The notes under the pieces: model-generated
Databases searched by the model: none
Told to the model about the DNA's origin: nothing
What the model saw: only the letters and a program-made list of their open reading frames with translations
Program-made: the position numbers and the translations under genes
Shown here: piece by piece, positions 1-64,000 of the stretch
Layout: each line of letters begins with the position of its first letter
Numbering within the stretch: position 1 is the stretch's first letter
NCBI GenBank assembly: GCA_902802535.1
Contig: CADCML010000012.1
Location: 1-64,000 of the forward strand
From: an uncultured Bacteroidia bacterium
GTDB taxonomy: Bacteria > Bacteroidota > Bacteroidia > Bacteroidales > F082
DNA length: 64,000 nt
Direction: 5' to 3'

Positions 1-2
1 TG

Positions 3-287
3 GCAGTGCGCAAGGTGTTTGGTGCCAGCACCAGAGAGGTGCAAGGGCATTACCTGAAAACCCGGCTGAGGATGTATATTTTGCCTGTCATTGCGGCAAC
101 GGCGTTGTCGGTCTATTTCTCGCTGCAATGGCTTCAAGGCTTTGCCTATCATGTGCCCGTTTCCCTTGTGCTGACGGTGGCTCTGTTGTCGTTCTTCGCG
201 GCTTTCCTGCTCCTTTCGCTGATTGTTTCGGGCGTGGTGCAGGTCATTTGCAGCAAGAGGATTACAGAAGTGTTGCAGAAAGGGTAA
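3..287 (+). CDS. ABC transporter permease, C-terminal end (FtsX/MacB-like), partial
   Basis: The reading frame is open at the left edge, so only the last 95 codons are present. The segment begins with a RKVFGAS motif, which in MacB/FtsX-type permeases lies in the cytoplasmic loop before the last two membrane helices. Two hydrophobic segments follow (about residues 28-46 and 52-84), then a short basic tail. This fits an inner-membrane permease of an efflux or lipoprotein-type ABC transporter. In Bacteroidetes such permeases often sit beside a sigma-54 response regulator and kinase like those at 1647-3832, so the system may be their target; that link is inference. Subfamily cannot be fixed from the tail alone. 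Confidence 0.8.
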   Translation, partial: AVRKVFGASTREVQGHYLKTRLRMYILPVIAATALSVYFSLQWLQGFAYHVPVSLVLTVALLSFFAAFLLLSLIVSGVVQVICSKRITEVLQKG

Positions 288-344
288 AAATGAAAAAATT
301 AGGTAAAAAATGATGGTTTTTGTGCACGGTATTCAAAAAATACC

Positions 345-352
345 TATTTTTG
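345..352 (+). promoter_or_regulatory. Promoter -7 box TATTTTTG of the first AAA ATPase gene
   Basis: The sequence matches the Bacteroidetes -7 consensus TAnnTTTG. Its last two bases overlap the first of three 33-bp-spaced repeats, so the repeats would lie in the transcribed leader. No clear -33 TTTG element is visible. Confidence 0.5.
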
Positions 353-434
353 CTTTCTATAAAAAGCAGAATTGAGTAAAAACTGCTTTATGTAAAAAGC
401 AAAAGTGATTCAAAAATGCTTTCTGTAAAAAGCA
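351..434. repeat. Three 18-bp imperfect palindromes with exact 33-bp period in an ATPase leader
   Basis: Copies lie at 351-368, 384-401 and 417-434. Each has the form TGCTTT-N6-AAAGCA, so each can fold as a 6-bp hairpin in RNA or act as a dyad operator in DNA. Starts are exactly 33 bp apart, close to three helical turns, while the 15-bp intervals between copies diverge. All reading frames through the block contain stops, so this is not a coding repeat. The last copy ends 17 bp before the ATG at 452. Another ATPase leader at 51162-51243 has the same period with a different word. Confidence 0.85.
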
Positions 435-451
435 AATTAAACTAAAGTGCT

Positions 452-1593
452 ATGGAACAGTTATTTGAGAAACAAGACGCCTTGCTCAACGCCACCAATA
501 TGGAGATTGTGAGAAACTTCATCAACCACGTCAATTGGGAGGCTCCTATGCTTTGCATCCGAGGACCGAGAGGCGTGGGCAAATCCACTTTGTTGAGGCA
601 ATACATCAGGCAACAATACGGTGTCGGCAGCGAGGAAGCACTGTATTGCTCCCTTGATTTCTCTTATTTCACCCAGCATACTATTTTAGAGGTCGCCGAG
701 AAGTTCTACAAACACGGAGGCAAGTTGCTGGTGCTTGACGAGGCGCACAAATACGAGAACTGGAGCCGCGAGGTGAAGGAAGTGGCCGATACCTATCCCA
801 ACTTTCAAATTATCTTGAGCGGCTCGTCGTTGCTGAAGTTGATTGACGGCGACGCCGACCTCTCGCGCCGCTGCCGTGGCTATTATATGCCTGGGCTTTC
901 GTTCAGGGAATATCTCCAATTTTATAAAGGTATCGTTCTGCCTTGCCATTCGTTGGAGGAGATACTGGCTAATGCCAAGGAAATTGCGGCTGAAGTGAAC
1001 AGCAAGTGCCGCCCGTTGCAGCATTTCCACGACTACCTGAAGTTCGGGTATTATCCTTTCTATCTGAAGAACCCCATCGATTATGCAATGTGAATCCGGG
1101 CAATTGCAGGAAGGTCAAGGCGCTGTTGAATGTGTTGGCGCAGCAGGTTCCTTTTGATGTGGACATCTCCAAGATGGCTTCGATGATTGAGTTGCAGCGT
1201 AACACTGTCATTGAATATTTGGGTCATTTGGACGATGCAAAACTTATCCATCTGCTCTACAGCGACCTCGTTTCCGTGAAGAAAATGCAGAAACCCGACA
1301 AGATTTATCTTGAAAACCCCAACCTCCTTTATGCTTTGGCAACCACTTCGGTGAAGGTTGGTACAGTGCGTGAATGCTTCGCAATCAATCAGTTGAGTTA
1401 TAGTCATACAGTGGAGTACGGCAAGCAGCAAGGCGATTTCAAGGTGGACGGGAAGTGGACATTTGAAGTCGGCGGCGAAGGCAAGACCTTTGATCAGATT
1501 GCCGATTTGCCCAATTCCTATGTGTTGGCTGATGACATTGAGTCGCCCCACGGTAACAAGTTGCCGCTTTGGATGGTCGGACTGTTATATTGA
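452..1593 (+). pseudogene. AAA_14/DUF4143-type ATPase, disrupted by internal deletion and frameshift
   Basis: The first part (452-1093) has a Walker A motif GPRGVGKST near residue 38, a Walker B-like LLVLDEAH and a sensor motif ILSGSS, the N-terminal AAA_14 ATPase domain. It ends with FGYYPFYLKNP, followed by a premature stop at 1091-1093. The second part continues in another frame from about 1085 to 1593 and carries the winged-helix segment and the C-terminal DUF4143-like nuclease-fold domain (KPDKIYLENPNLLYAL). The segment of roughly 25-30 residues that normally links these parts is missing, so a simple one-base error does not explain it. Members are common accessory proteins in Bacteroidales with no settled function. 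The gene sits between an ABC permease and its likely regulators. Confidence 0.8.
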
Positions 1594-1633
1594 TGATATT
1601 GCAAATTATGTTTTTTCGGTAATTTTTTTTCGG

Positions 1634-1641
1634 TAATTTTG
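1634..1641 (+). promoter_or_regulatory. Candidate -7 box TAATTTTG of the two-component operon
   Basis: The box fits TAnnTTTG but lies only six bases before the ATG at 1647, so a transcript from here would be nearly leaderless. It falls in the second copy of a short direct repeat (TTTTTTCGGTAATTTT, about 1610-1640). The real promoter could lie further upstream. Confidence 0.35.
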
Positions 1642-1646
1642 CCGTC

Positions 1647-2978
1647 ATGAGTAAACTCAAATCAAAAATACTAGTCGTCGATGACAACGCTGGCATCCGC
1701 TCGGCACTGAAGATTTTGCTGCCGATGCGCTTCGACGAGGTGGAACTCATCGCTTCGCCCAAGGTGCTGATGGAAACGATGCACAAGTTCAAGCCTGATG
1801 CAGTGCTTTTAGACATGAACTTCGACACTGACATTAACACGGGCAACGAAGGCCTTTTCTGGCTCTCTGAACTGAAGCGCGACTTTCCCTCGGTGGAGGT
1901 GGTGCTGTTCACGGCCTACGCCGACATCTCCCTCGCCGTGGAAGGCATGAAACGCGGCGCCTTCGACTTTGTCGTAAAGCCTTGGGACAATGCCAAACTG
2001 CTGGCCACCTTAGAAGAGGCCTGCAAAAAGCACAGAAAGAGCACTTTGCCTGAAATGGCAATCGTTTCACCCGCCATGCAATGGGGCGAGAGCGAGGCCA
2101 TGACCCGACTCCACCACGAGGTGGAAAAAGTAGCTCCAACCGATGCCACCGTCTTGATTACGGGCGAAAATGGAACGGGTAAAGATGTGCTGGCCAACGA
2201 GATACACCGATTGTCGCGTCGGGCGGGCAGACCTATGGTGAGCGTCGATACAGGTGCTATCACCGACACCTTGTTTGAAAGCGAAATGTTTGGCCATGTC
2301 AAGGGTGCTTTCACGGATGCCTACGCCGACCATATCGGGAAGTTCGAGCAGGCCAACGGCACTACGCTTTTTCTCGACGAAATTGGCAACTTGCCGCTGA
2401 ACCAACAGGCCAAACTGTTGCGTGTGCTGCAAAATCGAAGCATCACCAAGGTGGGCGACACCAAGTCGGTGCCCATCGACATCCGCCTCATTTGCGCCAC
2501 CAACCGCGACCTGAAAGCGATGGTCAAAGAGGGCAGTTTCCGTGAGGATTTGTATTACCGCATCAACATGATGCCTTTGCATTTGCCGCCTTTGCGCGAG
2601 CGTCCCGACGAAATCATCAGCCTCGCGGAACTATTTGTGAAGGAGTTCGCCGCCACCTATCCTCGCAAAGCGCAAAGCCTTTCCGACGAGGCCAAACAAC
2701 TCTTGTTGCGCTGTCGCTGGAGCGGCAACATCCGTGAGCTGCGGGGCTGCATCGAAAAGGCCGTCATCTATTCCGAGACGGAACAGATTCGCGTCGAAGA
2801 CTTGAAGATCGGCGAAACGGAACTGATGGACGAGAACATTGCATCGATGTCCGACTACGAAGAAAAGATGATTCGCGAGGCCTTGAAGAAATACAACGGC
2901 AACCTTACCCTCGTTTCCAAAGCCTTGAAAATGAGCCGCCCGACCTTGTATAACCGCTTGAAAAAGTACGGAATATGA
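1647..2978 (+). CDS. Sigma-54-dependent response regulator (NtrC family)
   Basis: This 443-residue protein has the full NtrC architecture. A receiver domain (about 7-125) has acidic-pocket residues D12/D13, a phospho-acceptor aspartate at about D56 and the conserved lysine at about K111. The central AAA+ domain has Walker A GENGTGKD (173-180), the sigma-54 contact loop as GAFTDA (220-225, a frequent variant of GAFTGA) and Walker B LFLDEIG. A Fis-type helix-turn-helix closes the protein (about 415-440). On phosphorylation it should remodel sigma-54 polymerase at distant promoters. Its stop codon overlaps the start of the kinase gene, so the two are co-translated. The target is probably the adjacent ABC transporter or another envelope function (inference). 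Confidence 0.93.
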   Translation: MSKLKSKILVVDDNAGIRSALKILLPMRFDEVELIASPKVLMETMHKFKPDAVLLDMNFDTDINTGNEGLFWLSELKRDFPSVEVVLFTAYADISLAVEGMKRGAFDFVVKPWDNAKLLATLEEACKKHRKSTLPEMAIVSPAMQWGESEAMTRLHHEVEKVAPTDATVLITGENGTGKDVLANEIHRLSRRAGRPMVSVDTGAITDTLFESEMFGHVKGAFTDAYADHIGKFEQANGTTLFLDEIGNLPLNQQAKLLRVLQNRSITKVGDTKSVPIDIRLICATNRDLKAMVKEGSFREDLYYRINMMPLHLPPLRERPDEIISLAELFVKEFAATYPRKAQSLSDEAKQLLLRCRWSGNIRELRGCIEKAVIYSETEQIRVEDLKIGETELMDENIASMSDYEEKMIREALKKYNGNLTLVSKALKMSRPTLYNRLKKYGI

Positions 2979-3832
2979 GCACGTGGCTTTGGATAGGGGT
3001 GGTTTTGGTGGCAGTCGTGGTGGCCGTTTTGCTGACGCGATTTTTGGTGCGTCGCAACGACACCAAAAAAGTGTCGTTCATGATGGATGCTTTGGAGGAC
3101 GGCGAACTGAACTTCCGTTTTCGCGACAATTCGGCATTGAACCGCGCCTTGAACCGCATCCGAGGCATCTTCGAGCGGCGCAATGCTGTCAATGAGGAAG
3201 CCTCGTGGAGCAAGCTTTTCCGCGTGATGACGCACGAAATCATGAACACCATCGCGCCCATCGCTTCATTGAGCGACGCGCTTTCGAAAGACGAAAACCT
3301 TGACGTGAAGGCAGGCTTGGAAACTATTTCCACTTCGTCGAAGGACTTGATTCGCTTCGTGGAGTCGTACCGCAGTTTCACGCAGGTGGCGCAGCCCCTC
3401 CGCAAGGCCGTGATGGTGGACGAGATGATGAACCATGTCATTCAACTCAACAAGGCCAAGGCCGCCGAACAGGGTGCCACCTTAACCTACAGCACCAAGA
3501 CCAACGACCTGCTCATTTTTGTTGACGAAGGTCAAATAATGTTAGTGTTCAACAACTTGATTAAGAACGCCATACAAGCCGGTGCCAACTCCATCCGCAT
3601 CACCGCCGACCTGAACGCTGACGACCAAACTGTCATCCGCGTGACGAACAACGGCAAGCCCATTCCGCTGCGGCAAATCGAGGAAATCTTCATCCCGTTC
3701 TATACCACCAAACCCAACGGCACGGGCATCGGACTGAGTCTTTCGCGCCAAATTATGATCAAGCACCACGGCGACCTCCGCCTCGAACAAAGTGATGATA
3801 AAATGACAATCTTTGCTTTGATATTTAAGTAA
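2975..3832 (+). CDS. Sensor histidine kinase paired with the NtrC-type regulator
   Basis: The 285-residue kinase has one N-terminal membrane helix (about 5-23) and almost no periplasmic part, so the signal is probably intramembrane or cytoplasmic. The phospho-acceptor histidine is about H87 in RVMTHEIMNTIAP, the N box is NNLIKNAI, and the ATP-lid G box is GTGIGLSLS. It starts at ATG 2975, four bases inside the regulator gene, which indicates translational coupling. This short kinase type with regulator-first order is common in Bacteroidetes. It should phosphorylate the regulator encoded at 1647-2978. Confidence 0.92.
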   Translation: MSTWLWIGVVLVAVVVAVLLTRFLVRRNDTKKVSFMMDALEDGELNFRFRDNSALNRALNRIRGIFERRNAVNEEASWSKLFRVMTHEIMNTIAPIASLSDALSKDENLDVKAGLETISTSSKDLIRFVESYRSFTQVAQPLRKAVMVDEMMNHVIQLNKAKAAEQGATLTYSTKTNDLLIFVDEGQIMLVFNNLIKNAIQAGANSIRITADLNADDQTVIRVTNNGKPIPLRQIEEIFIPFYTTKPNGTGIGLSLSRQIMIKHHGDLRLEQSDDKMTIFALIFK

Positions 3833-3845
3833 GTTGTAATTTTAT

Positions 3846-3868
3846 AATTATTTGATATACAAATAATT
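3846..3868. other. AT-rich 9-bp inverted repeat after the kinase gene
   Basis: AATTATTTG at 3846-3854 is matched by CAAATAATT at 3860-3868 around a 5-base loop. It is too AT-rich to be a strong terminator by itself but may add to the larger hairpin just downstream. Confidence 0.4.
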
Positions 3869-3885
3869 GATATTTTTTTCAATTT

Positions 3886-3934
3886 GGATAGCGGGCTAAA
3901 ACTGCATTTTTTTGATGCTTTTAGCCCGCTATCC
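3886..3934. terminator. Strong hairpin with T-rich tract, likely terminator of the two-component operon
   Basis: A perfect 16-bp inverted repeat (3886-3901 with 3919-3934, arms containing ATAGCGGGCTAAAA) encloses a smaller GCAT/ATGC stem. It is followed by a short T run at 3940-3945. It separates the kinase gene from the sialidase promoter. A regulatory role at the sialidase promoter is also possible because the -7 box begins 12 bp after the hairpin. Confidence 0.6.
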
Positions 3935-3946
3935 GAACATTTTTTC

Positions 3947-3954
3947 TACTTTTG
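3947..3954 (+). promoter_or_regulatory. Promoter -7 box TACTTTTG of the sialidase gene
   Basis: It fits TAnnTTTG, 23 bp before the ATG at 3978 and just after the large hairpin. No convincing -33 element is seen; the hairpin occupies that region. Confidence 0.5.
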
Positions 3955-3977
3955 AAATCCTAAAAAATGAATCGAAT

Positions 3978-5138
3978 ATGAAGCAAATTACCCTTTTCAT
4001 CATCCTTGCATTGAGCCTGATTTTGGCCTCCTGCGGCAACACAAACAAACCCAAACAACAATCGGAACCCGTTTCCGATACCATAATCACTCGCACGGTG
4101 CTCTATCGTCCTGGCGATTATGGCTCACGGAACTACCGCATTCCTGCTATCATCACAGCCAAGGACGGCTCGCTTGTGGTGGCCACCGACAAGCGGAAAC
4201 ACAACATCGACGACCTGCCGGAAGACATTGACATTCTGATTAATAGAAGCACCGACAGCGGTCGCACATGGAGCGAGCCTTACACCCTTGTCGAAGGTCA
4301 AGGGGTGGGGAAGGGCTTCGGTGATTGCGCTTTGGTGCACTCCCATGACGAAGGCGGTCTTTTGGCGGCTTTCGTGGGCGGAACCGGCTTTTGGCAGGGT
4401 CGGCCCGAAAACCCGCAACGCACCTATATCGCAAGAAGTTACGACAACGGCCAGACTTGGACACAACCCAAGGACATCACCGACGAACTTTATGGTGCGA
4501 AGTGCGAAAACGAGGTGAGTCGCACATGGTGGTCGGCCTTTTTCGCTTCGGGCAACGGCCTGATGACCTCTACAGGACGCATTATGTTCGTTCTCGCCGT
4601 GCGCGACACCGAGGCATGGGCGGCCTGCAACTATGTGGTTTACAGCGACGACAACGGCGAAACTTGGCACATTTCGGGTCGGGCTTCGCAACGTGGTGAT
4701 GAGGCCAAAGTCGTCGAACTCGCCGACGGTCGCATCCTGATGAGCATCCGTCACGAGGGCGAGCGTTGGTACAACATCTCCGAGGATGGCGGCCTCACTT
4801 GGCGACCCGAAACTTCCGCATGGACCGACCTCGTGGCCACCGCCTGCAATGGCGATATCATCCGCTATTCTTCTGTGAATGAGGGTGCTGAAAAGAATAA
4901 TCTGCTTCATTCCTTGCCTGGTCCAGAACGCCGTGAGAATGTGACAGTATATGTCAGCTACGACGAAGGCCAGACTTGGCCCGTGAGCAAGTGCATCGTG
5001 CCTTACGATGCCGCCTATTCGTCGCTCTGCATCCTGCCCGACCATAGCATCGGCTTATATGTGGAGGAATCCGATGGCGACACCTTAGGCTACTCGATGG
5101 TGTTCTACAACTTCGGTTTGGGGTGGTTAGAAAAATGA
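3978..5138 (+). CDS. nanH: Exo-alpha-sialidase lipoprotein (GH33)
   Basis: The enzyme should release terminal sialic acid from host glycans. The ATG at 3978 is preferred over an upstream in-frame start because it begins a clean lipoprotein signal ending LASC at about residue 18. The mature protein has the catalytic arginine motif as YRIP, then five Asp-box repeats of the S-x-D-x-G-x-T-W type (STDSGRTW, SYDNGQTW, SDDNGETW, SEDGGLTW, SYDEGQTW), which define the six-bladed sialidase propeller. At 386 residues it is about the bare catalytic domain without the extra N-terminal domain of larger Bacteroides sialidases. The product is probably anchored in the outer membrane. No nan transport or catabolism genes lie nearby. 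Confidence 0.93.
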   Translation: MKQITLFIILALSLILASCGNTNKPKQQSEPVSDTIITRTVLYRPGDYGSRNYRIPAIITAKDGSLVVATDKRKHNIDDLPEDIDILINRSTDSGRTWSEPYTLVEGQGVGKGFGDCALVHSHDEGGLLAAFVGGTGFWQGRPENPQRTYIARSYDNGQTWTQPKDITDELYGAKCENEVSRTWWSAFFASGNGLMTSTGRIMFVLAVRDTEAWAACNYVVYSDDNGETWHISGRASQRGDEAKVVELADGRILMSIRHEGERWYNISEDGGLTWRPETSAWTDLVATACNGDIIRYSSVNEGAEKNNLLHSLPGPERRENVTVYVSYDEGQTWPVSKCIVPYDAAYSSLCILPDHSIGLYVEESDGDTLGYSMVFYNFGLGWLEK

Positions 5139-5153
5139 ATCCATGATTTTAGT

Positions 5154-5184
5154 TTTGCCGATTGAGGAATATCCCGTACCTTTG
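5154..5184 (+). promoter_or_regulatory. Promoter with -33 TTTG and -7 TACCTTTG before the 5217 lipoprotein gene
   Basis: TTTG at 5154-5157 and TACCTTTG at 5177-5184 are separated by 19 bp, the spacing known for Bacteroidetes primary sigma factor promoters. The ATG follows 32 bp downstream. Confidence 0.65.
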
Positions 5185-5216
5185 CCGCATCATGTAATTC
5201 CTAAAACGTAAATAAA

Positions 5217-5846
5217 ATGAACAAATCAATGAAAATGTGGATGTTAGCCGCTATCCTTGTGTTTTGCGGCACGAGCATGACAAGCTGCGGAAACAAGACC
5301 GCCAAGCAAACCGAGAACAAAGCGCAAACCGAAACGCCAGCTCAACCTGAGGCCGAAGTAGCCGAAAAAGTGGTCGAAAAACCGACTTGCTTCACCGCCA
5401 TTGAAGACTATTTGGTGAACGAAATCGGCAAGGATTATAACCAAGGCGATGTGTGTGTGCCTTACGTTTACGTGGTCAGCACGGATGAAAGCAATCCGGA
5501 CGACATCCTGGTATGGGGCGATTTCTGGGTCTTCAATTATGAACAGTCGGGCGACACGCTGAAGACCGTTTCGGGCGGCAGCCATCCCGGCCTGATGCAC
5601 GTGAAAAAGACCGAAAATGGCTTTGAGGTGACAAGCTTCGATGCCGTGGCCGACGGTGCCGACAATTTGCCTACGGCCAAAAAGATTTTCGGCGAAAAGT
5701 TTGATGCTTTTCAAGAAATTAACAACGACCAAGTGAGACGCGAAGAAAAGAGGATGCAAATCACCGCCGATTATGTGAAGAAGCACAACCTGTCGGCCAA
5801 ATTGCTCCAAGACTTTGGTTGGCCCGCAGTGGAACTGCCGCAATGA
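5217..5846 (+). CDS. Lipoprotein of unknown function
   Basis: The 209-residue product begins with a lipoprotein signal (hydrophobic stretch, then MTSC at about residues 20-23). A low-complexity linker rich in Glu, Thr, Gln and Pro follows (about 25-55), then a compact globular domain of about 150 residues. I do not recognise the family with certainty; alternating strands around WGDFWVFNY and SGGSHPGLMHV suggest a small alpha+beta fold. Its stop overlaps the start of the alkyltransferase gene by ATGA, so the two form an operon although no functional link is obvious. Confidence 0.8.
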   Translation: MNKSMKMWMLAAILVFCGTSMTSCGNKTAKQTENKAQTETPAQPEAEVAEKVVEKPTCFTAIEDYLVNEIGKDYNQGDVCVPYVYVVSTDESNPDDILVWGDFWVFNYEQSGDTLKTVSGGSHPGLMHVKKTENGFEVTSFDAVADGADNLPTAKKIFGEKFDAFQEINNDQVRREEKRMQITADYVKKHNLSAKLLQDFGWPAVELPQ

Positions 5847-6334
5847 CCTGCTTCACTTCACATTACTATTCCCCATTGGGCGGTATGACGATGGCCTCTG
5901 ATGGCCAAGCCCTTACCGCCCTTTGGTTTGATGGGACGAGGCGGGAACATCATTTTGCGGACGTGACATCCGCAACGACAATGTTGCCCATTTTCAATGA
6001 AACCCGTCGTTGGTTAGACCTTTATTTCTCTGGTGAAAAGCCCGATTTCACTCCACAACTGGCACCGAAAGGAACCCCATTCCAGCAGCGGGTTTGGGAA
6101 ATCCTTCTCACCATACCTTACGGAAAAACAATGTCATACGGTGACGTTGCCCGACGCATTTCTCCAACCATGTCGGCACAAGCTATCGGGGGAGCAGTGG
6201 GGCGCAATCCCATCGGTATCATCATTCCCTGTCATCGTGTGATTGGAGCTGATGGCTCGCTGACGGGCTATGGCGGCGGTTTGGAACGGAAACGGTGGAT
6301 GTTGGAGTTGGAAGGATTGCGTTTATTCTCATAG
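5843..6334 (+). CDS. ogt: Methylated-DNA--protein-cysteine methyltransferase
   Basis: This suicide repair protein transfers alkyl groups from O6-alkylguanine or O4-alkylthymine in DNA to its own cysteine. The active site is the PCHRVIG motif in the C-terminal half, preceded by the helix-turn-helix region (PYGKTMSYGDVA) that inserts into the DNA minor groove. The start ATG at 5843 overlaps the stop of the lipoprotein gene and gives 163 residues, normal for the Ogt type without an AdaA domain. A longer in-frame start at 5819 lies inside the preceding gene and is unlikely. Confidence 0.92.
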   Translation: MTCFTSHYYSPLGGMTMASDGQALTALWFDGTRREHHFADVTSATTMLPIFNETRRWLDLYFSGEKPDFTPQLAPKGTPFQQRVWEILLTIPYGKTMSYGDVARRISPTMSAQAIGGAVGRNPIGIIIPCHRVIGADGSLTGYGGGLERKRWMLELEGLRLFS

Positions 6335-6363
6335 TTCTGCGATTTCTGCGTGAGAATATTCCC

Positions 6364-6371
6364 TACCTTTG
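6364..6371 (+). promoter_or_regulatory. Promoter -7 box TACCTTTG of the methyltransferase gene
   Basis: It fits TAnnTTTG and lies 15 bp before the ATG at 6387. No clear -33 element. A TTG at 6369 overlaps the box and is therefore not taken as the start codon. Confidence 0.5.
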
Positions 6372-6386
6372 CCGAAAATTTCAACC

Positions 6387-7556
6387 ATGTCCGAAACCCT
6401 TGAAAAATTCCTAAACCGAGTGGCCGAGTCCGCCGAGCAAAGTACCTTGGTGAAAATGACGCTGAGCAAACCTGCGCAGAAGCACGATGACTTGCGAAAC
6501 ATCTATGTGAAGCCCGTATTAATAAAGGAGAAGCGACTTTTCGCCTTCACTTACCATTACGAGCGCCGCGACGAGGTGAAAAACTACGATGCTGCGCAAA
6601 TGCTTGACATTCTACAAGCAATGCTGCCCGAACGTTTCCTCAATGCCGTGCTTTTCACCGTGAGCGAGGATGTCACTTTGTTGGTTTCCAGCAAGGGCAA
6701 AGCCACGATTCAGACGAAAAAAGTGCAGGAATGTCGCGAGCAGAACCTTGATCACGACAAGCAGAAAAACCGCCTCATCAATCCGGCCAATCCGTGGTGG
6801 TATCAATTGGGCTTGACCACCCGCGAGGGCAAGATTACCGCTGACATGCAGCACAAGTTCAAGCAGATTTACAAGTACGCTGAAATCGTGGAAAGCCTTA
6901 TCAAGCCGATGAAATTCGACGGCACCGTCCACATCGCCGACATGGGGGCAGGGAAGGGGTATCTCACTTTCGCACTATATGAACTGTTGACCCAACGGCT
7001 GAACCTTGATGTGGACATCAAAGGTGTGGAAATCCGCTCTGATTTGGTGCTGAAAATCAATGAAATAATCAATTCCAACCATTTGAAAGGTTTGGAGTTT
7101 GTGGAGAGCAGCATTGAAGCTTATCATCCTGAGAAATTGGACGTTTTGATTGCCCTTCACGCTTGCAACACAGCCACTGACGACGCCATCGCTTCAGGCA
7201 TTAAGGCGGGTGCGAAACTCATCGTTTGTGCCCCGTGTTGCCACAAGCAAATCCGGCAAGAAATGGAGCGTTCGGGTAAAGTGAACGCTATCATCCAATA
7301 CGGAATTTTCCTTGAACGCCAGGCGGTTATGATTACCGATACCATCCGCGCCCTGATTTTGGAATATTTCGGCTACAAAACCCAAGTGATGGAGTTCATC
7401 GAAATGGAGCACACGCCGAAGAATGTGTTGCTCGTTGGACAGAAAACCTCGAAAAAACCCGACAAAGCGAAAATCTTACAGCAAATCAATGAGTTGAAGG
7501 CGCAGTATGGCATCAAGAAACACTACCTTGAGACGATTTTGGACTTTAATTGCTAA
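6387..7556 (+). CDS. SAM-dependent methyltransferase, METTL25/Methyltransf_32-like
   Basis: The protein has 389 residues. A Rossmann methyltransferase core lies in the second half, with the SAM-binding motif I as VHIADMGAGKGYLTFALY (about 180-197), an acidic motif II (VEIRSD) and the family-typical ALHACNTATDDAI...CAPCCHK block, where the clustered cysteines and histidine are conserved in METTL25/RRNAD-like enzymes. The first ~170 residues form an extra domain of unknown fold. Eukaryotic relatives act on RNA or ribosomal targets; the bacterial substrate is unknown to me. Single-gene transcription unit with its own promoter. Confidence 0.8.
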   Translation: MSETLEKFLNRVAESAEQSTLVKMTLSKPAQKHDDLRNIYVKPVLIKEKRLFAFTYHYERRDEVKNYDAAQMLDILQAMLPERFLNAVLFTVSEDVTLLVSSKGKATIQTKKVQECREQNLDHDKQKNRLINPANPWWYQLGLTTREGKITADMQHKFKQIYKYAEIVESLIKPMKFDGTVHIADMGAGKGYLTFALYELLTQRLNLDVDIKGVEIRSDLVLKINEIINSNHLKGLEFVESSIEAYHPEKLDVLIALHACNTATDDAIASGIKAGAKLIVCAPCCHKQIRQEMERSGKVNAIIQYGIFLERQAVMITDTIRALILEYFGYKTQVMEFIEMEHTPKNVLLVGQKTSKKPDKAKILQQINELKAQYGIKKHYLETILDFNC

Positions 7557-7650
7557 ATTTCGGAGAAAAACCGCTGAACATTCAAATATTTTTCGTAATT
7601 TCGTGGACTTTTCAGAAAAGAAAGAATCTATCAACTAAAATAATAGAATT

Positions 7651-8602
7651 ATGCAAAACATCGATTGGGCAAACTTAACATTTGGTTATTATCCAACGAA
7701 TTACAATGTCCGCTGCTATTTCCGCAACGGCAAATGGGGCGAATTGGAAGTCAGCTCCGACACTTCAATCAACATCCACATGGCTGCCACCTGCCTGCAC
7801 TATGGTCAGGAAGCCTTCGAAGGCATGAAGGCCTTCCGTGGCAAGGACGGCAAAGTGCGCGTGTTCCGCTGGGACGAGAACTGCAAGCGTTTGCAGCGTT
7901 CGGCTCAGGGCATCATGATGGCCGAGGTTCCCGATGAGAAGTTCTGGGAAGCCGTCGAGAAGGTCATCCGTCTCAATGCCGACTTCATTCCGCCATACGA
8001 GACGGGCGCATCGCTCTATCTCCGTCCGCTGCTCATTGGCACGGGCGCTCGTGTAGGTGTGAAACCCGCTGACGAATATCTGTTCATGATCTTCGTGACC
8101 CCCGTCGGTCCTTACTTCAAGGGCGGTTTCATGGCCAATCCCTACGTTATCACGCGCAAGTACGACCGTGCTGCCCCGCTGGGTACCGGTACTTATAAGG
8201 TCGGTGGCAACTATGCTGCTTCGTTGCGTCCGCACGTCGAGGCATGCCACGGTGGCGAGTACGCCTGTGAGTTCTATCTCGATGCCAAGGAGAAAAAGTA
8301 TATCGACGAGGCTGGCGCTGCCAACTTCTTCGGTATCAAGAACGACACCTACATCACGCCTCAAAGCACGTCCTATCGCTGAAGAAGAGCTGACCACCTT
8401 CGAAGAAGCTGGCGCATGTGGCACCGCTGCCGTCATCAGCCCCATCTCGCGTATCGACGACCCCGAAAACGGCAAGTCGTACACCTTTGGCGACGGTAAG
8501 CCGGGTCCTTGGAGCTTGAAGCTTTACAACAAACTTCGTGGCATCCAGTACGGCACCGAGCCCGACGAATTTGGTTGGACGACCGTCATCGAAGGCCTCT
8601 AA
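7651..8602 (+). pseudogene. ilvE: Branched-chain amino acid aminotransferase, internal deletion plus frameshift
   Basis: IlvE performs the last, reversible step of Val, Leu and Ile synthesis with PLP. The first 243 codons match the family and include the PLP lysine in GTGTYKVGGNYA. The frame ends early after NDTYITPQSTS at a TGA (8380-8382). The rest of the enzyme follows in another frame from RPIAEEELTTFEEAGACGTAAV to the stop at 8602. Normal homologues are about 340 residues; here the sum is about 316, so roughly 23 residues between STS and RPIAEEEL are missing. A single-base error or programmed frameshift would not remove residues. As a key biosynthetic gene with intact flanks, an assembly error is as likely as true inactivation. 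Confidence 0.85.
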
Positions 8603-8627
8603 TCAAGTGGCTTTTGAAAAAAGTTTG

Positions 8628-8661
8628 AAAAAATGCGTCATATTATGGCGCATTTTTTTTG
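8628..8661 (+). terminator. Rho-independent terminator after ilvE
   Basis: AAAAAATGCG (8628-8637) pairs with CGCATTTTTT (8650-8659), with a 12-base loop and a T run. Confidence 0.7.
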
Positions 8662-8670
8662 ATAATGTGT

Positions 8671-8678
8671 ATTTTTGT
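8671..8678 (+). promoter_or_regulatory. Promoter -7 box TATTTTTG of the Omp28-like gene
   Basis: It fits TAnnTTTG, lies just after the ilvE terminator and 33 bp before the ATG at 8712. Confidence 0.55.
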
Positions 8679-8711
8679 AGCGAAAATATTAATCAACTAA
8701 ATCATACTACG

Positions 8712-10754
8712 ATGAAAAGAATTACCTTTGCCTTAATGGCTATGCTGGTCTTCTCCTTTTCGCTGAAAGCCCAGCAGTTTGTCTCGACGGAGCCTTCCAA
8801 CAGAAATGTCATCCTCGAAGAGTTTACTGGCCGTAACTGCCAGTATTGTCCTGACGGTCACGCGATTGCCAATCAAATCGCTGCAGCTAATCCTGGTAGG
8901 TTTTGGGCGGTCAACGTCCATGCGGGAAGTTACGCTCCTACAAGTTATCCCAACTTCAACATTCCAGAATCATCTACCATTCTTGGTGGTTTCAACGTGT
9001 CTGGATTCCCTTCAGGCGTGGTCAATCGTTCTACCCCTTCCGGTCAAGGCCGTAACGTTTGGACAAACCTCACCAACCAACAGCTGAACCAAGCCTCTGA
9101 GTGCAATGTCGGCGGTATGGTGATTGTCAATCCCGATACGCGTATGGCAACCATTACCGTTGAAGTGTATTATACGGCCAACAGCTCGGCTGACGAGAAC
9201 TACCTGACCGTGGCCATGCTTCAAGACAGCATTCTCGGCTCCCAGTCGGGTGGTGCTACATACAATCCTGGGCAGATGATCAATGGCCAGTATGTCCACA
9301 TGCACATCCTTCGCGACATCATCCAATCGAGTGCTTGGGGCGAGGCCATTTCTCCCACCACGCAAGGCACTTTGATTACCCGTACTTACGAATACGAGAT
9401 TCCCGAGATTATCGGTAGCCCCAACGGTGTCGCGGTTGACCTCAACAACATTTCTTTCCTTGCTTGGGTTTCGGAGCGTTTCCAAGGTACACCCACCCGT
9501 CCCATCCTGACGGGTTGTGAACTCGACATGATGCAAGGCTCGAACGAACCGATTTATCCGGCTGTCATGGGCGTTTCGCAAAACGGAACGACTTGCTCAC
9601 ACACAAAAGATATTGAAGTGAGCATCCAAAACATTGGTATGGAAACCTTAACCTCGATGACGGTTGTCGCCGAGCTGGAAGGCACGACCTATACCGTTAA
9701 CTGGGAAGGCGAACTGCCGAGGTTTGACGTTGAGAAGATGGTTATTCCCATGGAAGTTTCCTTTGGCACCCATCCTGTGACAATCACGGTCACCGAAGCC
9801 AATGGCGTGTCTCAGTCGCATAGCGGTAGCGGCAATGTCACCTGCATGGAATGGCAAGATCTTGAGATTGAAGGCGAAGAGGAAGAGCTGAGGATTGAAA
9901 TCATGCAGGACAAGTTCGGCAATCATATCACATGGAATATCACGGGTTCCGACGGCTCCGTTTTGGGCTCAGGCGGACCTTACACCATGTTGGCTGCTGG
10001 TGCGGGAACGCAAATGCACTTGGAGTATGTCACCGTTCCTGCCAATGAATGTGTCAAGTTCACCATCCATGACGAGATGGGCAACGGCATTTGCTGCTCA
10101 TACGGTCACGGCTATTACATTGTCAAGGATAGCCAAGGCAATGTGATCTTCGGTGATGAGAATGACGGTGAGTTTGGTGAGGAGGCCTCGCATCTGGTGT
10201 CTGTCAAGAATCCTATGGCGCAAGTGCAAATCGGTGGAACCGACGTCAGCAATGTGGACTACAACCACGCTGACTTTGCCGCCCATTTGGATTATGAAGG
10301 CTATCCCGACGAGGTGGGCTTTGAATGCCGCAAGGTGACCAGCTCCGAACCGATGATTGTCGTGGGCTTCCTCAACGAATTCCGCAATATTCTCGGCTAT
10401 ACCGACGACCTTGAAATGTCGACCCTCTATGTGGTGAGGGCCTACGCCATTGTCAATGGTGTTACTTTCTATGGTGCCGAAACCACTTTCCAAACTTGGA
10501 TGGAAGGTGTCAACGAACTCGAACAGAGCCTGAAGGTCTATCCTAACCCGACTGCCCACATGCTGAACGTCGAAGGCGAAGGCATGGTTAGCCTCGAGGT
10601 TTATAATACTGTCGGCCAGCGCGTGATGATGCAGCAAGTTGATGGCAACGCGGTGCAACTCAACACCGAGAGCCTGAACAACGGCATGTATTTCATCCGC
10701 ATTCATGCCAACGACGGTTCCGTGCTGAACCGTACCTTCTCGGTGGCCCGCTAA
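8712..10754 (+). CDS. T9SS-secreted Omp28-related protein with thioredoxin-like domain
   Basis: The ATG at 8712 starts a Sec signal peptide (KRITFALMAMLVFSFSLKAQ), giving 680 residues. The N-terminal domain (about 35-230) opens with VILEEFTGRNCQYCPDGH, the thioredoxin-like pattern of Omp28-related proteins with a CxxC pair. The middle contains beta-rich segments. The C-terminus has a T9SS type A sorting domain: YPNPTAHMLNVEGEG, then VYNTVGQRV and GMYFIRI. The product should cross the outer membrane by the type IX system and be attached to the surface or released. The CxxC may be redox-active or structural. An upstream in-frame extension (from 8538) is antisense-like overlap with ilvE and is rejected. 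Confidence 0.88.
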   Translation: MKRITFALMAMLVFSFSLKAQQFVSTEPSNRNVILEEFTGRNCQYCPDGHAIANQIAAANPGRFWAVNVHAGSYAPTSYPNFNIPESSTILGGFNVSGFPSGVVNRSTPSGQGRNVWTNLTNQQLNQASECNVGGMVIVNPDTRMATITVEVYYTANSSADENYLTVAMLQDSILGSQSGGATYNPGQMINGQYVHMHILRDIIQSSAWGEAISPTTQGTLITRTYEYEIPEIIGSPNGVAVDLNNISFLAWVSERFQGTPTRPILTGCELDMMQGSNEPIYPAVMGVSQNGTTCSHTKDIEVSIQNIGMETLTSMTVVAELEGTTYTVNWEGELPRFDVEKMVIPMEVSFGTHPVTITVTEANGVSQSHSGSGNVTCMEWQDLEIEGEEEELRIEIMQDKFGNHITWNITGSDGSVLGSGGPYTMLAAGAGTQMHLEYVTVPANECVKFTIHDEMGNGICCSYGHGYYIVKDSQGNVIFGDENDGEFGEEASHLVSVKNPMAQVQIGGTDVSNVDYNHADFAAHLDYEGYPDEVGFECRKVTSSEPMIVVGFLNEFRNILGYTDDLEMSTLYVVRAYAIVNGVTFYGAETTFQTWMEGVNELEQSLKVYPNPTAHMLNVEGEGMVSLEVYNTVGQRVMMQQVDGNAVQLNTESLNNGMYFIRIHANDGSVLNRTFSVAR

Positions 10755-10774
10755 TCGGCCAACCGACTGAAACT

Positions 10775-10806
10775 GAAAAGCCATCTCGATTGAGGTGGCT
10801 TTTTTC
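10775..10806. terminator. Terminator after the Omp28-like gene
   Basis: AAAAGCCATCTC pairs with GAGGTGGCTTTT (one G-T pair) around a 4-base loop, followed by a T run. It lies between convergent genes and could serve both. Confidence 0.75.
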
Positions 10807-10811
10807 GTATG

Positions 10812-10887
10812 TCATTGCGAGCTGAGCAAAGCAATTCAGAAGGCATGTGTGTGGCTCCCCCTTTGCAAAGGGGGTAGGGGGGATTAA
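10812..10887. repeat. Two short intergenic repeat types between convergent genes
   Basis: The block holds a GTCATTGCGAG...GCAATTC element (about 10812-10840), repeated in related form at 40274-40305, and a palindrome CCCCCTTTGCAAAGGGGG (10857-10874) followed by TAGGGGGGATTAAA at the end of pyrF. A variant of the second occurs at 45767-45797, also directly at a gene 3' end. These look like dispersed intergenic palindromes of unknown role. Confidence 0.6.
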
Positions 10888-11711
10888 ATCACCCCTCTCT
10901 CCTTCAGCAACTCACTCATCTGCACTTGCAACTTCTTCGCTTCCTCACCAGCACGAACAGCAAAATCACTGCCATTCGAAGCATAAATAATCCCTCGTGA
11001 CGAGTTGACGAGCAATCCACATGCATCATTCAAGCCGTTATGTGCCACGGCCTGTAAGTCGCCGCCTTGGGCACCTACACCTGGCACAAGGAAGAAATAG
11101 TCGGGCAACATTTTGCGGATTTCTCCCAATTCCTCGGGATGCGTGGCACCGACTACGAACATCATTTGCTCAGAAGTAGCCCAAGTGGTGGCGGTTTGTA
11201 GCACTTGTTGGTGCAGCATCCGCTCACCGACATTCAGGTATTGGAAATCCTGAGAGCCTTTGTTAGAAGTCAAGGCCAGTAAGATAACCCATTTGTCCTC
11301 GAAGTTGAGGAAAGGCTCCACGGAGTCCTTGCCCATGTAGGGTGCCACGGTCAGGGCGTCGGCTTTCAGGGTGTTGAAGAAAGCCTTGGCGTAGTTGGCA
11401 GAGGTGTTCCCGATGTCGCCGCGCTTGGCATCCGCGATGATGAAAATCTCGGGGAAGTTGACTTTGATGTACTGGATGGTGCGTTCCAGACTTTGCCAGC
11501 CCTTGGCGCCATAGACCTCGTAGAAGGCCGTGTTGGGCTTGTAAGCCACAGCGTAAGGCGCGGTGTGGTTGATAATCTGCTTGTTGAATTCAAAAACAGG
11601 GTCGTCCATAGCCAACAATTCCTGCGGAATCTTGTTGATGTCAGTGTCCAACCCGACACAAAGGAACGACTGCTTTTTCTTGATTTGCTCGAATAACTGG
11701 TGTTTGTTCAT
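10884..11711 (-). CDS. pyrF: Orotidine 5'-phosphate decarboxylase
   Basis: PyrF makes UMP from OMP, the last step of de novo pyrimidine synthesis. The 275-residue protein is the longer, group-2 type (Pfam OMPdecase). It has the N-terminal FLCVGLDTD, the catalytic [10 protein letters not shown] motif, and the phosphate-binding VPGVGAQGG near the C-terminus. It appears to be the last gene of the minus-strand run purM, two lipoproteins, prfA, pyrF, but is separated from prfA by a 154-bp structured repeat array. Confidence 0.95.
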
Positions 11712-11725
11712 ATTGGTGTTTTTTT

Positions 11726-11862
11726 GTCACAAAACCTACAAAACCTTCAAAACATTGAATTGTGTAGTGCGGCTTGCCCAACCGGGCAGCCGCTGGAAGC
11801 CGCCGGTTGGCGGGCTTCCCCAACTATGAAATAAGGTTTTGTTCGTTTTGTCGGTTTTGTGA
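11726..11862. repeat. Nested inverted-repeat array between prfA and pyrF
   Basis: The left side (11726-11750) has tandem units around CACAAAACCT; the right side (11834-11862) has the inverse, AAGGTTTTG/TTCGTTTTG/TCGGTTTTG. Between them a GC-rich hairpin spans about 11770-11819 (GCCCAACCGG against CCGGTTGGCGGGC). The whole intergenic space can fold as one long cruciform or RNA hairpin. Architecture matches the arrays at 15159, 23401, 28092, 40522 and 55337, but with a different repeated word. Confidence 0.75.
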
Positions 11863-11865
11863 ATA

Positions 11866-12972
11866 TCATGATTCAATGTTTTCTTTCAGTCTTTCAGCGT
11901 TTTCCGCCATTTGCAAGCGGTTGATAATCTCATCCAAGTCACCATCCATGACGGCAGCAAGGTTATAGACCGTCAGACCTTCCACACGGTGGTCGGTGAC
12001 GCGGCCTTGGGGATAGTTGTAAGTGCGAATCTTGGCCGAACGGTCTCCCGTGGAGACCATGGTCTTGCGTTTGGCGGAGATGTCGCTGATGTATTTCTGG
12101 TACTCCATGTCGTAGATGCGCGTGCGCAGGCGCGACAAGGCGCGTTCTCTGTTCTTGGGTTGGTCGCGGGTCTCGGTACACTCGATGAGGATTTCCTGCA
12201 TCTCGCCCGTGTTGGGGTTCTTCCACATATAGCGCAGGCGTACTCCTGACTCCACTTTGTTCACATTCTGTCCACCCGCACCCGATGAGCGGAAGGTGTC
12301 CCACTTGATTTCGCCCTCGTTGATTTCCACATCAAACTCCTCGGCTTCGGGTAGCACCGCCACCGAAGCGGCAGAGGTATGGATGCGGCCTTGAGCCTCA
12401 GTCTTGGGAACACGCTGCACTCGGTGTACACCCGATTCGAACTTCATGATGCCGTAGCAACCATTGCCCGTAACGGTGAAATCGATTTCCTTGTAACCGC
12501 CGCTCGCGCCTTCGCTGACACTGGTGACTTCAACTTTCCAGCCTTTGGTTTCGCAGAATTTGGAATACATGCGGAACAAATCGCCGGCAAAGAGGCAGGC
12601 CTCATCGCCACCCGTGCCCGCACGGATTTCCATAACGGCGTTTTTGCTGTCTTGTGGATCCTTGGGAATCATCATCACGCGGATGTCCTGCTCCAGCTGC
12701 TCTATGCGTGTTTGGGCGGTGTCCAACTCCTCTTGGGCCATCTTGCGCATTTCCTCATCTTTCTCGGTAACAAGGATTTCGCGGGCTTCTTCTATGTTGG
12801 CTTTCAGGGTTTTGTATTCCTTGAAGGCCATGACGATAGGCTCCAAGTCCTTATAGTCCTTGTTGAGCTTCACGAACTTCTTCATGTCGGAAGCCACGGC
12901 GGGGTCGGCGAGCTGTTCGCCCATTTCTTCCCAGCGGTGCTTTATCGTTTCGAGTTTTTCAATAATGTCCAC
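11866..12972 (-). CDS. prfA: Peptide chain release factor 1
   Basis: RF1 reads stop codons UAA and UAG and triggers peptide release on the ribosome. The 368-residue protein has the catalytic GGQ in RSSGAGGQNVNKVES and a PxT anticodon-mimic tripeptide as PKT in RVPKTEAQGR, which marks RF1 rather than RF2. No internal frameshift is expected or seen. It follows the lipoprotein gene at 12988 after 15 bp and is probably co-transcribed from purM. Confidence 0.95.
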   Translation of the reverse strand: MDIIEKLETIKHRWEEMGEQLADPAVASDMKKFVKLNKDYKDLEPIVMAFKEYKTLKANIEEAREILVTEKDEEMRKMAQEELDTAQTRIEQLEQDIRVMMIPKDPQDSKNAVMEIRAGTGGDEACLFAGDLFRMYSKFCETKGWKVEVTSVSEGASGGYKEIDFTVTGNGCYGIMKFESGVHRVQRVPKTEAQGRIHTSAASVAVLPEAEEFDVEINEGEIKWDTFRSSGAGGQNVNKVESGVRLRYMWKNPNTGEMQEILIECTETRDQPKNRERALSRLRTRIYDMEYQKYISDISAKRKTMVSTGDRSAKIRTYNYPQGRVTDHRVEGLTVYNLAAVMDGDLDEIINRLQMAENAERLKENIES

Positions 12973-12987
12973 GGCGGGTACGGTTTG

Positions 12988-13467
12988 TTATTCCTTTTCT
13001 TTAAACTTGAATTTGTAATCCACGGTCGACTCTATTCGTTCTCCAGTATCTTCATCGGTGACATACACGTCAACCACGCTCGTTTCGGGGTTAGTATCGG
13101 TGTGGATGATATAGGTTTTGCCTGCTTCTGCATTGAAAGAGACCAAATATCTTCCAATAAACCATATGATCTTGTGGTCTCTTTGGTAATGAATAATATC
13201 AATAGTGTGCAGTCCAGGCAAAATCATAAAACGATATTTGCCATCAATAAAAGGGGTCTCTCGTTTAAAGGGAGTATCATCAATTTGTATGATTATAGTG
13301 AATTCTCCTATCTTGGGAGGGTAATTGACTCCTTGAACAATAGCCAAAGAAGTTTTGTCTTTTTTAGGGCCATCATAAGCTTTTATTTTTTGATTTGTAA
13401 AACATGATGGTAAACATAGAAGGATAGTAGTGATGACTATAATGCTAATAAGGGCCTTGGTTTTCAT
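12988..13467 (-). CDS. Small lipoprotein of unknown function, paralogue of its neighbour
   Basis: The product has 159 residues with a lipoprotein signal ending LPSC (about residues 18-21). The mature part starts with KIKAYDGPKKDKTSLAIVQG, then a beta-rich core with LPGLHTIDIIHY and a C-terminal stretch VVDVYVTDEDTGERI. The adjacent gene at 13473 encodes the same motif order (YDGPERDEASIAIVKG, LLPGIHTIEFHHY, IVDVFVTDANSGKRV), so the pair arose by tandem duplication and then diverged. I do not recognise a named family. Codon use is more AT-rich than purM and prfA, which suggests an insertion into that operon. Confidence 0.8.
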   Translation of the reverse strand: MKTKALISIIVITTILLCLPSCFTNQKIKAYDGPKKDKTSLAIVQGVNYPPKIGEFTIIIQIDDTPFKRETPFIDGKYRFMILPGLHTIDIIHYQRDHKIIWFIGRYLVSFNAEAGKTYIIHTDTNPETSVVDVYVTDEDTGERIESTVDYKFKFKEKE

Positions 13468-13472
13468 AGTGG

Positions 13473-13976
13473 TTATTCTTTTTCTTTCAAGACGTATCTA
13501 TATTTCACGGTTGACGCAACCCGTTTTCCGCTATTGGCATCGGTGACGAATACGTCAACAATACCTGTTTTAAGGTTTGTCTCCGCATTGATGATATAGG
13601 TTCTCCCTGCTTCAGCATCGACAGTAACTATATATCTTCCTAGACATTTTCCAAAGATACCAAATGTGTCGTCATTTATGTAATGATGGAATTCTATAGT
13701 GTGTATTCCTGGCAAGAGGTCACAACGCTTTGGGGTTCGTACTCCGAACCTTCCGCTTAAAACGGAAATGGAGTCAATTCGGTTGATAAACGTATACTCC
13801 TCTTGTTTATTAGATATATGGTATTTTCCAGGTGGGTCAATTCCTTTGACAATGGCTATCGAAGCTTCATCTCGTTCAGGTCCATCATAAACTCTTGCTA
13901 TTTTGTGATAGGGCTTACAGGAAAAAAGCCCAAATAGAAGAAAAATGATGGCAATGATAAGAGTTTTAAATTTCAT
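13473..13976 (-). CDS. Small lipoprotein of unknown function, tandem paralogue
   Basis: The start at 13976 (MKFKTLIIAII) gives 167 residues and a lipoprotein signal ending LFSC; an in-frame ATG nine codons upstream overlaps the purM end and is less likely. It shares the motif order of the 12988 gene (YDGPERDEASIAIVKG, LPGIHTIEFHHY, TYIINAETN, VFVTDANSGKR). It lies 4 bp after the purM stop and 5 bp before the next gene, so the four genes form a tight operon. Function unknown. Confidence 0.8.
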   Translation of the reverse strand: MKFKTLIIAIIFLLFGLFSCKPYHKIARVYDGPERDEASIAIVKGIDPPGKYHISNKQEEYTFINRIDSISVLSGRFGVRTPKRCDLLPGIHTIEFHHYINDDTFGIFGKCLGRYIVTVDAEAGRTYIINAETNLKTGIVDVFVTDANSGKRVASTVKYRYVLKEKE

Positions 13977-13980
13977 AGCA

Positions 13981-15144
13981 TTAATACTCAAATGTTCCAA
14001 ATTCGCTTTTGATAGTCAGTTGTTTCGTATCCGAAGCCTCCACGTGCCCAACAATTTGGCTCTCGATGTTGAACTCTTTTGCAATAGCAATCATTTCATT
14101 AGCAGCCTTTTCGTTGGTGTAAATCTCCAAACGGTGGCCCATATTGAATACCTTGTACATCTCGTGCCAGTCGGTGCCCGAGGCGGCTTGGATCATCTTG
14201 AACAAAGGCGGCAACGCCAGCATATTGTCTTTCACAATGTGCAGCTTGTCAACGAAATGCAGCACTTTGGTTTGGGCACCGCCGCTGCAATGGATGATGC
14301 CGTGGATTTGTTTGCGGAATTCCTTCAGAATCGGAATCATCAGCGGGGCGTAGGTGCGGGTGGGCGAGAGGATGAGTTTGCCTACATCCACGCCTGGGAC
14401 TTCGGTCGGGTCGGTGAGTTTGTGCGGGCCAGAATAGACCAAGCTTTCAGGGATGCTATGGTCGTAACTCTCATCGTATTTCTCTGCCAAATAATGGTTT
14501 AGCATATCGTGGCGCGCTGAGGTGAGGCCGTTGCTGCCCATGCCGCCGTTGTAACTGTCCTCGTAGGTGGCTTGTCCGTAAGAGGCGAAGGCCACAATGA
14601 CATCATTCGGTTGTATGTTGTTCTCAATCACTTCGTCGCGGCGGATGCGTGTCGTCACGGTGCTGTCGACGATGACGGTGCGCACCAAGTCGCCCACGTC
14701 GGCGGTTTCGCCTCCGGTGAGGTAGATGCCGATGCCCAAGTCGCGGAGTTTCTGCAAGAAATGCTCCGTGCCGTTAATCAAGGCGGAAATCACCTCGCCT
14801 GGAATCAGGCTCTTGTTGCGCCCGATGGTGGAGGAGAGGAGCATATTGTCAGTTGCGCCCACGCAGATGAGGTCGTCGGTGTTCATCACCACGGCGTCTT
14901 GCGCCACGCCTTCCCACACGCTCATGTCGCCGGTTTCTTTCCAATAGAGGTAGGCGAGCGAGGATTTCGTTCCCGCACCGTCAGCGTGCATGATGTTGCA
15001 ATATTCAGGGTCGCCGCCGAGGATGTCGGGGATGATTTTGCAGAAAGCGTTGGGATACAAGCCTTTATCGAGGTTCTTGATGGCGTTGTGGATGTCTTCC
15101 TTTTCGGCGGAAACGCCGCGCAGTGAGTATCTTTGTTGTTCCAT
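13981..15144 (-). CDS. purM: Phosphoribosylformylglycinamidine cyclo-ligase (AIR synthetase)
   Basis: PurM closes the imidazole ring of AIR using ATP in purine synthesis. The 387-residue protein fits the Bacteroidetes PurM type: MHADGAGTKSSLAYLY early, then DLICVGATDNMLLSSTIGRN, a glycine-rich GIYLTGGETADVGDLVRT, and IHGIIHCSGGAQTKVLHF. The first gene of the run purM, two lipoproteins, prfA, pyrF; an inverted-repeat array separates it from the PorE-like gene upstream. Confidence 0.93.
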   Translation of the reverse strand: MEQQRYSLRGVSAEKEDIHNAIKNLDKGLYPNAFCKIIPDILGGDPEYCNIMHADGAGTKSSLAYLYWKETGDMSVWEGVAQDAVVMNTDDLICVGATDNMLLSSTIGRNKSLIPGEVISALINGTEHFLQKLRDLGIGIYLTGGETADVGDLVRTVIVDSTVTTRIRRDEVIENNIQPNDVIVAFASYGQATYEDSYNGGMGSNGLTSARHDMLNHYLAEKYDESYDHSIPESLVYSGPHKLTDPTEVPGVDVGKLILSPTRTYAPLMIPILKEFRKQIHGIIHCSGGAQTKVLHFVDKLHIVKDNMLALPPLFKMIQAASGTDWHEMYKVFNMGHRLEIYTNEKAANEMIAIAKEFNIESQIVGHVEASDTKQLTIKSEFGTFEY

Positions 15145-15158
15145 TTCCTTCTTTTTTA

Positions 15159-15254
15159 CTATGGCTTATGGCTGATGGCCGATGGCAGCTTTTACTAATG
15201 TTGAAGCTACAACTTCTGTTAAAGCAGCCATAGGCCATAGGCTATTGGCCATAG
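15159..15254. repeat. Heptamer inverted-repeat array upstream of purM
   Basis: Left arm 15159-15189 is four tandem heptamers ending in ATGGC/ATGGC-like words (CTATGGC TTATGGC TGATGGC CGATGGC). Right arm 15224-15254 is the inverted series. Arms are both 31 bp and largely complementary, with a 34-base loop. The right arm abuts the stop codon of the PorE-like gene. Confidence 0.8.
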
Positions 15255-17668
15255 TTATTTGAACTTTAACTTTTTATCCTTTGTATCAAACTCGAAGTTG
15301 CCGAGCTGCTTCATGTTCTTTTGTCCGATGACCCATTGCTCAAGCATCTTGCTGACGACTTTACATTCGACATTGAAAAGCGAGCGACCGGCAATTCTCA
15401 CCTCTTTGATAACGCAAATCGCACCGTTTTCGATGCCGCCTGTGGTGAGGATTTTGTCCACGTCACCCTTGAAGTCGTCGGCGGAGAGGCGACCGTCTTT
15501 CAGCAACTCCAAGGCACGGCTTTCCGACACACAGAAATCGGCGTTTTGGCTGTAGGTGAAGGGTTCCTTGTAACCGTCCACGGTGGCGAAGAAGGTGAAA
15601 TATCCTTTTTGGGTGACGTTGAACATTTCGCTCTGGTCTTCTTGTGGGTTGATGGCGATGTTGACGGTGCCGCCTTCGTTAATGTGCTCGCGGGGCACGT
15701 AGTCCTTGCTCAAAATACGGAACTCGGTGCGGCGGTTCATCTGGTGCGCGGCTTCCTTTATTTCGTTGTTGGGCAATGAATTGATGAAGTCCTCAGTGAG
15801 CCTCGTTCCAGCTTTGAACGTGTAACCCTTCACGGTGATGTCGTTTTGGAGGGTGCGCGGTACACGCTCACCATAGCCTTTGGCCGTGAGTCGCATCGGG
15901 TCTATACCTCTGATAATCAAGTAATCGACGACGCTTTGGGCACGTTTCTGCGACAGGATGTCGTTGTGCTCGTCGGTGTCGCGCAAGTCGGTGTGCGAAG
16001 CCAATTCAATCGTGATGGTCGGGTTGACTTGCAGGGTCTCAATCAGGCCTTGCAGCGAGTCCTCAAACTGTGGCTTCAGGTCCCATTTGCCCAAATCATA
16101 GAGAATGTCGGGCAGCATGATGGGCTCTTGTGGGATGGGTTCGATGTCGTATTCTTTCTCAATGTCCTTGCTGAATTCCAAGCCGATAGTGGTTTCTTGC
16201 GCGGTCAGGGTGAAGTAGTTGTCCTTGTCGATGGTGATATCGTAGGTAGTGTTCATGTTCATTTGGCTCTCGCTGAAGTTGAAGTAGCCTTTCTCGTTGG
16301 TTCGGGTCATGTTGCTCGAACCGTCGCTACCCACCATGCGTACCGAGGCGTTGCTGACATATTGCTTGGTCTTGGCGTCCTTAACGGTGCCCGAGAAGGT
16401 GAACAGGATAGGCGGCTCTTCAAAATAATAGATGTTGTCCAAACCACGACCGTTGCCACGGCTTGACGAGATGAAGCCGCGCTCCTCGGTGGGGTGGAAC
16501 ATGATGGCGAAGTCGTCGCCCGTCGAGTTGATGGGATATTTCAGGTTGCGGGGCTCACCCCATTCGCCTGCGGTGTCCATGGAGGTGACGAAAATGTCCA
16601 AGCCGCCCATGCCACCGTGACCGTCGGAGGCGAAATAGAGCACGGTGTCGTATCTCAGGAACGGGAACACCTCGTTGCCGGCAGTGTTGATTTTCTCGCC
16701 GAGATTGAAGGGGTGCTTGAAAGATTCCGAGACATTGTCGCGCATGGCAATCCAGATGTCGTTGCCGCCGAAACCACCTTTGCGCTCAGCGGCAAAATAC
16801 ATGATGAGCTCGTCGCTCGAAAGGGTGGGGTGACCGACGATGTCCAAAGTGTCGACGCCGGCTATCTCTACGGGATGGGCCTCTGAGAAGGCACCGCCGC
16901 TCTTGCCCGCCACCATGATCTGGCAACCGTTTTTGCGGTGGGCACCATTTTGGCAGCGGGTGAAGTAAAGCTTCGAATATTTCGAGTTCATGAAAGGCGT
17001 GCCTTCGCTGGCTTCGGTGTTGATGTTTTCGCTTTCATCGGCCAAGACAGGGGTGCTCCAGTCGCCCTTGCGGTCTTGTTTCGAAGTGAAGAAATCGGCA
17101 AATTCTTGTCCAGTGATGCCGTCTTTTTCCTTGCCCGTGGCGGCATCGCGGTTGGAGGTGAAGATAATTTCGTTGTAGTTGTTGTTGAGCCAAGTGGCGC
17201 AATAGTCGTTGTCCCGGGAGGAATTCACTTTCTTCAGCTCGGTGAGTTGGTATTTCGACGGGTTCTCCATCCATTCCTCAATCATCCGCGTGGTTTCCGC
17301 GCCCAACGGCCCTCGTGGGTCTTCGGGCACTTTTTCAGCATAAATCTCATACATCTCGATGGCGTCCTTGAATTTCTCATTCATCTTGTAGGTGTCGGCT
17401 AAATAGAGATATACCTCGGGATGGGTGTTGGGGTATTCGGTTTTCAGCAGGCGCTTGTAGAAAGGCTCGGCACGTTTGGTGAGGCCGATAAGTCGGTAGC
17501 ACTCACCCATTTGGAAGCTGATGCGGTTGCGCTCGTCCTTGTTGCGGCGCACCTTGCGGTAGGCTTTCTTGTAGCGGTCGGCGGCCTCGGTGTATTGTTT
17601 CCGCCCGAAGGCTAAGTGAAGATGAACAGGGCCGACATGATGATTAGGAGGTATCTTTTCATAGACAT
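15255..17668 (-). pseudogene. PorE-like OmpA-family protein with C-terminal retropepsin-like domain; signal peptide out of frame
   Basis: PorE-like proteins are periplasmic lipoproteins that link the type IX secretion machine to peptidoglycan. The open frame (15255 to about 17612) encodes TPR-like repeats, a PD40/WD40 propeller (about 100-400), a carboxypeptidase-regulatory-like domain (GTVKDAKTKQYVSNASVRMVG), and an OmpA domain (IELASHTDLRDTDEHN...RAQSVVDYL). The last ~130 residues resemble a retroviral-type aspartic protease (RALELLKDGRLSADDFKG, WVIGQKNMKQLGNFEFD), but the expected DTG/DSG catalytic triad is absent. A signal peptide (MSMKRYLLIIMSALFIFT, from 17668) is encoded just upstream in another frame and ends at a TAG (17612-17614). 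The lipobox region between the two is missing, so a small deletion or assembly error is likely. Confidence 0.75.
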
Positions 17669-17713
17669 AAATTCTCTTTTTGCAAACGCGGGAATGGCGT
17701 TTTTATTATTGGG

Positions 17714-17721
17714 CAAAAGTA
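17714..17721 (-). promoter_or_regulatory. Promoter -7 box TACTTTTG (minus strand) of the PorE-like gene
   Basis: CAAAAGTA on the plus strand reads TACTTTTG on the minus strand, 45 bp before the presumed start at 17668. Confidence 0.55.
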
Positions 17722-17755
17722 CAATAATTCCGTGAAATGAAACAGGAATTGGCCA

Positions 17756-17786
17756 CAAAAAAATCCCGCCGTCACCAGCGGGATTT
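17756..17786 (-). terminator. Terminator after secDF
   Basis: AAATCCCGC (17761-17769) pairs with GCGGGATTT (17778-17786) around 8 bases; on the minus strand the stem is followed by a T run. Confidence 0.8.
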
Positions 17787-17817
17787 CTTGCAAGCAGTTT
17801 AGAAGGTTAATATTGGA

Positions 17818-20800
17818 TTATTTCCTCTTTTTGCTGTCGTTGCTCTCTTCGATGGCCTTGTCTTTCTTGTCGCCTTTCATCAAGACGTAGGCGAACGGCG
17901 AGGACAGGAACACTGACGAGAACGTACCGGCTAACACACCGACCAACAAGGCGAAGATGAAGCCGCGGATGGTGTCGCCGCCAAAGATGAAGATGGCCAG
18001 TAACACGACCAAGGTCGAACCCGAGGTGTTGAACGAACGGGTCAAGGTGCTGTTCACGGCATTGACCATGTTCTCCTTCCAAGAGGTCTTCGGGTGCAGG
18101 TTGACGTTCTCACGGATACGGTCGAAGATAACCACCGTAGCGTTGATGGAGTAACCAATGACGGTCAGCACGGCAGCGATGAAGCTCTGGTCGACTTCCA
18201 TGGTGAAGGGCAGGATGTTGTAGAACAAGGAATACATACCCAACACGATGATAGTGTCTTGTGCCAAGGCCATGATGGAGGCCACACCATACTGCCACTT
18301 CTTGAATCGCATGGCGATGTAGCAGAACATCAAGGCCAAGGCCACGATGATGGCGATGATGGATTTGCGGGTCACGTCGCTGGCTATGGTGGCACCCACC
18401 TTCTGGGTGCTCAAGATACCCACGGTTTCGTCTTCCGAAGAGAACTTCGAGATGCTCATATCGTTCTTGTAGAGGCTCTTCAAGTTGTCATACAGGATGA
18501 CTTGGATGACGCTGTCAACTGACGGGTTGTCGTTGTCGATCAAGAACTTGGTCGTAATCTTCACTTGGCCGTTGGTGCCGTAGGTCTTCACTTCAGGCGT
18601 TGACCAGTCTTCCACATCTTCGCCATCGCTCATTTGGAGGGCACTGTGGATGCCAGCCTTGTTGATGTTGACGTTCGACAACACGTCACGCACTTGCTCG
18701 ACCTTGATGCTCGGGTCGTCGAATTGGACGACGTAGTTGCGACCACCAGTGAAGTCGATGCCGAGGTTCAAACGACGGATGCCGAGCGAACCCAAGCTGA
18801 CGACGAGGAAGCAAATGCAGATGATGAACGAGGTCTTTCGCATTCCGATGAAATCGTAGTGCTTGTCTTGCAGGAAGTTGCGGGCGAAATTGCTCGAGAA
18901 GCTGATTTCTTGGTTCTTGTCTAACATGCGTTCGAAAATCAAACGGGTGATGAAGATGGACGTGGCCAAGGAGGTCAGGATACCGATGCAGAGGGTGACA
19001 GCGAAGCTGTGGACAGGACCTGTACCCAAAATAATCAGGATGATACCGGTAATCAAGGTGGTGACATTACCGTCGATGATGGCGGAGTAAGCGTTCTTAT
19101 AACCGTCTTGGATGGCGAGCTTGATGCCCTTGCCAGCCTTCACTTCTTCCTTGATACGCTCGAAGATAATCACGTTCGAGTCAACAGCCATACCTAAGGT
19201 CAACACGATACCGGCGATACCAGGCAGGGTCAGCACTGAGCCGAGGCAAGCCAACACACCGAACAGGAAGAATACGTTGACTATCAAGGCGATATCGGCA
19301 ACATAACCAGCTTTCTTGTAGAAGAATACCATGTAAGCCAGCACGAGGATGAAGGCGAACACCATCGACCACATACCTTTACGCACGGATTCCTTACCGA
19401 GGGTAGGACCAACGACCTGCTCTTCAAGGATGCGGGCAGGGGCGGGCAACTTACCGGCCTTCAGGATGTTGGCCAAGTCTTGTGCCTCTTCGATGGTCAT
19501 GCCACCACCGCTGATGGAGGAACGGCCGTTCGGGATTTCACCATTGACGACGGGATAGCTGTAAACCAGGTCATCGAGGACGATGGCGATTTGCTTGCCC
19601 ACATTGTCACGGGTGAGGTTTCTCCACTTGTTGGCACCTTCGGGGTTCATCTGGATAGTGACTTCCACTTGGTTGCCTTGACCGTAGTCTTGACGGGCGT
19701 CAGTGATGACTTCACCGCCGAGGGCGCAAGTGTTGTCGCGCGACATCTTCAAAGCCACGAGGTCGAGCACTTCAATGCTCTCACCGTTTTCGCCAGGCAG
19801 GGTTTCGGGTTTCACCGTCCAAGCGAGTTTGAGTTGGCGCGGGAAGAGGTTCTTGCACTCAGCCAGCATCTGGTTGATGGCAGCGGTGTCTTTCACCATG
19901 GCGATACCCACGCGAGCCGAAGCACCGTTGATGGGTTGTAGCTTGGAGAACAGCGGGTGTTCGGTGTCCAACTGACTGTCGGTCAATTGCTCCTCTTCGC
20001 TTTGGTTCTCGGCCAACTGGTCGATGAGGTCGGTTTCGGCTGTGCTGTCGGCAACAGCGACCTCCTCGCCTTCGACTGTTGTTGTTTCGGCTTCGGCCAC
20101 CACTTCTTCTCCCGTGGTTTCGGTGGCTTCGGTCACGGCAGGAGTTTCAGCGTTTTTCTTGTTTCTTCTGTCGGCGGCCAGTTTGGCATCAGCGTCAATG
20201 AAAGCCTGTTGGATTTCGGAGAAGTTGTAGGTCTCCCAGAATTCGAGTTGTGCAGTTCCCTGGAGGAGTTTACGCACACGCTCCGGATCCTTGATGCCCG
20301 GCAGTTCGACGAGGATACGGCCTGAGTTTTCCAGTTTCTGGATGTTGGGCTGGGCCACGCCGAAACGGTCGATACGGGTGCCGAGGATTTGGTAGGAACG
20401 GTCGATGGCAGCATCGCTCTCTTCCTTCAAAACTTTCAGCATGTCGTCGTTGCTCGAATTGATGTTGATGTCCTTTTTATCCTTGAATTCCAAGAGGAAT
20501 ATGGAGACAAGCTTGGCGTTGGGGTCGACTTCCTTGTAGGCTTCGCCGAACAGCGTGACGAAATCGCCCTTGCTTTCCTGCTGGCGCTTGGTGGCCAGTT
20601 CCATGGCTTTAAGGAAGGTGGGGTCTTGGGAGTCGTGCGACAAGGCCTTGACGATGTCTTTCACCGAGACTTCCAAAGTGACGTTCATACCGCCCTTCAA
20701 GTCCAAGCCCAAGTTGATTTCTCTTTCTTTTGCGTCACGATAGGTGTACTTCTTGAATCCCAGATTGTACACGTTGACGTTGTTCATTGAGTCCAGATAG

Positions 20801-21063
20801 CTGTTTTCAAGCTTTTCCTTTAAATAGGTCTTCGCCTGCCTTTCATCCATGCTCTTTTTTTCCATGGTTTCGGCAATGGCCTCCTGAACGGACTCTGAAA
20901 CGGCGATTTCTTGACCACTCGCATCTTTGGGGAATACTTGTGCCATGGCGTGTTTAGCCGCTTTCTTTTCCACGATGTTGGTCACCACGGTAAACGAAAG
21001 CTGGTACAAGAAGATAAGCGCAAAGATAATGGCTATCGCCCTGATTGCTCCTTTGTTTTGCAT
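17818..21063 (-). CDS. secDF: Protein translocase subunit SecDF (fused SecD and SecF)
   Basis: SecD and SecF use the proton gradient to pull exported proteins through SecYEG. The 1081-residue protein joins both: SecD with the first membrane helix, a large periplasmic P1 region and five helices (GIVLTLGMAVDSNVIIFERIKEE), then SecF (IDFTGGRNYVVQF ... GYSINATVVIFDRIREN). Bacteroidetes typically carry this fusion. An acidic low-complexity insert rich in Glu, Ala and Thr lies within the SecD part at about residues 295-375. The C-terminus is lysine/arginine-rich. It has its own promoter at 21140-21147 and a terminator at 17756. Confidence 0.96.
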   Translation of the reverse strand: MQNKGAIRAIAIIFALIFLYQLSFTVVTNIVEKKAAKHAMAQVFPKDASGQEIAVSESVQEAIAETMEKKSMDERQAKTYLKEKLENSYLDSMNNVNVYNLGFKKYTYRDAKEREINLGLDLKGGMNVTLEVSVKDIVKALSHDSQDPTFLKAMELATKRQQESKGDFVTLFGEAYKEVDPNAKLVSIFLLEFKDKKDININSSNDDMLKVLKEESDAAIDRSYQILGTRIDRFGVAQPNIQKLENSGRILVELPGIKDPERVRKLLQGTAQLEFWETYNFSEIQQAFIDADAKLAADRRNKKNAETPAVTEATETTGEEVVAEAETTTVEGEEVAVADSTAETDLIDQLAENQSEEEQLTDSQLDTEHPLFSKLQPINGASARVGIAMVKDTAAINQMLAECKNLFPRQLKLAWTVKPETLPGENGESIEVLDLVALKMSRDNTCALGGEVITDARQDYGQGNQVEVTIQMNPEGANKWRNLTRDNVGKQIAIVLDDLVYSYPVVNGEIPNGRSSISGGGMTIEEAQDLANILKAGKLPAPARILEEQVVGPTLGKESVRKGMWSMVFAFILVLAYMVFFYKKAGYVADIALIVNVFFLFGVLACLGSVLTLPGIAGIVLTLGMAVDSNVIIFERIKEEVKAGKGIKLAIQDGYKNAYSAIIDGNVTTLITGIILIILGTGPVHSFAVTLCIGILTSLATSIFITRLIFERMLDKNQEISFSSNFARNFLQDKHYDFIGMRKTSFIICICFLVVSLGSLGIRRLNLGIDFTGGRNYVVQFDDPSIKVEQVRDVLSNVNINKAGIHSALQMSDGEDVEDWSTPEVKTYGTNGQVKITTKFLIDNDNPSVDSVIQVILYDNLKSLYKNDMSISKFSSEDETVGILSTQKVGATIASDVTRKSIIAIIVALALMFCYIAMRFKKWQYGVASIMALAQDTIIVLGMYSLFYNILPFTMEVDQSFIAAVLTVIGYSINATVVIFDRIRENVNLHPKTSWKENMVNAVNSTLTRSFNTSGSTLVVLLAIFIFGGDTIRGFIFALLVGVLAGTFSSVFLSSPFAYVLMKGDKKDKAIEESNDSKKRK

Positions 21064-21139
21064 TGTAAAACTGATTTAATTATTTGACTTTTAATTTGTT
21101 GATTATTCTTTCTTGACTTTTTTAGCCCATTAGAGCCTG

Positions 21140-21147
21140 CAAAAATA
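21140..21147 (-). promoter_or_regulatory. Promoter -7 box TATTTTTG (minus strand) of secDF
   Basis: CAAAAATA on the plus strand gives TATTTTTG on the minus strand. A leader of about 70 bases follows before the ATG at 21063. It lies between the secDF start and the stop of the ABC permease gene. Confidence 0.6.
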
Positions 21148-21157
21148 CGAAATTATT

Positions 21158-22471
21158 CTATTTATATTTCAACCACTTGAAAATTTCCTTATAACTTAGT
21201 TTTTTTCCGTACATCAAAATGCCTGTGCGGTAAATTTTGGCGGCAATCCATGTCATTAGGACGAAAGTGGCGGCCAAAAGAACGACCGAAACCGCAATCT
21301 GCCAAATGGGCACGCCGAATGGAATCCTGACCATCATTGAGATGGGGGAGGTGAACGGAATCATTGAAAGCCAGACGGATAGGCTGCTGTCAGGGTTGTT
21401 GACGATGTAAAACGAGGAAATGATGGCAACGATTAAAGGCACGGTGACGGGCAATGTAAACTGTTGGGCATCGGTGTTGTTGTCGACCAACGAGCCGATG
21501 GCAGCATAAAGGGTCGCGTACAGCAGGTAACCGAGGATGAAGAAAATGAGGAAAGTGGCGATGATGGTGCCGAAATCGATGGAATGGACGATTTGGAGAA
21601 TGTTTTGGACGCTTTCGTTGCTCATGATGTCGTTGGAGGTGATTTCCTGCGCCATCACGGTGCCCGACGACAACATTCCGGGATTGCTGAGGCCCAAATA
21701 GGCGGAAAAGCCTACATATAGTACGCCCGTCAGCAGAATCCAAAGCACGAATTGAGTCAAGGCAACCAACGAAACACCGATGATTTTGCCCATCATTAGT
21801 TGGAAAGGTTTCACCGAACTGATGATGACCTCGATAATGCGGCTGGTTTTTTCTTCCGAAACGCCTTGCATCACCTGCCCGCCGAAGAACATGATGAACA
21901 TGTAAACCAGCATGGCAAGAATCATGCCGAGGAAGAACTGAACCTCCGTGAAGGTCTCTTTCTCGTTGCCTTTCTCGTCCATGCGCATGATTTGCAAGTT
22001 GACGTTGGTCTTGACTGCGCTAACGATTTCAGGGTCAACGCCATTGGCCATCAGTTTTTGGTCTTCAATTTCCTTTTCCATGACGTTGCTGATGTAAGTT
22101 TCCACTTCCATCGGCACTTGCCGGATGCTGTAGACGACGGCATTTGAAGGGATGTTGAGCTGGGTGCGGGGCACGTAAAGCGCCATGTCGAACACGCCGC
22201 TTTTCACCATTTCCTTCACGGAATCAATGGGTTGGCCGGGCATGAGGACGAAGGTGTGCTCCTTGTTGTCGACGAAACGGTCTTCAAACCAACGGCTTTC
22301 GTCCACCACGGCTACGCGCATCTTTTCGTTGCTGGCGTTGAGGGCAAGCATGATGGGGATGATGTATATGGCGGCCATAAGGATGGGACCCAAGAAGGTC
22401 AAAATGAGGAAACTACGCTTTCGCACGCGCGTCAAATATTCGCGCTTGATGATGAGTCCAATCTTGTTCAT
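21158..22471 (-). CDS. ABC-2 type exporter permease (NatB-like)
   Basis: The 437-residue membrane protein begins with KREYLTRVRKRSFL followed by a membrane helix, a large extracytoplasmic domain (about 40-180) and five further helices in the second half, the layout of NatB/YhaP-type ABC-2 permeases. Its start overlaps the end of the ATPase gene by 4 bp. Together they should form an exporter; substrate unknown (sodium, drugs and peptides are known for relatives). Confidence 0.9.
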   Translation of the reverse strand: MNKIGLIIKREYLTRVRKRSFLILTFLGPILMAAIYIIPIMLALNASNEKMRVAVVDESRWFEDRFVDNKEHTFVLMPGQPIDSVKEMVKSGVFDMALYVPRTQLNIPSNAVVYSIRQVPMEVETYISNVMEKEIEDQKLMANGVDPEIVSAVKTNVNLQIMRMDEKGNEKETFTEVQFFLGMILAMLVYMFIMFFGGQVMQGVSEEKTSRIIEVIISSVKPFQLMMGKIIGVSLVALTQFVLWILLTGVLYVGFSAYLGLSNPGMLSSGTVMAQEITSNDIMSNESVQNILQIVHSIDFGTIIATFLIFFILGYLLYATLYAAIGSLVDNNTDAQQFTLPVTVPLIVAIISSFYIVNNPDSSLSVWLSMIPFTSPISMMVRIPFGVPIWQIAVSVVLLAATFVLMTWIAAKIYRTGILMYGKKLSYKEIFKWLKYK

Positions 22472-23391
22472 GAGGCTTGGTTTTTGGATTGCACTTCTTG
22501 GATAAAGATGTCGTTCATCGAAGGCAGCACCTCCTTGAACGAAACGAGCTGCCCGACTTGCAACAATTGGCTCAACAATTCGTTGGGCGACTCGCTGAAA
22601 AGGGTCAGTTTGGTTTCGTCCGGGAGGTCGGTGTGCTCCACCTTTATATTATTATAGGTGTCGGCGATGGCCATCACCTTGTTGAAGTCGTCGCAGCGCA
22701 CAATGATTTCCCTTTCGTGGGTGTCGTGTTGCCGTTTGATGTCGCCGACTTTGCCCTGCAAAATGCTTACACCTTTATTAATTAAGGTGATGCTGTCGCA
22801 AAGTTCCTCGACGGAGGCCATGTTGTGGGTCGAGAGCAGGATGGTGGCGCCTTTGTCGCGCAATTCGAGGATGGATTCCTTCAAGAGGTTAGCATTGATG
22901 GGGTCGAAGCCACTGAAAGGCTCGTCGAAAATGAGAATGTCGGGCTCATGGATGATGGTGGTGATGAACTGGATTTTCTGCTGCATTCCTTTCGAGAGTT
23001 CCTCGACTTTCTTGTCCCACCAACCGCTGATTTCAAACTTGTCGAACCAAACCTTCAGCCGTTTTTGCGCCTCGGCCTTCTTGATGCCTTTGAGCTCGGC
23101 TAAGTAAATGGCCTGTTCGCCGACTTTCATCTTCTTGTAAAGGCCGCGTTCTTCGGGCAGGTAGCCGATACGGGCGATGTGCTTTTGGTTCAGCTTTACG
23201 CCGTCGATGAGCACTTCGCCGCTGTCGGGGGCGGTGATTTGGTTGAGGATGCGGATGAGGGTGGTTTTTCCCGCGCCATTGGGACCCAAAAGGCCGTATA
23301 TGCAATGCTCGGGAATGTCAATGCACATACGGTCTAATGCGGTGTGGTCGGCGTATCGCTTCGTGACCTCGTTGACGGATATTTTGGTCAT
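22468..23391 (-). CDS. ABC transporter ATP-binding protein (NatA-like)
   Basis: The ATPase has 307 residues: Walker A GPNGAGKTT (about 35-43), Q loop, signature LSKGM, and Walker B ILIFDEPFSGFDP. After the ATPase core (about 1-220) there is a C-terminal extension typical of NatA-type proteins (DUF4162-like). It is translationally coupled to the permease gene downstream. Confidence 0.93.
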   Translation of the reverse strand: MTKISVNEVTKRYADHTALDRMCIDIPEHCIYGLLGPNGAGKTTLIRILNQITAPDSGEVLIDGVKLNQKHIARIGYLPEERGLYKKMKVGEQAIYLAELKGIKKAEAQKRLKVWFDKFEISGWWDKKVEELSKGMQQKIQFITTIIHEPDILIFDEPFSGFDPINANLLKESILELRDKGATILLSTHNMASVEELCDSITLINKGVSILQGKVGDIKRQHDTHEREIIVRCDDFNKVMAIADTYNNIKVEHTDLPDETKLTLFSESPNELLSQLLQVGQLVSFKEVLPSMNDIFIQEVQSKNQAS

Positions 23392-23400
23392 GTTTTTATT

Positions 23401-23482
23401 GACTATGGGACTACGGGACTGCGGGACTGCGAGTCGTTGGGTTCAAAGTCCCGAAGTCTCGTGTCCCGAAGTCTCGAAGTCA
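23401..23482. repeat. Octamer inverted-repeat array between dnaJ and the ABC operon
   Basis: Left arm 23401-23432 has four tandem octamers GACTatgg, GACTacgg, GACTgcgg, GACTgcga. Right arm 23446-23482 carries the inverse words CCCGAAGTC, TCTCG, CCCGAAGTC, TCTCGAAGTC. The right arm includes the dnaJ stop codon. A near relative with the same word family is at 40522-40592. Confidence 0.8.
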
Positions 23483-24676
23483 ATTAAAATAATCCTTAAT
23501 CTTACTGAAAAAACTCTTCTCCTCGGCGGTGGGGTTGGGCCTGAAGTTCTCCGATTGCGAGAGTTGCTGCAACAGTTCCTCCTCTTTCTTGTTGAACTTC
23601 TTCGGAATCCAAACGTTCACGTTGACGAGCATGTCGCCTGTGCCATAACCATTGACCACAGGCAATCCTTTGCCTCTCAGCCTCAGCACCTTGCCGCTTT
23701 GTGTGCCAGGGGCAATCTTTATCCTCACCTTGCCGTCGACGGTGGGCACTTCGGCCTGCGTTCCCATGATGGCTTCAGGGATGGTGATGAATAGGTTGTA
23801 AATCAGGGTGCTTTCATCGCGCTCGAAGTCGGGATGGGCTTCCTCCTCAATGAGGACGAGCAGGTCGCCGTTGATGCCGTTGTGCGGACCGGCATTGCCT
23901 TTGCCGCGCACGGTGAGTTGCATTCCTTCGCCCACGCCGGCAGGGATGTCGATGTCGATGATTTCTTCGCCTTTCATAATGCCTTCGCCGCCGCAGTGGG
24001 TGCATTTCTTCTTGATGACGGTGCCTTGTCCGCCGCAAGTGGGACACACCGAGGCGGTCTGCATCTGGCCGAAGAAGGAGTTGACGGTTTGCACCACCTG
24101 ACCGCGACCGTGGCAGGTCGGGCAGGTTTCGGTGGAGCCGTCTTCGGAGCCGCTGCCGTGGCAATGCGTGCAGGTCACGAACTTGCTGACCTTGATTTTC
24201 TTCTTCGCGCCGTGGGCAATCTCTGACAGGTTGAGTTTCACTTTTACACGCAGGTTGGAGCCGCGTTGCTTGACGGTGCCGCCGCGACCGCCGCCTCCAC
24301 CAAAACTGCTGAAGCTGAAGCCCCCGCGACCTCCACCGAAGTCGAAGCCACGCCCGAAAACGCTGTTCAGGATGTCGTTCAAGTCGAAGTCGGCGAAACC
24401 GTCGAAACCGCCACCAGCCGATCCACCGTCCATGCCGGCGAAACCGAACTGGTCGTAACGCGCCTTCTTGTTGGCATCGCTCAACACGGAATAGGCCTCC
24501 GAAGCTTCCTTGAAGTTTTCCTCGGCGGTCTTTTTCTCGGCATCGGTGCCGTTCACCCACTTGTCGGGGTGCCATTTGAGCGCGGCCTTGCGGTACGCGC
24601 TCTTTATTTCGTCGGGCGTGGAGTTTTTGTTCACCCCAAGCACCTCGTAGTAGTCTCTTTTTTGTTTGTCTGCCAT
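23480..24676 (-). CDS. dnaJ: Chaperone DnaJ
   Basis: DnaJ stimulates DnaK ATPase and delivers unfolded clients. The 398-residue protein has the J domain with HPD (LKWHPDKW), a Gly/Phe-rich linker (about 78-140, very rich in FGGG repeats), four CxxCxGxG zinc-binding repeats ([32 protein letters not shown]) and the C-terminal substrate domain. Upstream grpE lies in the same direction after about 100 bp, but dnaK is not adjacent, the usual Bacteroidetes arrangement. Confidence 0.97.
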
Positions 24677-24775
24677 TATATTAGTTTCCTTTCTTCATTT
24701 ACTATCTTTCTTTTTTCGTCCGGCAGGGACAACGGGGCATGCCCCGTTGTTGGCAAAGTCCAGTCCGCTATCGTA

Positions 24776-25402
24776 TCAGTTACCAACGACCACTCTCGCA
24801 AATCGTATCACCTTGCCATTCAGCTTGTAGCCTTTCTGGATGACATCCAAAACCTTGCCTTTCTTGTCCTCTTCGGGCGCGGGAATCATCGTGAGGGCCT
24901 CGTGCTCATCGGTGTTGAAGTCTGCGTTCATTGCCTCGATTTCCTCCAAGCCTTTCTTCTTCAATGTGTCTTTCAATTTGTTGAAAATCAAGGTAACGCC
25001 TTGCAGGTCGGTTTCGTTTCCGTTCTTTTCCATGTTTTGCAAGGCACGCTCAAAGTCGTCAAGCACGGGCAAAATGTCCTTGATGACGTTTTCGGAAGCT
25101 GTGGCCATCAGGTCCAATTTTTCCTTGGCCGTGCGCTTGCGGTGGTTGTCGAACTCCGAGAACAGGCGCAAGTATTTGTCGTTCAGTTCGGCATACTTGG
25201 CCTTTTCCTCTTCCAAAGCCTTTTCAGCCGCATGACGGATCTTGAACCGCTTTGACTTTTTGTCCGAAACCTTGTCAGCGGCTTCTTCCTTTTTCTCGTT
25301 TGCGGTTTGCTCTTCGGCGGGTTCTTGCTTGTTCTCCATGTCGGGATTGACGGTGTCTTTCAAGGCATCGTCCTGATTCTTAACGTTTTCGTTTTCTTCC
25401 AT
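24776..25402 (-). CDS. grpE: Nucleotide exchange factor GrpE
   Basis: GrpE releases ADP from DnaK. The ATG at 25402 (MEENENVKNQ) gives 208 residues; an upstream in-frame start is possible but adds a non-conserved tail. An acidic/lysine-rich N-terminus (about 1-60) precedes the long coiled coil (AEKALEEEKAKYAELNDKYL...) and the C-terminal beta domain with VIQKGYKLNGKVIRFARVVV. It pairs with dnaJ downstream. Confidence 0.95.
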   Translation of the reverse strand: MEENENVKNQDDALKDTVNPDMENKQEPAEEQTANEKKEEAADKVSDKKSKRFKIRHAAEKALEEEKAKYAELNDKYLRLFSEFDNHRKRTAKEKLDLMATASENVIKDILPVLDDFERALQNMEKNGNETDLQGVTLIFNKLKDTLKKKGLEEIEAMNADFNTDEHEALTMIPAPEEDKKGKVLDVIQKGYKLNGKVIRFARVVVGN

Positions 25403-25514
25403 GATATGTGTTGTTTTACTATTTTTTTCATTTTGCCGCAAGGTTCATCAAATCCTTTGCCAAACGTTGGGTTTTGACAAAATGGCAGGGGGCAAGATTA
25501 AGATGATTTTGGCT

Positions 25515-26711
25515 TTATTCTTCAATCAAACGTTTCATGTCTTCCTCTGGCGGCAATAGTTCACGCAACCTGTTCTGCATTTGCTGGTATGTTGCCACTC
25601 CCATCGGCTTCAAATAGTCTTGAAGTACATACTCCACGTATGCCTTGTCCGCTTTTTTACAGAGTATGATACCAACTGAAGGATTTTCTTCTGGAAGTTT
25701 TTCCTCGTCATCAAGAACATGGAGATAGGCCGCAAGTTGACCCAAATAAGACGGCTTGAACTGGCCTTTTTTCAATTCTACAACCACAAGGGATTGCAGT
25801 TCTCGGTTGAAAAACAGCAAATCTATCCAATGGTCGTGACCCAATTTGTCGTAATGAACCTGATGCCCTTTGTAAGTGAACGACCTGCCAAAAGTCATGA
25901 TGAAATTTTTGATATTCATCACAATCTTGCTTTCAATGACTTTCTCATCCACATCAATGGGATCCGAAACGTCAATGTCTTCCACGTTGATGTAGTCCAA
26001 CAGATAGGAATCCTTGAACATTTGCAATGTGTGGAGGGCAAGTGCTTTGTCGGGAATGGCCTTGAAGAAGTTGTTAGGGAGCGCCTGACGATGGTCGTAG
26101 GTTTTTGCTTTTATTATCTCCTCAAGGTCGTCCACCTTCAGACGCTGTTGATAGGCCAACTGAATATAATATTTCCGTTCATCATATTGCTCTGCATAAC
26201 GGAAAATGGCGACATGATGTGAGAAAGAGATGTTCAGGAAAGCAGTGACGGGGAACGTTTCATCATTGGTCAGCCGTAATTGATATATCGGTTCGGCCTC
26301 TAATTCAGTAGGTTGCAATTCGGTAGACGGGACTACTGATTTGTTTGGTAGTGAAAGAGGTTCAACTTCTGCTATTTCGGTAGACGGGACTACCGAATTT
26401 ACCTCCAGTTCTTTCCATGCTTCATAGAAACGCCTCATCAGTTTGATGTTCTCCGCAGAAAATCCCTTCAATCCGGGCAGTTCAGCCTTCAATTGTCGGC
26501 TGATAGTGTCGATGGCGCCAGTGCCCCAATATCCTTTGCGTGAATGTTCCGAAACGTAACGGCCAATGCCGTAATAAAGAGACAGTTGCTCATGGTTGAT
26601 CATCTGTGCTGCTCGGGCTTGACTTTTCAAAATGGCCGCTTTTATCGACAGAACGGCATTTCTGATTTCAGCAGTAATCGGAATCATATCTTCTTTCTTC
26701 ATTTTTGCCAT
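25515..26711 (-). CDS. DUF1016/YhcG-family PD-(D/E)XK nuclease protein
   Basis: The 398-residue protein has the N-terminal DUF1016 helical domain (LSLYYGIGRYVSEHS...WGTGAIDTIS...GFSAENIKLMRRFYEAW) and a C-terminal PD-(D/E)XK nuclease domain with WIDLLFF (catalytic Asp) and VVVELKKGQF (ExK), followed by YLGQLAAYL. A linker at about 105-145 repeats VVPSTE twice. Relatives are accessory genes often linked to restriction or mobile loci. It stands alone between grpE and murA, which suggests insertion into a core region. Biological role uncertain. Confidence 0.88.
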   Translation of the reverse strand: MAKMKKEDMIPITAEIRNAVLSIKAAILKSQARAAQMINHEQLSLYYGIGRYVSEHSRKGYWGTGAIDTISRQLKAELPGLKGFSAENIKLMRRFYEAWKELEVNSVVPSTEIAEVEPLSLPNKSVVPSTELQPTELEAEPIYQLRLTNDETFPVTAFLNISFSHHVAIFRYAEQYDERKYYIQLAYQQRLKVDDLEEIIKAKTYDHRQALPNNFFKAIPDKALALHTLQMFKDSYLLDYINVEDIDVSDPIDVDEKVIESKIVMNIKNFIMTFGRSFTYKGHQVHYDKLGHDHWIDLLFFNRELQSLVVVELKKGQFKPSYLGQLAAYLHVLDDEEKLPEENPSVGIILCKKADKAYVEYVLQDYLKPMGVATYQQMQNRLRELLPPEEDMKRLIEE

Positions 26712-26784
26712 ATTGTGATAATGTTCAGAATAATGCGCAAAATGATGGCTTCTTGTTCATATTTCTGTACATTAGAGGAATGGT

Positions 26785-28083
26785 TTACATCCGCTCAATC
26801 TCCGCCCCCAAAGCATTCAACCGCCTATCAATATACTGATACCCGCGTTCAATCTGGTCGCTGTTGTCGATGATGCTGGTGCCGTCGGCGGAGAGGGCGG
26901 CGATGAGCAGGGCGACGCCAGCGCGGATGTCGGGCGAGGCCATGCGGATGCCGCGAAGATTGTGGGAATGGTCGAGGCCAATGACATTGGCGCGGTGCGG
27001 GTCGCAAAGGATGATTTGCGCGCCCATGTCGATGAGCTTGTCGACGAAAAACAGGCGGCTCTCAAACATTTTTTGGTGGATGAGCACGGTGCCTTTGGCT
27101 TGCGTGGCCACCACCAAGACGATACTGATGAGGTCGGGCGTGAAGCCGGGCCAGGGCGCGTCGGCAACGGTGAGGATGCTGCCGTCCATGAAGGTCTGCA
27201 CCTCGTAATGCGCTTGTGCGGGAATGAAAATGTCGTCGCCACGGAAATCCATTTGGATGCCGAGCCTGCGGAACACATCGGGGATGATGCCCAGCTGCGC
27301 GATGCCCGCGTTCTTGATGGTGATTTCGCTGCCCGTCATGGCGGCCATGCCGATAAAGCTGCCCACCTCGATCATGTCGGCAAGCAAAGTGTGTTCCGTG
27401 CCGTGCAAACGACTTACACCGTTGATGGTCAAAAGGTTGGAACCCACGCCCTTGATGTCGGCACCCATGTTGTTGAGCATGGTGCAGAGCTGCACCAAAT
27501 AAGGCTCGCAGGCGGCATTGAAGATGGTGGTGGTGCCTTGGGCCATCACGGCGGCCATGACGATGTTGGCCGTGCCGGTCACTGAGGCTTCGTCAAGGAG
27601 CATGTAGCATCCTTTCAGTCCGCCTTTTTGCACCCCGACTTGGTAGGTGTCGAAATCGAAAATGGCACCCAATTTCTGCAATCCGATGACATGTGTGTCC
27701 AACCTGCGCCGACCGATTTTGTCGCCGCCAGGCTTGGGCATGTAGGCCTTGCCGAAACGGGCCAGCATCGGGCCGGTCATCATCACGCTGCCGCGCAATT
27801 TCGAAGCGGTTTGCTGGTAGTCAGCTTCGTTGAAGTAGTTGAAGTTGAGTGATTTGGCCTGTAAAGTAATGTCATGCCGTGTCGGGCGTTCCACGCTCAC
27901 GCCCATGCCTTCCAACAGGGCAATCAGGTTGTTGATGTCGAGGATGTCGGGCAGGTTGTGGATGGTGACTTTCTCGTCGGTGAGCAGGCAGGCACAAAGG
28001 ATTTGCATGGCCTCGTTTTTCGCGCCTTGCGGTGTGATTTCGCCATGAAGCGTGTTGCCGCCTTTGATTTTCAGTGATGCCAT
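26785..28083 (-). CDS. murA: UDP-N-acetylglucosamine 1-carboxyvinyltransferase, Asp variant
   Basis: MurA transfers enolpyruvate from PEP to UDP-GlcNAc, the first committed step of peptidoglycan synthesis. The 432-residue protein has the KNEAMQIL start region and the active-site loop PGGDKIGRRRLD. In E. coli the loop is PGGCTIGAR with Cys115 as the residue alkylated by fosfomycin; here the position is Asp121 (codon at 27721-27723). Asp at this site is known in other bacteria to keep activity and give fosfomycin insensitivity. Followed downstream in many Bacteroidetes, as here upstream on this strand, by the DUF4290 gene. Confidence 0.96.
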   Translation of the reverse strand: MASLKIKGGNTLHGEITPQGAKNEAMQILCACLLTDEKVTIHNLPDILDINNLIALLEGMGVSVERPTRHDITLQAKSLNFNYFNEADYQQTASKLRGSVMMTGPMLARFGKAYMPKPGGDKIGRRRLDTHVIGLQKLGAIFDFDTYQVGVQKGGLKGCYMLLDEASVTGTANIVMAAVMAQGTTTIFNAACEPYLVQLCTMLNNMGADIKGVGSNLLTINGVSRLHGTEHTLLADMIEVGSFIGMAAMTGSEITIKNAGIAQLGIIPDVFRRLGIQMDFRGDDIFIPAQAHYEVQTFMDGSILTVADAPWPGFTPDLISIVLVVATQAKGTVLIHQKMFESRLFFVDKLIDMGAQIILCDPHRANVIGLDHSHNLRGIRMASPDIRAGVALLIAALSADGTSIIDNSDQIERGYQYIDRRLNALGAEIERM

Positions 28084-28091
28084 ATTTTTTT

Positions 28092-28190
28092 GAGCTTTAA
28101 GCAGTAAGCAATAAGCAGTAAGCTTGTTTGAACCGTGTTTTTGAGCTTTAGCTGTAAGTTGCTTATGGCTTACGGCTTACAGCTTAGAGC
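28092..28190. repeat. Heptamer inverted-repeat array between DUF4290 and murA
   Basis: Left part 28094-28123 repeats words of the TAAGCAG/TAAGCAA type; right part 28151-28190 has the inverse (GCTGTAA, GCTTATG, GCTTACG, GCTTACA). The phrase TGAGCTTTA occurs on both sides. Same architecture as the other arrays with a different word. Confidence 0.75.
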
Positions 28191-28194
28191 CAAA

Positions 28195-28878
28195 CTACAC
28201 CTTTCCCATCTGTTGCATCCTCAGCTTATACGCCGGGTTGTTCGGGTTGTTCATGTTGGCCTTCAGGTTCGGCACTTTCTTCTTTTTCTTCTTGCCTTGC
28301 TGTTGCAGTAGGGGCTGCTTGGCTTGCGGCAGGCCTTTTCCTTCGCCATTGTTGCTCAGCTTCGATTCCTCGGGGATGATGAGGCGACCGCCGCTGATGG
28401 TCTTCAAGTCGTCGATGATGACCTGGTCGTTGACGACGTTCTTGTTCCATTCCAAGTAGTTGCGCTTCATCTGGCCGGCCAAAGAGTAGGCGAGGGCCTC
28501 GCGAACCTCCTCATTCTCCTCCTGCGATGCGGCTTCAATCATCTTGATGAGGTATTGGCCGTAATGACCGTATTTGATATTATTGTTCTGATAACCAATA
28601 TGCTGCGGCTTGCTTTGTTGCTCCGCCGGGATGGGGGGAGCGAATGGACTGTCCACATCGAGGGTGTAGCCCGAAATCATGTAGAGGTGGTCCCAAAGTT
28701 TGTGTTCGTAGTCGCTCGACTGCCTGATGTTCGGGTTCATCTGCACCATCACGCTGATGATGTATTTGGCGGCTTCGGTGCGCTGCTGCCGGTCTTCAAT
28801 TTCCTGAATACAACGACCGTATTCGGGAATCACAATCTGCTCTTTCTCAGTATTGTAGGTTAATCCGATTTTGTCCAT
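28195..28878 (-). CDS. DUF4290 family protein
   Basis: The 227-residue protein matches the Bacteroidetes-specific DUF4290 family in length and motifs (LTYNTEKEQIVIPEYGR at the start, YEHKLWDHLYMISGY in the middle). It is mostly helical, without signal or membrane segments, and ends with a basic, low-complexity tail (about 180-215, KKKKKVPNLKANMNN). Function is unknown; the conserved position next to murA suggests a link to envelope growth, but this is only context. Confidence 0.85.
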   Translation of the reverse strand: MDKIGLTYNTEKEQIVIPEYGRCIQEIEDRQQRTEAAKYIISVMVQMNPNIRQSSDYEHKLWDHLYMISGYTLDVDSPFAPPIPAEQQSKPQHIGYQNNNIKYGHYGQYLIKMIEAASQEENEEVREALAYSLAGQMKRNYLEWNKNVVNDQVIIDDLKTISGGRLIIPEESKLSNNGEGKGLPQAKQPLLQQQGKKKKKKVPNLKANMNNPNNPAYKLRMQQMGKV

Positions 28879-28896
28879 CTTGTCTTAAAATTTTTG

Positions 28897-28904
28897 CAAA
28901 GGTA
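28897..28904 (-). promoter_or_regulatory. Promoter -7 box TACCTTTG (minus strand) of the DUF4290-murA unit
   Basis: CAAAGGTA on the plus strand, 18 bp before the start at 28878, between the helicase stop and DUF4290. Confidence 0.6.
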
Positions 28905-28909
28905 CACAT

Positions 28910-31225
28910 TTATTTCAATATCGCCAATCTAGCAAACTTCAGCATGAGCATTTTCACGCCGCCTGCGTCGAAGTTGACGGAGGCTTTCTTGTTGGCGCCA
29001 GCGCCTTCGATGCTGAGGATGGTGCCGGCGCCGAACTTGGCGTGCATAACCCTCATTCCTTCTTGAAGCAGGTCGGGATTGGAAGGCTCGAAGTTTTGAG
29101 GCACAGCGGGTTGGCTGGATGTCGGCCTTGCCGATGGCGTGTTCTCTATCTTGCGGAAACCGTGTTGCTCCGGCTCGGCGATGGGCTTGCCAAAGCGTCC
29201 TCCGAAGCTGCCTCTGCCGCCCATCGGTGAAGTGCCTCTGAACGAGGCCTTTTGCGTCTGCTCGATGAGACTTGGGTCAATCTCGTCGACGAATCTCGAG
29301 CGCTCGCTGAGGGTGAGGTTGCCGTAGCGGTAGCGTTGCTCGGCGTAGCTCAAAGTCAATTTGGTCATGGCGCGGGTGACGGCCACGTAGAATAAGCGGC
29401 GTTCCTCTTCCAGCTCCTCGCGGGTGCTGAGGCTGAGGAAGCCCGGGAAGAGGTTCTCTTCCATGCCGACGACATAGACATACGGGAACTCCAAGCCCTT
29501 CGCGCTGTGGATGGTCATCAGGCTGACGAAATCATCATTACCGTCGTCCTTTTTCATTTCGTTGTCGGTGAGCAGGGCCACGTCTTCCATGAATTGAACG
29601 AGGTCGACACGGGCGGTCTCGCCGGTGGTTTCGTCCACTTGGCGGTCGCTGAACTCCATGATGGCGTTGAGCAATTCCTCCACGTTCTCTACCCTCGAAA
29701 TGCCCTCGGGCGAGTCGTCTTCCTTCAACACCTTTATTAATCCTATGGCGTTGGTGATGTGCTTGGCCAACTCGAAGGCGTTCATCTTGGCTTGCAGGGT
29801 TTGGAAGCTCTTCATCATCACCATGAAGTCGCGGAAACGATTGATGGTGCCCATGTTGAAGTCTTGCGGGAACACGTTGTTTTCCATGCACTTCCAGATG
29901 CTTGTGCGTTGCTCGTTGGCGGTGACCATCATGCGCTCGATGCTGGTCTTGCCGATGCCACGGGCGGGGTAGTTGATGATGCGGAGCAAAGCCTGTTCGT
30001 CCTCAGGGTTGATGACGACGCGGAAGTAGGCCAACAGGTCCTTGATTTCCTTGCGGTCGTAGAACGAGAGGCCGCCATATATTTTATAAGGTATGTTCTG
30101 CTTGCGCAGGGCTTCTTCCATCGAGCGGCTTTGGGCGTTGGTGCGGTATAGGATGGCGAAGTCCTTGTTGGCGAGGTGGCGCGTCATTTTGTAGCCGAAA
30201 ATGCTGTTGGCTACCATTGTACCTTCCTCGGTGTCGCTGTTGGCGTGGATGAGGCCGATGAGTTCGCCTTTCTCCTTGTCGCTCCACACCTTTTTCTTGA
30301 TTTGGTCCTTGTTGTGCGCGATGACGCTGTTCGATGCATTGACGATGTTTTGTGTGGAACGGTAGTTCTGTTCCAACCTAATCAGCTTATAGTCAGGGTA
30401 ATCGTTCTTGAAGTTGAGGATGTTCTGGATGTTGGCGCCACGGAAGGCGTAGATGCTTTGCGCGTCGTCGCCGACCACGCAAATGTTCTCAAACAGTGCC
30501 GCGATGCGCTTCACGATGAGGTATTGGGCGTAGTTGGTGTCCTGATACTCGTCGACGAGGATGAACTTGAAGTGGTTCTGGTATTTGTAGAGCACATCGG
30601 GATTGTCGCGCAACAGCACATTCGTAAAATACAGAATATCATCGAAATCCATGGCGTTGGCGCGGTGCAGGCGTTCGTTGTAGAGTTTGAACAGCTGCGC
30701 TATCAGCGGCTTGTTCGACTTGCGGTCGGTTTCTTGGATGTCGGGGTCGTTGGCGTAGTCTTCGGGCGAGTAGAGGCTCGACTTGGCCGCCGAGATACGC
30801 GACAGCACCTGTTTGGGCGGATAGACCTTGGTGTCGATGCTCAAATCCTTCAGAATCTGCGTGATGAGAGCCTTCGAGTCGTCGGTGTCGTAAATCGAGA
30901 AGTTGGACGTGAAACCGATTTTCTCCGCCTCGATGCGCAAAATTCTTGCGAAAATAGAGTGGAAGGTGCCCATCCACACATTGCGGGCGTCGCTCGCGTT
31001 GACGAGTTGCATGATGCGTTCCTTCATCTCGCGGGCGGCCTTGTTGGTGAAGGTCAGCGCCATGATGCTGAAGGGGTCCACGCCCTCCTGTATCATGTAG
31101 GCGACGCGGTAGGTGAGGGCGCGGGTCTTCCCCGAGCCGGCTCCCGCAATCACCATCACGGGGCCTTCTATGGTGGTAACGGCCTCACGCTGAGGCTCGT
31201 TCAAGTCTTTCAATAGGTCGATCAT
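28910..31225 (-). CDS. uvrD: UvrD/PcrA-type ATP-dependent DNA helicase
   Basis: A superfamily 1 3'-5' helicase of 771 residues. Motif Ia/I GAGSGKTRAL (Walker A), motif II LVDEYQDTN, motif III AFRGANI with QSIYAFRG, motif IV QNYRST and motif V/VI (HSAKGLEFPYVYVVG, VAVTRA) are all present. The C-terminus has the PcrA/UvrD tail that binds RNA polymerase or partners (GMRVMHAKFGAGTILSIEG). Expected in nucleotide excision and mismatch repair and in clearing stalled forks. It starts after a -7 box at 31245-31252. Confidence 0.95.
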   Translation of the reverse strand: MIDLLKDLNEPQREAVTTIEGPVMVIAGAGSGKTRALTYRVAYMIQEGVDPFSIMALTFTNKAAREMKERIMQLVNASDARNVWMGTFHSIFARILRIEAEKIGFTSNFSIYDTDDSKALITQILKDLSIDTKVYPPKQVLSRISAAKSSLYSPEDYANDPDIQETDRKSNKPLIAQLFKLYNERLHRANAMDFDDILYFTNVLLRDNPDVLYKYQNHFKFILVDEYQDTNYAQYLIVKRIAALFENICVVGDDAQSIYAFRGANIQNILNFKNDYPDYKLIRLEQNYRSTQNIVNASNSVIAHNKDQIKKKVWSDKEKGELIGLIHANSDTEEGTMVANSIFGYKMTRHLANKDFAILYRTNAQSRSMEEALRKQNIPYKIYGGLSFYDRKEIKDLLAYFRVVINPEDEQALLRIINYPARGIGKTSIERMMVTANEQRTSIWKCMENNVFPQDFNMGTINRFRDFMVMMKSFQTLQAKMNAFELAKHITNAIGLIKVLKEDDSPEGISRVENVEELLNAIMEFSDRQVDETTGETARVDLVQFMEDVALLTDNEMKKDDGNDDFVSLMTIHSAKGLEFPYVYVVGMEENLFPGFLSLSTREELEEERRLFYVAVTRAMTKLTLSYAEQRYRYGNLTLSERSRFVDEIDPSLIEQTQKASFRGTSPMGGRGSFGGRFGKPIAEPEQHGFRKIENTPSARPTSSQPAVPQNFEPSNPDLLQEGMRVMHAKFGAGTILSIEGAGANKKASVNFDAGGVKMLMLKFARLAILK

Positions 31226-31244
31226 TGTCGGTATGTTTGAAGCG

Positions 31245-31252
31245 CAAAGGTA
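31245..31252 (-). promoter_or_regulatory. Promoter -7 box TACCTTTG (minus strand) of the helicase gene
   Basis: CAAAGGTA on the plus strand, 19 bp before the helicase start at 31225. Confidence 0.55.
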
Positions 31253-31261
31253 ATGCTTTTT

Positions 31262-31558
31262 TTAAAATGCTGCACCTCCTTGTCTGCAATCCCAAATCGA
31301 AGCGATGTAAACACCATCATCCTCTACGAAATAATACACTTTATAGGTCAGGACAACCAAATAGCGATAATGTCGTATGTGTGTGAAATCTTCGTCTTTT
31401 CTTCCCAAATAAGGCATGGTTTTAAGAAGGTCGGCACTATGGATAATTTTCCCAATCCTACGTTTTGCCACTTGCTCACTTGCAAATTCTTTGTAGAATT
31501 GGTAAATGGCATCGAGTTCGTTGGATGCCCTTCTCAGCCAATGGAGTTTATACACCAT
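31262..31558 (-). CDS. RelE/ParE-superfamily toxin
   Basis: The 98-residue protein starts MVYKLHWLRRASNELDAIYQFY, the N-terminal helix pattern of ParE/RelE toxins, and ends with strands RHYRYLVVLTYKVYYFVEDDGVYIASIWDCRQ. Starting at 31558 it overlaps the antitoxin gene end; an alternative ATG three codons earlier is also possible. It may inhibit gyrase (ParE-like) or cleave mRNA (RelE-like); the sequence does not decide. Confidence 0.85.
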   Translation of the reverse strand: MVYKLHWLRRASNELDAIYQFYKEFASEQVAKRRIGKIIHSADLLKTMPYLGRKDEDFTHIRHYRYLVVLTYKVYYFVEDDGVYIASIWDCRQGGAAF

Positions 31559-31805
31559 AGCGTTCACAAATGGAGGAATGACTCACAAAATTCCCGTTTT
31601 GGTAGTCGGCTTCGGCTTCTCTAAGCGACATTTCCATCTGTTCGTAAGTGTAAGCACATGGCAAAGGCATACCACTAAGTATAGCTACAGCTTCGGCAAG
31701 CAATTCTTCGCTTTCGGTTTGCGACACAAGCAACGATGCCCGTTGGCGCAAAGCCAATAAAACATCAATATCCTTTGGATGAAATCTTTCCTGAACAGTT
31801 TCCAT
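31548..31805 (-). CDS. Antitoxin of the RelE/ParE pair
   Basis: The 85-residue protein precedes and overlaps the toxin gene, the usual order. The N-terminal half (FHPKDIDVLLALRQRASLLVS) could be a DNA-binding helix bundle; the C-terminal half (EQMEMSLREAEADYQNG) is the likely toxin-wrapping part. No clear ribbon-helix-helix or Phd signature, so the class is unassigned. The pair has its own promoter and probably represses it. Confidence 0.75.
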   Translation of the reverse strand: METVQERFHPKDIDVLLALRQRASLLVSQTESEELLAEAVAILSGMPLPCAYTYEQMEMSLREAEADYQNGNFVSHSSICERYGV

Positions 31806-31826
31806 TTCGATGTGTTTTTATTGCCG

Positions 31827-31856
31827 CAAAGATACAACTTTTCCCTGAAACCCAAA
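31827..31856 (-). promoter_or_regulatory. Toxin-antitoxin promoter, -7 TATCTTTG and -33 TTTG
   Basis: On the minus strand TTTG (31853-31856) and TATCTTTG (31827-31834) are separated by 18 bp. The start codon at 31805 follows 21 bp downstream. Confidence 0.6.
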
Positions 31857-31914
31857 AGGGAGGAATGAAAAAGTCCTACCCGACTTGTCAGATAGGACTT
31901 GAAAACTTACCTTG

Positions 31915-31987
31915 TGACCTGGCTGGGGCTCGAACCCAGGACCCCCACATTAAAAGTGTGATGCTCTACCTGCTGAGCTACCAAGTC
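31915..31987 (-). tRNA. tRNA-Lys (anticodon TTT)
   Basis: The minus strand folds as a 73-nt cloverleaf: acceptor GACTTGG/CCAGGTC with discriminator A, D arm TAGCTCAGCAGGTAGAGCA, anticodon loop CTTTTAA with anticodon TTT, and T arm CTGGG-TTCGAGC-CCCAG. The 3' CCA is not encoded. Confidence 0.95.
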
Positions 31988-32003
31988 ATCCTTTTTGCGG
32001 CTG

Positions 32004-32011
32004 CAAAATTA
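32004..32011 (-). promoter_or_regulatory. Promoter -7 box TAATTTTG (minus strand) of the tRNA-Lys gene
   Basis: CAAAATTA on the plus strand, 16 bp before the tRNA 5' end. Confidence 0.5.
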
Positions 32012-32053
32012 CTACTTTTTTCGTTATTGTGGCCTTTTAGCCTCAATTTTTTT

Positions 32054-32559
32054 TCATTCGTCGAGCCAACCCTTACCCTGTCGGACGATAACAATCTCAT
32101 TGTCAGTGCAATCCACCACTGTACTCTCCTCGTTTTCGCCCGCACCACCGTCGATGACGATGTCCACCAAGTCCTTGTAGCGGTCGTAAATTTCCTCAGG
32201 GTCGGTGAGGTAGGGATTAATCTCGTCCTCCTCGTCGGCCAACGAAGTGGTCATGATGGGCGAGCCGAACTCCCTCACAATGTTGGTGATGATGGGCTGG
32301 TCGGGGATGCGGATGCCGATGGTCTTCTTCTTGCTTTGGAAAATGCGCGGAATGTTGTTGTTGGCCTCCAAAATGAAGGTGAACGGTTGATGCCCTTGAT
32401 TTGGCAGATGCGCTCGAAGGTGCGTGGGTTGTTGATGCATCCACCCAGACCGTAAAGCGTGTCGGTGGGGAAGATGATGGTGCCGCCGTCAGCCAAACAT
32501 TCGAGTATCATCTTGACATAGCGCGGGTTGGGATTGGTTGGATAAAGTTTGAGTATCAT
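32054..32559 (-). pseudogene. tsaC: Threonylcarbamoyl-AMP synthase (Sua5/YrdC family), deletion plus frameshift
   Basis: TsaC makes threonylcarbamoyl-AMP for the t6A modification of tRNA, which is essential in most bacteria. The N-terminal part (from 32559) has GGTIIFPTDTLYGLGG and ends RICQIKGIN near 32390. The C-terminal part follows in another frame from QPFTFILEANNNIPRIFQSKKKTIGIRIPDQP through STVVDCT to the stop at 32054. About 30-35 residues that normally lie between IKGI and PFTFIL are absent, so the break is a deletion of roughly 100 bp. Because the enzyme is normally essential, a true null allele is surprising unless a second copy exists; an assembly error is the simpler explanation. 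Confidence 0.85.
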
Positions 32560-32595
32560 AGGCTTACAAAAAAATCGCGCAAAAATACAAAAATG

Positions 32596-32627
32596 TTGTC
32601 GAACAAAGATGAAAATCCGTACTTTTG
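32596..32627 (+). promoter_or_regulatory. Promoter of the PurF-like gene, -33 TTG and -7 TACTTTTG
   Basis: TACTTTTG at 32620-32627 fits the -7 box; TTG at 32596-32598 lies 21 bp upstream. It faces away from the divergent tsaC gene. An 87-bp leader follows. Confidence 0.6.
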
Positions 32628-32633
32628 CAGTCC

Positions 32634-32694
32634 ATCTACGGGACGTTTTCCTTCGACAAACTGAGGAACACTCCCGCAGATGTTTTTGTTTTTA
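32634..32694 (+). promoter_or_regulatory. Hairpin plus T tract in the leader of the PurF-like gene, possible attenuator
   Basis: ATCTACGGGA (32634-32643) pairs with TCCCGCAGAT (32672-32681), 9 of 10 positions. A smaller TTTCC/GGAA stem lies inside, and GTTTTTGTTTTT follows immediately. This has the shape of an intrinsic terminator placed between promoter and start codon, so premature termination could control the gene. No known riboswitch class is recognised. Confidence 0.5.
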
Positions 32695-32714
32695 TAACCT
32701 AAATTGAAACTACT

Positions 32715-34121
32715 ATGGGAGGCTTCTTCGGCACAGTATTGAATCGACCCTGCGTGCAGGATTTGTTCTATGGCATTGACTATCACTCACATCTCGGCAC
32801 CAAGCGTGCCGGCATGGCGACTCACGACGGCGAGCGTTTCCATCGCTCGATCCACGACATTGAAAACACCTATTTCCGCACCAAGTTCAGCGACGAGTTG
32901 GACAAGTATTTGGGCAACAGAGGCATCGGAGTCATCAGCGACACAGATGCGCAACCTATCATCGTCAACTCGCACTTGGGCAAGTTCGCCATCTGTACAG
33001 TGGCCAAAATCAACAACATGGACGAATTGGTCGACCATTGCCTCGAGAACAAGCAGCATTTTGCCGAGCTGAGCATGGGCTTCACCAACCCCACCGAATT
33101 GGTGGCCTTGCTCATCACTCAGGGCGAGGACTTTGTCGACGGTATCAAGAACGTATATAATAAGGTAAAAGGCTCGTGCTCGATGCTCATCCTGACCGAA
33201 GACGGCATCATCGCTGCCCGCGACTACTACGGCCGCACGCCCATCGTCATCGGCAAGAACGACGACGGCTATGTGCTGGCATCGGAGAGCCACAGTTACA
33301 TCAACCTCGACTATGCCACTTGCTACAGCATAGGCCCGGGCGAAATCGTCAAGGTGACTCTCGACGGCGTACAGCAGCTTTTGGCACCCAGCCCGAAGAA
33401 GCAAGTCTGCTCCTTCCTTTGGATTTACTACGGTTTTCCCGCTTCCGACTATGAAGGCGTCAACGTGGAGGAGGCACGCTACAACGAAGGCCGCGAGATG
33501 GGCAAGCAGGACTATATCGACCTCGACTATGTCTCCGCCATCCCCGACTCGGGCATCGGCATGGCTTTGGGTTATTCCAACGTCAGGAAGATTGCGTATA
33601 TGCGCGGCGTGGTGAAGTACACGCCCACTTGGTCAAGGAGCTTCATGCCTGTAAATCAGAGCCAAAGGGAGCATGTGGCCAAGATGAAACTCATCCCCAA
33701 CCGCGCTTTGTTGGAAGGCAAGAAAGTGGCTTTCTGCGACGACAGCATCGTGCGCGGCACCCAGTTGCGCGACAACGTGAAGATGCTCTACGACTACGGC
33801 GCCAAGGAGGTGCATGTCCGCATCAGCTGTCCGCCCTTGCTCTTCGGATGTCCTTTCCTCAACTTCTCCGCCTCGAAAAACGTCCTGGAGCTCATCACTC
33901 GCCGTTGCATCAAGGAGATGGAGGGCGACGACAACCGTAACATCGAGAAATACTGCGACCCAACGACTCCTGAGTACGCCAACCTTGTGGAGCTGTTGCG
34001 TAAGCATGTAGGAGTGGACTCGCTGAAATTCAACACCTTGGAAAGCGTTGTAAGAGCTATAGGTCTTCCCAAATGCGACCTCTGCACCCACTGCTTCGAC
34101 GGGTCGAGCTACGGGCATTGA
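32715..34121 (+). CDS. Amidophosphoribosyltransferase-like (PurF paralogue) without the glutaminase cysteine
   Basis: PurF makes phosphoribosylamine from PRPP and glutamine. The 468-residue protein has both halves: an N-terminal glutamine amidotransferase class II fold (NSHLGKFAICTVAKINN, GSCSMLILTEDGIIAARDYYGR) and a phosphoribosyltransferase domain with the PRPP-binding loop VAFCDDSIVRGTQL. The C-terminus keeps cysteines (CDLCTHC), as in iron-sulfur PurF. However, the protein begins MGGFFG: true class II enzymes have Cys as residue 1 after Met removal (MCGI/VFG), the nucleophile that hydrolyses glutamine. Here it is Gly, so glutaminase activity should be absent. It may use free ammonia or do another PRPP reaction. 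A separate canonical purF elsewhere is expected. Confidence 0.88.
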   Translation: MGGFFGTVLNRPCVQDLFYGIDYHSHLGTKRAGMATHDGERFHRSIHDIENTYFRTKFSDELDKYLGNRGIGVISDTDAQPIIVNSHLGKFAICTVAKINNMDELVDHCLENKQHFAELSMGFTNPTELVALLITQGEDFVDGIKNVYNKVKGSCSMLILTEDGIIAARDYYGRTPIVIGKNDDGYVLASESHSYINLDYATCYSIGPGEIVKVTLDGVQQLLAPSPKKQVCSFLWIYYGFPASDYEGVNVEEARYNEGREMGKQDYIDLDYVSAIPDSGIGMALGYSNVRKIAYMRGVVKYTPTWSRSFMPVNQSQREHVAKMKLIPNRALLEGKKVAFCDDSIVRGTQLRDNVKMLYDYGAKEVHVRISCPPLLFGCPFLNFSASKNVLELITRRCIKEMEGDDNRNIEKYCDPTTPEYANLVELLRKHVGVDSLKFNTLESVVRAIGLPKCDLCTHCFDGSSYGH

Positions 34122-34340
34122 ATCTGAAATTCCTCAAATTCTCGGCTTTTTGCCCCGTTTCGATTTTTATTTTTAATTTTGCAGTATAATAAGGGTTTTT
34201 TATGCCCTTGAAATTCGTTTTTAAATCGAATCTTAAATCTTGAATTTTAAATCTTAAATCCCCGAAATCCTCCACTTATCAACACACGTTGAAAAAAACA
34301 TAAAAAATTAATCCCTTTGCCCCTTGACGCGCATAGGGAT
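34122..34340. other. Intergenic region with ATCTTAAATC-type repeats
   Basis: The gap between the PurF-like gene and the DUF5618 promoter contains tandem short words of the ATCTTAAATC/TTGAATTTTAAATC type (about 34222-34262). Similar word strings occur at 35461-35515, 46735-46790 and 53660-53735, always intergenic. No gene is seen. Confidence 0.5.
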
Positions 34341-34347
34341 TTTTTCT

Positions 34348-34355
34348 TATTTTTG
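34348..34355 (+). promoter_or_regulatory. Promoter -7 box TATTTTTG of the DUF5618 gene
   Basis: It fits TAnnTTTG, 22 bp before the ATG at 34378. Confidence 0.55.
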
Positions 34356-34377
34356 CACGCGAAAAAAAGGCAAAACC

Positions 34378-34785
34378 ATGGAAAGGCAAAACCCCATAGA
34401 GGAAGCCCGACGCTATGTCGACAACGCCAAGCAAACACTGAAAGCGAACGGCGAATACGACAGGGCGTTGAAACGCTATGGTGACCAAAAATATGTGAAG
34501 TCGGCAGGACATTTTTTGTGGACGGGTATGTTGGTCCTGCTGGATGCGCTGTTTCCTGTTAAGACCAAACAACGGCCGCATCCTGACATCAAGGACTACA
34601 AGGATGCGGTGGCACAACGCGACCGTAAATTGTTGGCCTTGGTGAGTGACGGTTATGCCACCATGCACATTGCTATGGGCTACGACGGCAACCAACAGAA
34701 AGCTGTGTGTGATGCAGGCTTCCGCCTCGCCGATGAAATCATAAAGATTTGCTCAAAGATGTTGCCGAAACAGCAGAACCCTTAA
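34378..34785 (+). CDS. DUF5618 family protein
   Basis: The 135-residue protein (start ATG 34378, MERQNPIEEARRYVDNAK) resembles the DUF5618 family of Bacteroidetes: mostly helical, no signal peptide, with GHFLWTGMLVLLDALF in the middle. HEPN-like helical folds have been suggested for similar small proteins, but I cannot confirm this. In many genomes it is an orphan gene; here it precedes a PIN-type module. Function unknown. An upstream in-frame start at 34324 overlaps the promoter and is rejected. Confidence 0.75.
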   Translation: MERQNPIEEARRYVDNAKQTLKANGEYDRALKRYGDQKYVKSAGHFLWTGMLVLLDALFPVKTKQRPHPDIKDYKDAVAQRDRKLLALVSDGYATMHIAMGYDGNQQKAVCDAGFRLADEIIKICSKMLPKQQNP

Positions 34786-34870
34786 ACCTTGAAATGCAAA
34801 ACATTCAACGTAGTTAATCTTGAAATCTCAAACAATTAAATAACCAACAATTAAAAACGACAAAACAAAA
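34786..34870. repeat. Leader-like sequence, copy 1, before the antitoxin-like gene
   Basis: About 80 bp (CTTGAAATGCAAAACATT ... ATTAAATAACCAACAATTAAAA) closely resemble the leader of the T9SS surface protein at 35461-35543. The toxin-antitoxin-like module at 34892-35457 therefore lies between two leader copies. The first part also resembles 53685-53735 upstream of efp. Confidence 0.6.
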
Positions 34871-34891
34871 ACAAACAACAAACAACAAGCC

Positions 34892-35272
34892 ATGTGCAGT
34901 TACAACATAACACTGAGCGATACTTTGGTGGAAAAAGTGAGACCTTCCTTTGCCGACGACAACGCCTTGCAGCTTTGGCTTCAGCAGCAAGTGGAGGAAA
35001 TCTTGCTCAATCTTTCTTTACGGCAAGAGACAAAGATTCGCGCGAGGAAAGCTGTGACGGCCATGCGCCAACAAAGCGAAAACAATGGCAACCCTCAATT
35101 GACGCTCGATGAGATTAATGCTGAAATATGCCAAGCAAGGCAAAAACAAACAAAAGAGCAGGCTATTCCTGATGCCGTGCTCCGTCTGCTTGGCGCAGGC
35201 TTACCTTTGGACGATGACGACCTGAATGGGCGCAAAGCCTATTATCAACACCTTGAAGAGAAATACCAATGA
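34892..35272 (+). CDS. Putative antitoxin of a PIN-domain module
   Basis: The 126-residue protein has no recognised domain. A helical N-terminus (TLVEKVRPSFADDNALQLWLQQQVEEILLNL) and an acidic C-terminus (PLDDDDLNGRKAYYQHLEEKYQ) fit an antitoxin-like partner. Its stop overlaps the start of a PIN-type gene by ATGA, the usual order for such pairs in Bacteroidetes. Assignment rests on the partner. Confidence 0.6.
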   Translation: MCSYNITLSDTLVEKVRPSFADDNALQLWLQQQVEEILLNLSLRQETKIRARKAVTAMRQQSENNGNPQLTLDEINAEICQARQKQTKEQAIPDAVLRLLGAGLPLDDDDLNGRKAYYQHLEEKYQ

Positions 35273-35457
35273 CTAAGCTTTTTCTTGATACAAACGTCTC
35301 TCAATTTAAGGACTTCGAGGATGCCATGCAATATCATTCAGCAATGCAAGCTGGTACCGAGGCTGTCATTACTAGAAACGGCAAAGATTTCACCAACTCG
35401 AAACTCCCTGTTATGACCGCTGGTGAGTATCTTACCATGATAAGCCCAATAAACTAA
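35269..35457 (+). pseudogene. PIN-domain toxin reduced by a large in-frame internal deletion
   Basis: PIN toxins are Mg-dependent ribonucleases of about 130-140 residues. This 62-residue frame starts with the first strand and acidic residue (MTKLFLDTNV) and continues directly with the C-terminal acidic motif and strands (FKDFEDAMQYHSAM, AVITRNGKDFTNSKLPVMTAGEYL). The middle of about 70 residues, including an acidic active-site position, is absent although the frame is kept. The product is unlikely to fold as an active nuclease. Breakpoint about 35297-35305. Confidence 0.75.
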
Positions 35458-35460
35458 AGA

Positions 35461-35543
35461 GGAATCTTAAATCTTTGAATTATAAACCTTGAATCATAAA
35501 TCTCAAATAATTAAATAACCAACAATTAAAATCAACAAACAAA
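35461..35543. repeat. Leader-like sequence, copy 2, before the T9SS surface protein
   Basis: It matches the 34786-34870 copy, most clearly in TTAAATAACCAACAATTAAA. No -7 box is obvious inside, so the promoter may lie upstream of the PIN module or be atypical. Confidence 0.55.
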
Positions 35544-38500
35544 ATGACAAGAAAGTTTACAAAATTGATTGCAGCCCTCGCGCTGCTGGTCTTCATGACG
35601 CCGAGTATGGCGGGATGGGGACAGGTTTCATCTGTGGCTCCAGTAGACGGCAACAGCTATGTGGTGGCTGCTTATGTTAACAATAAGTATTATGCTTTGC
35701 CTAATGGTACTGTAAATGGTAACACAATTACTGGAGTTGAAATCACACTTAATTCTTTAAACAAGGTTAGCACTTCGGTTGCTGCTGGAAAGACTTGGAC
35801 ATTAGAATCGGGAACATATAACAATACGTCGGGATTCCGCTTTAAATATACAAATGGTAATAAAACTTATTATCTATATAAAAATGGGACGGGTACCGGT
35901 AACTATAATTTTGCTGTAGGAGAAACCAACAAAACCCTATGGTCATTCACCACTAATGGAACTGGTTATACAGTTACTGCTATAGATAGAGGAACAACGA
36001 ATAATATCTTAATCCAATGTAATAATGGTATTTTCCGTTGCTATAGCACGGCCACACCGATTATCCTATTGGAAATTGGCGATGCTCCAACTGCTTATTC
36101 CGTCACTTACAAAGCCAACGGTGGCACTGGTGATAATTTAGTTGATGGTGGTTATGTGAGTGGCGCAACTGTTACAGTTAAGGCTAACGAAGGCACAGGC
36201 AACCCCAACTTCACAAGAACGGGCTACACCTTCAACAAATGGAACACGAAAGCTGATGGCACAGGAACTGATTATTCTGCTGGTAACACTTTCAATATCT
36301 CGGGCAATACTGATTTATTTGCCCAGTGGACGAAAAACAATTACAATGTGGCTATAAGCTCCATTAATGGTGTTACCTTGACTGCTACTTACGGTGCCAA
36401 CACTATTACTGAAGGCAATAGTGCCAATGTACCTTATGCCACCGCTGTAACGCTGGTTGCAAGTGAACTTGGCACAGGTCAGGTTTTTGTATGGAATATA
36501 ACTAAAACAGATGGTGGAGAGGATGTCACCGCTTCTGTGTTGTCTGGCATAATCCTCACGGTTCCGGATTACGGTATCACCATTGGAGGCACGGTTGTGC
36601 AAACTTATACTGTCACTTACAAGGCTAACGGCCCTGCAAACTTGAATGATATTGTTGACACATTCAATGAAAATGAATCGGCTACTATTCGCCCAGCAAA
36701 TACATTTTCCTTTAGTCAACATGCCTTCACTGGATGGAATACCGAGGCCAATGGTTTGGGTACAGGTTATGCCCCAGGCGATGCCATCGAAAACATCAGT
36801 GCCAACTATACGCTGTATGCCCAATGGGAATCATCAATGATTGATGTTTTGAATCGTGCACTAACGGGTGTCGCTTCAGGGGGTGGTTATTCCGATTGGA
36901 GCGGTAAGACTTGTACTAATGGTTCCAATGCCGTTTACGCAGGCAATTCTGCGGGAGGCAATAGTTCTATCCAATTGAGAAGTAGTGATGGTTCTGGTAT
37001 CATCAGTACCACATCGGGGGGAAAAGTGAGAAAAGTGGAAGTCGTTTGGAATAATTCAACTGCCAATAATAGAGTTTTAAGTGTTTATGGCAAAAACACA
37101 CCGTATACGGCGACATCAGATTTATATGACGCTGACAAACAAGGCACGTTGCTAGGTGAAATTTTATATAACAGCAATAATGTTACTACCACTGAACTCA
37201 ACGTTACTGGCACTTATTTGTACATTGGTCTCCGCTCCAAAAGCGGTGCCATGTATTTGAGTGAAATCGACATTAATTGGACAGAAGTAACCGAACCTTT
37301 CATGGCTGTTAATTCTAATAGTGTTGATATAGATAAAGATGGTGAAGCGATGGCAGTTCCAGTGACATATTACAATATTGAGGATATGTCATCTGTGAGC
37401 ATTGAATTACTCGAATCCAATGGAACCACTCCAGCCACTTATGATTGGTTCAATCCTGCTTTTGATCCAGAAGATTACAAGGTAGTCCAACAGATTGGGG
37501 AGAATGTTGGTCCCGCTCGCAAGGCATACTTCAAAGTGAAATACGCACCAACAGGAGAAGAGCCAGTTTATTCTGAACTTGTTACTGTTACTCAGGCAGC
37601 TGCCACTTATGACCTGAATGTAAGTTTTGTTAATGCGGATGTTGATGAGTTTCACTTATTCGATGGCAACGAGAATGAAATAGTTTACAACGAAGTAACA
37701 CATAAAGCTACTGTGGAAGCGGGTGTCGAGGTTCATGCAAGCATTCAAATTACGGATAGTGTGGCTTTAAGGTCGGTGTTGGTTACCTTCGGAAATGAGC
37801 AATCTGTACCAGTAACTGAGATTACTCCGTATGTGTATTATTCGTTTACCATGCCTTCAAACGAGGCAAATCTTTCCATTACAACAGAAGCCGCAACTCC
37901 ATACACTTTGTCCATTGTCAAACCGACTGAAGTCAATTTCTCTAACTTGCTTGTGGGATGGGATGGTGATATAGTTGATCCTTCAGGCAATCAGGCTTCA
38001 ATCTGTGAGCAAGCCACGGTGGTAGTTAATGAATTAAGCGTTACAGGCGGCAAATTCTTGGAATCTGTGACACTTACATACGGCGAAGAGGGCAACGAAA
38101 CGGTTGAAGAAGTGAATGAAAGCGATGGATTGTATATTATCAACATGCCATCCAGTGATGCAACCCTTACTTTCGTGGTTCGCGGTGCATCAACTTATAC
38201 CTTGGTTGAATCGATGAGCGACCTTGTTCCCGGCAAGCATTATATCATTGTTGGTGGTAGAAACATAAGCAATGTCCATCATGATTTTGCTATGGGTAAA
38301 CAAGAAAAGAATAATAGAAATGCAGTTGAAATCAGCATTGACAACAATACGATTACTGAAGTAAGTGGCGTATATGAATTCGTCATCAATGGACCTGAGA
38401 TTATCATGAAGGATGATGAGCCTGTTGAAGTGTATACCATTTATGATGCAAGTGTTCCTGGATATCTGTATGCAGCAGGTTCTGGCAGCAATAATTATTT

Positions 38501-39860
38501 GAAAACTCAAGCTCCTAATAATGATAATGGAAAATGGACAATTTCTATTGGTAGTGAATCTGTGGCATCCATTGCTGCACAAGGAAGCAACACCAATAAT
38601 ACATTGCAGATGAATTCAAACAGTAACTTTTTCTCATGTTATGGTTCTTCAAGCCAAAAAGATGTTTATTTATACAAGAAAGACAATGACGCGAACTACG
38701 AGTTTTACAAGGACATTGCCAAAGACACTTGGTACTTTATCGCCTCTCCTGTGGGTACTGCTCCTGTCAATATGGGTGATTTGACAGACTTGTATTTCTA
38801 TGACGAGGCTGACCATTATTGGAGAAACAAGGAAGTGGCCGCTAATGCTGATGGTTTTGACTTTGATTTTGGCAAAGGCTATCTTGCGGCCTATCATGTT
38901 GAGGGGAATTCAGCGAATGGTATTACACTGACATTTGAAGGAACCTCAGTTTGTACTGACAATACGCAGACTGTCGCTGTTTCTTATAACGACAATGAAG
39001 ATACCAACCCATTGACAGGCTGGAACCTCGTGGGCAATCCGTATCCACATGCAGCCTATCTGAGCCAAAGTTTCTATACGGTTGCGTATGACACAGAAAA
39101 TAGTAAGTGGGTTGTTCAAGCCAGTACAGCTGGAACCGTTGCTGCTTGCACTGGAGCAATGGTGAAAGTTGACAGTGGGGTTACAAGTGTCCTCTTCAGC
39201 AAAAACGCTCCCTCAGCACCCAGCAATGGTAGCGTGAAGATTACAATGGGGCAGCAAGTGATGAATAGAGACGGCGTTTCGTCCACCACCATCGACAACG
39301 CCATCGTCAGCTTCAACGAAGGCAATGAGCTGCCCAAGTTCTACTTCATGGAGCAAAACGCCAACCTCTACATCCCGCAAGGCGAGAAGGAATACGCCAT
39401 CGCCACGAGCGAAGGCCAAGGCGAAATGCCCCTCAACTTCCGCGCCAACGCCGATGGACAATACACCCTCACCGTCAACCCCGAAGGCGTGGAGATGAAC
39501 TACCTCCACCTCATCGACAACATGACGGGCAACGACATCGACCTGCTCCAGACCCCGAGCTACAGCTTCAACGCCAAGACGACGGACTACGAGAGCCGCT
39601 TCCGCCTGGTGTTTGCCGCCAACAACGAGAGCAGCGTTTCGGCAAGCTCAACGACCTTCGCCTTCTATAGCAACGGCAACTGGATGGTCAACAACGAAGG
39701 CGAGGCCACGCTGCAAATCATCGACGTGATGGGCCGCGTGCTCAGCAACCAAACCATCAGCGGCACCGCCGAGCTCAGCCTCAACCAACAGCCCGGCGTG
39801 TATGTGCTCCGCCTGGTGAACGGCAATGATGTTAAGACTCAGAAAATAGTCGTAAGATAA
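35544..39860 (+). CDS. Large T9SS-secreted surface protein with InlB B-repeats
   Basis: The 1438-residue protein has a Sec signal (RKFTKLIAALALLVFMTPSMAG). At least two InlB/Listeria-Bacteroides repeats follow at about 190-265 and 355-430 (YKANGGTG ... GYTFNKWNTKADGTGTDYSAG ... LFAQW; YKANGPAN ... FTGWNTEANGLGTGYAPGD ... LYAQW). Several beta-sandwich-like segments fill the middle. The C-terminus is a T9SS type A sorting domain (LQIIDVMGRVLSNQTISG ... GVYVLRLVNGNDVKTQKIVV). Base use changes sharply near 39240: before it the gene is AT-rich, after it third positions are mainly G or C. This suggests a conserved C-terminal export module joined to an acquired variable part. Probably an adhesin or similar surface protein. 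Confidence 0.85.
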   Translation: MTRKFTKLIAALALLVFMTPSMAGWGQVSSVAPVDGNSYVVAAYVNNKYYALPNGTVNGNTITGVEITLNSLNKVSTSVAAGKTWTLESGTYNNTSGFRFKYTNGNKTYYLYKNGTGTGNYNFAVGETNKTLWSFTTNGTGYTVTAIDRGTTNNILIQCNNGIFRCYSTATPIILLEIGDAPTAYSVTYKANGGTGDNLVDGGYVSGATVTVKANEGTGNPNFTRTGYTFNKWNTKADGTGTDYSAGNTFNISGNTDLFAQWTKNNYNVAISSINGVTLTATYGANTITEGNSANVPYATAVTLVASELGTGQVFVWNITKTDGGEDVTASVLSGIILTVPDYGITIGGTVVQTYTVTYKANGPANLNDIVDTFNENESATIRPANTFSFSQHAFTGWNTEANGLGTGYAPGDAIENISANYTLYAQWESSMIDVLNRALTGVASGGGYSDWSGKTCTNGSNAVYAGNSAGGNSSIQLRSSDGSGIISTTSGGKVRKVEVVWNNSTANNRVLSVYGKNTPYTATSDLYDADKQGTLLGEILYNSNNVTTTELNVTGTYLYIGLRSKSGAMYLSEIDINWTEVTEPFMAVNSNSVDIDKDGEAMAVPVTYYNIEDMSSVSIELLESNGTTPATYDWFNPAFDPEDYKVVQQIGENVGPARKAYFKVKYAPTGEEPVYSELVTVTQAAATYDLNVSFVNADVDEFHLFDGNENEIVYNEVTHKATVEAGVEVHASIQITDSVALRSVLVTFGNEQSVPVTEITPYVYYSFTMPSNEANLSITTEAATPYTLSIVKPTEVNFSNLLVGWDGDIVDPSGNQASICEQATVVVNELSVTGGKFLESVTLTYGEEGNETVEEVNESDGLYIINMPSSDATLTFVVRGASTYTLVESMSDLVPGKHYIIVGGRNISNVHHDFAMGKQEKNNRNAVEISIDNNTITEVSGVYEFVINGPEIIMKDDEPVEVYTIYDASVPGYLYAAGSGSNNYLKTQAPNNDNGKWTISIGSESVASIAAQGSNTNNTLQMNSNSNFFSCYGSSSQKDVYLYKKDNDANYEFYKDIAKDTWYFIASPVGTAPVNMGDLTDLYFYDEADHYWRNKEVAANADGFDFDFGKGYLAAYHVEGNSANGITLTFEGTSVCTDNTQTVAVSYNDNEDTNPLTGWNLVGNPYPHAAYLSQSFYTVAYDTENSKWVVQASTAGTVAACTGAMVKVDSGVTSVLFSKNAPSAPSNGSVKITMGQQVMNRDGVSSTTIDNAIVSFNEGNELPKFYFMEQNANLYIPQGEKEYAIATSEGQGEMPLNFRANADGQYTLTVNPEGVEMNYLHLIDNMTGNDIDLLQTPSYSFNAKTTDYESRFRLVFAANNESSVSASSTTFAFYSNGNWMVNNEGEATLQIIDVMGRVLSNQTISGTAELSLNQQPGVYVLRLVNGNDVKTQKIVVR

Positions 39861-39924
39861 TGTCACAAGACGAAAACATAAACAACAACAAACATAACCA
39901 ACTTTAAAACAAATCAAAAAAACG

Positions 39925-40176
39925 ATGAAAAAACTTATTTTGACAGCTGCAATCGTCCTTTCAATGGGAATTGGCGCATTCGCGCAACAAGGTGAAGGTG
40001 CCCTCTTGAGATCCAACGCTACGAGAGGCGACAGAAACTTGACTACTCCGAGCATTCCGCAAGGCTTTGGTGAAACTACTGACGCGAATGCCGACACCCC
40101 CATCGGCAGTGGCATCGCCGTGCTCGTGGGTCTTGGTGCTGCTTACATGGTAGCCAAGAAGCGCAAGGAGGACTAA
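39925..40176 (+). CDS. Small exported protein with C-terminal membrane anchor
   Basis: The 83-residue protein has a signal peptide (KKLILTAAIVLSMGIGAFAQ), a short hydrophilic mature part, and a C-terminal anchor-like tail: TPIGSG, a hydrophobic stretch (IAVLVGLGAAYMVA) and KKRKED. The tripartite shape resembles sorting tails handled by a processing enzyme, such as LPxTG or PEP-CTERM, but the motif is neither. It follows the T9SS surface protein by 64 bp and is probably co-transcribed. Function unknown. Confidence 0.75.
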   Translation: MKKLILTAAIVLSMGIGAFAQQGEGALLRSNATRGDRNLTTPSIPQGFGETTDANADTPIGSGIAVLVGLGAAYMVAKKRKED

Positions 40177-40273
40177 TTGAGCTTGCTATCGAGGGATGGG
40201 AATCCTCCCATCCCTCTGCCATTGGGCAGCTTGCGGTGCTTACGGTTTGTAGGCGTTGTTAGCTGCTTTTTTG

Positions 40274-40305
40274 TGTCATTGCGAGGAGGAACGACGAAGC
40301 AATCC
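40274..40305. repeat. Intergenic GTCATTGCGAGGA...GAAGCAATCC element
   Basis: It is an imperfect palindrome related to 10812-10840, between the small exported protein and the SRP RNA. Elements of this word are widespread in unrelated bacteria as intergenic palindromes. Confidence 0.5.
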
Positions 40306-40378
40306 ATGGGATTCCCGAAAGTACGCCGCTTCAAATCAGACACTTGACGTAAAGCAAGAAAAAAACATAGAAAAACGC

Positions 40379-40408
40379 TTGCCAGTCCAAGAAAAGTCCG
40401 TACTTTTG
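40379..40408 (+). promoter_or_regulatory. Promoter of the SRP RNA gene
   Basis: TTG at 40379-40381 and TACTTTTG at 40401-40408 are 19 bp apart. The RNA begins about 4-6 bp downstream. Confidence 0.7.
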
Positions 40409-40410
40409 CA

Positions 40411-40519
40411 TCGGGTAAGTCTTATACGACCAGCTCCCTCTGAAATCCCCCAGGACAGGAATGTAGCAAGGGTAGGAGGTCGTAGCGGTGCGATATGAGT
40501 AGCTTACCCTTCTTTTTTT
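40411..40519 (+). ncRNA. ffs: Signal recognition particle RNA (4.5S-like)
   Basis: The RNA is about 100 nt and forms one long rod: GGGTAAG at the 5' end pairs with CTTACCC at the 3' end, followed by a T run (terminator at about 40502-40519). The Ffh-binding region is at about 40447-40475, with CCAGGACAGGAA on one side and AGCAAGGGTAGG on the other; it shows the conserved GGAA tetraloop and asymmetric loop. The RNA lacks an Alu domain, as in most Gram-negative bacteria. It guides Ffh to signal sequences on ribosomes. Confidence 0.88.
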
Positions 40520-40521
40520 GT

Positions 40522-40592
40522 GACGCGAGACTACGAGACTGCGAGACTGCGAGACAAGCCAATCCCCGAAGTCTCGAAGTCCCGAAGTCAAA
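40522..40592. repeat. Octamer inverted-repeat array between SRP RNA and mpl
   Basis: Left arm 40522-40555 repeats GAGACTRCGA-type octamers (GACTACGA, GACTGCGA, GACTGCGA). Right arm 40564-40592 has the inverse (CCGAAGTC, TCGAAGTC, CCGAAGTC). The words are the same family as the array at 23401-23482. Confidence 0.8.
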
Positions 40593-40608
40593 GAATCAAT
40601 TATTTCCC

Positions 40609-40616
40609 TATCTTTG
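40609..40616 (+). promoter_or_regulatory. Promoter -7 box TATCTTTG of mpl
   Basis: It fits TAnnTTTG, 16 bp before the ATG at 40633. Confidence 0.55.
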
Positions 40617-40632
40617 CAAAAAATCTTACACC

Positions 40633-41988
40633 ATGAAAAAAGTCCATTTCATCGCCATAGGCGGCAGTGCCATGCACAACCTTGCCATTGCCCTGCACCG
40701 TAAGGGGTACGAAGTCACCGGATCAGACGACGAAATCTTCGAGCCGTCGAAATCACGCCTCGCCAAAGAGGGTATCCTGCCGCCTTGTTGGGGCTGGTTC
40801 CCCGAAAAGTTAGACAACAGCTACGATGCCGTCATCCTCGGTATGCACGCCCGTATCGACAATCCCGAACTTGTCCGCGCCCAAGAGCTGGGCCTGAAGG
40901 TGTATTCCTATCCCGAATACCTCTACGAACAAAGCAAGGACAAGACCCGCATCGTCGTCGGCGGCAGCCACGGCAAGACGACCATCACCTCCATGATTCT
41001 GCATGTGCTGCAACGGGTCGGCATCGAGACTGACTTCATGGTTGGGGCGCAGTTAGAGGGCTTCGATGTGATGGTGCGCCTCAGCGAGACGGCGAAATAC
41101 ATGGTGATGGAGGGAGACGAATACCTCACTTCGCCCATCGACCGCGTGCCCAAATTCCACCATTATCATCCTCATATTGCGGTGATTAGCGGCATTGGCT
41201 GGGACCATGTCAACGTGTTCCCGACCTTCGACAACTACTTGGAACAGTTCCGCATTTTCGTCCGCACCATCGAAAAAGGCGGTTGCCTGATTTACGACCA
41301 AACCGACGTGGAGGCCGAGAAGATTGCCCATGGCGCACAATGCCAGACCTTTGGCTATGGCGTGCATCCCTTTGAGAGCAACGGCATCAAGACCACTTTG
41401 CTCATGCCTGACGGCAGTAGGAGGGAAGTGGGTGTGTTTGGCAGCCACAACATGAAGAATATCAACGCGGCACGATTGGTTTGCAGGCAGTTGGGTGTCA
41501 CCGACACCCAGTTCTACGACGCCATTGCCACCTTCAAGGGTGCTGCACGACGCTTGGAGCTTTTGTTCGACAATGGCGACAACTTCGTTTTCCGCGACTT
41601 CGCCCACGCGCCATCAAAAGTCAATGCCAGCGTGAAAGCCTTGCGCGAACAATTCCCTGAGAAGCACTTGATTGCGGTTTTCGAATTGCACACCTACAGC
41701 AGCCTCAGCGAGGTCTTTATCGACCATTACCGCGATGCCTTGAAGTTGGCCGATACCGCCATTGTGTTCTACGACCCGCACGCCGTGGCCATCAAGAAAC
41801 TGGAGCTGATGCCTGATTCGAGAATCGTAGAAGGTTTTGGCAGGCCCGACTTGAAGGTCGTCCACAACAAGGTCGAATTAGTGACTCTTTTGGAAAAAGG
41901 CCAACGCAAGAATGTGGTCGGTGCGTTTATGAGCAGTGGCGACTTCAATGGCCTGACGACAGACGACCTAAAGTCCTTGTACGCATAA
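40633..41988 (+). CDS. mpl: UDP-N-acetylmuramate:tripeptide ligase (murein peptide ligase)
   Basis: Mpl re-attaches recycled L-Ala-D-Glu-meso-DAP tripeptide to UDP-MurNAc. The 451-residue protein starts MKKVHFIAIGGSAMHNLA, the nucleotide-fold motif of Mpl/MurC proteins, and has the ATP motif VVGGSHGKTTITSM, the central GDEYLTSPID and the late HAPSKVNASVKALRE. The lack of the MurC-specific motifs and overall length favour Mpl over MurC. The ATG at 40633 is chosen because longer frames run through the repeat array and SRP RNA. Confidence 0.88.
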   Translation: MKKVHFIAIGGSAMHNLAIALHRKGYEVTGSDDEIFEPSKSRLAKEGILPPCWGWFPEKLDNSYDAVILGMHARIDNPELVRAQELGLKVYSYPEYLYEQSKDKTRIVVGGSHGKTTITSMILHVLQRVGIETDFMVGAQLEGFDVMVRLSETAKYMVMEGDEYLTSPIDRVPKFHHYHPHIAVISGIGWDHVNVFPTFDNYLEQFRIFVRTIEKGGCLIYDQTDVEAEKIAHGAQCQTFGYGVHPFESNGIKTTLLMPDGSRREVGVFGSHNMKNINAARLVCRQLGVTDTQFYDAIATFKGAARRLELLFDNGDNFVFRDFAHAPSKVNASVKALREQFPEKHLIAVFELHTYSSLSEVFIDHYRDALKLADTAIVFYDPHAVAIKKLELMPDSRIVEGFGRPDLKVVHNKVELVTLLEKGQRKNVVGAFMSSGDFNGLTTDDLKSLYA

Positions 41989-41990
41989 CT

Positions 41991-42593
41991 CTACAGGCTG
42001 AATTTGCTTTCATCCATTTCTCCGTTAATGACTGGAGCGAGGAGCCGATAGGTGTCCTGTGTGTTGCTGTAGTCGGTAAGAATGAGTTCCTTGATGAGCA
42101 GGTCGTCATGTCCGAAATGGAAGACCGCCGTTTTGTAGCCAAGGCCGAGAAAACTCTTTTTCTTGGTTGTAAGGGTTACAATGTGGAAATGCTCATCGGT
42201 TTGTGTTTCAATGTAATAGTTGTTTTCTTCGGCCAAGTCTTGGCATCGGCCTTGGAAAGCATAGAGAAACAGGTTGGCGAAGGAGCGCATCAACCCTTTT
42301 TTCCTGATTTTGAATGTCCCGTGGAAATACCCAATGTCGAGTTTGATACGGTTGCCATTGATAATCAGATAAGTACCGTTGTCAAATTCGGTGCAAAGTT
42401 TGTCGGGGGTCATGAAATGGAGTTCTCCGTTGCGGTCGGTGATGTCGCTTGATGTCACCAAATGCCTTGTGATGTTGGATTGGAAAGTGGCCACTTCCAT
42501 GTTGGCCTCTTTGATGTGTTGTAGCAAAACAGTGTCTTGTGCGTACAATTGCACTGAAAGCAAGAAAGTTACGAGAATCAGTAGTTTTTTCAT
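41991..42593 (-). CDS. LolA-like outer-membrane lipoprotein carrier protein
   Basis: The 200-residue protein has a Sec signal (KKLLILVTFLLSVQLYAQ; start 42593) and a half-barrel of strands (FQSNITRHL...NGELHFMTPDKLCTEFDNGTYLIINGNRI) typical of LolA family proteins in Bacteroidetes. The role would be shuttling lipoproteins across the periplasm or a related lipid-binding role; sequence identity with E. coli LolA is not assessed. It converges with mpl (2-bp gap). Confidence 0.75.
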   Translation of the reverse strand: MKKLLILVTFLLSVQLYAQDTVLLQHIKEANMEVATFQSNITRHLVTSSDITDRNGELHFMTPDKLCTEFDNGTYLIINGNRIKLDIGYFHGTFKIRKKGLMRSFANLFLYAFQGRCQDLAEENNYYIETQTDEHFHIVTLTTKKKSFLGLGYKTAVFHFGHDDLLIKELILTDYSNTQDTYRLLAPVINGEMDESKFSL

Positions 42594-42664
42594 ACGCCAA
42601 AAATAGACAAAAAAAGTGACGCGAAGATTGTCTTGCGTCACTTTTTATAGATTTTGTCGTGAAT

Positions 42665-44515
<1,851 letters not shown>

Positions 44516-44622
44516 AAATAAATAGTGTGAAATTCCTTATGGAATAAAATGGTAGTTGGTAATACAATAATTTCGGTTGGAATACTTTGAGAGAAGCCTT
44601 ACTGCTGCTTCCAAAAGCGGGG

Positions 44623-44630
44623 CAAAGGTA
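44623..44630 (-). promoter_or_regulatory. Promoter -7 box TACCTTTG (minus strand) of rho
   Basis: CAAAGGTA on the plus strand. The leader contains a GAAGC/GCTTC hairpin (44590-44612), a place where autoregulation could act. Confidence 0.55.
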
Positions 44631-44672
44631 GGACTTTTTTTTGTAATGGCAAGGTTTTGACGAAAAAAATCG

Positions 44673-44680
44673 TATTTTTG
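44673..44680 (+). promoter_or_regulatory. Promoter -7 box TATTTTTG of the DUF4293 gene
   Basis: It fits TAnnTTTG, 24 bp before the ATG at 44705, divergent from rho. Confidence 0.55.
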
Positions 44681-44704
44681 CGCCGCTTTTAAAACGAAAC
44701 GATT

Positions 44705-45193
44705 ATGTCACAAAGATTGCAATCCATTTTCTTTTTCCTGTCGGCATTGCTGTTTGCCGCATTGTTCTTTTTGCCGTTGGCCAATTATTTTGGCGAAACC
44801 AACATCCTGCGTTTCAACGTTTTCGGTGTTGAGTCGATGCTGCCCGATGGCACTGTGCCGTTCAAGACGGTGTTCAGTTTGCCCGTGTTGATACTTTCGA
44901 TTACGGCCATTTTGTTGACCGGTTATTTGGCCATTGGACTGTTGAGGGCCGTGAAATTGGCCCAGTTCGTGAAGCTGTACAAGGTGGCTCGCATCAGCAT
45001 TGTGGTCATCGTGGCGTGGATTGCCGTGGTGTTTGCCTACTATATCCGCGTGATTGGTAATCCCATCGGTGCCAAACCGACTTTTTCGGTAGGCGCATTT
45101 CTGCCTTTGGCTGCTCTCTTGCTGACCATCGCCGCCACTTTCGGACTGAAGAAGGACATCAAAAAGGTGCGTTCCACCGACCGCATCCGTTAA
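44705..45193 (+). CDS. DUF4293 family membrane protein
   Basis: The 162-residue protein has four membrane helices (about 8-28, 57-79, 95-115 and 128-148) and the N-terminal SQRLQSIFFFLSALLFA typical of DUF4293, found next to rho throughout Bacteroidetes. Function is unknown; the constant neighbourhood is the only clue. Confidence 0.88.
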   Translation: MSQRLQSIFFFLSALLFAALFFLPLANYFGETNILRFNVFGVESMLPDGTVPFKTVFSLPVLILSITAILLTGYLAIGLLRAVKLAQFVKLYKVARISIVVIVAWIAVVFAYYIRVIGNPIGAKPTFSVGAFLPLAALLLTIAATFGLKKDIKKVRSTDRIR

Positions 45194-45213
45194 TCGGAAA
45201 TCGAGTAAGTAAA

Positions 45214-45247
45214 ACAAAGCCGACCTCGTTGTGGGGCCGGCTTTTCT
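45214..45247. terminator. Terminator between DUF4293 and the phosphodiesterase gene
   Basis: AAAGCCG pairs with CCGGCTTT around a short loop with T runs on both sides; it serves convergent genes. Confidence 0.65.
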
Positions 45248-45252
45248 GTTTT

Positions 45253-45756
45253 TCAGATGACTTTGTTTCGGTCGAGTTCGAAGATTTCCGTATCCTTGAA
45301 CATCTTCCCATCAATCACCATGCGGATGAAAGTAATCTGCTTGTGAAAACCGCTGTTGCCCGCTGCGCCCGGGTTGATGTGCAGCAGGTTCAGCTTCTTG
45401 TCGTACATCACCTTTAATATATGCGAGTGGCCGCAGATGTACAGGTCGGGCTTCTTTTCCTCCAGAATGTACTTCACCTCGGGCATGTAATGTCCCGGAT
45501 AGCCGCCGATGTGGGTCATATAGACGTCGACGTCCTCCACGTGGAAAAACAAGTCCTCGGGATATTGCAGGCGCACAATATGGTCGTCGATGTTGCCATG
45601 GACTGCCCTGAGTGGCTTGAAATTGGCCAAGGCCTCGGCCGTTTCAATGTTGCCGATGTCGCCCGCATGCCACAGCTCGTCAACGTCTTTGAAGAAATTG
45701 AAAAGCTGTGGCACGAGGGTGCAATGCGTATCCGATAAAATCCCAATACGTTTCAT
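45253..45756 (-). CDS. Metallophosphoesterase (YfcE/MJ0936 family)
   Basis: The 167-residue protein carries the calcineurin-like metal motifs in order: GILSDTHC, HAGDIGN, VHGNIDD, and CGHSHILKV...NPGA. It should hydrolyse phosphodiesters with Mn or similar metals. Relatives include YfcE and archaeal MJ0936; natural substrate unknown. Read with the DUF3078 gene upstream on the minus strand. Confidence 0.9.
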   Translation of the reverse strand: MKRIGILSDTHCTLVPQLFNFFKDVDELWHAGDIGNIETAEALANFKPLRAVHGNIDDHIVRLQYPEDLFFHVEDVDVYMTHIGGYPGHYMPEVKYILEEKKPDLYICGHSHILKVMYDKKLNLLHINPGAAGNSGFHKQITFIRMVIDGKMFKDTEIFELDRNKVI

Positions 45757-45766
45757 CTTAGAACGT

Positions 45767-45797
45767 CCCCTTTTTAAGAGGGGCAGAGGGGATTAAA
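45767..45797. repeat. CCCCTTTTTAAGAGGGG...GGGGATTAAA palindromic element
   Basis: It matches the element at 10857-10887 and, as there, lies directly at the 3' end of a minus-strand gene (DUF3078). It may act in RNA 3' ends. Confidence 0.55.
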
Positions 45798-45803
45798 CAC
45801 TTC

Positions 45804-46718
45804 TTACTTCAAGTTAATCATAAACCCGATGGCCAAAACCTCCTTGAACTGCACTTTGGAGCCTTTGATTCTTGCTCCAGCCTCATCGTAGAAGGGGATG
45901 TCGTAGTCATAGAGGAGATGGGTGGACAAGTTGGCGTTGAGCCAGTCGTTGACCTTCAGGACGAGCATGTTCTGCCAGTCCACGTCGATGCGCTCGGGGT
46001 GGTTGAGGTAGTTGGAGAACAGTTCGAGCTTCGTGCTGAAATCGATGTTTTTGGCTAAAGGATACTCGAACTTGGCCACGGCGCGGGCACCAAACTCGTA
46101 GCGTACTTTGGCAACTTTGGTGTGGAGGATGGTGTCGTTTTTGTCCAAATCGTTCACGCCGAAAGCACCTTCTTCAGCCAAACGCTCATCGTTGACAATG
46201 GTGATACGGCCGGTAACGGGGGAGAAATACAGCGAGAAATGTGGGCTGGGCACCCATTCGATACCGATACCTAAGGTGATGTAGGCTGGTGCAAGGAATT
46301 TGGAGATGTAATTTGTGGAGTCTTCGTCATACTTGAAGCCTTTGGCGAATTGCGAGCGGAAAGCCAGCTCTGCACTATAATTAAGGTGTTCGGTCGCCTT
46401 GATGCCGGCCAACGAGGTGAATTCAATCTTATCGTCCGTCTTGACGGGCTTCTTCTTGAAGTCGTAGATGCTGTAGCCCAGGGCGGTGTTCAAGGTGTTG
46501 TCCCACTTGAAGTTGTTTTTCAGGTAGCGGATTTCGTAGTTGAAGATAGCTTGACCGTTGAGGGAACTCAGGCCGCCTGCTGCCCAGTTGGTGTAACTGC
46601 TTTGACCGAAATTGAGGCCGACGTTGCCTTTGTGGCTCCAGCCTTGGGGTTGTTCATCTTGTCCGAAAGAAACGATGGCAAATGCTAATGCCAATGCGGT
46701 GAATAATACTTTTTTCAT
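45804..46718 (-). CDS. DUF3078 family outer-membrane protein
   Basis: The 304-residue protein has a Sec signal (KKVLFTALALAFAIVSFGQ) and alternating beta strands with aromatic ends (WSHKGNVGLNFGQSSYTNWAAGGLSSLNG), typical of DUF3078 outer-membrane barrels of Bacteroidetes. It ends with a hydrophobic strand and a basic residue (FKEVLAIGFMINLK). Function unknown. Confidence 0.85.
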   Translation of the reverse strand: MKKVLFTALALAFAIVSFGQDEQPQGWSHKGNVGLNFGQSSYTNWAAGGLSSLNGQAIFNYEIRYLKNNFKWDNTLNTALGYSIYDFKKKPVKTDDKIEFTSLAGIKATEHLNYSAELAFRSQFAKGFKYDEDSTNYISKFLAPAYITLGIGIEWVPSPHFSLYFSPVTGRITIVNDERLAEEGAFGVNDLDKNDTILHTKVAKVRYEFGARAVAKFEYPLAKNIDFSTKLELFSNYLNHPERIDVDWQNMLVLKVNDWLNANLSTHLLYDYDIPFYDEAGARIKGSKVQFKEVLAIGFMINLK

Positions 46719-46797
46719 AATGTAATGATTTGTGATTTAAAGATTTAAAATTCAAGATTCAGATTTCAACTTCTAACCGAAAACTGACAACTATCAA

Positions 46798-47574
46798 CTA
46801 ATAGCTATTTCCGTCCTGAAAATTATGTGCCCCAATACTAAACGTAATGTCCTGCATGTTCGAGCTACGCACATATTTGCCGTTCTTTTCGGCTGGAATC
46901 CAAACGGTTTCTTCAAGGAGTCGGATGGCCTCGATGTCGCAGCCGCCGCCCACCGAGTTGACGATGACGATGTTTGAAACACTGCCGTCGGTCTCTACCA
47001 CGAAGCTCATGCGCACCGTGCCTTGAATCTCGCGTTCCTTGGCCTCAGCGGGAAATTTCAGGTGTGTGGCGATGAACTTGCCCATGTTGCTGCCATCAGC
47101 GAAATAGGGTTTTGCCACTTCTTCGAGCTGCTTGTATTCGTACACCTTATAAGAGGTGTCGGCCTCCAAGGTGAGCGGGATTTGGGGGCGTTGGTGGCGT
47201 TTCCAATAGCGTTTGTAGCTCCTCGCGTTGAAGTCGACCTCATATTCAAAGTCGTAATCTATCGGGATGCCGATGTTGAGGGCTGGCTTCCATAGGATGG
47301 TCTTCACCAAATGCAGCGCGATGGGGGAGGCCGCCTCGCTGAAACTCGACTTGACGGTGTAGTTGCTAACTACGCCTTGCGGGTCGATGTGCATTCCTAT
47401 GACGACTTTGCCGCTGTTGCCTTGTTCGAGGTCGGCTTCGGGATAGACGAGCGTGCGGGTGATGTAGTTCATAGTAACGGAGTGGCCTGCAACGGGTTGA
47501 GGTGCCGTTATCTGGGCTTTCAGTTGCCATCCAGAGAAGAGGATGACCATGATGAAAATGAGTCTTGTTTTCAT
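46798..47574 (-). CDS. Exported protein with two TonB C-terminal-like domains
   Basis: The start at 47574 gives a signal peptide (KTRLIFIMVILFSGWQLKAQ) and 258 residues. Two TonB_C-like segments are visible: one at about 40-105 (YPEADLEQGNSGKVVIGMHIDPQG) and one at about 165-250 (LKFPAEAKEREIQGTVRMSFVVETDGSVSNIVIVNS...DIEAIRLLEETVWIPA). It lacks the N-terminal membrane anchor and proline-rich linker of TonB, so it cannot be a standard energy transducer. The long upstream in-frame extension antisense to rlmB is rejected. Confidence 0.8.
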   Translation of the reverse strand: MKTRLIFIMVILFSGWQLKAQITAPQPVAGHSVTMNYITRTLVYPEADLEQGNSGKVVIGMHIDPQGVVSNYTVKSSFSEAASPIALHLVKTILWKPALNIGIPIDYDFEYEVDFNARSYKRYWKRHQRPQIPLTLEADTSYKVYEYKQLEEVAKPYFADGSNMGKFIATHLKFPAEAKEREIQGTVRMSFVVETDGSVSNIVIVNSVGGGCDIEAIRLLEETVWIPAEKNGKYVRSSNMQDITFSIGAHNFQDGNSY

Positions 47575-47625
47575 GACTTTGTGGTTTTGATGATGCAAAA
47601 ATAGATGTTTTGTCGGAATAATGCT

Positions 47626-47633
47626 TACTTTTG
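47626..47633 (+). promoter_or_regulatory. Promoter -7 box TACTTTTG of rlmB
   Basis: It fits TAnnTTTG, 16 bp before the ATG at 47650. Confidence 0.5.
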
Positions 47634-47649
47634 CAGAAAATTTGACGCT

Positions 47650-48396
47650 ATGGAAGACAACTACAAGAACAATATGGTTTTCGGGATTCATCCCGTGTTG
47701 GAACTGATTCGCTCGCAAAAGGAGATTGAGAAGGTCTACATCCAAGGCGGTACGCGCTCGCCTGAGATTTCGGAGATTGCCAACCAGTGCCGCCGTATGG
47801 GTGTGCCCGTGCAGTTTGTTCCCATCGAGAAGATGAACCGCCTGACGCGCAAGAACCACCAAGGCGTGGTGGCTTTCATCTGCCCGATTGAATACCAACC
47901 TTTGGAGAACGTGGTCTCCGCCATCTTCGAGGAGGGCCGCGACCCCTTCATCCTCATGCTCGACCGAGTGACCGATGTGCGCAATTTCGGCGCCATCGCC
48001 CGAACAGCCTACGCCGCAGGCGTGGATGCCATCGTCATCCCCAATCACGGCTCGGCCCTCATCAACGGCGACGCAATGAAGACCTCGGCGGGTGCACTTT
48101 CATTAATTAATGTGTGCCGCGTCGAAAACATGAAAGACGCCATCGATTTTTTGAAAGGCAGCGGTCTGCGTGTGGTGGGCTTCACCGAGAAAGCCAAGGA
48201 AAGCCTTTGGAAAGCCGACCTCACAGGCCCGCTCTGCGTGATGATGGGTTCCGAAGAGGACGGCATCAGTCCCGCTTACATCCCCCGCCTCGACGGACTG
48301 TTGATGATTCCCATGCCCGGCGACATCGATTCGTTGAATGTTTCTGTGGCCACTGGGGTGGTTTGTTTCGAGGTGGTGAGGCAGAGGATGGGATGA
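47650..48396 (+). CDS. rlmB: 23S rRNA 2'-O-methyltransferase RlmB-like (SpoU family)
   Basis: The 248-residue protein starts MEDNYKNNMVFGIHPVLELI and has the SpoU substrate-binding N-terminal domain followed by the knotted methyltransferase: motif 1 LDRVTDVRNFGAIARTA, motif 2 MMGSEEDGISP, motif 3 IPMPGDIDSLNVSVATGV. It most likely methylates a guanosine in 23S rRNA, as RlmB does. The longer frame from 47605 overlaps the promoter. Confidence 0.9.
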   Translation: MEDNYKNNMVFGIHPVLELIRSQKEIEKVYIQGGTRSPEISEIANQCRRMGVPVQFVPIEKMNRLTRKNHQGVVAFICPIEYQPLENVVSAIFEEGRDPFILMLDRVTDVRNFGAIARTAYAAGVDAIVIPNHGSALINGDAMKTSAGALSLINVCRVENMKDAIDFLKGSGLRVVGFTEKAKESLWKADLTGPLCVMMGSEEDGISPAYIPRLDGLLMIPMPGDIDSLNVSVATGVVCFEVVRQRMG

Positions 48397-48426
48397 AATT
48401 CGTTTGTGTAGTATGAAAAATGTTGT

Positions 48427-48434
48427 TATTTTTG
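48427..48434 (+). promoter_or_regulatory. Promoter -7 box TATTTTTG of the YafQ-type toxin-antitoxin pair
   Basis: It fits TAnnTTTG, 26 bp before the antitoxin start at 48461. Confidence 0.55.
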
Positions 48435-48460
48435 CAGCGTAAAATCAAAAGGAACTCGCA

Positions 48461-48691
48461 ATGGAGACAGTAACACTTACATTCAATCCGGACATTCCGT
48501 TTGCGGCAAACATTGATGCCTTCCTAAAGACCGTTCCTTCAGAAGTGAAGGTTAGCAAAAGCATAAAGCCGAAACGCAAACGTAGGAGCAATTACCAGAT
48601 TACCCTTGATACAATCAAAGAGGCAAGAGAGGGTAAGAACGTGACACATTATGCTTCGGTGGAAGAACTTTTTGAAAAACTTGGAATATGA
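48461..48691 (+). CDS. RelB/DinJ-type antitoxin
   Basis: The 76-residue protein has a short N-terminal region and a basic middle (KSIKPKRKRRSNYQITLDTIKEAREGK), fitting an antitoxin that binds DNA and toxin. It overlaps the toxin gene by ATGA. No canonical ribbon-helix-helix motif is obvious; class assignment rests on the YafQ-like partner. Confidence 0.8.
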   Translation: METVTLTFNPDIPFAANIDAFLKTVPSEVKVSKSIKPKRKRRSNYQITLDTIKEAREGKNVTHYASVEELFEKLGI

Positions 48692-48969
48692 TTTACGATG
48701 TCATCACGACGAAACGGTTTGACAAAGAGGTTAAACTTTGTGTGAAACGAGGGTATGACATGAAGAATCTTCGTACTATTATTAAGTTATTGACCGAAAC
48801 AGGTGTTTTGCCAAAGGAATATAAACCACACAAATTGAAAGGTGATTTTAAGGGGACTATTGAATGTCATGTAGAACCTGATTGGCTTCTCATCTACGAG
48901 AAGACTGATAAGATAAGGTTGATACGACTTCTTCGTACTGGCACGCACGCAGACCTTTATGGGAAGTGA
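48688..48969 (+). CDS. YafQ-family mRNA interferase toxin
   Basis: The 93-residue protein fits the YafQ family: TTKRFDKEVKLCVKRGYDMKNLRTII, ...GVLPKEYKPHKLKGDFKGTIECHVEPDWLLIYEKTDKIRLIRLLRTGTHADLYG. The histidines and the final His-Ala-Asp of the catalytic site (ECHVEPDWLL, TGTHADL) are kept. It should cleave mRNA on the ribosome. Confidence 0.9.
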   Translation: MIYDVITTKRFDKEVKLCVKRGYDMKNLRTIIKLLTETGVLPKEYKPHKLKGDFKGTIECHVEPDWLLIYEKTDKIRLIRLLRTGTHADLYGK

Positions 48970-48977
48970 ATAATAAC

Positions 48978-49007
48978 AAAGGCGAGGCTCACAAGAACCT
49001 CGCCTTT
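48978..49007. terminator. Bidirectional terminator between toxin and S9 peptidase genes
   Basis: AAAGGCGAGG (48978-48987) pairs perfectly with CCTCGCCTTT (48998-49007) around 10 bases. Confidence 0.75.
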
Positions 49008-49024
49008 AGTTTTACAACAGCGAA

Positions 49025-51070
49025 TCACTTCAAATATTTATCCAACCAATTATAGAACCTCCGTTGCCACAAAACGCCGTTCTGCGGTTTCAAAACCCAG
49101 TGGTTCTCGTCGGGGAAATAGAGGAACTCGGCAGGGATACCGCGAAGGATGGCGGCGTTGTAGGCCTGCATTCCTTGTGTGAAGCAGATGCGGTAGTCCA
49201 AGCCGCCGTGGATGACGAGGATGGGTGCGGTCCATTTGTCCACAAAGAGGTGGGGCGAGTTGGCCACGAACCACATCTCCTCTGTTTCAAGGTATTGCGC
49301 TTCGAGGTTGAACATACCGTCGTGGGCGATGAGGGCCTTGAAACGGTTGTCGTGATGACCAGCCAACCAATACACACTGTAGCCGCCGAAGCTGGCACCT
49401 ACGGCACCGAGGCGGTTCTCGTCGATATAAGGTTCTTTCTTCAGTTCGTCGATGGCACTCAAGTAGTCCTTCATGCACTGTCCGCCGTAGTCGCCGCTGA
49501 TTTCCTCAAGCCATTCCTGACCGAAGCCTGGCAAGCCGCGACGGTTGGGCGCGACCACGATATAGTCGTTGGCGGCCATCATCTGGAAGTTCCAACGGTA
49601 GCTCCAGAATTGGCTCACCGTGCTTTGCGGTCCGCCTTCGCAATAGAGCAGGGCAGGGTATTTCTTGTTGGCATCGAAATGGGGCGGGTAGATGACCCAC
49701 ACGAGCATATCCTTGCCGTCGGTGGTTTTCACCCAGCGTTCCTTCACGTCGCCCATCGTCAGTTGCGAGAAAATCTTGTCGTTGACGGTGGTGATTTGCT
49801 TGGCCTCACCTGTGGCGGGGTCAACGCTGAAGAGTTCCGTCGGGTGGCTCATCGATTGGCGACCGGCAATCAGTTTGTCGCCGTTGCAATGTACTGAAAC
49901 ATAGTTGTGTTTGCCTTCCGTCAGTTTCTTGATTTCGCCGTTCTCGATGTTGAGGGCATAGAGTTGGTCGGTGGCGTAGGCATCGCTGATGAAGTACAAG
50001 GTCTTGCTGTCGTCGGCCCAGCTGAAGCCTGTGCAGCATTGGTCAAACTTGGCCGAGTAGTCGGTCTTTTCGCCGGTTTCGAGGTTCATCACGAAGATGC
50101 GTTGCTTGTCGCTCTCGTAGCCGTCGCGTTCCATGCTTTCCCAAGCCATTAGTTTGCCGTCGGGCGAGATGACGGGGTTGAGGTCGTAGCCCATCATGCC
50201 TTCGGTGAGGTTCTTGCACTCGCCGCTCAAGATGGTGTATTGGTAGATGTCGGTGTTGGTGGAGAGGGCGTAATCCTTGCCGACTTTCTTGCGGCAGCAA
50301 TAGACGAAACTCTTGCCGTCGGGCAGCCACTGCACTTGCTCCATTCCGCCGAAGGGACGCACGGGGGATTCCCATTGCTCACCTTTCATGGCATCAAAAG
50401 CGTTTTCAATTTTTCCGCTGCTGAAATTGCCCACGAAGATGTGGCCGTAGGTGTCCACCCAATGGTCCCAGTGGCGGTACATCAGATCGTTGTTGATGCG
50501 GCCCGATGATTTGTCGAGGTCGGGATAGATGTCGGCCACGGTCTCTTTCAGCTTCACTTCTTTGGTGAAGATGACCTGCTGGCAGTCAGGCGAATAGAGG
50601 AAACCGTTGATGTCGTCCTTTTCGTTGGAGACGCATTGCACTCCCGTTCCATCGGGGTTCACTTCCCAAAGTTGCATAATGTCGTCTTTAGGCGCGAGGA
50701 AGCCGATTTTCTTGCCGTCGGGGCGCCATTGCGGGCTGTATTGGCTGTCCTTGCTATTGACCAACACCTTGTTTCCGCTGCCGTCGGCGTTCATAATATA
50801 CAAGGTGGAACCGCTGCGGTTTTCGGGCACGCTGTAGTAGGTCACGGCATAGACGATTTGCGAATGGTCGGGTGAGATGGTGTAATCCCCGATGCGGCCC
50901 ATGCTCCAAAGCACTTCGGGTGTCATGATGTCCGAAGTCAAAGTAAGTTCCTTTGGGCCGATTTTGTCCTTGCCTTTCGGTTCGGTTTCAGTTTTTTGCG
51001 TTTGTTGTGTGTTGCACGATACGATTGAACAGGTGATCATGGCTAACAGGAAAAGTTTGTTTTTCTTCAT
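49025..51070 (-). CDS. S9 family prolyl oligopeptidase, lipoprotein
   Basis: The 681-residue protein has a lipoprotein signal (IVSC at about 15-18), an N-terminal propeller with PD40-like repeats (ADGSGNKVLVNSKDSQYSPQWRPDGKKIGF) and a C-terminal alpha/beta hydrolase with the serine nucleophile in GASFGGYSVYW, Asp in IHGGLDYRICFTQ and His in FPDENHWV. It should be a periplasmic or outer-membrane-linked dipeptidyl peptidase for peptide scavenging. Confidence 0.92.
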   Translation of the reverse strand: MKKNKLFLLAMITCSIVSCNTQQTQKTETEPKGKDKIGPKELTLTSDIMTPEVLWSMGRIGDYTISPDHSQIVYAVTYYSVPENRSGSTLYIMNADGSGNKVLVNSKDSQYSPQWRPDGKKIGFLAPKDDIMQLWEVNPDGTGVQCVSNEKDDINGFLYSPDCQQVIFTKEVKLKETVADIYPDLDKSSGRINNDLMYRHWDHWVDTYGHIFVGNFSSGKIENAFDAMKGEQWESPVRPFGGMEQVQWLPDGKSFVYCCRKKVGKDYALSTNTDIYQYTILSGECKNLTEGMMGYDLNPVISPDGKLMAWESMERDGYESDKQRIFVMNLETGEKTDYSAKFDQCCTGFSWADDSKTLYFISDAYATDQLYALNIENGEIKKLTEGKHNYVSVHCNGDKLIAGRQSMSHPTELFSVDPATGEAKQITTVNDKIFSQLTMGDVKERWVKTTDGKDMLVWVIYPPHFDANKKYPALLYCEGGPQSTVSQFWSYRWNFQMMAANDYIVVAPNRRGLPGFGQEWLEEISGDYGGQCMKDYLSAIDELKKEPYIDENRLGAVGASFGGYSVYWLAGHHDNRFKALIAHDGMFNLEAQYLETEEMWFVANSPHLFVDKWTAPILVIHGGLDYRICFTQGMQAYNAAILRGIPAEFLYFPDENHWVLKPQNGVLWQRRFYNWLDKYLK

Positions 51071-51151
51071 ATTGATTAGGTTTAGAAATTTGCGGTAAAG
51101 ATAGTGAATAATGTGGCTGTCGCTCGAAAAAAAATCAAAAAGTTCGGATTT

Positions 51152-51159
51152 TATATTTG
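51152..51159 (+). promoter_or_regulatory. Promoter -7 box TATATTTG of the remnant ATPase gene
   Basis: It fits TAnnTTTG and lies just before the first of the 33-bp-spaced repeats, the same position as at 345-352. Confidence 0.45.
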
Positions 51160-51161
51160 GT

Positions 51162-51243
51162 TAAGCTCAAAAACGTGTGTTTTTGCGGCAAATTAAAGCT
51201 CAAAAACGTGAGTATTCAGATGCTTATAAAGCTCAAAAACGTG
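51162..51243. repeat. Three copies of an AAAGCTCAAAAACGTG repeat with exact 33-bp period
   Basis: Copies are at 51162-51177, 51195-51210 and 51228-51243, exactly 33 bp apart. From the second copy on the frame is open and in phase with the ATG at 51255, encoding KAQKREYSDAY-type 11-residue repeats; the first copy starts with an in-frame TAA. They may be leader repeats or remnants of a coding repeat. Compare the ATPase leader at 351-434. Confidence 0.85.
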
Positions 51244-51254
51244 AAATTGAATAT

Positions 51255-51371
51255 ATGAAACGAAAGATTTATAATAAGTTGCGTGAATGGAAAGAAATGA
51301 GCAATGGAACGAGTGCCATGATGGTGGAAGGTGCCCGACGTATCGGAAAGAATCTAGAAGTGAATGACTGA
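51255..51371 (+). pseudogene. AAA ATPase remnant (N-terminal fragment only)
   Basis: The 38-codon frame starts MKRKIYNKLREWKEMSNGTSAMMVEGARRIGK, the N-terminus and Walker A start (GARRIGK) seen in a group of Bacteroidales AAA_14-like ATPases, then stops after NLEVND. The remaining 350 or so residues are missing. Nothing of the ATPase follows before the FISUMP promoter at 51427, so a large deletion has removed it. Confidence 0.75.
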
Positions 51372-51426
51372 TCGATCAAACACAAAGTATTTCTGACGCT
51401 TTGTTTCCAAGTTTGGATAGATGTGT

Positions 51427-51434
51427 TATTTTTG
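51427..51434 (+). promoter_or_regulatory. Promoter -7 box TATTTTTG of the FISUMP gene
   Basis: It fits TAnnTTTG and lies 38 bp before the ATG at 51473. Confidence 0.6.
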
Positions 51435-51472
51435 CAGCATAATCAAAATGATAATCACAAAATCTAATCAAT

Positions 51473-52243
51473 ATGAAAAAAGTAATGAAGGCAGTAGCAG
51501 CCTTAATGCTAATGATGGCGGTTGTTTTTGCCGTAGGATGTACGGAACCAGATGAGCCGATCAATGGTGGCGATGGAGGGGGCGGTAACGGTGGAGGAAA
51601 CAATGGTGACTATTACGACGGAATTGATAATTGTGGGCACTACGATGGCAATTATGAATATGTTGACCTTGGTTTACCAAGTGGAACATTGTGGGCTACA
51701 TTCAATGTGGGTGCGGATAGACCAGAGGGGTACGGCGATTACTTCGCATGGGGCGAGACGCAGCCGAAGGATAATTACGATTTGATTAGTTACAGATGGT
51801 GCAACGACAACCTTGAACAACTAACAAAATACTGTCAAATCAGTAGTTACGGCTATAACGGCTATACTGACTCCCTATCCGTTTTGTTGCCCGAGGACGA
51901 TGCAGCTACGGTCAATTGGGGCGACGAATGGCGCATGCCGACCCGAGTCGAGTGGCAAGAACTTTACGACAATACTACCAGCACATGGACGACCCGGAAC
52001 GGCCTGAACGGCAGACTTTTCGTCGCTTCAAACGGGAAGAGCCTCTTCATGCCTGCTACTGGTGGAAGGTTGGGAATAGCGTTCAGTTCCCCCAATTGTT
52101 ATGGCAACTATTGGTCGAGTTCGCTCACTATTGAAGAGCCAGCTGGCGCATGGTACTCTGGCTTTGGATTGGACAATTATGTCGTGTATTACGACGGGCG
52201 CACTATGGGTCGCTCTGTTCGTCCAGTCCATTCCGCAAAATAA
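51473..52243 (+). CDS. FISUMP-domain lipoprotein
   Basis: The 256-residue protein has a lipoprotein signal (VFAVGC, about 18-23), a glycine/asparagine-rich linker (about 31-50: NGGDGGGGNGGGNNG), then a Fibrobacter-succinogenes-major-paralogous-type domain: YVDLGLPSGTLWATFNVGA, YFAWGE, WRMPTRVEWQEL, YWSSS and the end GRSVRPVHSAK. The family is a C-type-lectin-like fold exported to the surface in Bacteroidetes; its role is unknown. Probably surface-exposed. Confidence 0.88.
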   Translation: MKKVMKAVAALMLMMAVVFAVGCTEPDEPINGGDGGGGNGGGNNGDYYDGIDNCGHYDGNYEYVDLGLPSGTLWATFNVGADRPEGYGDYFAWGETQPKDNYDLISYRWCNDNLEQLTKYCQISSYGYNGYTDSLSVLLPEDDAATVNWGDEWRMPTRVEWQELYDNTTSTWTTRNGLNGRLFVASNGKSLFMPATGGRLGIAFSSPNCYGNYWSSSLTIEEPAGAWYSGFGLDNYVVYYDGRTMGRSVRPVHSAK

Positions 52244-52274
52244 TCCCCATTGAGGCCATAAGAGCAAAAAACTC

Positions 52275-52327
52275 AAATCCACTCTCGAAAGCTCCAAAGG
52301 AAAACGGAGTGGGAGGGTGGCTTTTTT
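52275..52327 (+). terminator. Terminator after the FISUMP gene
   Basis: CCACTCTC pairs with GGGAGGGTGG-type bases and an inner GCTCC/GGAG stem, followed by CTTTTTTGC. Confidence 0.55.
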
Positions 52328-52359
52328 GCAATTAATATGTGTGGAATCAAAAGAAATCG

Positions 52360-52367
52360 TATTTTTG
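52360..52367 (+). promoter_or_regulatory. Promoter -7 box TATTTTTG of the intact AAA ATPase gene
   Basis: It fits TAnnTTTG and directly precedes the 33-bp hairpin. Confidence 0.55.
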
Positions 52368-52368
52368 C

Positions 52369-52401
52369 ATGAAAATTTGGAGTTGGATTCCAAATTTTCA
52401 T
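52369..52401. promoter_or_regulatory. Perfect 13-bp inverted repeat (33 bp long) after the ATPase -7 box
   Basis: ATGAAAATTTGGA (52369-52381) pairs with TCCAAATTTTCAT (52389-52401) around GTTGGAT. It ends 17 bp before the ATG at 52419, the same distance as the last repeat of the ATPase leader at 417-434. It may be an operator or an mRNA hairpin at the 5' end. Confidence 0.65.
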
Positions 52402-52418
52402 AAAACAATGGTAATGCT

Positions 52419-53573
52419 ATGATAAATAGGGATTTAAGTTCTGAATTTTTGCGCCTTTCCGGGCTTTTTCCTGTGGTTACACTGGTAGGGCCTCGGCAAT
52501 CAGGCAAAACGACTTTGTGCAAAATGCTATTTCCGGATTTCCTCTATTTTAACATGGAAGATGTCCGCAATCGCGAAATGATTGCCTCAGATGCATTCGA
52601 CTTTTTCTTGAGGCAGAATCAAAACATCATATTGGACGAGGTTCACAATATGCCGGAAGTTTTTTCAGCCATTCAAGTGCTTGTGGATGAGCATCCAGAG
52701 CGGCGTTTCATACTTACGGGAAGCAGTAATTTCGCCTTAATGGAAAAGATAACGCAGTCGTTGGCTGGAAGAACTGCTGCTTTGACTTTGCTTCCGCTTT
52801 CCTTGAACGAGTTGAATGGTTTTTCGGCGGATACGGATGCGCTAATGTTCAACGGGGGCTATCCCGCTGTTTGGAGCACAGCCCGAACATCCACAGATGT
52901 ATGTCGTCACTATTATAACACCTATATTGAACGAGATGTTAGGAAAATCGTCAATATCAACGAAATGACGCAGTTTCAGCATTTTATGCGCTTGTGTGCA
53001 ACGAGGGTAGGTTGCGAGTTCAATGCTTCTGAACTGTCCAATGAAATCGGAATTTCGGTGAAAACCGCCCAAAATTGGCTTGCGGTTTTGAATGTGTCTT
53101 ATATTGTTGCCATGCTTCCACCTTATTTCCGGAATATTGGGAAACGCATAGTTAAGCGTCACAAACTCTATTTCTTTGACACGGGTTTGGTCTGCTTTCT
53201 TTTGGGTATTGAAAGCAAAGAACAACTGCAAAACCATCCGCTTAGAGGCAACATCTTTGAGAATTTGGTCGTGACTGAATTCCTGAAAAGTCGGTATAAT
53301 GCGGGCAAAGAGTCTAACGTTTATTTTTATCGCGACAGCCAACAAAAAGAAGTTGACATCATACAGGAGCGTGACTTTGATTGCTTGTATGCTTTCGAAG
53401 TGAAATCGGCAAGAAGTTATCATTCTGATTTTGAGAAGAATCTGAATTATTTTCGGACACTTTTTAAAGAATCGGTGAAGTCAACACAGACCTTGTATGA
53501 CGGCTCTTTCGAATTGGATTCGCCAAACAATGGCTATCTCAACTTCAGGAATAACAAGGCATATTTTGGGTGA
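52419..53573 (+). CDS. AAA_14/DUF4143-family ATPase, intact
   Basis: The 384-residue protein has Walker A GPRQSGKTT (about 24-32), Walker B NIILDEVHNM, sensor ILTGSSNF, then a winged-helix-like segment (FNASELSNEIGISVKTAQNWL) and a C-terminal DUF4143 domain of nuclease-like fold (VYFYRDSQQKEVDIIQERDFDCLYAFEVKSA: QKEVDI and FEVK). Family members are widespread, often in many copies per genome, and can act with restriction, toxin or transport functions, but none is established. It has its own promoter and hairpin and ends before the efp promoter. Confidence 0.88.
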   Translation: MINRDLSSEFLRLSGLFPVVTLVGPRQSGKTTLCKMLFPDFLYFNMEDVRNREMIASDAFDFFLRQNQNIILDEVHNMPEVFSAIQVLVDEHPERRFILTGSSNFALMEKITQSLAGRTAALTLLPLSLNELNGFSADTDALMFNGGYPAVWSTARTSTDVCRHYYNTYIERDVRKIVNINEMTQFQHFMRLCATRVGCEFNASELSNEIGISVKTAQNWLAVLNVSYIVAMLPPYFRNIGKRIVKRHKLYFFDTGLVCFLLGIESKEQLQNHPLRGNIFENLVVTEFLKSRYNAGKESNVYFYRDSQQKEVDIIQERDFDCLYAFEVKSARSYHSDFEKNLNYFRTLFKESVKSTQTLYDGSFELDSPNNGYLNFRNNKAYFG

Positions 53574-53609
53574 ATTTCAAAGACAAGTTTCACTTTTTTT
53601 CATAAAATC

Positions 53610-53640
53610 TTTGCCATTTCCCTGAAATCCACTACCTTTG
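53610..53640 (+). promoter_or_regulatory. Promoter of efp, -33 TTTG and -7 TACCTTTG
   Basis: TTTG (53610-53613) and TACCTTTG (53633-53640) are 19 bp apart. A leader of about 95 bases follows, containing ATCTTAAATC-type words. Confidence 0.7.
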
Positions 53641-53742
53641 CAGCTTCATTTTGTTATATTGGAATTGAATTTTGAATTTTAAATCTTTGAAATGCAAAGC
53701 ATTCGATGAAATCAATCTTAAATCATTAAATCTGAAAATACT

Positions 53743-54306
53743 ATGTTAAGTCAAGATGTAAAGATTGGAAGTGCTGTCCGTCTGGATGGAAAGATTTATT
53801 TCTGCATTGACTTCCAACACGTTAAGCCTGGCAAAGGCAACACCATTATGCGTATCAAACTGAAGGATGTGCTGAGCGGCAATGTGCTTGAAAAGCGTTT
53901 CGACATTGGCGTGAAACTTGAGGATGTCCGCGTTGAGCACCGTCCCTACCAGTACCTCTACAAGGAAGGTGAGGACTACATCTTCATGCACACCGAGACC
54001 TACGAACAAATTCCGATTGCCGAAGATAACATCACTGGCGTGAAGTTCATGAAGGAAAACGATGTGGTTGACGTTGTCGTCGATGCTTCCACTGAGACCA
54101 TCCTTTTCGCCGAAATGCCTGTGAAGACCGTGCTGAAGGTGACTTACACCGAACCTGGCGAGAAGGGCAATACCGCCACCAACGCCTTGAAGGAAGCCAC
54201 CGTCGAGACTGGCGCCATGGTGCGTGTGCCGTTGTTCATCAACACGGACGACATGATTCGCGTTGATACCCGTACGGGCGAATACTGCGAACGCGTGAAG
54301 GCCTGA
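53743..54306 (+). CDS. efp: Elongation factor P
   Basis: EF-P rescues ribosomes stalled at polyproline stretches. The 187-residue protein has the three beta-domain layout: KOW-like first domain with the loop HVKPGKGN (Lys at the modified position is present), then the OB domains and the conserved end VPLFINTDDMIRVDTRTGEYCERV. No EpmA-type modification gene is nearby. Confidence 0.96.
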   Translation: MLSQDVKIGSAVRLDGKIYFCIDFQHVKPGKGNTIMRIKLKDVLSGNVLEKRFDIGVKLEDVRVEHRPYQYLYKEGEDYIFMHTETYEQIPIAEDNITGVKFMKENDVVDVVVDASTETILFAEMPVKTVLKVTYTEPGEKGNTATNALKEATVETGAMVRVPLFINTDDMIRVDTRTGEYCERVKA

Positions 54307-54322
54307 TAAAAGAGCTGAACAT

Positions 54323-54359
54323 AAAAAAGCGCAAAGTCGATTGACTTTGCGCTTTTTTT
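54323..54359. terminator. Terminator after efp
   Basis: AAAAAAGCGCAAAGTC pairs with GACTTTGCGCTTTTTT around GATT, a perfect long stem with T runs on both sides. Confidence 0.85.
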
Positions 54360-54360
54360 G

Positions 54361-54368
54361 TATTTTTG
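54361..54368 (+). promoter_or_regulatory. Promoter -7 box TATTTTTG of lpxD
   Basis: It fits TAnnTTTG and lies directly after the efp terminator, 25 bp before the ATG at 54394. Confidence 0.6.
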
Positions 54369-54393
54369 CGCTTTATTCTAAAATTACTTTTCA

Positions 54394-55335
54394 ATGAAAA
54401 TAAAAAAAACTACCCTGAAATCTATAGCGGAACTCGTTGACGCAAAATACATTGGCCCTGCCAATTTCCCTATAACGGGCCTGAACGAAATCCACAAGGT
54501 GGAGACGGGCGACGTCACTTTCGTCGACCATCCGAAATACTATGCCAAGGCACTCAACTCGGCGGCATCTGTGGTCCTTATTAATAAAGAGGTGGTCTGT
54601 CCAGAAGGCAAGGCCCTGCTTTTGCACCCCGATCCATTTGATGCCTTTATTCGCATTATGCGCCATTTCCGTCCCTTCGAACCACAGAATCAACCTGTTA
54701 GCGAGAGCGCGACAATAGGTGAGGGGACGCTCGTCATGCCAGGCGTGTTCGTCGGGCATCACACCGTCATCGGGAAGAACTGCCTCATCCATCCCAACGT
54801 GACCATCTACGACCACTGCGTGATTGGCGACAACGTCATCATCCACTCGGGCAGCGTCATAGGGGCGGACGGATATTATTTCCAGCGCCGCAACGAAGGC
54901 TTCAAGAAGTTTGAGTCCTTTGGTCGCGTGGTTATCGCCGACGATGTGGAGATTGGTGCCCTGTGCAGCATCGACCGTGGCGTCACTTCCGACACCATCA
55001 TCGAGAGCGGCACAAAGTTGGACAACCACTGCCAGATTGGCCACGACAGCTACATTGGCCATAACTGCCTCATCGGTGCCCATGCCGCCATCGCAGGCGT
55101 GACGCGCATCGAGGACGACGTCATCCTCTGGGGCCGTGTCTGCATCAACAAGGACTTGGTCATCGGCACGGGTGCGGTGGTGCTGGCCACTTCCGCCGTC
55201 GACAAGAACATCGAGCCAGGGAAGGCTGTTTTCGGCGTGCCGGCCCAAGAAGTAAGGAAACAATGGCGCGAGCAGGCAGCTTTGCGCCAACTTCCTGAGT
55301 TCCTGAAAGAATACTACAAAACACATCAATCATAA
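54394..55335 (+). CDS. lpxD: LpxD-family UDP-acylglucosamine N-acyltransferase
   Basis: LpxD adds the second acyl chain in lipid A synthesis. The 313-residue protein has the N-terminal uridine-binding domain and a left-handed hexapeptide repeat body (VFVGHHTVIGKNCLIHPNVTIYDHCVIGDNVIIHSGSVIG). The catalytic His lies in LDNHCQIGHDSYIGHN. The end VFGVPAQEVRKQWRE fits the C-terminal helices. At 313 residues it is the shorter, second LpxD type of Bacteroidetes, so a longer LpxD elsewhere is possible. Confidence 0.85.
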   Translation: MKIKKTTLKSIAELVDAKYIGPANFPITGLNEIHKVETGDVTFVDHPKYYAKALNSAASVVLINKEVVCPEGKALLLHPDPFDAFIRIMRHFRPFEPQNQPVSESATIGEGTLVMPGVFVGHHTVIGKNCLIHPNVTIYDHCVIGDNVIIHSGSVIGADGYYFQRRNEGFKKFESFGRVVIADDVEIGALCSIDRGVTSDTIIESGTKLDNHCQIGHDSYIGHNCLIGAHAAIAGVTRIEDDVILWGRVCINKDLVIGTGAVVLATSAVDKNIEPGKAVFGVPAQEVRKQWREQAALRQLPEFLKEYYKTHQS

Positions 55336-55336
55336 C

Positions 55337-55409
55337 GATGGTCAATGGCCTATGGCTGATGGCTCGCAATACGGGTGAAGCAAGCCATAGTCATTGGCCA
55401 TCCATAGTC
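55337..55409. repeat. Inverted-repeat array between lpxD and the esterase gene
   Basis: Left arm 55337-55364 (words of the AATGGC/TATGGC type) faces an inverse right arm 55383-55409 (GCCATAG, ATTGGCC, ATCCATAG). The word resembles that of the array at 15159-15254 but in a different arrangement. Confidence 0.75.
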
Positions 55410-55424
55410 AAAAAAACAGACGTC

Positions 55425-56342
55425 ATGAAAAAACTAATTCTAATCTTAGCACTTTTCCTCGTGGGCACGGCGGCTTTTGCGCAAAACATGAAGACCTTCC
55501 AATATGCCGAGCGCGACACGTTGAATCTTTATCTTGATTTCTATACGCCTGAAACCGTGCATGATAGCACAATTTGCTTGGTTTATGTCTTCGGTGGTGG
55601 CTTTATCGGTGGGCACCGCGACGGCAAGTTTGAGAAAGCTTATTTCAAGCAACTGGTGGACGAGGGTTTCCAAGTGGCCGCCATCGATTACCGTTTGGGT
55701 TTGAAAGGTGTCAAGAGTTTTGGCGTCACCAATACCAAGCCTTTAGAGAATGCCGTCAACATGGCCGTGGAAGATGCCATTTCAGCCATTGCCTATCTTC
55801 TTGAACATGACAAAGAATTGAAAATCAACAAGAATTGGATAATGATGGTGGGCTCGAGTGCAGGTGCCATTACCTCGTTGCAAACCGATTATGTCCTTTG
55901 CAACGGCAAACTAAATTCCAATATTCTGCCTAAAGATTTCCATTTGGCGGGTGTGGTAAGCTATGCTGGTGCCATTTTCTCAAAAGAGGGCAGGTTGAAA
56001 TACCTTAACCACAATCCCGCTCCGACGATGCTCTTTCACGGCATGGCCGACCGTTTGGTAGCTTATGACAGAATAGAGTTTTTCAACATCGGTTTTTATG
56101 GTACGAGCAGCCTTGTGGAGCGTTTCGAGACTTTCGGCTATCCTTATTTTGCGCGTCGTTTTGCGGATTATGGCCATAGCATCGCCCTCGCGGGGCCAGT
56201 CACCGTCGATGACCTGCTCTGGTTCTGCAAGCATTACGTTTATGGCAAAGAACAAATTCAAGTGGATGGCACATATCGTCAAATTGACAAGTCAAAACTA
56301 CCGAAGAACGACATTTATTCGATAGGCGACCTCTATAAGTGA
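55425..56342 (+). CDS. Alpha/beta hydrolase (carboxylesterase-like), exported
   Basis: The start ATG at 55425 gives a signal peptide (KKLILILALFLVGTAAFAQ) and 305 residues. Features are the oxyanion segment YVFGGGFIGGHRDG, nucleophile GSSAGAITS, and later HGMADR and GHSIALAG, which hold the remaining triad residues. It is probably a carbohydrate or lipid esterase in the periplasm. The longer frame from 55338 runs through the repeat array and is rejected. Confidence 0.85.
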   Translation: MKKLILILALFLVGTAAFAQNMKTFQYAERDTLNLYLDFYTPETVHDSTICLVYVFGGGFIGGHRDGKFEKAYFKQLVDEGFQVAAIDYRLGLKGVKSFGVTNTKPLENAVNMAVEDAISAIAYLLEHDKELKINKNWIMMVGSSAGAITSLQTDYVLCNGKLNSNILPKDFHLAGVVSYAGAIFSKEGRLKYLNHNPAPTMLFHGMADRLVAYDRIEFFNIGFYGTSSLVERFETFGYPYFARRFADYGHSIALAGPVTVDDLLWFCKHYVYGKEQIQVDGTYRQIDKSKLPKNDIYSIGDLYK

Positions 56343-56382
56343 TATTTTGAATTAAGCAACTAATTGATTAACAACAGATAAA

Positions 56383-58437
56383 ATGAAAAAACTAATGATT
56401 TGCATTGGAATGGCTGCCGCTCTGGTGGGCTGCGCTCCGAAACAGGAGGAAGTCACTGAACAGCCTCAGCCAAAAGAAGAATTCAAGTATTTGGTGGACG
56501 AGTTCGCCGACTTGAGGATCATGCGTTATCAAATTCCGGACTGGGACCAACTGACGCTGCAACAGAAGAGTTACATCTACTATTTGGGTGAGGCGGCCAA
56601 ATGTGGTCGCGACATCCTCGCCGACCAGAATTTCAAGTACAACCTGACGGTTCGCAAGACCATCGAGGCCGTGCTGAATTCCTACAAGGGCGACCGTGAG
56701 AATGCTGATTTCCAAAACTTTGTGGTCTATGCCAAACGTGTGTTCTTCAGCAATGGCATCCATCACCATTATGCCGAGGACAAGTTCTTCCCTGAGATTA
56801 GTGAGGCCTATTTCGCCGACTTGGTGAAGGGTAGCGACGTAAATCTGCTTCCCCTCAATGAGGGCGAGACCGTGGATGAATTCATCGCCTTCCTAACCCC
56901 CGTCATCTTCGACCGCGACCTGTACAAGATGCGCCGCAGCAGCGAGGACGACATCATCGTCAACTCGGCGGTGAACTTCTACGAAGGCGGAATCAAAAAG
57001 CCCGAAGTGGAAGATTTCTATGCTAAGATGCGCAAGCCTAACGATGCTACTCCGATTTCCTACGGCTTGAACTCCAAGTTGGTGAAGGAAAACGGTCGCA
57101 TCTACGAGGATGTTTATAAGGCCGACGGCTTGTACGGTGAGGCCATCACGGCCATCATCGGCTGGCTTCAGAAGGCCAACGAGGTGGCGGAGAACGACAT
57201 CCAGCGCAACTACACCCAGAAACTCATCGACTATTACACCACGGGCGACCTGAAGACTTGGGACGAATATAACATCGCTTGGGTGCAGGATTCCGTTTCC
57301 CATATCGATTTCGTGAACGGTTTCATCGAGGACTATAACGACCCGATGGGCTTGAAAGCCACTTGGGAAGCCATCGTCGATTATAAGGACCTTGAAGCCA
57401 CCAAACGCTCCAACACGATTAGCGAGAACGCCCAATGGTTTGAGGACCATTCGCCCGTCGACCCGCGTTTCAAGAAAGAGGAGTGTAAGGGTGTTTCGGC
57501 GAAGAGCATCATCGTCACCACCTTGGGCGGCGACTGCTTCCCTTCGCCCCCGATTGGCATCAACCTGCCCAATGCCGACTGGATTCGCAAGGACTACGGT
57601 TCCAAGTCGGTGACCATCACCAATTTGATGGAAGCTTACGACAAGGCCGCCGACGAATGTCCGAGAAGTGTTTTGGCCGAGTTCGCCTACTCGCAGGAGG
57701 AAATCGACCTCTGCAAGAAATACGGTTCCGATGCAGATGTGGTGCATACCAACCTTCACGAGTGCTTGGGTCATGGTTCGGGCAAGCTGCTGCCTGGCAC
57801 ACAGCCTGGTGCCTTGAAGGAGTTCAGTTCAACTTTGGAAGAAGCCCGCGCCGACCTCTTTGGCCTGTATTATTTGGCTGAACCAAGGATGGTGGAATTG
57901 GGCGTAATGCCTGACGCAGAGGCTTATAAGGCCGAGTATTGCTCCTACATCCGCAACGGCATGATGTCGCAGCTGGCTCGCGTGGAGCTGGGCAAGGATG
58001 TCACCGAGTCGCACATGCAGAACCGCAAACTCGTCTCGGAGTGGTGCTACGAGCACGGCAAGGATGCCAACGTCATCGAGAAAAAGGTGGAAAATGGCAA
58101 GACTTACTACATCATCAACGACTTCGAGGCTTTACGCGGCCTGTTCGGTGAGTTGTTGGCCGAAATCCAGCGCATCAAGAGCGAAGGCGACTATGCCGCA
58201 GGCAAGGCCATCGTGGAGAAATATGCCGTGAAGGTCGACCCCGAACTGCACAAGGAAGTAAAGGACCGTTACAACGCTTTGGGTCTGAAGCCTTACGGTG
58301 GCTTCATCAATCCTGAAATCGTTCCCGTCGTGGAAAACGGCCAAGTGGTTGACTATAAGGTCGATTATCCTTCCGATTTCGTGGCGCAACATTTGAAATA
58401 CGGTAAGGAATACAGCTTCTTGAAGGCTACGCATTAA
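56383..58437 (+). CDS. Dipeptidyl peptidase III-like metallopeptidase (M49), lipoprotein
   Basis: The 684-residue protein has a lipoprotein signal (ALVGC, about 13-17). The M49 zinc motif is HECLGHGSGK, with the third ligand region EEARADLFGLYYL. The family cleaves dipeptides from the N-terminus of small peptides. It may be co-transcribed with the esterase 40 bp upstream. A terminator follows at 58453-58501. Confidence 0.92.
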   Translation: MKKLMICIGMAAALVGCAPKQEEVTEQPQPKEEFKYLVDEFADLRIMRYQIPDWDQLTLQQKSYIYYLGEAAKCGRDILADQNFKYNLTVRKTIEAVLNSYKGDRENADFQNFVVYAKRVFFSNGIHHHYAEDKFFPEISEAYFADLVKGSDVNLLPLNEGETVDEFIAFLTPVIFDRDLYKMRRSSEDDIIVNSAVNFYEGGIKKPEVEDFYAKMRKPNDATPISYGLNSKLVKENGRIYEDVYKADGLYGEAITAIIGWLQKANEVAENDIQRNYTQKLIDYYTTGDLKTWDEYNIAWVQDSVSHIDFVNGFIEDYNDPMGLKATWEAIVDYKDLEATKRSNTISENAQWFEDHSPVDPRFKKEECKGVSAKSIIVTTLGGDCFPSPPIGINLPNADWIRKDYGSKSVTITNLMEAYDKAADECPRSVLAEFAYSQEEIDLCKKYGSDADVVHTNLHECLGHGSGKLLPGTQPGALKEFSSTLEEARADLFGLYYLAEPRMVELGVMPDAEAYKAEYCSYIRNGMMSQLARVELGKDVTESHMQNRKLVSEWCYEHGKDANVIEKKVENGKTYYIINDFEALRGLFGELLAEIQRIKSEGDYAAGKAIVEKYAVKVDPELHKEVKDRYNALGLKPYGGFINPEIVPVVENGQVVDYKVDYPSDFVAQHLKYGKEYSFLKATH

Positions 58438-58452
58438 GCCCAATGCGAGTGA

Positions 58453-58501
58453 AAGCAGGGAATCCTCGGTGTCATCGATGCCAAGGATTCCCTGCTTTTT
58501 T
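58453..58501. terminator. Terminator after the M49 peptidase gene
   Basis: AAGCAGGGAATCCT pairs with AGGATTCCCTGCTT, a stem of at least 14 bp, followed by a T run. Confidence 0.8.
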
Positions 58502-58529
58502 GTGGCGTAAAGAAATTATGCTATCTTTG
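58499..58529 (+). promoter_or_regulatory. Promoter of the 82-residue protein, -33 TTTG and -7 TATCTTTG
   Basis: TTTG (58499-58502) and TATCTTTG (58522-58529) are 19 bp apart, 25 bp before the ATG at 58555. Confidence 0.65.
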
Positions 58530-58554
58530 CAGTTTCAACGGCAAATCCAATCCT

Positions 58555-58803
58555 ATGCAAGAGAAGAGAATCAAAGGGAGCTTGTGCGAAATCGTCGACA
58601 AGATGAACAAGACCTATAATGGCCTGATTGGCGACGGTTTCAGTCCTGGAGTGGGCAGGCGCATCGTGCCCGTGATGGCTGACGGCAAGGTGTCGGGCTG
58701 GAAAATGCAGTGCTGCGAAAACGGCACATGGGTGGACCTGGATGAAACGCCCTTCAAGACCATGGGTGAGCTGATTGAGCATTACAAGAAAGATAACCCC
58801 TGA
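58555..58803 (+). CDS. Small protein of unknown function
   Basis: The 82-residue protein has no signal or membrane segment. It contains two closely spaced Cys (KMQCCENGTW) and a strand-rich middle (GRRIVPVMADGKVSGWKM). I do not recognise the family. It has its own promoter and precedes the repeat-rich block. Confidence 0.6.
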   Translation: MQEKRIKGSLCEIVDKMNKTYNGLIGDGFSPGVGRRIVPVMADGKVSGWKMQCCENGTWVDLDETPFKTMGELIEHYKKDNP

Positions 58804-58852
58804 TAACTTCGAGGAATTCGTGTTAGGGAGCTTTTGAGTTTTCGGCAAACCA

Positions 58853-58993
58853 CTATTTCTACTATAAGTTTACTACAATCTCCGCCAGCATGGGCAGCTT
58901 GCCTATCTTTGCCTCCAAAACTTGAAGGAAAGATGAAACCGAAGAAAATTCACCGACAAACCGAGCGTTGGTCTGAAAAAAGACTATTTTTGC
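58853..58993. repeat. Dispersed 140-bp repeat X (second copy at 62241-62382)
   Basis: The two copies align over about 142 bp with roughly 15 differences. Both contain CTTGCCTATCTTTGCCTCC (a promoter-like TATCTTTG) and a mini-frame starting MKPKKxHRQTExWSEK with a GGAAAG ribosome-binding site, and end in a second -7 box. Here it delivers the promoter of the 58998 gene. Confidence 0.8.
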
Positions 58994-59001
58994 AACCATG
59001 A
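58933..59001 (+). CDS. Mini-ORF overlapping the start of the 58998 gene (leader-peptide candidate)
   Basis: The frame encodes 22 residues (MKPKKIHRQTERWSEKRLFL...) after a GGAAAG site and ends in ATGA, where its stop overlaps the ATG at 58998. This is the pattern of translational coupling or a leader peptide. Its N-terminal 16 codons are conserved in the second repeat copy at 62320, where it stops after WSEK. The strong -7 box at 58982-58989 lies inside it, so a shorter transcript would skip it. Function is unproven. Confidence 0.45.
   Translation: MKPKKIHRQTERWSEKRLFLQP
58982..58989 (+). promoter_or_regulatory. -7 box TATTTTTG before the 58998 gene, inside repeat X
   Basis: It fits TAnnTTTG only 8 bp before the ATG, so it would make a nearly leaderless mRNA. 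A second box, TATCTTTG at 58904-58911, would include the mini-ORF. Confidence 0.45.
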
Positions 59002-60275
59002 GTTGTGATGATGAGATTATCAAACGGAAATTGTATTATGACGGTCTGAAACAGGTCATCGAGCATCCTATTCCTAAAAACTATGTCAAGGAAATAGATG
59101 ATTTGCTTCAGGAAGACGATGCTGATACGGAAGAGACAAAAACCTTGCGGATGTGGAAAGAGGTGGTTGCCCCAGTGTGCAATGCCATTGTGTTCGTTCA
59201 CAACAACCGTTTCCTGTTGGACGAAAAAGAAACCATCCTCAATGAGGATGCCGACACGCCTTTCATGTCCTCCGATGAAATCTTCAAGACGCTGAAAACC
59301 TTGCTCAAAGCGACGGTCATGGAGTTTCTTTCCGTGCTGCAAATCAGTTCGGGCGAAAAGGAGGAACTGCTTGACAAGGTTGAGCATGACGACAAGGATG
59401 GTTTCAGGTCGCTGTTGGAGCGGAGCCGATGCGACACCACGGCATTGGCCCAACTTTGCACCTGCTGTTGGGACGACTCTTTCACAGCTGAAAACATCGA
59501 GGATTCTGACCTTTCATATCTGCTTGATTACATGGCAAGCAAGTTGAAAAACAGTGGTGAAGCCGATGACAAAACGATGCTTGAAGCCGTGGAGCAATGG
59601 CAGCCTTCCTCCGAGTTGATTGATTCCGACGACAGTGACGAAACCCTTGACCAATACATGTCCGACTATCGTCGTTTCATGGAGACCGAACTGGGCGTTA
59701 CCCTCCATTACTATTGGGATTGGTATGACGATTTCCTGTTGAAGGAACGCAACCTCATCGAGCCTCTCCTTGACCATCCTTTGGCTGTGGACTTGGTGAA
59801 CCGGATTTGGAAAGATTATGAGGCTAATCTTTTAGGCGGTTCCTTCTCCCTTCCCGACGACTTCTTCCACTCGAAATGCGCCGCCGATGACACGGAGCAC
59901 CTGCACATCAAACTGTCCGTTGAGGACAAGGGCACGGAGCTTTTCACCGAGTTCATCAACTATGTGGCCGAGAAGGGCTATATCGAAGACAGCCCCGCCG
60001 TGAAAAACCTTTTCGCCTACCGACTGACGGGGTATTACAGACCCGAAGGCGACCTGCCGCCCATCGTCTGGAACGGAAGAAACGGCAAGTCTTACGAGCT
60101 TATCTACCTTATCCGTTACCTCTGCGACCGTGGCGACTACAAGAAAATGCGCCGTTTCTTCGAAGGCCCTGAATGGTTGAAGGAGAAAGACAGCAGCTAT
60201 GCCCACTCAGCAGATACCGAGTTCAGAAGAAAAATGGCGGAGATTTATCCTGGGATTTGTGAGTTCAAGAAGTGA
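58998..60275 (+). CDS. Protein of unknown function, 425 residues
   Basis: The cytoplasmic protein has no signal or membrane segment and is acidic and mostly helical. It contains SDDSDETLDQYM in a linker near 215-230. The C-terminal ~130 residues (GTELFTEFINYVAEKGYIEDSPAVKNLFAYRLTGYYRPE...WKGRNGKSYELIYLIRYLCDRGDYKKMRRFFEGPEWL, EFRRKMAEIYPGICEF) resemble a small domain that I have the impression recurs at the ends of hypothetical proteins in Bacteroidetes accessory regions; I cannot name it. Its promoter lies in the mobile-looking repeat X. Confidence 0.7.
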   Translation: MSCDDEIIKRKLYYDGLKQVIEHPIPKNYVKEIDDLLQEDDADTEETKTLRMWKEVVAPVCNAIVFVHNNRFLLDEKETILNEDADTPFMSSDEIFKTLKTLLKATVMEFLSVLQISSGEKEELLDKVEHDDKDGFRSLLERSRCDTTALAQLCTCCWDDSFTAENIEDSDLSYLLDYMASKLKNSGEADDKTMLEAVEQWQPSSELIDSDDSDETLDQYMSDYRRFMETELGVTLHYYWDWYDDFLLKERNLIEPLLDHPLAVDLVNRIWKDYEANLLGGSFSLPDDFFHSKCAADDTEHLHIKLSVEDKGTELFTEFINYVAEKGYIEDSPAVKNLFAYRLTGYYRPEGDLPPIVWNGRNGKSYELIYLIRYLCDRGDYKKMRRFFEGPEWLKEKDSSYAHSADTEFRRKMAEIYPGICEFKK

Positions 60276-60281
60276 AAATTT

Positions 60282-60341
60282 AGAAAAACCAGCAAAATAG
60301 TTGCAAGGAATGGAAAAAGTTGTTTATCTTTGCAGCGTCAG
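60282..60341 (+). promoter_or_regulatory. Promoter-bearing 60-bp repeat, copy 1 (TTG, TATCTTTG)
   Basis: The sequence shares about 56 of 60 positions with 60751-60810, including TTG (60301-60303) and TATCTTTG (60325-60332), spaced 21 bp. No gene of normal size follows, which points to a small RNA. Confidence 0.6.
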
Positions 60342-60437
60342 AAATGACTAATCCGGTAATTTCCGCGTGGGAGTAAGACTACACCGCCCCTGCTCCAAAA
60401 TTAAAGGATGGAGACTTGCAACGGCCTCCATCTTTTA
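60338..60437 (+). ncRNA. Candidate small RNA P1
   Basis: After the promoter the sequence can fold: GTCA-GAAA-TGAC (60337-60348) at the 5' end and a terminator-like 11-bp stem AAAGGATGGAG/CTCCATCTTTT (60403-60436). About 100 nt without an open frame. Purely predicted from promoter, hairpins and lack of coding. Confidence 0.4.
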
Positions 60438-60499
60438 TTTTCCGAATTCCTTGCGGAACTTCCTGACGAAACATGTCCAATACAGCCTTGAGCACATAA

Positions 60500-60590
60500 A
60501 AAAAGCGTGTAGTTAATCCATGCCGAAGCCGATCTACACGTTTTTAAACGAAAAACGCAGTTAATCCATGCCGAAGCCGATCTGCGTTTC
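60500..60590 (-). ncRNA. Candidate small RNA with twin hairpins of identical loop (minus strand)
   Basis: Downstream (leftward) of a minus-strand -7 box TAATTTTG (60596-60603), the RNA forms two hairpins. H2 (60553-60589): stem AAACGCAG/CTGCGTTT. H1 (60501-60545): stem CGTGTAG/CTACACG plus A-T pairs, followed by a run of T, the shape of an intrinsic terminator. Both enclose the same 21-nt loop (60561-60581 and 60513-60533; minus strand begins ATCGGC and ends GGATTAA). The stems differ but pair perfectly in each, so the loop sequence and the hairpin are both selected. A relative is at 62100-62152. Confidence 0.6.
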
Positions 60591-60593
60591 ACG

Positions 60594-60661
60594 CTGCAAA
60601 ATTACAACAAAATCCAAAACGCCGCCATAAACATTGAAAAATAATTCCCGAAATTAGGGAA
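60594..60661 (-). repeat. 68-bp promoter repeat of the twin-hairpin RNA, copy Y
   Basis: Nearly identical (one mismatch) to 62155-62222. On the minus strand it ends in TAATTTTGCAG, a -7 box directed at the hairpin RNA. Confidence 0.75.
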
Positions 60662-60750
60662 GTTGCTTGGCAAAACCTTATTTCCACTACTATAATCTCT
60701 GCTGACATATACGGGTTGGCTATTCACTACTATCATCACGAGATTTTTTT

Positions 60751-60810
60751 GAGAAAACCAGCAAAATAGTTGCAGGGAATGGAAAAATTTGTTTATCTTT
60801 GCAGCGTCAT
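60751..60810 (+). promoter_or_regulatory. Promoter-bearing 60-bp repeat, copy 2
   Basis: See 60282-60341; -33 TTG at 60770-60772, -7 TATCTTTG at 60794-60801, spacing 21 bp. Confidence 0.6.
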
Positions 60811-60914
60811 TCAGAGGAATTCGCAGAAAGGACGACAACCTTTATGACCTTTGCGGTCGTTTCGAGCCTCAACATAAACGAGCCATCACATCTTTGTGGT
60901 GGCTATGTTTTTTG
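60808..60914 (+). ncRNA. Candidate small RNA P2
   Basis: About 107 nt after the second promoter copy. It ends in a strong terminator: AACATA...GCCATCACA TCTT TGTGGTGGC TATGTT plus a T run (60871-60914). A GACGAC/GGTCGTT stem lies upstream (about 60831-60860). The terminator overlaps the 3' end of the convergent gene 60886-61314, so the RNA could also act in antisense there. Confidence 0.5.
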
Positions 60915-61314
60915 TGTCAGGTTTTTGCGGGACGGTGATGCAATACTGAACCATTTCCTGAGTGGAACGCTGAAGTCCAACCGTGAGTTTCACCTCGCCA
61001 TGTTTCAATATGATCAGCTTATCAAATTGTTTTTGGTTACGTGTCATTCTATTGGTCGCTTTTTCGCCTATTATGACAGCTTTTTCAAGTATCTCAGTTA
61101 GCCGGAAGACCGCAAGCGTTGACTCATAGTTTCGTGCCGCCTTTTCGTATGTTTCGTTGATGGAGAGAAACTTCACATGAATGAACGCGCCTAAATTGTT
61201 GTTCCAAATCTTCTTTTCGGGATTTTCTGAAATCCACTGGGAATAAAAATCCTTGATTAGCTTTTCACGAGCCTTGATTTCGTCTTTTGTTCGTCCTTTT
61301 GGAATGTCGCCCAT
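60886..61314 (-). CDS. Small protein of unknown function, paralogue of 61558-62028
   Basis: The 142-residue protein has a basic N-terminus (KGRTKDEIKAREKLIKDFYSQWI), a middle STLAVFRLTEILEKAV and an end EVKLTVGLQRSTQEMVQYCIT. The neighbouring divergent gene keeps the same order (IKAEYIKLMEKL, STYAVKHLETIIKEAV, FTIKLVMGIKSDGRHVQYSV). I do not recognise the family; copies in several Bacteroidetes accessory regions are my impression, not checked. Its 3' end overlaps a terminator of a plus-strand RNA. Confidence 0.7.
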   Translation of the reverse strand: MGDIPKGRTKDEIKAREKLIKDFYSQWISENPEKKIWNNNLGAFIHVKFLSINETYEKAARNYESTLAVFRLTEILEKAVIIGEKATNRMTRNQKQFDKLIILKHGEVKLTVGLQRSTQEMVQYCITVPQKPDTKNIATTKM

Positions 61315-61557
61315 CGCTTGGTTCTTTGGCGCAAAAGTACGAATAATTCCGACAAAACTTTATTTCCGCTTCAAGTTTACTACAATCACCAAATTTTTGA
61401 TCAGATTATCTTTCTTTTTACCAAACAACAAATTTACCTGTAAACCAAACACATATCCGACAGCAAACGACTACTGTCGACAACAAACGTTTAATCAACG
61501 GCTTAGTCTTGACAGATGGTTTTTCTTTGCGGTAGAAAAACTAAAAGTATTATCGTT
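61315..61557. other. Divergent intergenic region of the paralogous pair
   Basis: The 243-bp gap contains no coding frame. AT-rich, with repeated ACAAACA-type words and a TTTTTCTTTGC box before the 61558 gene that lacks the TA of a standard -7 box. No convincing promoter is identified for either gene. Confidence 0.4.
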
Positions 61558-62028
61558 ATGGAAACACCTGAATTTGTTTCTGGCATCCCAACAGACAAGC
61601 ATGCCTCTGCACAGAGAAGAATGATTATCAAGGCTGAGTACATCAAATTGATGGAGAAACTACAAAACAAGTACGGGAAGAAAGCCGTTTTTAACGAGTT
61701 TCTTCAGACCGATGTTTACATCATAATGAGAGAAAGTGAGAAAAAAGCCAGTAATAGTGCGGCTTTCAACTGGCAATCGACATACGCAGTAAAGCACTTG
61801 GAGACTATCATCAAAGAGGCAGTCCCCATGGAAGGCAAACCTATTTATACACTTCCAAAACCCACAGGAAAACAAATGGAATTCAAGTATGTCAATATGG
61901 CGACATTGTATTACACCTTTCATTCCACTGAGTATGAACATCTCAATTTCACCATAAAATTGGTGATGGGCATTAAGAGCGACGGCAGGCATGTCCAATA
62001 CAGTGTCAATAAGATTGAATTAATCTGA
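61558..62028 (+). CDS. Small protein of unknown function, divergent paralogue of 60886-61314
   Basis: The 156-residue protein (start ATG 61558) shares motif order with the gene at 60886-61314 over its full length (see there), with the end LMGIKSDGRHVQYSVNKIELI. No signal or membrane segment. The upstream in-frame extension from 61516 is not conserved. Strong terminator after it. Confidence 0.7.
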   Translation: METPEFVSGIPTDKHASAQRRMIIKAEYIKLMEKLQNKYGKKAVFNEFLQTDVYIIMRESEKKASNSAAFNWQSTYAVKHLETIIKEAVPMEGKPIYTLPKPTGKQMEFKYVNMATLYYTFHSTEYEHLNFTIKLVMGIKSDGRHVQYSVNKIELI

Positions 62029-62031
62029 AAA

Positions 62032-62100
62032 AAAAGCATCCTGTAATAAAGTCGTCATTGCTTTCGCAATCGCTTGTACAGGATGCTTTTGTATGTACCG
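62032..62100. terminator. Terminator after 61558-62028
   Basis: AAAAGCATCCTGTA (62032-62045) pairs perfectly with TACAGGATGCTTTT (62087-62100); an inner ATTGC-TTTC-GCAAT hairpin lies in the loop. It also bounds the leftward RNA candidate. Confidence 0.8.
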
Positions 62101-62152
62101 AAAAGCAGTTAATCCGACTTATTTGTTTGCAGATCTGCCCTCAGCTTTTTCT
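62100..62152 (-). ncRNA. Second member of the twin-hairpin RNA family, degenerate
   Basis: Behind the same 68-bp promoter block (-7 TAATTTTG on minus, plus coordinates 62158-62165) lies a hairpin with stem GCAG/CTGC and a loop that begins ATC and ends GGATTAA, as in 60553-60589, but with a different loop middle and only one hairpin. It could be a diverged family member or a decaying copy. Confidence 0.45.
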
Positions 62153-62154
62153 GC

Positions 62155-62222
62155 CTGCAAAATTACAACAAAATCCAAAACGCCGCCATAAACATTGAAA
62201 AATAATTCTCGAAATTAGGGAA
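62155..62222 (-). repeat. 68-bp promoter repeat of the twin-hairpin RNA, copy Z
   Basis: Second copy of the 60594-60661 block, one mismatch. Confidence 0.75.
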
Positions 62223-62240
62223 AGCCGTTTGGCCAACCCC

Positions 62241-62382
62241 CTATTTCCACTATAAGTTTACTATAATCCCCGCCAGCATGGGCGGCTTGCCTATCTTTGC
62301 CTCCAAAACTTGAATGAAAGATGAAACCGAAGAAAAAACACCGACAAACTGAGCATTGGTCTGAAAAATGACTATATTTGCA
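62241..62382. repeat. Dispersed 140-bp repeat X, second copy
   Basis: See 58853-58993. Here the mini-frame MKPKKKHRQTEHWSEK stops after 16 codons and the second box is TATATTTG (62373-62380), with no intact gene behind it. Confidence 0.8.
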
Positions 62383-62475
62383 GGCGAGTTGGGGGAGAAA
62401 TCCCGACTCGGCAAGGAAGGCATTCAAAGTTCCAAGCAGTGAAATCGCCAACAAACTCACGGGAACGAAGACCGA
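62381..62475 (+). other. Transcript start region after repeat X with 9-bp hairpin
   Basis: After the -7 box at 62373-62380 the sequence begins with CGAGTTGGG (62385-62393) paired to CCCGACTCG (62402-62410). A coding-like stretch (KAFKVPSSEIANKLTGTKT) follows without a start codon, so a gene may have been lost here or a small RNA made. Confidence 0.35.
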
Positions 62476-62880
62476 TGCTCACCTTTTGCATTGATGTCAA
62501 TAGGTGCTGGAAGCACCGACTTGATAACAAGCAAGCGTGGGATGTTTGTTCTTCGGTTCATTCGTGAAGGGTGTTTGGCGATACCTACTGCTTGATGGAC
62601 TGATTGGATTGAGTCTCACGCTTTTCTTGCAACAAATTGATAATCAATAAAACAGCAAAACCTAAACTTGCTACACATGGATATCAACGGTTTTTTGATT
62701 ATGAGAGCCGTAAATACATCCCAGAAACTCTGAATCAATTAATCGAATGAATTAGTATCGCAAATAGATGAGAATTAGGCGGAATAAACATAAATAGATG
62801 CAAAAAAGGGAGCCTCGAAGACTATATCAGGAACGAAGCGTATAAGCTTTGCAGCGATGAGGAAATCAAACAAATAACAA
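62420..62880 (+). pseudogene. Gene debris
   Basis: Three coding-like fragments lack starts and lie in different frames: about 62425-62495 (KAFKVPSSEIANKLTGTKTD), about 62685-62750 (YQRFFDYESRKYIPETLN) and about 62770-62900 (GSLEDYIRNEAYKL...DEEIKQITNAFRKNS). They look like remains of one or more decayed genes. No homologue is named. Confidence 0.35.
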
Positions 62881-62886
62881 ATGCTT

Positions 62887-64000
62887 TTAGAAAAAACTCC
62901 CTAACACAAACTCCTCGAAGTTATCAGGGGTAATCACCTTAAACTTCGCATCGGGATAGGCTTCGGCAAAATGTTTCGGGACTATGACTTTTTTCTTGGG
63001 GTTGTATTTGAACTCGAAAGCGGAAAGGATGCCGTCACTATCCTCCACATAGTCAATCTCTTTTTGTTCGTGGGTACGCCAGAAATAACGATTGCACCAC
63101 AACCGATTGTATGCTGTGAATTTAATCCTCTCGCTGATAGCAAAATTCTCCCACAAAGCACCGCTGTCGGTACGCAATTCCATTTGTGAGAAGTTGGAGA
63201 TGAGAGCGTTGCGGATGCCGTTGTCGTAAAAGTAGATTTTGCGGTTGTTCTTCAACTCGTGGCGCAGATTACGGTTGAGCGACGGCAAACGGAAGATGAT
63301 GTAGCACTTTTCCAACACATCAATGTAAGATTCTACAGTCTTCACATCGATGCCTACGGTGGAAGCCAATTCCGAATAGCTGACTTGGTCGCCCACCTGA
63401 AAGGCAATGGCTTGAAGCAAGGTCAGCAGTTTGTCGCTCTTCTTGATATTCCCCATGGCAAGTACATCTTTATACATGTAGCTGTCGGCAAGCATTTTCA
63501 GCACATTGCGCTCGTTGCCTGCCGAGGTCACCACTTCGGGATAGTACCCATAAACCAACCTGTGTGTCAGAAGGCGTTTCTCGGTGAGCAATCCGTGGTG
63601 AGCCACCATTTCGCCAAACGAGAGTGGATAAAGCTGGTATTCCCATTTGCGCCCAGTCAACGGCTCGTTCAGTCGGTTGGCAAGCTCGAAGGCCGAACTG
63701 CCTGTAGCCACCAATTGGACGTCTTTCATCTGGTCGGTGACGACTTTCATGCGAAGCCCGATATCTTTGATGCGCTGTGCTTCATCAATAACTATTACCT
63801 TTCTGTCGCCCAATAACATTCTCATCCTTTGTGCAGTCATGTTTTCCATCATGCCTTGCACATCTACATCGTCGCCCGAAAGCCAAAGCGCATCTTGTTC
63901 TGAAGGGAAGATTTCTGCCAACAAACTGGTCTTTCCGGTCTGGCGGCTACCCATCAGGACAATGGCTTTCCCTTTGAACATTTGGTTCTTAATCTGTTCC
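62887..64000 (-). CDS. AAA_14/DUF4143-family ATPase, partial at right edge
   Basis: The frame is open to the window end; the first in-frame ATG at 63981 is inside a conserved stretch (EQIKNQMFKGKAIVLMGSRQTGKTSLL), so the true start lies outside. The visible 371 residues contain Walker A GSRQTGKTS, Walker B-like KVIVIDEAQRIKD, sensor VATGSSAFEL, the winged-helix segment (VSYSELASTVGIDVKTVESYIDVLEK) and the C-terminal DUF4143 domain (RYFWRTHEQKEIDYVEDSDGILSAFEFKYN, with QKEIDY and EFK). It is apparently intact. Confidence 0.88.
   Translation of the reverse strand, partial: EQIKNQMFKGKAIVLMGSRQTGKTSLLAEIFPSEQDALWLSGDDVDVQGMMENMTAQRMRMLLGDRKVIVIDEAQRIKDIGLRMKVVTDQMKDVQLVATGSSAFELANRLNEPLTGRKWEYQLYPLSFGEMVAHHGLLTEKRLLTHRLVYGYYPEVVTSAGNERNVLKMLADSYMYKDVLAMGNIKKSDKLLTLLQAIAFQVGDQVSYSELASTVGIDVKTVESYIDVLEKCYIIFRLPSLNRNLRHELKNNRKIYFYDNGIRNALISNFSQMELRTDSGALWENFAISERIKFTAYNRLWCNRYFWRTHEQKEIDYVEDSDGILSAFEFKYNPKKKVIVPKHFAEAYPDAKFKVITPDNFEEFVLGSFF

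What the first reader, a model, noticed from the sequence alone, without database searches (positions are those of the whole stretch)
60500..60661. Candidate small RNA: two hairpins, identical 21-nt loops, different compensated stems
On the minus strand a -7 box in a conserved 68-bp block leads into H2 (stem AAACGCAG/CTGCGTTT) and H1 (stem CGTGTAG/CTACACG plus T run). The loops are identical over 21 nt, the stems share little but pair perfectly: covariation within one locus. Identical exposed loops suggest binding of a repeated RNA or protein target; H1 doubles as terminator.
Basis: partly seen in the sequence, partly recalled or inferred. Interest (0 to 1): 0.72.

Follow-up and report, generated by a model that had tools for sequence, protein, structure and literature searches.

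The report
RNA antidotes paired with toxin genes
The paired hairpins look like one member of a large set of small RNAs in gut Bacteroidales and their phages, each facing a gene for a probable toxic protein and probably acting as its antidote; here the RNA remains although its protein gene has been lost.

Summary
In detail: promoter-like box, two hairpins with an identical 25-nt core and different, perfectly paired stems, then a T-run. Thirty-eight homologous hairpins covary. Of 64 such hairpins found in 31 of 99 genus genomes, 62 lie within 600 nt of an LPD3-type gene match. The RNA is the convergent partner of that gene: 107 of 110 intact LPD3-type genes have an opposite-strand TA..TTTG box just past their stop, and the other three have an RNA nearby. 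RNAs fall into at least 11 classes and can form mixed arrays. Phage MuF proteins show the same arrangement: 29 of 37 non-zincin C-termini, 3 of 24 zincin ones. In the window two RNAs remain whole while both partner genes are 3' stubs. Best reading: RNA antitoxin (immunity) genes that bind and neutralise probably nuclease-type toxins. They would work like type III toxin-antitoxin systems but are convergent, have unrelated proteins and form mixed arrays; they are not members of type III. No expression, binding or toxicity data exist.

The parts
60497..60594 (-). RNA2, the finding: predicted ~95-nt RNA with two class-A hairpins
   Evidence: homologues; covariation
60597..60604 (-). -7-type promoter box TAATTTTG of RNA2 (Bacteroidetes consensus recalled)
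   Evidence: a TA..TTTG box lies within 160 nt upstream of 37 of 37 distinct class-A arrays examined
60553..60589 (-). H2 (upstream class-A hairpin)
60506..60540 (-). H1 (terminal class-A hairpin), followed by T-run 60504-60498
60594..60661 (-). promoter block of RNA2, repeated at 62155-62222
   Evidence: 99%
60472..60516 (+). gene2 remnant: last 14 codons HVQYSLEHIKKACS and stop of the class-A LPD3-type gene; its end lies inside H1
60435..60470 (-). gene1 remnant: last 11 codons FVRKFRKEFGK and stop of a CdiA_C-like gene
60325..60440 (+). RNA1 with its -7 box (60325-60332): convergent partner of gene1; its promoter repeat 60285-60340 matches 60754-60809 (96%)
60794..60915 (+). RNA3 (class L) with its -7 box (60794-60801); terminator overlaps the gene3 stop
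60886..61314 (-). gene3: 142-aa LPD3 protein, intact
   Evidence: Pfam PF18798 E 2.8e-10, 40.8 bits, cut-off 27
61516..62028 (+). gene4: LPD3-type protein, intact, class-B partner (probable start near 61560)
   Evidence: A1/A3 family, 44% identical to the first row; no Pfam match on its own
62034..62152 (-). RNA4: one class-A hairpin (model hit 62100-62143) followed by a class-B terminal hairpin; -7 box 62165-62158

Best explanation
RNA2 is an RNA antitoxin (immunity) gene. Each module has a small protein of the LPD3 family (predicted RNase-like effector; inferred) and, on the opposite strand and converging on its stop codon, a short structured RNA whose last hairpin serves as terminator. The RNA most likely folds into hairpins that bind the cognate protein and block it (inferred). 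RNAs can be strung from several hairpin classes, so one transcript could neutralise several toxins. In the window a deletion joined the 3' ends of two divergent toxin genes and left both antitoxin RNAs whole: orphan antitoxins, likely kept as immunity against toxins of related strains or injected by phages. Shown by comparison: RNA structure and covariation, near-constant linkage to LPD3-type genes, mixed arrays, loss of the partner gene with the RNA intact, the same arrangement on phage MuF proteins. Inferred: transcription, toxicity, direct binding, neutralisation.
For: Linkage: 62 of 64 class-A hairpins within 600 nt of a listed LPD3-type match, 54 of 64 convergent within 200 nt of its 3' end (the two hairpins of the finding count through neighbouring gene3, as their own partner is a stub). 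107 of 110 intact LPD3-type genes have an antisense TA..TTTG box 25-260 nt past the stop, against 28 of 110 on the sense strand and 54 of 211 control genes (90 of 301 control genes near LPD3 hits were set aside). With loci fetched by protein alone it is 97 of 100, and 58 against 9 of 100 for the two-box motif. The three negatives also have an RNA: two belong to a horse-gut lineage with the RNA on the gene's 5' side, one is an extended frame. Asymmetry: of 37 distinct class-A arrays 29 have an intact LPD3-type gene and 8 a broken one; in those 8 the last class-A stem keeps at least 7 contiguous pairs and the box is present. Of 12 RNA1 loci read, 7 have an intact gene1. Mixed arrays of up to four classes (G-F-C-H, L127). 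At 65% identity 7 of 9 multi-member protein clusters have one terminal class. Fold: 5 viral matches at E <= 0.001, all in proteins of 1000 residues or more, two named as polyvalent. Phage MuF: box in 29 of 37 non-zincin and 3 of 24 zincin C-termini; two-box motif 28 of 37 against 4 of 312 other phage genes. Where Pfam names a domain, RNA-bearing C-termini are LPD3 or CdiA_C-like, and RNA-less ones papain-fold or ADP-ribosyltransferase.
Against: No transcript, toxicity or binding data. Neither model finds a PDB match at E <= 0.001, so 'nuclease' for LPD3 rests on the polyvalent-protein context and topology. CdiA_C is below Pfam's cut-off for gene1 (best E 3.2e-4) and in all MuF cases but L313. 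Of 13 RNA-bearing MuF C-termini scanned have no convincing domain; of 8 RNA-less non-zincin ones, 2 are unnamed and 1 (L334) was not scanned. The two-box promoter motif is found at only about half of the LPD3-type genes (58 of 117; 58 of 100), and TA..TTTG alone is common (54 of 211 controls). The terminal hairpin overlaps or abuts the gene end, so co-inheritance of class and protein is partly plain linkage. Hairpin classes are regexes of mine. Chromosomal loci are mostly MAGs; some broken genes may be assembly errors.
Confidence: 0.7

Rival explanations
1. Type I-like antitoxin: the RNA pairs with the 3' end of the convergent toxin mRNA and destabilises it; the hairpins only terminate transcription.
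For: Convergent overlap at the terminator is known from some type I systems (recalled: txpA/ratA, bsrG/SR4). H1 contains the last codons and stop of the class-A gene, so RNA and mRNA are complementary there.
Against: Antisense action does not ask for conserved cores with compensated stems. Upstream hairpins of other classes in mixed arrays lie beyond the local gene end. In the horse-gut lineage the RNA lies on the 5' side of the gene. First hairpin against mRNA 5' region: mean z -0.02 over 9 loci.
Confidence: 0.12
2. The RNA is not an antitoxin but a partner or substrate: the protein is an RNA-processing or RNA-guided effector, or the RNA regulates its delivery.
For: Near-constant RNA-protein linkage fits any ribonucleoprotein; type III toxins also process their RNA (PMC5086642, passages read).
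Against: No variable guide-like segment was seen in class A: the core is conserved and stems vary. RNAs outlive the protein gene. Differently named protein domains (LPD3, CdiA_C-like) have the same arrangement, while papain-fold, ADP-ribosyltransferase and zincin MuF C-termini mostly lack it.
Confidence: 0.13
3. Ordinary convergent neighbours sharing a bidirectional terminator, with chance promoter boxes.
For: The TA..TTTG motif is frequent (54 of 211 control genes) and convergent genes often share terminators (recalled).
Against: 107 of 110 against 54 of 211 (p 1.3e-39); 28 of 37 against 4 of 312 in phages; covariation; RNA retained on the other side of the gene in the horse-gut lineage.
Confidence: 0.03

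Closest known systems
Type III toxin-antitoxin systems (ToxIN, CptIN, TenpIN)
   Same: Small structured RNA, often of repeated units, inferred to bind and block an RNase-like toxin.
   Different: Convergent with its own promoter-like box instead of an operon with the RNA first; LPD3 or CdiA_C-like proteins; mixed arrays of unlike hairpins; RNA next to phage MuF proteins.
Type I toxin-antitoxin systems with 3' overlap (txpA/ratA, bsrG/SR4; recalled)
   Same: Convergent genes meeting at a terminator.
   Different: Conserved, covarying hairpins; upstream units of other classes; RNA kept when on the other side of the gene or when the gene is lost.
MuF polymorphic toxins of temperate phages (PMC5576092) and orphan immunity genes (recalled)
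   Same: Conserved MuF N-terminus, exchangeable C-terminus, an antidote next to it; orphan antidotes.
   Different: In the passages read that paper expects an immunity protein; here the neighbour of many C-termini is an RNA.
LPD3, large polyvalent protein-associated domain 3 (PMC5512222)
   Same: The protein partner belongs to this domain family.
   Different: The passages and section read mention no RNA partner and say the precise functions of LPD1-40 remain elusive.

Membership tests
Type III toxin-antitoxin | Bicistronic operon from one promoter: RNA repeats, terminator, then toxin (PMC5086642, passages) | tested here: not met
   RNA on the opposite strand with its own promoter-like box
Type III toxin-antitoxin | Toxin of the ToxN/CptN/TenpN kind | tested here: not met
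   LPD3 by profile; no ToxN among the listed PDB matches, none with E <= 0.001
Type III toxin-antitoxin | RNA of tandem repeats forming pseudoknots | tested here: inconclusive
   Twin or mixed units; nested hairpins predicted, but the program does not predict pseudoknots
Type III toxin-antitoxin | RNA directly inhibits an endoribonuclease toxin | not testable with these tools
   Needs experiment
Type I toxin-antitoxin | RNA acts by pairing with toxin mRNA | tested here: inconclusive
   3' overlap exists; no 5' pairing beyond shuffles; one lineage without 3' overlap
LPD3 (PF18798) | Match to the curated profile | tested here: met
   gene3 40.8 bits, cut-off 27; the class-A protein L166 25.9 bits, just below, over profile positions 6-111 of 114, 12 of 25 members matching at E <= 1; A2 against A3 profiles 97%, A7 against A3 65.5%
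MuF polymorphic toxin (phage members only) | Phage_Mu_F domain plus variable C-terminus | tested here: met
   PF04233 over cut-off in 9 of 9 scanned; several different C-termini
Any Rfam family | Covariance-model match | tested here: not met
   No match at E <= 1 in 60280-62300; 12 related loci give 4 sub-threshold hits to unrelated families

The most novel reading that the evidence does not exclude
Gut Bacteroidales and their phages use a general RNA-based immunity against nuclease-type polymorphic toxins: each toxin domain has a convergent, class-specific RNA antidote, phages carry such toxins on their MuF head protein with the RNA antidote beside it, and bacteria collect antidote hairpins into mixed arrays that protect after the toxin gene is lost. 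Some phage RNAs may work as tRNA anticodon-arm decoys (for example loop UUGCAAA on a 5-bp stem, L329), pointing to anticodon-nuclease toxins.
Probability: 0.5. Interest if true: 0.95.

Novelty: new variant of a known kind. Interest (0 to 1): 0.86.

Why it matters
RNA antitoxins that block protein toxins are known as type III, which the review read in passages splits into three families (PMC5086642). An unrelated, widespread and modular set, with at least two kinds of protein, mixed arrays and phage-borne versions, would widen that kind considerably, give LPD3 domains a testable role, and explain how lysogens with such MuF toxins survive without an evident immunity protein. Orphan RNA arrays would be an RNA counterpart of orphan immunity genes. 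On print: ten searches of the held library, of which those on LPD3, RNA antitoxins, type III with Bacteroidota, and MuF or polymorphic toxins with RNA bear on this, listed no paper whose title or abstract start describes it. Only listed papers were seen, and five were opened: PMC5512222 (passages and one section), PMC10910872, PMC5086642 and PMC5576092 (passages), PMC11699363 (outline with abstract). Preprints and most subscription journals are not held.

Tried and rejected
Rfam: nothing in the region. Plasmids: no match for the class-A protein. Phage records: 2 of 50,697 match the MuF-LPD3 domain. Viral contigs with A1 and A2: no relatives; the phage link came only through MuF-LPD3. PDB: nothing at E <= 0.001 for either model. 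PADLOC: one weak partial hit (SspF, E 1.5e-4), not pursued. NCBIfam: only hits far below cut-off. Other Pfam families for the class-A set (DUF4912 in 8 of 25 members, SUKH_6 in 6; best E 0.002) are weaker than LPD3. DUF3800-type RNA motifs (a recalled analogy): one unrelated paper. The tRNA anticodon-arm idea: 13 of 33 phage RNAs have a 5-bp/7-nt hairpin with U at position 33, against 3.2 in shuffles (maximum 8 in 100 rounds), but U at 32 (11) and 35 (12) is high too because related RNAs share loops, class A does not show it, and the 22 tRNA hits in the fetched DNA included no Tyr or Cys for comparison: kept as a lead only. Of the 64 class-A hairpins, G031:C34 has a promoter-like box and T-run, with no LPD3-type match in my list; G070:C21 (E 9e-4) stays unexplained.

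Full report
What is in the window. Two minus-strand hairpins with an identical 25-nt core and different perfect stems follow a TAATTTTG box and end in a T-run. The core is found nowhere else in the assembly with up to 3 mismatches. Around it lie four RNA genes in two units. Right unit: RNA3 (+), gene3 (-, LPD3), gene4 (+), RNA4 (-), all apparently intact. Left unit: RNA1 (+), an 11-codon 3' stub of gene1 (-), a 14-codon 3' stub of gene2 (+), RNA2 (-, the finding). The stubs meet at 60470-60472: RNA1 homologues align up to 60470 or 60471, and in class-A homologues the gene continues beyond the codon at 60472. The simplest account is a deletion that removed both protein genes and left both RNAs. 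Promoter blocks are shared between RNA1 and RNA3 (56 bp, 96%) and between RNA2 and RNA4 (68 bp, 99%).

Homologues. DNA search found the RNA in 10 of 60 genomes, own included, all of one genus. Named records for the partner protein are Bacteroidales or Bacteroidia, many of them from ruminants and other herbivores (32 loci). Thirty-eight distinct hairpins show a double change in 6 of 8 outer pairs (not every measure there exceeds the shuffles, see the observation check). A covariance model built from them found 64 hairpins in 31 of 99 genus genomes (its own members are among the hits, and strict filters were used). Of these, 62 lie within 600 nt of an LPD3-type match and 54 converge on its 3' end within 200 nt; my rough chance estimate for the first is about 0.1% (protein places typed from part of the lists; broken genes count as matches).

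The partner protein. The class-A protein matches LPD3 over most of its length (25.9 bits, cut-off 27; 12 of 25 members match at E <= 1). AlphaFold gives mean pLDDT 89. Five viral structures match at E <= 0.001, all in proteins of 1000 residues or more; the first two are named as polyvalent proteins, the others have other names or none. None in the PDB. The MuF LPD3 domain is predicted as helices followed by four antiparallel strands (pLDDT 90), again without a PDB match. Helices then strands agrees with the description of BECR RNases in PMC5512222 (section read), but this is inference.

How general. First, with a strict two-box promoter motif: 58 of 117 LPD3-like genes have it on the antisense strand downstream, 10 of 117 on the sense strand, and 26 of 198 control genes on the antisense strand. 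With the TA..TTTG box alone: 107 of 110 unique intact genes, against 54 of 211 control genes and 28 of 110 on the sense strand. Some loci had been fetched through the RNA; with loci fetched by protein alone it is 97 of 100. The three negatives are two genes of a horse-gut lineage, whose twin-hairpin RNA sits on the 5' side of the gene, and one extended frame with its RNA present. In a wider sample of the order 21 of 295 genomes have LPD3, 18 of them outside the genus. Of 22 of those loci that I read, 3 ended at the contig edge; of the other 19, 13 had a box in the antisense stretch read, two of these from the genus itself (no structure was computed there).

Modularity and loss. I wrote 13 regexes; 11 classes were met in 123 unique downstream regions, 75 of which carried at least one. 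Of 46 genes of 120 residues or more without a recognised class, 44 had a box, so the classes are incomplete. Mixed arrays include A-C, C-B, F-B, F-B-A and G-F-C-H; RNA4 in the window is A-B. At 65% identity 10 of 12 protein clusters, 7 of the 9 with several members, have a single terminal class. Of 37 distinct class-A arrays with 700 nt or more beyond them, all 37 have a box, 29 have an intact LPD3-type gene (26 on the 3' side, 3 in the horse-gut lineage) and 8 a broken one. RNA1 places: 26 listed in 18 of 99 genomes, partial matches included; of 12 read, 7 have an intact gene1 by ORF. An intact gene with no RNA nearby was not seen among the 110; an RNA without an intact gene is common. That is the pattern expected of toxin and antitoxin.

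A second protein kind. gene1 has no LPD3 match in Pfam and matches CdiA_C weakly in 5 of 6 members (best E 3.2e-4, below cut-off), yet has the same convergent RNA.

Phages. A scan with a MuF-LPD3 protein gave 19 phage contigs, a wider MuF scan the best 80 of 523. Of those 80, 61 unique MuF proteins of 300 residues or more could be read; 13 were short or at an edge, and 6 were duplicates or ran off the contig. The antisense box is present in 29 of 37 without HExxH in the C-terminus and in 3 of 24 with it (the three looked to me like boxes inside the next gene, untested). Two-box motif: 28 of 37 against 4 of 312 other genes of the same contigs. Pfam was run on 7 of the 8 RNA-less non-zincin C-termini: four papain-fold toxins, one ADP-ribosyltransferase, two unnamed. 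Of 13 RNA-bearing C-termini, four match CdiA_C and two LPD3 at E <= 0.1, only L313 over cut-off, and seven have no convincing match. One search adds LPD3 in L270 (over cut-off), weak CdiA_C in L279 and L280, and no named C-terminus in L274, L275 and L284.

Interpretation. The simplest account is an RNA antidote for nuclease-like toxins. It would work like type III systems but fails their gene order and protein kind, so it is not filed there. Type I pairing is disfavoured by covariation, mixed arrays and the lineage with the RNA on the other side. Everything about activity is untested. Counts mended on checking (class number, CdiA_C matches, tRNA hits, papers opened) did not change my odds.

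Noticed in passing
L329, L270, L071, L287, L303 (antisense RNAs next to MuF genes): 5-bp stem/7-nt loop hairpins resembling tRNA anticodon arms (UUGCAAA, UUGUAGU, UUGUAAU, UUGCAGU, UUCUCAC): possible substrate mimicry; statistics weak because of relatedness.
   Followed up: partly
G002:C16 (L014), G000:C33 (L025), L049, L058, L060: By eye, the same chromosomal neighbourhood, next to a helicase-like gene (name recalled), carries different RNA-protein cassettes in different species, suggesting exchange at a hotspot.
   Followed up: no
L230, L232 (other Bacteroidales families): By eye, another RNA class with two near-identical repeated units next to an LPD3 gene.
   Followed up: no
window 40406-40513 (+) and 31915-31987 (-): Bacteroidales small SRP RNA and a tRNA, ordinary.
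   Followed up: no
window 58998-60275 (+): 425-aa ORF next to the array with no Pfam match at E <= 0.001 and no NCBIfam match at E <= 1.
   Followed up: no
G070:C21:375692-375730 (L290): Weak class-A hit (E 9e-4) with no LPD3-type gene near; probably chance.
   Followed up: partly
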